Source: a bacterium (GTDB taxonomy: Bacteria; JAMOTN01). From it: a DNA stretch of 11,875 nt. Location of the stretch: positions 1 through 11,875 of the forward strand of contig JAMOTN010000037.1 in the NCBI GenBank assembly GCA_027062325.1, in the 5' to 3' direction. Under the pieces are notes generated by a model, which searched no databases, had not been told where the DNA came from, and was given only the letters and a program-made list of their open reading frames with translations. Each line of letters begins with the position of its first letter. Position 1 is the stretch's first letter. Below, piece after piece: positions 1 to 11,875 of the stretch. The translations under genes were made by a program, and so were the position numbers.

Positions 1-821
1 TGCCTTTTGGAGATTTGACGAGTGAAAGTGTATGGGACGGAGAGGTTGTTTTAGCACGTTGCTTTGCAAAAGAAGAATTTGTTGTTGCGGGGATTGAATT
101 TTTTCAACTAAGTTTTTTAAAAATGGGGGCTGAATGTACACCTGTTGCTGCTAACGGCGAAGTTGTTGATAAAGGGAAAACTATTGCGTGGGTAAGGGGA
201 GATGCGGATCTGGTTTTAGCAGCGGAGCGTGTGGCTCTTAATTTTCTTCAATATTCGAGTGGGATAGCCACCAAATGCTGGGAGTTTAAAAAAGTTGTAG
301 AAGAACAAGGTATAGATAGAGATATTCAGATTTTAGATACAAGAAAAGTGCATCCACTTTTGAGGTATGTGGCAAAACGGGCGGTAGCTTCTGTTTTGGG
401 TAAGACTCATAGGTTTTCTTTGAGTGATGCAGTTATGATAAAAGATAACCACATAAAGGTTGCAGGGAGTGTTAAAGCGGCTGTGGAAAGGGTTTATTCA
501 AAAGTTCCGTTCACTGCTAAAATAGAAGTTGAAGTTGAAAACTTTGATCAGCTAAGTGAGGCTTTAGAGTGTGCAAAAGCTTCCATGGTTGATATAATTA
601 TGCTTGATAACTTTGATGATGAGATGATTCAAGAGGCTGTATTGGAGAGGAAGAAAAGAGAGCTTATTGGAAAGGTTTACTACGAAGCTTCAGGTGGTAT
701 AACTTTGGAAAGAGTTGTCAATCTTGTTAAAATGGGAGTAGATGCTTTTTCAACAAGTAAACTTATCACTGCTAGTAAATGGCCAGATGTTTCTCTAGAG
801 ATAGAGGAGGTAAAGGCTTGA
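1..821 (+). CDS. nadC: Nicotinate-nucleotide pyrophosphorylase (quinolinate phosphoribosyltransferase), 5' end cut by window
   Basis: This enzyme condenses quinolinate with PRPP to give nicotinate mononucleotide and CO2 in de novo NAD synthesis (cytosolic). The open frame extends to the window edge: reading from base 3 gives PFGDLTSE, the family's N-terminal GDLTS motif. The TTG at 15 is therefore an internal Leu codon, and roughly 20-30 residues are missing upstream. Visible motifs include AERVALNFL and SGIAT, the DTRK loop (336-347), THR, the SDAVMIKDNHI segment with the substrate-binding Lys, KIEVEVE with the conserved Glu, IIMLDN with the conserved Asp, and EASGGIT. Two usually glycine-rich stretches are altered: TRKVHPLLR where TRKTTPGLR is common, and AVASVLGKTHR where a GGG loop is common. 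The phosphate-binding C-terminal strand is still recognisable (GVDAFSTSKL). The paralogue ModD is less likely because KDNH is kept. The stop overlaps the next gene's ATG (TGATG). Confidence 0.93.
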   Translation, partial: PFGDLTSESVWDGEVVLARCFAKEEFVVAGIEFFQLSFLKMGAECTPVAANGEVVDKGKTIAWVRGDADLVLAAERVALNFLQYSSGIATKCWEFKKVVEEQGIDRDIQILDTRKVHPLLRYVAKRAVASVLGKTHRFSLSDAVMIKDNHIKVAGSVKAAVERVYSKVPFTAKIEVEVENFDQLSEALECAKASMVDIIMLDNFDDEMIQEAVLERKKRELIGKVYYEASGGITLERVVNLVKMGVDAFSTSKLITASKWPDVSLEIEEVKA

Positions 822-1747
822 TGGGGTCTGCAGATCAAGCGGGAATGGGCACGAGCAAGAAGAACAGTAATAGTTGGAAGTTGGATTGGGATGGTTATCT
901 CTATATCTTGCCTGCTTTTGTGATAATAGCGGTGTTTCACATTTTTCCAGTTCTTTACGCCTTTGTTATGAGTTTCTTTGACTGGAACGTAATGAGTGGA
1001 AAGAGTGTATTTGTTGGGCTTTCAAATTACAAGGAGATTTTCGAGGATCCCATGTTTAGAAAGGCTTTTTGGAATACGATTTACTATGTTGTGGTGACAG
1101 TTCCTTTGGGAATTGCGGCATCCCTTTTCGTTGCAATTCTTTTGAATCAGAAGATAAAGTTGCGTGGCTTTTACAGAGTTCTTTACTTTCTGCCTGTTGT
1201 AACTTCATTGAACGCTGTATCTGTGGTTTGGAAGTGGATATATCATCCAACGTATGGTTTGCTTAATGCTTTTCTGAAAAAAATAGGATTGCCTCCTGTT
1301 GATTGGTTGGGAGATCCTCGTTTTGCGATGCCAGCTATCATTTTGATGAGTGTGTGGAAAAATATGGGATATAACGTGGTAATCTTTCTAGCGGCTTTAC
1401 AGAATGTACCAAAAGAGTTATATGAGTCTGCTGAAATTGATGGAGCAGGGGCATGGGCAAAGTTTTGGAACGTGACGGTTCCGATGATTTCACCTACACT
1501 TTTCTTTGTGATTATCACAAGTGTTATAGCTTCATTCCAGGTGTTTGCTCAAATTTGGATTATGACCCCTGAGGGAGGGCCGCTTGGAAGTACGACGGTT
1601 CTTGTTTACTACTTGTATCAACAAGCCTTCCAGAGATTTAGAATGGGTTACGGTTGTGCCCTGGCTTTCGTGATATTTATTATTTTGGCAGCTTTCAGCT
1701 TCCTTCAAAAGAAAATTGGTGAGAGGAAGGTACACTACGAGGTATGA
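821..1747 (+). CDS. Carbohydrate-type ABC transporter permease (MalF/UgpA-like)
   Basis: This is a 308-residue integral membrane subunit of a binding-protein-dependent importer of the CUT1 (sugar/glycerol-phosphate) type. I see about six hydrophobic segments, near residues 27-49, 84-107, 118-140, 168-190, 224-246 and 278-296. The cytoplasmic EAA coupling loop lies at 202-222 (ESAEIDGAGAWAKFWNV), where the ATPase docks. The N-terminal GYLYILPAFV and the DWN segment after helix 1 are typical of the first permease of CUT1 pairs. I chose ATG 821 rather than the in-frame ATG 779 because AGAGGAGG at 803-810 sits 10 bases before 821, and 779 would lie deep inside nadC. It overlaps nadC by one base and pth by four. 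The second permease, solute-binding protein and ATPase are not in the window, so the substrate cannot be named. Confidence 0.88.
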   Translation: MGSADQAGMGTSKKNSNSWKLDWDGYLYILPAFVIIAVFHIFPVLYAFVMSFFDWNVMSGKSVFVGLSNYKEIFEDPMFRKAFWNTIYYVVVTVPLGIAASLFVAILLNQKIKLRGFYRVLYFLPVVTSLNAVSVVWKWIYHPTYGLLNAFLKKIGLPPVDWLGDPRFAMPAIILMSVWKNMGYNVVIFLAALQNVPKELYESAEIDGAGAWAKFWNVTVPMISPTLFFVIITSVIASFQVFAQIWIMTPEGGPLGSTTVLVYYLYQQAFQRFRMGYGCALAFVIFIILAAFSFLQKKIGERKVHYEV

Positions 1748-2331
1748 GTTTTTTAGAGAGAAAAGTATGGTTCGTTTGTTTGGGAAATCCGGGATTGCAG
1801 TATTCTGAAACTCGTCATAATGCCGGATTTATGGTGGCAGACTATGCCTCTTTTTCTGAAGGATTTAAGTTTAAAAGGTTATACAGTTTTAAATATGCTA
1901 AAGGCGAATTTGCAAATTGGGTGAAGCCTACCACTTATATGAATTTAAGTGGAATGGCTGTGGGGGAACTTTTGAGAAGGGGTTTAGTAAGAAACGTAGA
2001 AGATTTGGTGATAATTTACGATGATTTTCACATACCTATTGGTAGGATTAAATTAAAAAGAGCAGGGAGCAGCGGTGGACATAACGGTATGAGGTCTATA
2101 ATTGAGGTTACGGGGGAGAATATCAAGAGAATTAGAATTGGTATAGGTCCTAAGCCGAATGAAGTGAATGTTGTGGATTTTGTTCTTGGAAAGTTTTCAC
2201 ACGAAGAGATGCTGATAATGAAATCTGTTATCAGGGGAGTTTATGAAACGTGCCGATTGATAGTGACAGCAGGGTTTGATAAGGCTCAGAATTTTGCAAA
2301 TGGCAAAGATTTTTCTAAAGAACTTGTTTAA
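1744..2331 (+). CDS. pth: Peptidyl-tRNA hydrolase
   Basis: This cytosolic enzyme hydrolyses the ester bond of peptidyl-tRNA released from stalled ribosomes, recycling tRNA. At 195 residues it has the normal family length, and the catalytic positions are all present. Asn15 lies in LGNPG and His25, the catalytic base, in TRHNAGF. Asn67 lies in KPTTYMNLSG, Asp93 in YDDFHIPIG, and His113/Asn114 in GSSGGHNGMRSI. The late IRIGIGP and FVLGKF motifs also match. The ATG overlaps the permease stop as ATGA, which implies translational coupling. The best upstream Shine-Dalgarno candidate, AGGAAGG at 1724-1730, is 13 bases away, so reinitiation from the permease may matter. Confidence 0.97.
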   Translation: MSFLERKVWFVCLGNPGLQYSETRHNAGFMVADYASFSEGFKFKRLYSFKYAKGEFANWVKPTTYMNLSGMAVGELLRRGLVRNVEDLVIIYDDFHIPIGRIKLKRAGSSGGHNGMRSIIEVTGENIKRIRIGIGPKPNEVNVVDFVLGKFSHEEMLIMKSVIRGVYETCRLIVTAGFDKAQNFANGKDFSKELV

Positions 2332-2353
2332 TTTTAATTGAGAGGGGATATAT

Positions 2354-3136
2354 ATGAGGAAGAAAGATAAAACGCCGATAATCAAGGCTATAAGAATGTT
2401 GGGAATAGCTTCAAGAAATGAAGCAGTCTCTCTTATAAAAGCTGGGAAGGTAAGGGTAAATGGGCGTGTTGTAAATGAATTTTATAAGGTTCAAGAGGGA
2501 GATGTTATAGAGGTTGGAATAGAGAAATTTGAATGGAAAAATCCTGATAAGGTTTATCTCATTTTGAATAAACCTGCTGGTTTTTCATCTCAGAAAGGAG
2601 AAGAGCCCACAGTTTACTCTCTGGTACCGCATATAAAGGGATTGTTTGCGGTTGGGAGACTTGATCGTAATACTGAAGGGTTACTGCTTTTTACAAACGA
2701 TGGAGATATTGGAAACAGGATGCTTAATCCCAAGAATTCAATTGAGAGAAAGTACTTGGTTGGAGTTGAGGGAGAAGTTTCGCTTGCAAAATTAAATGCT
2801 TTGAAAAAAGGCTTCTGGAAAGTTATAGAGAAGAATAAACGAGACAAAGTGATTAAAGAGAAGGTTTTGTTCAAAGCTAAAGAAGTTCGTTTTTTGTATT
2901 TTGATGGCAAACTGAGTTGGATAGAGCTTGTTTTGACAACTGGAAAAAAGCGGGAAGTCAGAGAGCTGATGAAAGCAGTTGGCTACAAAGTAAGAAAACT
3001 GGTTAGAATTTCTTTTGGGCCACTTACCTTAGGGGATCTTGAAATTGGAAGTTGGCGTTATCTGACGGATGAAGAGGTAAAAAAGTTAAAAGAAGCTCTT
3101 GGTTTAAAGGATGGAAATTTTCCAAATAGTGTTTAG
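2354..3136 (+). CDS. RsuA/RluB/E/F-family rRNA pseudouridine synthase with S4 domain
   Basis: This 260-residue enzyme isomerises a uridine in rRNA to pseudouridine. An N-terminal S4 RNA-binding domain spans about residues 8-55 (ASRNEAVSLIKAGKVRVNG). The catalytic domain starts near 67 (VYLILNKPAGF). The catalytic aspartate is Asp104 in GRLDRNTEGLLLFTNDG. The Arg-Lys-Tyr motif follows (SIERKYLV), then the family-typical C-terminal pattern GKKREVRELMKAVGY and ISFGPLTLGDL. That C-terminal pattern places it in the RsuA/RluB/RluE/RluF group rather than RluA or TruB. Whether it modifies 16S or 23S rRNA cannot be told from sequence alone. ATG 2354 is preceded by AGAGGGGA at 2341-2348. It lies 22 bases after pth and is probably the last gene of that cluster. 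Confidence 0.93.
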   Translation: MRKKDKTPIIKAIRMLGIASRNEAVSLIKAGKVRVNGRVVNEFYKVQEGDVIEVGIEKFEWKNPDKVYLILNKPAGFSSQKGEEPTVYSLVPHIKGLFAVGRLDRNTEGLLLFTNDGDIGNRMLNPKNSIERKYLVGVEGEVSLAKLNALKKGFWKVIEKNKRDKVIKEKVLFKAKEVRFLYFDGKLSWIELVLTTGKKREVRELMKAVGYKVRKLVRISFGPLTLGDLEIGSWRYLTDEEVKKLKEALGLKDGNFPNSV

Positions 3137-3183
3137 CCTTTTAGTAAGGCAGATGGTCTGTTAGTTTTTCACTTTTAAAAGGC
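3136..3183 (+). terminator. Inverted repeat after the pseudouridine synthase, possible weak terminator
   Basis: GCCTT (3136-3140) and AAGGC (3146-3150) can form a 5-bp hairpin with a 5-base loop. Alternatively GCCTTTTA (3136-3143) pairs perfectly with TAAAAGGC (3176-3183), 8 bp around a 32-base interior. TTTTT at 3165-3169 lies inside that interior, so neither form is a textbook hairpin followed directly by a U-run. Its place at the end of the first gene cluster makes a termination or processing role possible but unproven. Confidence 0.3.
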
Positions 3184-3206
3184 AACTGGTTAGGTTAAAA
3201 TATAAG
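3173..3206 (+). promoter_or_regulatory. Candidate sigma70-type promoter with -10 TAAAAT
   Basis: TAAAAT at 3196-3201 matches 5 of 6 bases of the -10 consensus, overlapping TATAAG at 3201-3206. The only -35 at 17-base spacing is poor (TTTTAA, 3173-3178). A start near 3208 would put the small open frame at 3235 first in the rpoB-rpoC transcript. The call rests on consensus matching and on the position between two gene clusters. Confidence 0.3.
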
Positions 3207-3226
3207 AGTAAACTTAATGCAAAGGG

Positions 3227-3256
3227 TTGACGCTATGCAAAAAGTGTGCCTATTAC
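3227..3256 (+). promoter_or_regulatory. Candidate promoter for rpoB-rpoC, TTGACG-18-TATTAC
   Basis: TTGACG at 3227-3232 matches 5 of 6 bases of the -35 consensus. TATTAC at 3251-3256 matches 4 of 6 bases of the -10 consensus, with an 18-base spacer. A start near 3263 would give rpoB a leader of about 180 bases. It competes with the small open frame at 3235, whose start codon lies between the two boxes; both cannot be fully used by one transcript. Confidence 0.33.
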
Positions 3257-3411
3257 CTTTTTTAAACCCGGGTTTTGAAAGATTGATGAGAGTTTTGGCT
3301 GGGATGTTCGCTTTCTTTTTAGTGATTTTGATGGCTATGATGAATTTTATTTCCTTAGCTTATGATGGAGTTTTTCTGGATTTTAGAACCGTAATGGTAT
3401 TTTTTGCTTGA
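3235..3411 (+). CDS. Small hypothetical single-helix membrane protein
   Basis: This is a 58-residue frame between the pseudouridine synthase and rpoB. I chose ATG 3235 because AAAGGG (3221-3226) lies 8 bases upstream. ATG 3217, which would add six residues, has no such site, and an internal ATG at 3286 is also possible. From 3235 the protein has a basic segment (ERLMR) followed by one strongly hydrophobic helix at about residues 20-40 (AGMFAFFLVILMAMM). The start NPGFERLMRVLAG loosely recalls the first helix of small DUF2892/YgaP-type membrane proteins, but there is no second helix and no CPLY-type ending. Codon use resembles its neighbours. It ends 32 bases before rpoB. It could be a real small membrane protein, a decayed gene or chance. 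Confidence 0.4.
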   Translation: MQKVCLLPFLNPGFERLMRVLAGMFAFFLVILMAMMNFISLAYDGVFLDFRTVMVFFA

Positions 3412-3427
3412 AAGTATCTATCTACGA

Positions 3428-3437
3428 ATAGGGGGGA
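3428..3437 (+). promoter_or_regulatory. Ribosome binding site of rpoB (G-run type)
   Basis: ATAGGGGGGA ends 6 bases before ATG 3444 and fixes the rpoB start. It is a run of six G rather than the usual GGAGG, so it would pair with the anti-Shine-Dalgarno CCUCC partly through a G-U pair. rpoC has an almost identical site. Confidence 0.75.
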
Positions 3438-3443
3438 CCTGAT

Positions 3444-6400
3444 ATGAGAATTGAGAGGAGAGATGGCAAGCTGTTTATAAATTTTTCGAAACATAAGGAG
3501 CCAATTACACCACCGCATCTTATGCAGCTGCAGTTTGAGTCTTATTATGAACTTCTCCAACCTGATAAAGATCCTGACAAGAGGGAAAATAAGGGATTGG
3601 AGTCTGTATTTAGGGATCTATTTCCTTTGGTTGACAGAAATGGAAACAACGTTATAACTTACGATGGTTATCTTTTGGGAATTCAAAAGTGTGCAGGGTG
3701 CCCAGAACCGGGGGATAAGTGCTTGTACAACAAGTGCAATCATCCTCAAAAAAACTGCCATATTGTGAAGCTTGGAAATGCTTATTTCAGAGTTGAAAAG
3801 GATGAAGAAGAGTGCCGTAAGTTGAAGGAAACTTATGAGATACCGGTTAGGTTGAAGTTAACGCTTATAGATCAAAGAAGTGGAGAGAAAAGAGAAGAAA
3901 TTGTGACAGCTTTCTCTCTTCCTCTTATGACAGAACGTGGAACGTTTATAATCAATGGAACAGAAAAAGTAGTTGTTAGTCAGCTTATCAGGTCCCCTGG
4001 TGCATTCTATACTTACGATGCGCAGCGCAGAGTTTACGAGGGAAAGGTTTCCCCGGCTCAAGGAAGTTGGATTGAGTTTGAGCTTGATACCAGTAAGGGT
4101 TATATATACGTAAAGATGGATAGCCGTCGCCGTAAAATGCCAGTAACTTGGCTATTAAGGATGCTAGGTTATGACAGTAATATGATTCTTCAGTTATTTG
4201 ACAATAATGAATACATCAAGAAAACATTGGAGTTTAGCCAGGAAAAGTTTACTTCTATGGAGAAAGAAAAGCCTTATAGGGAAATAAGGAGTGAAGTTTA
4301 TAAGGAGATATTTAAGAAATTGAGAAATGAGAGTACAAATACAGCAGAGGATTATTTGAAAGGGTTATTTACCAATCCGAAACGTTACGACTTAACTGAG
4401 GTTGGAAGGTATAAAATTGAAAAAAAGTTCAATTTCGTGAGTATATGTGAAGGAAGAAAGGTGGCTAGGGATATAAAAATAGGAGATAAAGTTGTATTGA
4501 AATCTGGAGATTACTTAGAGGGTGAAAAACTTGATGTTTTGAAAAAGTTGGCAGATGAGGGATATGTAGATAAGATATATGTTTTCAACAGACGTGAAGA
4601 TAAAGAAGTTCCTGTTTGGGTTCACAGAAATGAAGAGATTGTTTTCTTAGGGGATTGGAATCGTTTGTGTGATGATGTTTTAGATGAGGAGTTAGCTGTT
4701 GATGTTTACATCGAGGATGCAGATGAGATAATTCCTGAAGGGACGCGTGTTAATGAGGATTTGCTGGAGACGCTTCTAGAAGCAGGAGTTCCAATGATAA
4801 AGGTGAGAGGAAGAACGAAGACTTACAAAGTAAAAGATCTCTTAACTCCTGAGTTGTACAAAGCGTTGAAAGAAGGATGGGAAGTTATAGGGAAAGATAG
4901 TGATAAGTATAGGCTAAACAGAGCAGGTTATGACAGATTTTTAGAGGAAGAGGAAGCAGTGGTTATAAGTCCAGAAGGAGAAGAGTACAAGATATCTTCT
5001 GATAAACTAAAAAATTTAAGAGAGGTTGTAGGGGCGATATATGTTCAGAAAGGATCTCGTAAGAAAAAAGTGGAAGATGCGGTACTTAAAGTTTTGACCA
5101 TGGAAGAGCTTCTTAGAATGTACGAGGATAAGGTTAAGGATATAACTGTAAAGCCTATAAGGGAAATAAGATTTACTGAGTACTTTGATAATATATTAGG
5201 CTTCAATGAAAATCGTGTGTTAGTTAGAAGGAGAATTTTGGGAAGGAAAGTTCTTCAGGATGTAATAGTTAAAGGCAAAGTGATTGTGAAAAAGGGTGAA
5301 GTGGTGGATGATGTTGTATTTCATAAGTTAATTGCTTCTCGTGTATTGTGGATAAAGGTTGAGAAGGGAAGAACTCTCACAAGGGATGACATAATTGATG
5401 CTTTGAGATATCTATTATATGTTACGTATGATGTTGGAGAGCTTGATGATATAGATCACATTGGAAATAGACGTATAAGAAGAGTGGGAGAGCTTATAAA
5501 AAATGAAATTAGAAAGGCATTACTTGGAAAGATGGAGAGGGAAACAGTTGATCAGCTGGCAACAAAGGATGGCAATAGTATAAGCAGTTTTATGAACTTT
5601 GGAGTTGTGAAGAATGCGATAAAAGAATTTTTCAATACTGGCCAGTTGTGTCAATTTATGGATCAGACGAACATTTTGGCAGAGCTTGAAAATAAGCGCC
5701 GTTTGAGTGCATTGGGGCCTGGTGGTTTGAAGAGAGAGAGAGCAACTTCTGAGGTTAGAGGTGTTCATCCATCACACTTTGGAAGAATTTGTCCTATTCA
5801 GACTCCAGAAGGACAGAATGCTGGTCTAATAGCATCTCTCACTGTGTATGGAAGAATAAATAAGTATGGTTTTATAGAGACACCACTTAGAAAGGTTGTA
5901 AATGGAAAGGTTACAGATGAGGTTGTTTACATGGAAGCTGGAGAAGAGGATAGGTATTACGTTGCTCCAGCTGATACTCCAGTTGATGAAAATGGAATGA
6001 TCATTCCTGAGTACGTGCCAGTGAAGGTTAAGACAGAAAATAGATATGAGTTTATTGAAGTTGAGAGAGAAAAGGTTCAGTACATGGGTGTATCTCCAAC
6101 TCAGATGGTAAGTGTGGGAAGTTCACTTATTCCTTTCTTGGAACATGACGATGCAAACCGTGCTTTGATGGGAACAAATATGCAAAGACAAGCGGTTCCT
6201 TTAATAAAGGCAGAAGCGCCGTTTGTTGCAACTGGTATGGAGGAAAGAGTTGTTGTTGATGCTATGGATTCGCTTGTATCCCCTGTAGATGGAGAAGTTA
6301 TATACGCGGATAGTTTGAGGATAGTTATAAAAGGAGAGGATGGAAAAGAATATGACCTAGAATTGCGTAAGTTTAAGAGAACGAACTCTAATAGTGTGTT

Positions 6401-8243
6401 TAATATGAAACCAATAGTTAAAATGGGAGATAAGGTAAAGCAAGGACAGGTTATTGCAGACGGTGAAGTTTCAGATAAGGGAAGATTGTCTGTTGGAAAA
6501 AATGTGTTGGTCTTCTTTATGCCTTATGATGGATACAACTTTGAGGACGCAATAGTGGCTAGTAGAGAATTGAACGAAAGGGATATATACACCTCTATTC
6601 ACATGAAGGAGCATGAGGTTGAGGCGCGTGAAGGTACAGGAAATGAAGGAGAGGAGATTACTGCAGATATTCCCGATTTGAGTGAAGAGCAGAGACGCAA
6701 GCTTGATGAAAGAGGTGTAGCTCGCATAGGAATTGAGCTTAAAAAGGGTGATGTTTTGGTTGGTAAAGTGGAGCCCAAGCCAGAGACGGAGACTACTTCT
6801 TTGGATAAATTGTTAAAAGCGATATTCAATCGTAAGAAGGACAACAAGAAGAATGTCTCCTATAAGCTAAAGAATGGAGAGGAAGGAAAGGTTGTCAAGG
6901 TGGAGTATCTGGATGGGAATGAGTACCATTTCAAAACAAATATAAAGACTTTGGTTAGAGTATTCTTGGTGCAGCGCCACAAATTAATGGAAGGAGATAA
7001 GATGGCAGGGCGTCACGGAAATAAGGGTGTTATATCTATCTTGGCTCCACGTGAAGATTTGCCAATGCTTGATGATGGAACTACTGCTCAACTTGTGCTT
7101 TCGCCGTTGGGTGTTCCATCGCGTATGAATGTTGGGCAGATATACGAAACCATTTTGGGGTGGACTGCCAAGCATCTTGGTTTTTACGCTATTACTCCGA
7201 TATTTGAGTCTCCAAAAGAAGATACAATAAAGAAACTCCTTGCATTGACGAGGTTGGCTAGAAAGAGGACGCTTAAATTGGCTAACGAGAATGCAGAAAT
7301 TGTAGGATACGTCAAGTTTGAGAAGTTGAATATCGACAGTAACGATAAATTGGTTGAGAAATTTGTGGAGAAGGGATTTGAGGAGGCTGTTTGGGAGACA
7401 GTCAAAGGAGTAAAAGCAGCTTTGTTTGATGCAGATTGGAATCTTGTAGGAGAGCTTGATACGAAGAGTAAGTTGTTCTTGGAGTCTTTGAAAGCGGGAG
7501 ATTGGACTTTGGCTCTCACTCCTGTTGATGAGATTGTATTTGAAACTCCATTTGTGAAAGTAAAAGAGAGAGTTTATGAGAAAGATGGATACAAGACAGT
7601 AGAAGTTAAAAGAGAGAGAAAAAAGGTTAAGTATAGGAAGCAGGTTGAAGTTCTTATTGACAGCTTTAAAAAGCTTTCTGCCTGGTTAGGAGAGACAGGT
7701 CAGGAGCTTGTAAGAGATGGAAGAACTGGTGAGTACATACATAATCCGGTTACGGTAGGATACATGTACATGTTAAAATTGCATCATTTGGTTGAGGAAA
7801 AGATACATGCAAGAGCTACTGGAAACTACGCTATGATTACCCAGCAACCGTTGGGTGGAAAAGCTCAGATGGGTGGTCAAAGGTTTGGAGAGATGGAAGT
7901 TTGGGCACTTGAGGCTTATGGTGCTGCCCATGCACTTCAAGAGATGCTCAGTATAAAGAGTGATGATATAGATGCACGTGAAGAAGTTTACAGAAATATA
8001 GTTAAGGGGAATCATTACGATGTTAAAACAAAGATGCCAGAGTCATTCAAAGTTTTGGTGCTTGAGCTTGCAAGTTTGGCTTTGAAAGTTGAGCTTCTTG
8101 ATGAAAAAGAGGTTAGGGAGCGATTTGGAAGGAATAGTGATGGAACATTTTTTATACCGCAGGATCTATTTTCTGAGGAGAGTCAGGAGGATAAAGAAGC
8201 AGAAGCTACAGCTGCCAAGAGGGTAAAAGAAATAAAGGGATAA
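3444..8243 (+). CDS. rpoB: DNA-directed RNA polymerase subunit beta (unusually long, 1599 residues)
   Basis: This is the beta subunit of the multisubunit RNA polymerase core, forming one pincer and half of the active site with beta'. In order I see the N-terminal PPHLMQLQ and VFRDLFP, the lobe motifs [15 protein letters not shown] and SQLIRSPG, and [11 protein letters not shown] (314-324). [10 protein letters not shown] follows at 668-677, then the Rif region (733-757, SALGPGGL) and [21 protein letters not shown] lies at 1030-1036 and [11 protein letters not shown] at 1185-1195. PLGVPSRMN and the C-terminal anchor [20 protein letters not shown] complete the core. E. coli beta has 1342 residues. 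The excess here comes from insertions at about residues 81-110 (Cys-rich), 331-642 and 1268-1415. The E. coli SI1 and SI2 insertions are missing from their usual places. Active-site Lys1065 of E. coli is Arg1178 here. The gene ends in TAATAA, 45 bases before rpoC. Confidence 0.98.
   Translation: [1599 protein letters not shown]
3684..3773 (+). other. Cys-rich insertion in beta (residues 81-110)
   Basis: Cys83, 86, 93, 98 and 105 give the spacing C-x2-C-x6-C-x4-C-x6-C, with His100 inside and Cys124 further on. The insertion separates the conserved tyrosine (YLLG) from the normal continuation, here [15 protein letters not shown], which usually follows directly as LGEPKYSVEEC. The spacing suits zinc or an iron-sulfur cluster. 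Metal binding is an inference from cysteine density only. Confidence 0.75.
4434..5369 (+). other. Large lobe insertion in beta made partly of repeated BBM-like modules (residues 331-642)
   Basis: In E. coli only about ten residues join YDLSAVGRMKF to the following DDII helix; here about 310 residues intervene. At least three segments share a module pattern: GR-x-V-A-x-D-I, a turn, V-I-x-K-x-G, then a helix and a V-x-x-I-x-V strand. They lie at residues 337-382 ([20 protein letters not shown]), 416-457 (ending [11 protein letters not shown]) and 600-642 ([20 protein letters not shown]). A fourth, weaker copy may span 499-539. The pattern matches the beta-beta' module (BBM1) known from E. coli beta SI1 and from the clostridial beta at this same site. 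There are no intein splice-junction residues. Confidence 0.65.
7245..7688 (+). other. Insertion near the C-terminal part of beta (about residues 1268-1415)
   Basis: Between [10 protein letters not shown] and [16 protein letters not shown] there are about 140 more residues than in short beta subunits such as those of Firmicutes. The segment is rich in Lys and Glu. It contains a stretch of about 30 residues (1372-1402) dominated by alternating charged and Val/Tyr residues, likely beta strands. I recognise no known domain. The boundaries are approximate because ITPIF at 1250 and the later LALTPV both resemble the conserved ATPVF. Confidence 0.55.
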
Positions 8244-8269
8244 TAAAGATAAAAAATCAAAAATACGAA

Positions 8270-8280
8270 GAGGGGGGCGG
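8270..8280 (+). promoter_or_regulatory. Ribosome binding site of rpoC (G-run type)
   Basis: GAGGGGGGCGG lies 8 bases before ATG 8289 (AGGGGGG at 8271-8277). The in-frame GTG directly in front at 8286 is equally well placed, so the start could be one codon earlier. The preceding spacer (8244-8269) is A-rich with no hairpin that I can see, consistent with rpoB and rpoC sharing one transcript. Confidence 0.65.
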
Positions 8281-8288
8281 TCGCTGTG

Positions 8289-11200
8289 ATGGGAAATAAT
8301 AGAAAAAATAGGTTTGAGGATGTGTTTAAGAGAGGAGTAGAAGGATTTGAAGCTGTAAGAATATCAATTGCTTCACCTGAGGATATAAGAAATTGGTCTT
8401 CTGGAAAGGTGGAGCTTTCGGAAACGTTGGATTACAGGACCTTTAAGCCCAAAGAGGGAGGACTGTTTTGTGAGAAAATTTTTGGTCCAGAGAAAGATTA
8501 TCGCTGTGCTTGCGGAAGATACAAGGATAAAAGATTTGAGGGACAGATTTGTGAGCATTGTGGGGTCGAGGTTACGACGAGCCGTGTTAGAAGAGAAAGA
8601 ATGGGGCATATAGAGTTGACCGCTCCCGTAGCGCATATATGGTATGTGAAAAATGGAATAATAAGTGCTCTTCTTGGTATAACTCAACGTGATTTAGAAG
8701 AAGTTTTACATTTTGCAAAGTATATAGTCCTTGATCCAGGTAACATTTTGAACAAAATGCAGCTTCTTACTGAAGAAGAATATCGTGAGTTGCGTGAAAA
8801 GTACGGTGAGGTATTTAGAGTTGGAAGAGGAGCTGAAGCTATAAGAGAGCTTTTGAGAGAAATAGATCTTGATAAGCTTGCAATGGAATTGGATCTTGAG
8901 ATGAAAGAGGCAGAGCAAAAGGGAGATAAGCAAAAGGCAGCTCGTTTGGCGAAACGCCTTCACATAGTAGAAAGCTTCAGGAGAAGCAAGCCTGAGCGTT
9001 TGGTGGATTTGTTGACAGGTAAAGAGGATCCAAAGAGAAAGAAGGAAGGATACATCAAGCCTGAGTGGATGATATTGGAAGTTATCCCAGTATTGCCGCC
9101 AGAGTTACGTCCAATGTTGAAGTTGGAGGGAGGAAGAATAGCCAGAGCTGACTTGAATGATCTTTATAGAAGGTTGATAAACAGAAATAAGCGTTTGAAG
9201 AAGCACCTTCAGAATAATGCTCCTGATCCAATAATTGCTAACGAAAAGAGACTGTTGCAGGAGGCTGTTGATGCATTAATAGACAATGCTAGATTGACTA
9301 GGCCAGTTGTGGGGAACAACAATCGTCGTTTGAAGAGTTTGACGGATCTTCTTGGTGGTAAGCAGGGAAGATTTAGAAGGAATTTGTTGGGGAAGCGTGT
9401 TGATTACTCTGGACGTAGTGTCATAGTTATAGGTCCAAAGCTCAAAATTCATCAATGTGGGTTGCCGCAAGAGATGGTTCTTGAGTTGTTCAAACCGTTT
9501 ATAATTCATCACCTTGTTAATAAGACTGGTAAAGCAAGGAGTGTTCCCAAAGCTGATGAGATGATAAGAAAGGCAGATCCACAGATAATGCCAATTGTTT
9601 CCCAAATAATAAAGAAACATCCAGTTCTTTTAAACCGTGCTCCAACACTGCATAGGCCATCTATTCAAGCGTTTGAGCCAATAATGGTCAAAGGTAAGGC
9701 TATAAAGATACCGGCGCTTGTCTGTACGGCGTTCAATGCGGATTTTGATGGAGACCAAATGGCGGTTCATGTGCCATTGCTCCATGAGTCAGTAGCTGAA
9801 GCTTCCTATCTTATTCAAGCAAATTATCAAATATTTTCTCCAGCTCATGGTAAGCCACTTGCTACTCCAACTCAAGATATGACACTCGGATGCTATTACT
9901 TGACTAGGATGTTGACTTCCAAAGAGGTTGAGGAGATTGATATAACGAATTTTCATGCGAATCCGAGATTGCTGAGGAGAAGTGCTGATGTTTATCGCTT
10001 GCCTAGTGGGGAGATAATTCTTCAAAGTGGTGAAGAGTTGACTCAAGATAAAGTTGAACAGCTTAAAAAAGCTGGTATTACTAAGGTGAAAATATACAAG
10101 CAGAAGATATTCTCTACAGAGGAAGAGCTGATGGTTGCTTATGAAAATGGTAAGGTGTCTCTCCATGAGGCTGTTTATGTAAGAGTAAGAGAAGGAGAAG
10201 ACAATAAGCTTTCTGACAAGTATATAACAACTTGTGTGGGAAGGGTTATATTCAATCAGTTGTTGCCTGCAGGATTGCGATTCATGAACACTTTGATGAC
10301 GAAGGGTGAGTTGAACTCGCTTGTTGTTAAGTGCCACAAAAAATATGGATTAGATAGAACGGTAAAACTTCTTGATGATATAAAGGAGCTTGGGTTTAAA
10401 TGGGCAACGATTTCTGGAACTTCATTCTCGATAGAAGAGTTGAGAATACCGCCTGCAAAAGCTCAGATAATAAAAGAAGCAGAAGAAAGGACAAAGAGAA
10501 ACAGGGAGCAGTTTGAGAAGAAAGCAATAACGGCAGATGAGAGAAGACAGAATGACATAGATACGTGGATTCACGTTACAGAGCAGGTAACCGATGAGAT
10601 GATCCAGATCTTTAAGAAGGAAGAAGAGGAAGGGAAGTACAATAGTATATATGCAATGGCTTTCTCAGGAGCACGTGGAAATATCCAGCAGGTACGTCAA
10701 CTTGCGGCTATGCGTGGTTTGATGTCTAATCCTAAGGGAGAGATTATGGACTATCCTATTAAGTCGAACTTTAAAGAAGGTTTGAAGATGTTTGAGTACT
10801 TTATTTCCACTTATGGAGCCCGTAAGGGAGTTGTTGATACGGCGTTGAGAACAGCTGACTCTGGATACTTGACACGTGAGTTGGTTGATGTTGCCCAAGA
10901 TGTTGTTATAACTGCAGATGATTGTGGAGATACCAGTGGATTTGAAGTGCATCCTTTGCGTGAGATGAGGACTGTTCAGAATATGCATATAGATGAGGTT
11001 ATGATACCTCTTGAAGAAAGAATTTACGGACGTTATTTGGCACGCGATGTTGTACATCCTAAGACTGGCGAAGTGATAGTTAAGGCGGGAACACTGTTGT
11101 TGGAAGAAGAGTGTGATCTTATAAAGAGAGCAGAGGTTGAGATGGAGGTTACTCCTCAGATAATAGGGAAAGTTACAGCAACTGTTGTTCAGGATGCAGA

Positions 11201-11875
11201 TGAGAGGATTGTTGTTGCAGCTGACAAGGTTATAACTGAGCATCTCTATAAGATTTTGGTAGCGCGTGGAATAAAGAAGATAAGAGTTAGGCCGCGTGTG
11301 TTTATCCGTTCGCCTATAACATGTAAGATGCGCTATGGGATGTGTAGAAAGTGTTATGGATTGGATCTTTCGACTCACAGGGAAGTTGCTCTTGGAGAGG
11401 CAGTTGGAATCATTGCAGCTCAATCGATTGGAGAGCCGGGAACACAGCTTACGATGAGAACATTCCACACCGGGGGTGTTGCAGAGGCACGTCGAGTTCA
11501 GGTCAAGGCGCCGACTTCTGGAACAGTTATCCTTGATTACTTGCGTTGGGAGTACAAGACTGAGAAGAAAAGTGTCTTGACGGAAGATTACTCTTACGAG
11601 GGTGAAGATGATAACGCGGTGGCGATAAAGAGTGATGAAGGACTTGAAGAAGATACCAGGAGAATTGTTCGTGAGGGTTACATATTAATAGAACGTGAGG
11701 ATGGAACACGTGAGAAGTGTGATGTGCCACCGGGTGCGGTTCTTGAAAGAAACTTGAAAAATGGTATAAAAGTAAGAGCCGGAGATACTCTTGCAGAGTA
11801 CAATCCAAATCAAGTTGTTTCTAAAATTAAGGGTGTTGTGAGCTTTGCAAATATAGGGGAAAAAGATGGTAAACC
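8289..11875 (+). CDS. rpoC: DNA-directed RNA polymerase subunit beta', 3' end beyond window
   Basis: This is the largest core subunit, carrying the catalytic Mg-binding aspartates. The first 1195 residues are visible. Zinc site 1 is Cys73, 75, 88 and 91, followed by [14 protein letters not shown]. The lid is [15 protein letters not shown], and switch 2 is [12 protein letters not shown] (367-378). The catalytic loop NADFDGDQM has Asp485, 487 and 489. The bridge helix is [20 protein letters not shown] (793-812). Zinc site 2 is Cys879, 1012, 1019 and 1022. The trigger loop starts at [13 protein letters not shown] (1051-1063). There is no large Thermus/Thermotoga-type insertion in the N-terminal part. 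Extra segments lie at about 541-606 and between the zinc-2 ligands, and an SI3-like insertion begins after the trigger helix. Family lengths suggest that a few hundred residues lie beyond the window. GTG 8286 is an alternative start. Confidence 0.98.
9909..10106 (+). other. BBM-like extra segment in beta' after the catalytic loop region (residues 541-606)
   Basis: E. coli has only a short linker between YYMTR and the helix here written [13 protein letters not shown]. This protein has about 40 more residues. Residues 564-604 read as a module of the beta-beta' type: [19 protein letters not shown], then a helix, then AGITKVKIY. The resemblance to the beta modules is by eye. Confidence 0.5.
11028..11294 (+). 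repeat. Tandem duplicated beta-beta' module in beta' between zinc-2 cysteines
   Basis: The normal single module is present at residues 914-954 ([21 protein letters not shown]). It is followed at 960-1002 by a second, diverged copy: [20 protein letters not shown], then a helix, then [12 protein letters not shown]. The second copy runs into the RSPITC zinc ligand, where other beta' proteins have only one module. The repeat is visible at protein level only; the DNA copies are well diverged, so the duplication is old. Confidence 0.6.
11487..11875 (+). other. SI3-like trigger-loop insertion in beta' (start only)
   Basis: After [20 protein letters not shown] the chain does not continue with DITQGLPRVEELFEAR, as in beta' proteins without SI3. 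Instead it has sandwich-barrel-like sequence: [35 protein letters not shown] and then [10 protein letters not shown]. This aligns by eye with E. coli SI3 (VPYGAVL, GGETVANWDP, VSGFVRF). The end of the insertion lies outside the window. Confidence 0.7.

Follow-up and report, generated by a model that had tools for sequence, protein, structure and literature searches.

The window, by which the whole stretch of 11,875 nucleotides analysed here is meant, comes from an uncultured bacterial lineage and contains nadC, a sugar-type ABC permease gene, pth, a gene for an RluB-type pseudouridine synthase, rpoB and the start of rpoC. Ahead of rpoB (side observation at 3137-3443) come pth and the pseudouridine synthase gene instead of rplK-rplA-rplJ-rplL, which are the usual genes before rpoB. 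The features on which the analysis is centred are as follows.

3444..8243, plus strand: rpoB, RNA polymerase beta subunit, 1599 amino acids (Pfam and NCBIfam rpoB models)
3681..3785, plus strand: lineage-specific insert in beta domain 1 (the protrusion), residues ~80-114 (alignments against insert-less and insert-bearing betas)
3690..3692, plus strand: Cys83, codon TGT (invariant in the 17-sequence alignment; TGT/TGC mix among 33 sequences)
3699..3701, plus strand: Cys86, followed by an invariant Pro (alignment and codon comparison)
3720..3722, plus strand: Cys93 (alignment and codon comparison)
3735..3737, plus strand: Cys98 (alignment and codon comparison)
3756..3758, plus strand: Cys105 (alignment and codon comparison)
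8289..11875, plus strand: rpoC, beta' subunit, running off the window
8505..8561, plus strand: N-terminal zinc-binding domain of beta', ordinary and intact (sequence)

Translation of the plus strand between 3690 and 3758 gives CAGCPEPGDKCLYNKCNHPQKNC, residues 83-105 of RpoB, and confirms the spacing C-x2-C-x6-C-x4-C-x6-C that the sequence-only reading had ascribed to a five-cysteine cluster in beta. Alignment with insert-less betas bears out its claim that the cluster lies in an insertion in the N-terminal part of the protein, the length being now put at about 35 residues rather than about 30, and the position being ahead of uD2, within the N-terminal half of domain 1. RpoB has ten cysteines in total, five within 23 residues (83, 86, 93, 98 and 105) and the remaining ones at 124, 335, 409, 736 and 783; when ten cysteines were placed at random, a comparable cluster arose in 1 of 20,000 trials. 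Cys124 was considered as a member of the cluster and rejected, since it is conserved in most betas with or without the insert. A nearby histidine had also been pointed out, and histidines are present at positions 100 and 106, but they are not conserved in the 17-sequence alignment. RpoB carries other unusual insertions in mid-protein, roughly between residues 340 and 640.

Conservation of the five cysteines in relatives had been set as a test of the cluster. No relative of the window genome (G000) below the rank of domain was present in the genome collection surveyed; a contig scan for close relatives retrieved only rpoB genes of SAR86 and Ignavibacteriota, both without the insert, and no insert-bearing rpoB was found in viral contigs. 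When the N-terminal 251 amino acids were searched against 386 varied genomes, three matches stood out (G118, G256 and G383, with E values of 1e-55 to 1e-65, the next being 1e-44), all from one phylum, here called the G118 phylum. Within this phylum rpoB was matched in 36 of 39 genomes, the set of five cysteines being complete in 32 of these 36 and incomplete in four, all of family f259; the insert-bearing betas share about 40-47% protein identity with that of the window. When the window was aligned with 16 divergent relatives, which are 39-44% identical to it, all five cysteines proved invariant, so that the outcome of the test was favourable. In the alignment of the insert, five of the eight invariant columns are the cysteines. 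The motif can be written approximately as LGL-x2-C-[KRA]-x-C-P-x(5-9)-C-x4-C-x3-[EQ]-[KR]-x-C-x(7-9)-[FY]-R-[IV], with a cysteine spacing of C-x2-C-x(6-10)-C-x4-C-x6-C across the window and its relatives. Moreover, both TGT and TGC are used at each of the five codons (33 sequences), and it is therefore the amino acid that is kept. Judged from these alignments, the five-cysteine cluster cannot be put down to chance in a single gene.

With a profile made from just the insert, 32 of the 39 genomes of the G118 phylum were matched, while in about 341 genomes outside it just two partial matches were obtained (E 0.001 and 0.008), both lying in short open frames and covering 20-21 of the 44 positions. 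The insert has the character of a lineage-specific beta insertion, that is, some 35 residues missing from most betas and restricted to a phylum. The possibility of a mobile domain shared with other proteins was rejected, as each of nine carrier genomes gave one strong match, in rpoB. No Pfam family matched the insert even at an E value of 10, and comparison with solved structures gave no convincing match.

In an RpoB tree built with the insert columns removed, the window groups with the G118 phylum with a support of 100/100 (100 in a quick tree). The branch of the window is very long, about one change per site, and we are unsure whether it belongs within the phylum or next to it. Since the insert-free tree joins the two at full support, the insert would be ancestral and long retained, probably inherited from the common ancestor of the window and the G118 phylum, a single origin by descent being the simplest reading.

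On the usual view, bacterial RNA polymerase has two zinc sites, and beta' is the subunit that carries them. The statement of the sequence-only reading that bacterial beta has no standard metal site at this place agrees with a catalogue of beta insertions, which lists five sites in uD2, uD3, uD4 and uD5 and none in uD1, and in whose text the words zinc and cysteine are absent (PMC11515920). A literature search, with subscription papers mostly outside its scope and an earlier mention of the insertion point possible, found no metal site reported in bacterial beta. The BEAN and HABAS insertions (beta-i nomenclature of Lane et al.) resemble the five-cysteine insert in being phylum-restricted and located inside a conserved beta domain, but they sit in uD2-uD5, whereas the present insert sits in uD1, and with only about 35 residues it belongs to neither. 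Nevertheless, the statement needs one amendment, since other phyla carry at this very point a four-cysteine insert resembling the beta' zinc finger.

This second insert, C-x-C-G-x(9-12)-C-x2-C, was found in several other phyla and families (G010, G031, G063, G021 and others), and its profile matches the zinc-binding domain of beta' with an hhalign probability of 97% (E 5.6e-11, 48% identity over 31 residues); it is apparently a copy of the beta' zinc finger in beta. The four cysteines are carried at the beta N-terminus in L044-L048, L050, L051, L053-L055 and L058-L061, and the set has been lost in L049, L052, L056 and L057. The N-terminal zinc-binding domain of beta' (CxCG...CxxC) is, like the five-cysteine insert, a small cysteine-rich surface knuckle of the same enzyme, and a clear relative of it occupies the same insertion point in those other phyla. 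The five-cysteine insert might thus be a degenerate copy of that domain as well, as the identical insertion point and the similar flanks would suggest, but the comparison speaks against it: hhalign gives the five-cysteine insert a probability of 0.1% and an E value of 0.5 against the beta' domain, whose CxCG-x(9-12)-CxxC spacing it does not share and which belongs to another subunit. In addition, the match between the two inserts comes mainly from the common flanking beta sequence, and the two types fall in different regions of the RpoB tree. A degenerate copy is therefore very improbable, and the four-cysteine and five-cysteine inserts are, by these profile comparisons, unrelated. Nor is the beta cluster a replacement for the beta' domain, since the latter is intact in the window. 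As regards beta' itself, the open frames of the G118 phylum (L105, L107-L109, L111, L118, L195 and L196) run to about 1985-2370 codons, the usual length being about 1200-1500 codons, and a very large insertion in this subunit seems likely.

The four genomes of family f259 keep the insert, but Cys83 and Cys93 are gone in all of them and the other cysteines in most, so that two, one or none of the five remain. A near all-or-none loss of this kind would be typical of an abandoned metal site. General zinc saving as its cause was ruled out, as ribosomal protein L31 of f259 keeps its zinc cysteines and the pair of f259 genomes examined have retained both zinc sites of beta'. Zinc ribosomal proteins such as S4 occur in C+ and C- forms, with the cysteine set present or absent in related lineages (PMC3087516); the present case is similar in that the set is kept or lost among relatives, although here the protein is RNA polymerase and the family that lost the cysteines retains a zinc-type L31. 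Heme-copper oxidase genes were found in the related families f259, f263 and f264 (G383 and G416-G418 versus G414 and G415), whereas none was detected in ten other sampled carrier genomes, including that of the window (83.9% complete), which suggests that most carriers are probably anaerobes. The loss in f259 probably took place in a lineage respiring oxygen. However, f263 and f264 have heme-copper oxidases together with all five cysteines, and oxygen respiration alone does therefore not force the loss.

We infer, with good support, that the five-cysteine insert binds a metal. The short stretch offers at least four conserved ligands, in fact five invariant cysteines, and a metal site is the best reading because these are invariant in divergent relatives; the strict conservation of the five, their near all-or-none loss and the lack of other conserved ligands point in the same direction. 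Disulfides or metal-free thiol switches would accommodate an odd number of cysteines, all of them conserved, but in a cytoplasmic enzyme of organisms mostly without heme-copper oxidase they are highly unlikely, and a metal site accounts better for the conserved CxxCP knuckle and for the near all-or-none loss. AlphaFold predictions made from the single sequence and from a five-sequence input, whose other four members lack the insert, were of very low confidence: the mean pLDDT was 33 and 42, and most of the insert scored under 40.

As to the metal, zinc appears likelier than an iron-sulfur cluster. Zinc is the default metal for a small cysteine knuckle, and it suits the case since the site tolerates what is probably an aerobic life in f263 and f264, where all five cysteines are kept. 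Some observations stand against it: four of the five cysteines would suffice for a mononuclear zinc site, the insert matches no known zinc family, and the sole family that lost the cysteines has heme-copper oxidases and yet a zinc-type L31, leaving room for an oxygen-sensitive cofactor. The cysteines might accordingly hold an Fe-S cluster, such as a [4Fe-4S] cluster in which four of them serve as ligands and the fifth is spare or an alternative, coupling the assembly or activity of the polymerase to iron or redox state, as has been suggested for archaeal Rpo3. The sequence-only reading had raised the sensing of redox or metal state, a role that is conjectural here. The conserved ligands are cysteines only, with no histidine, the ten sampled carriers outside f263 and f264 showed no heme-copper oxidase, and the oxidase-bearing f259 gave up these cysteines and kept the zinc sites of L31 and beta', all of which would accord with such a cluster. 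Ferredoxin-type domains have the motif CxxCxxCxxxCP, from which the spacing of the insert differs, and the insert has no fold or family match; moreover, with the five cysteines retained in f263 and f264, the oxygen link rests on one loss event. There is a precedent in archaea: in Methanosarcina acetivorans the assembly of the polymerase is promoted by [4Fe-4S] clusters of Rpo3 (subunit D) (PMC5300874). Rpo3 likewise is a core subunit of RNA polymerase with a lineage-specific inserted cysteine cluster, many of whose carriers are anaerobic (PMC5300874), but it differs in having a ferredoxin-like [4Fe-4S] domain, in another subunit and with another motif. Overall, we regard an Fe-S cluster in the insert as doubtful. 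The fuller proposal, in which the main RNA polymerase of the clade would carry a beta-protrusion Fe-S cluster tying transcription or assembly to iron or oxygen, later shed by one oxidase-bearing family, is unlikely.

The explanation that we favour, as slightly more likely right than wrong, is that the protrusion houses a small metal knuckle, most likely with zinc and with a structural or docking role. A single metal ion, most likely Zn2+, would be bound by four or all five of the cysteines and would fold a loop of about 35 residues that would otherwise be floppy; the folded knuckle at the edge of the polymerase could then stiffen that edge, or touch either the upstream DNA or some factor that is attached to domain 1. 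Among the proteins that bind beta domain 1 are those with a RID of the CarD or Mfd type, and the idea that the insert replaces these partners was rejected: both types occur in the genome of the window and in most of the carriers tested, and therefore the insert coexists with them and is no stand-in.

If this reading is correct, the central enzyme of gene expression would possess a third metal site, namely a strictly conserved five-cysteine site in beta that has been kept through a very long divergence, while an Fe-S cluster, if that were the cofactor, would represent an independently evolved bacterial counterpart of the archaeal RNA polymerase Fe-S clusters. The occurrence of unrelated cysteine-rich inserts at one point of beta, in distant parts of the bacterial tree, suggests that small metal knuckles may preferentially arise at the protrusion edge and, as enzymes with and without the knuckle can be compared, its role would be open to experimental testing.
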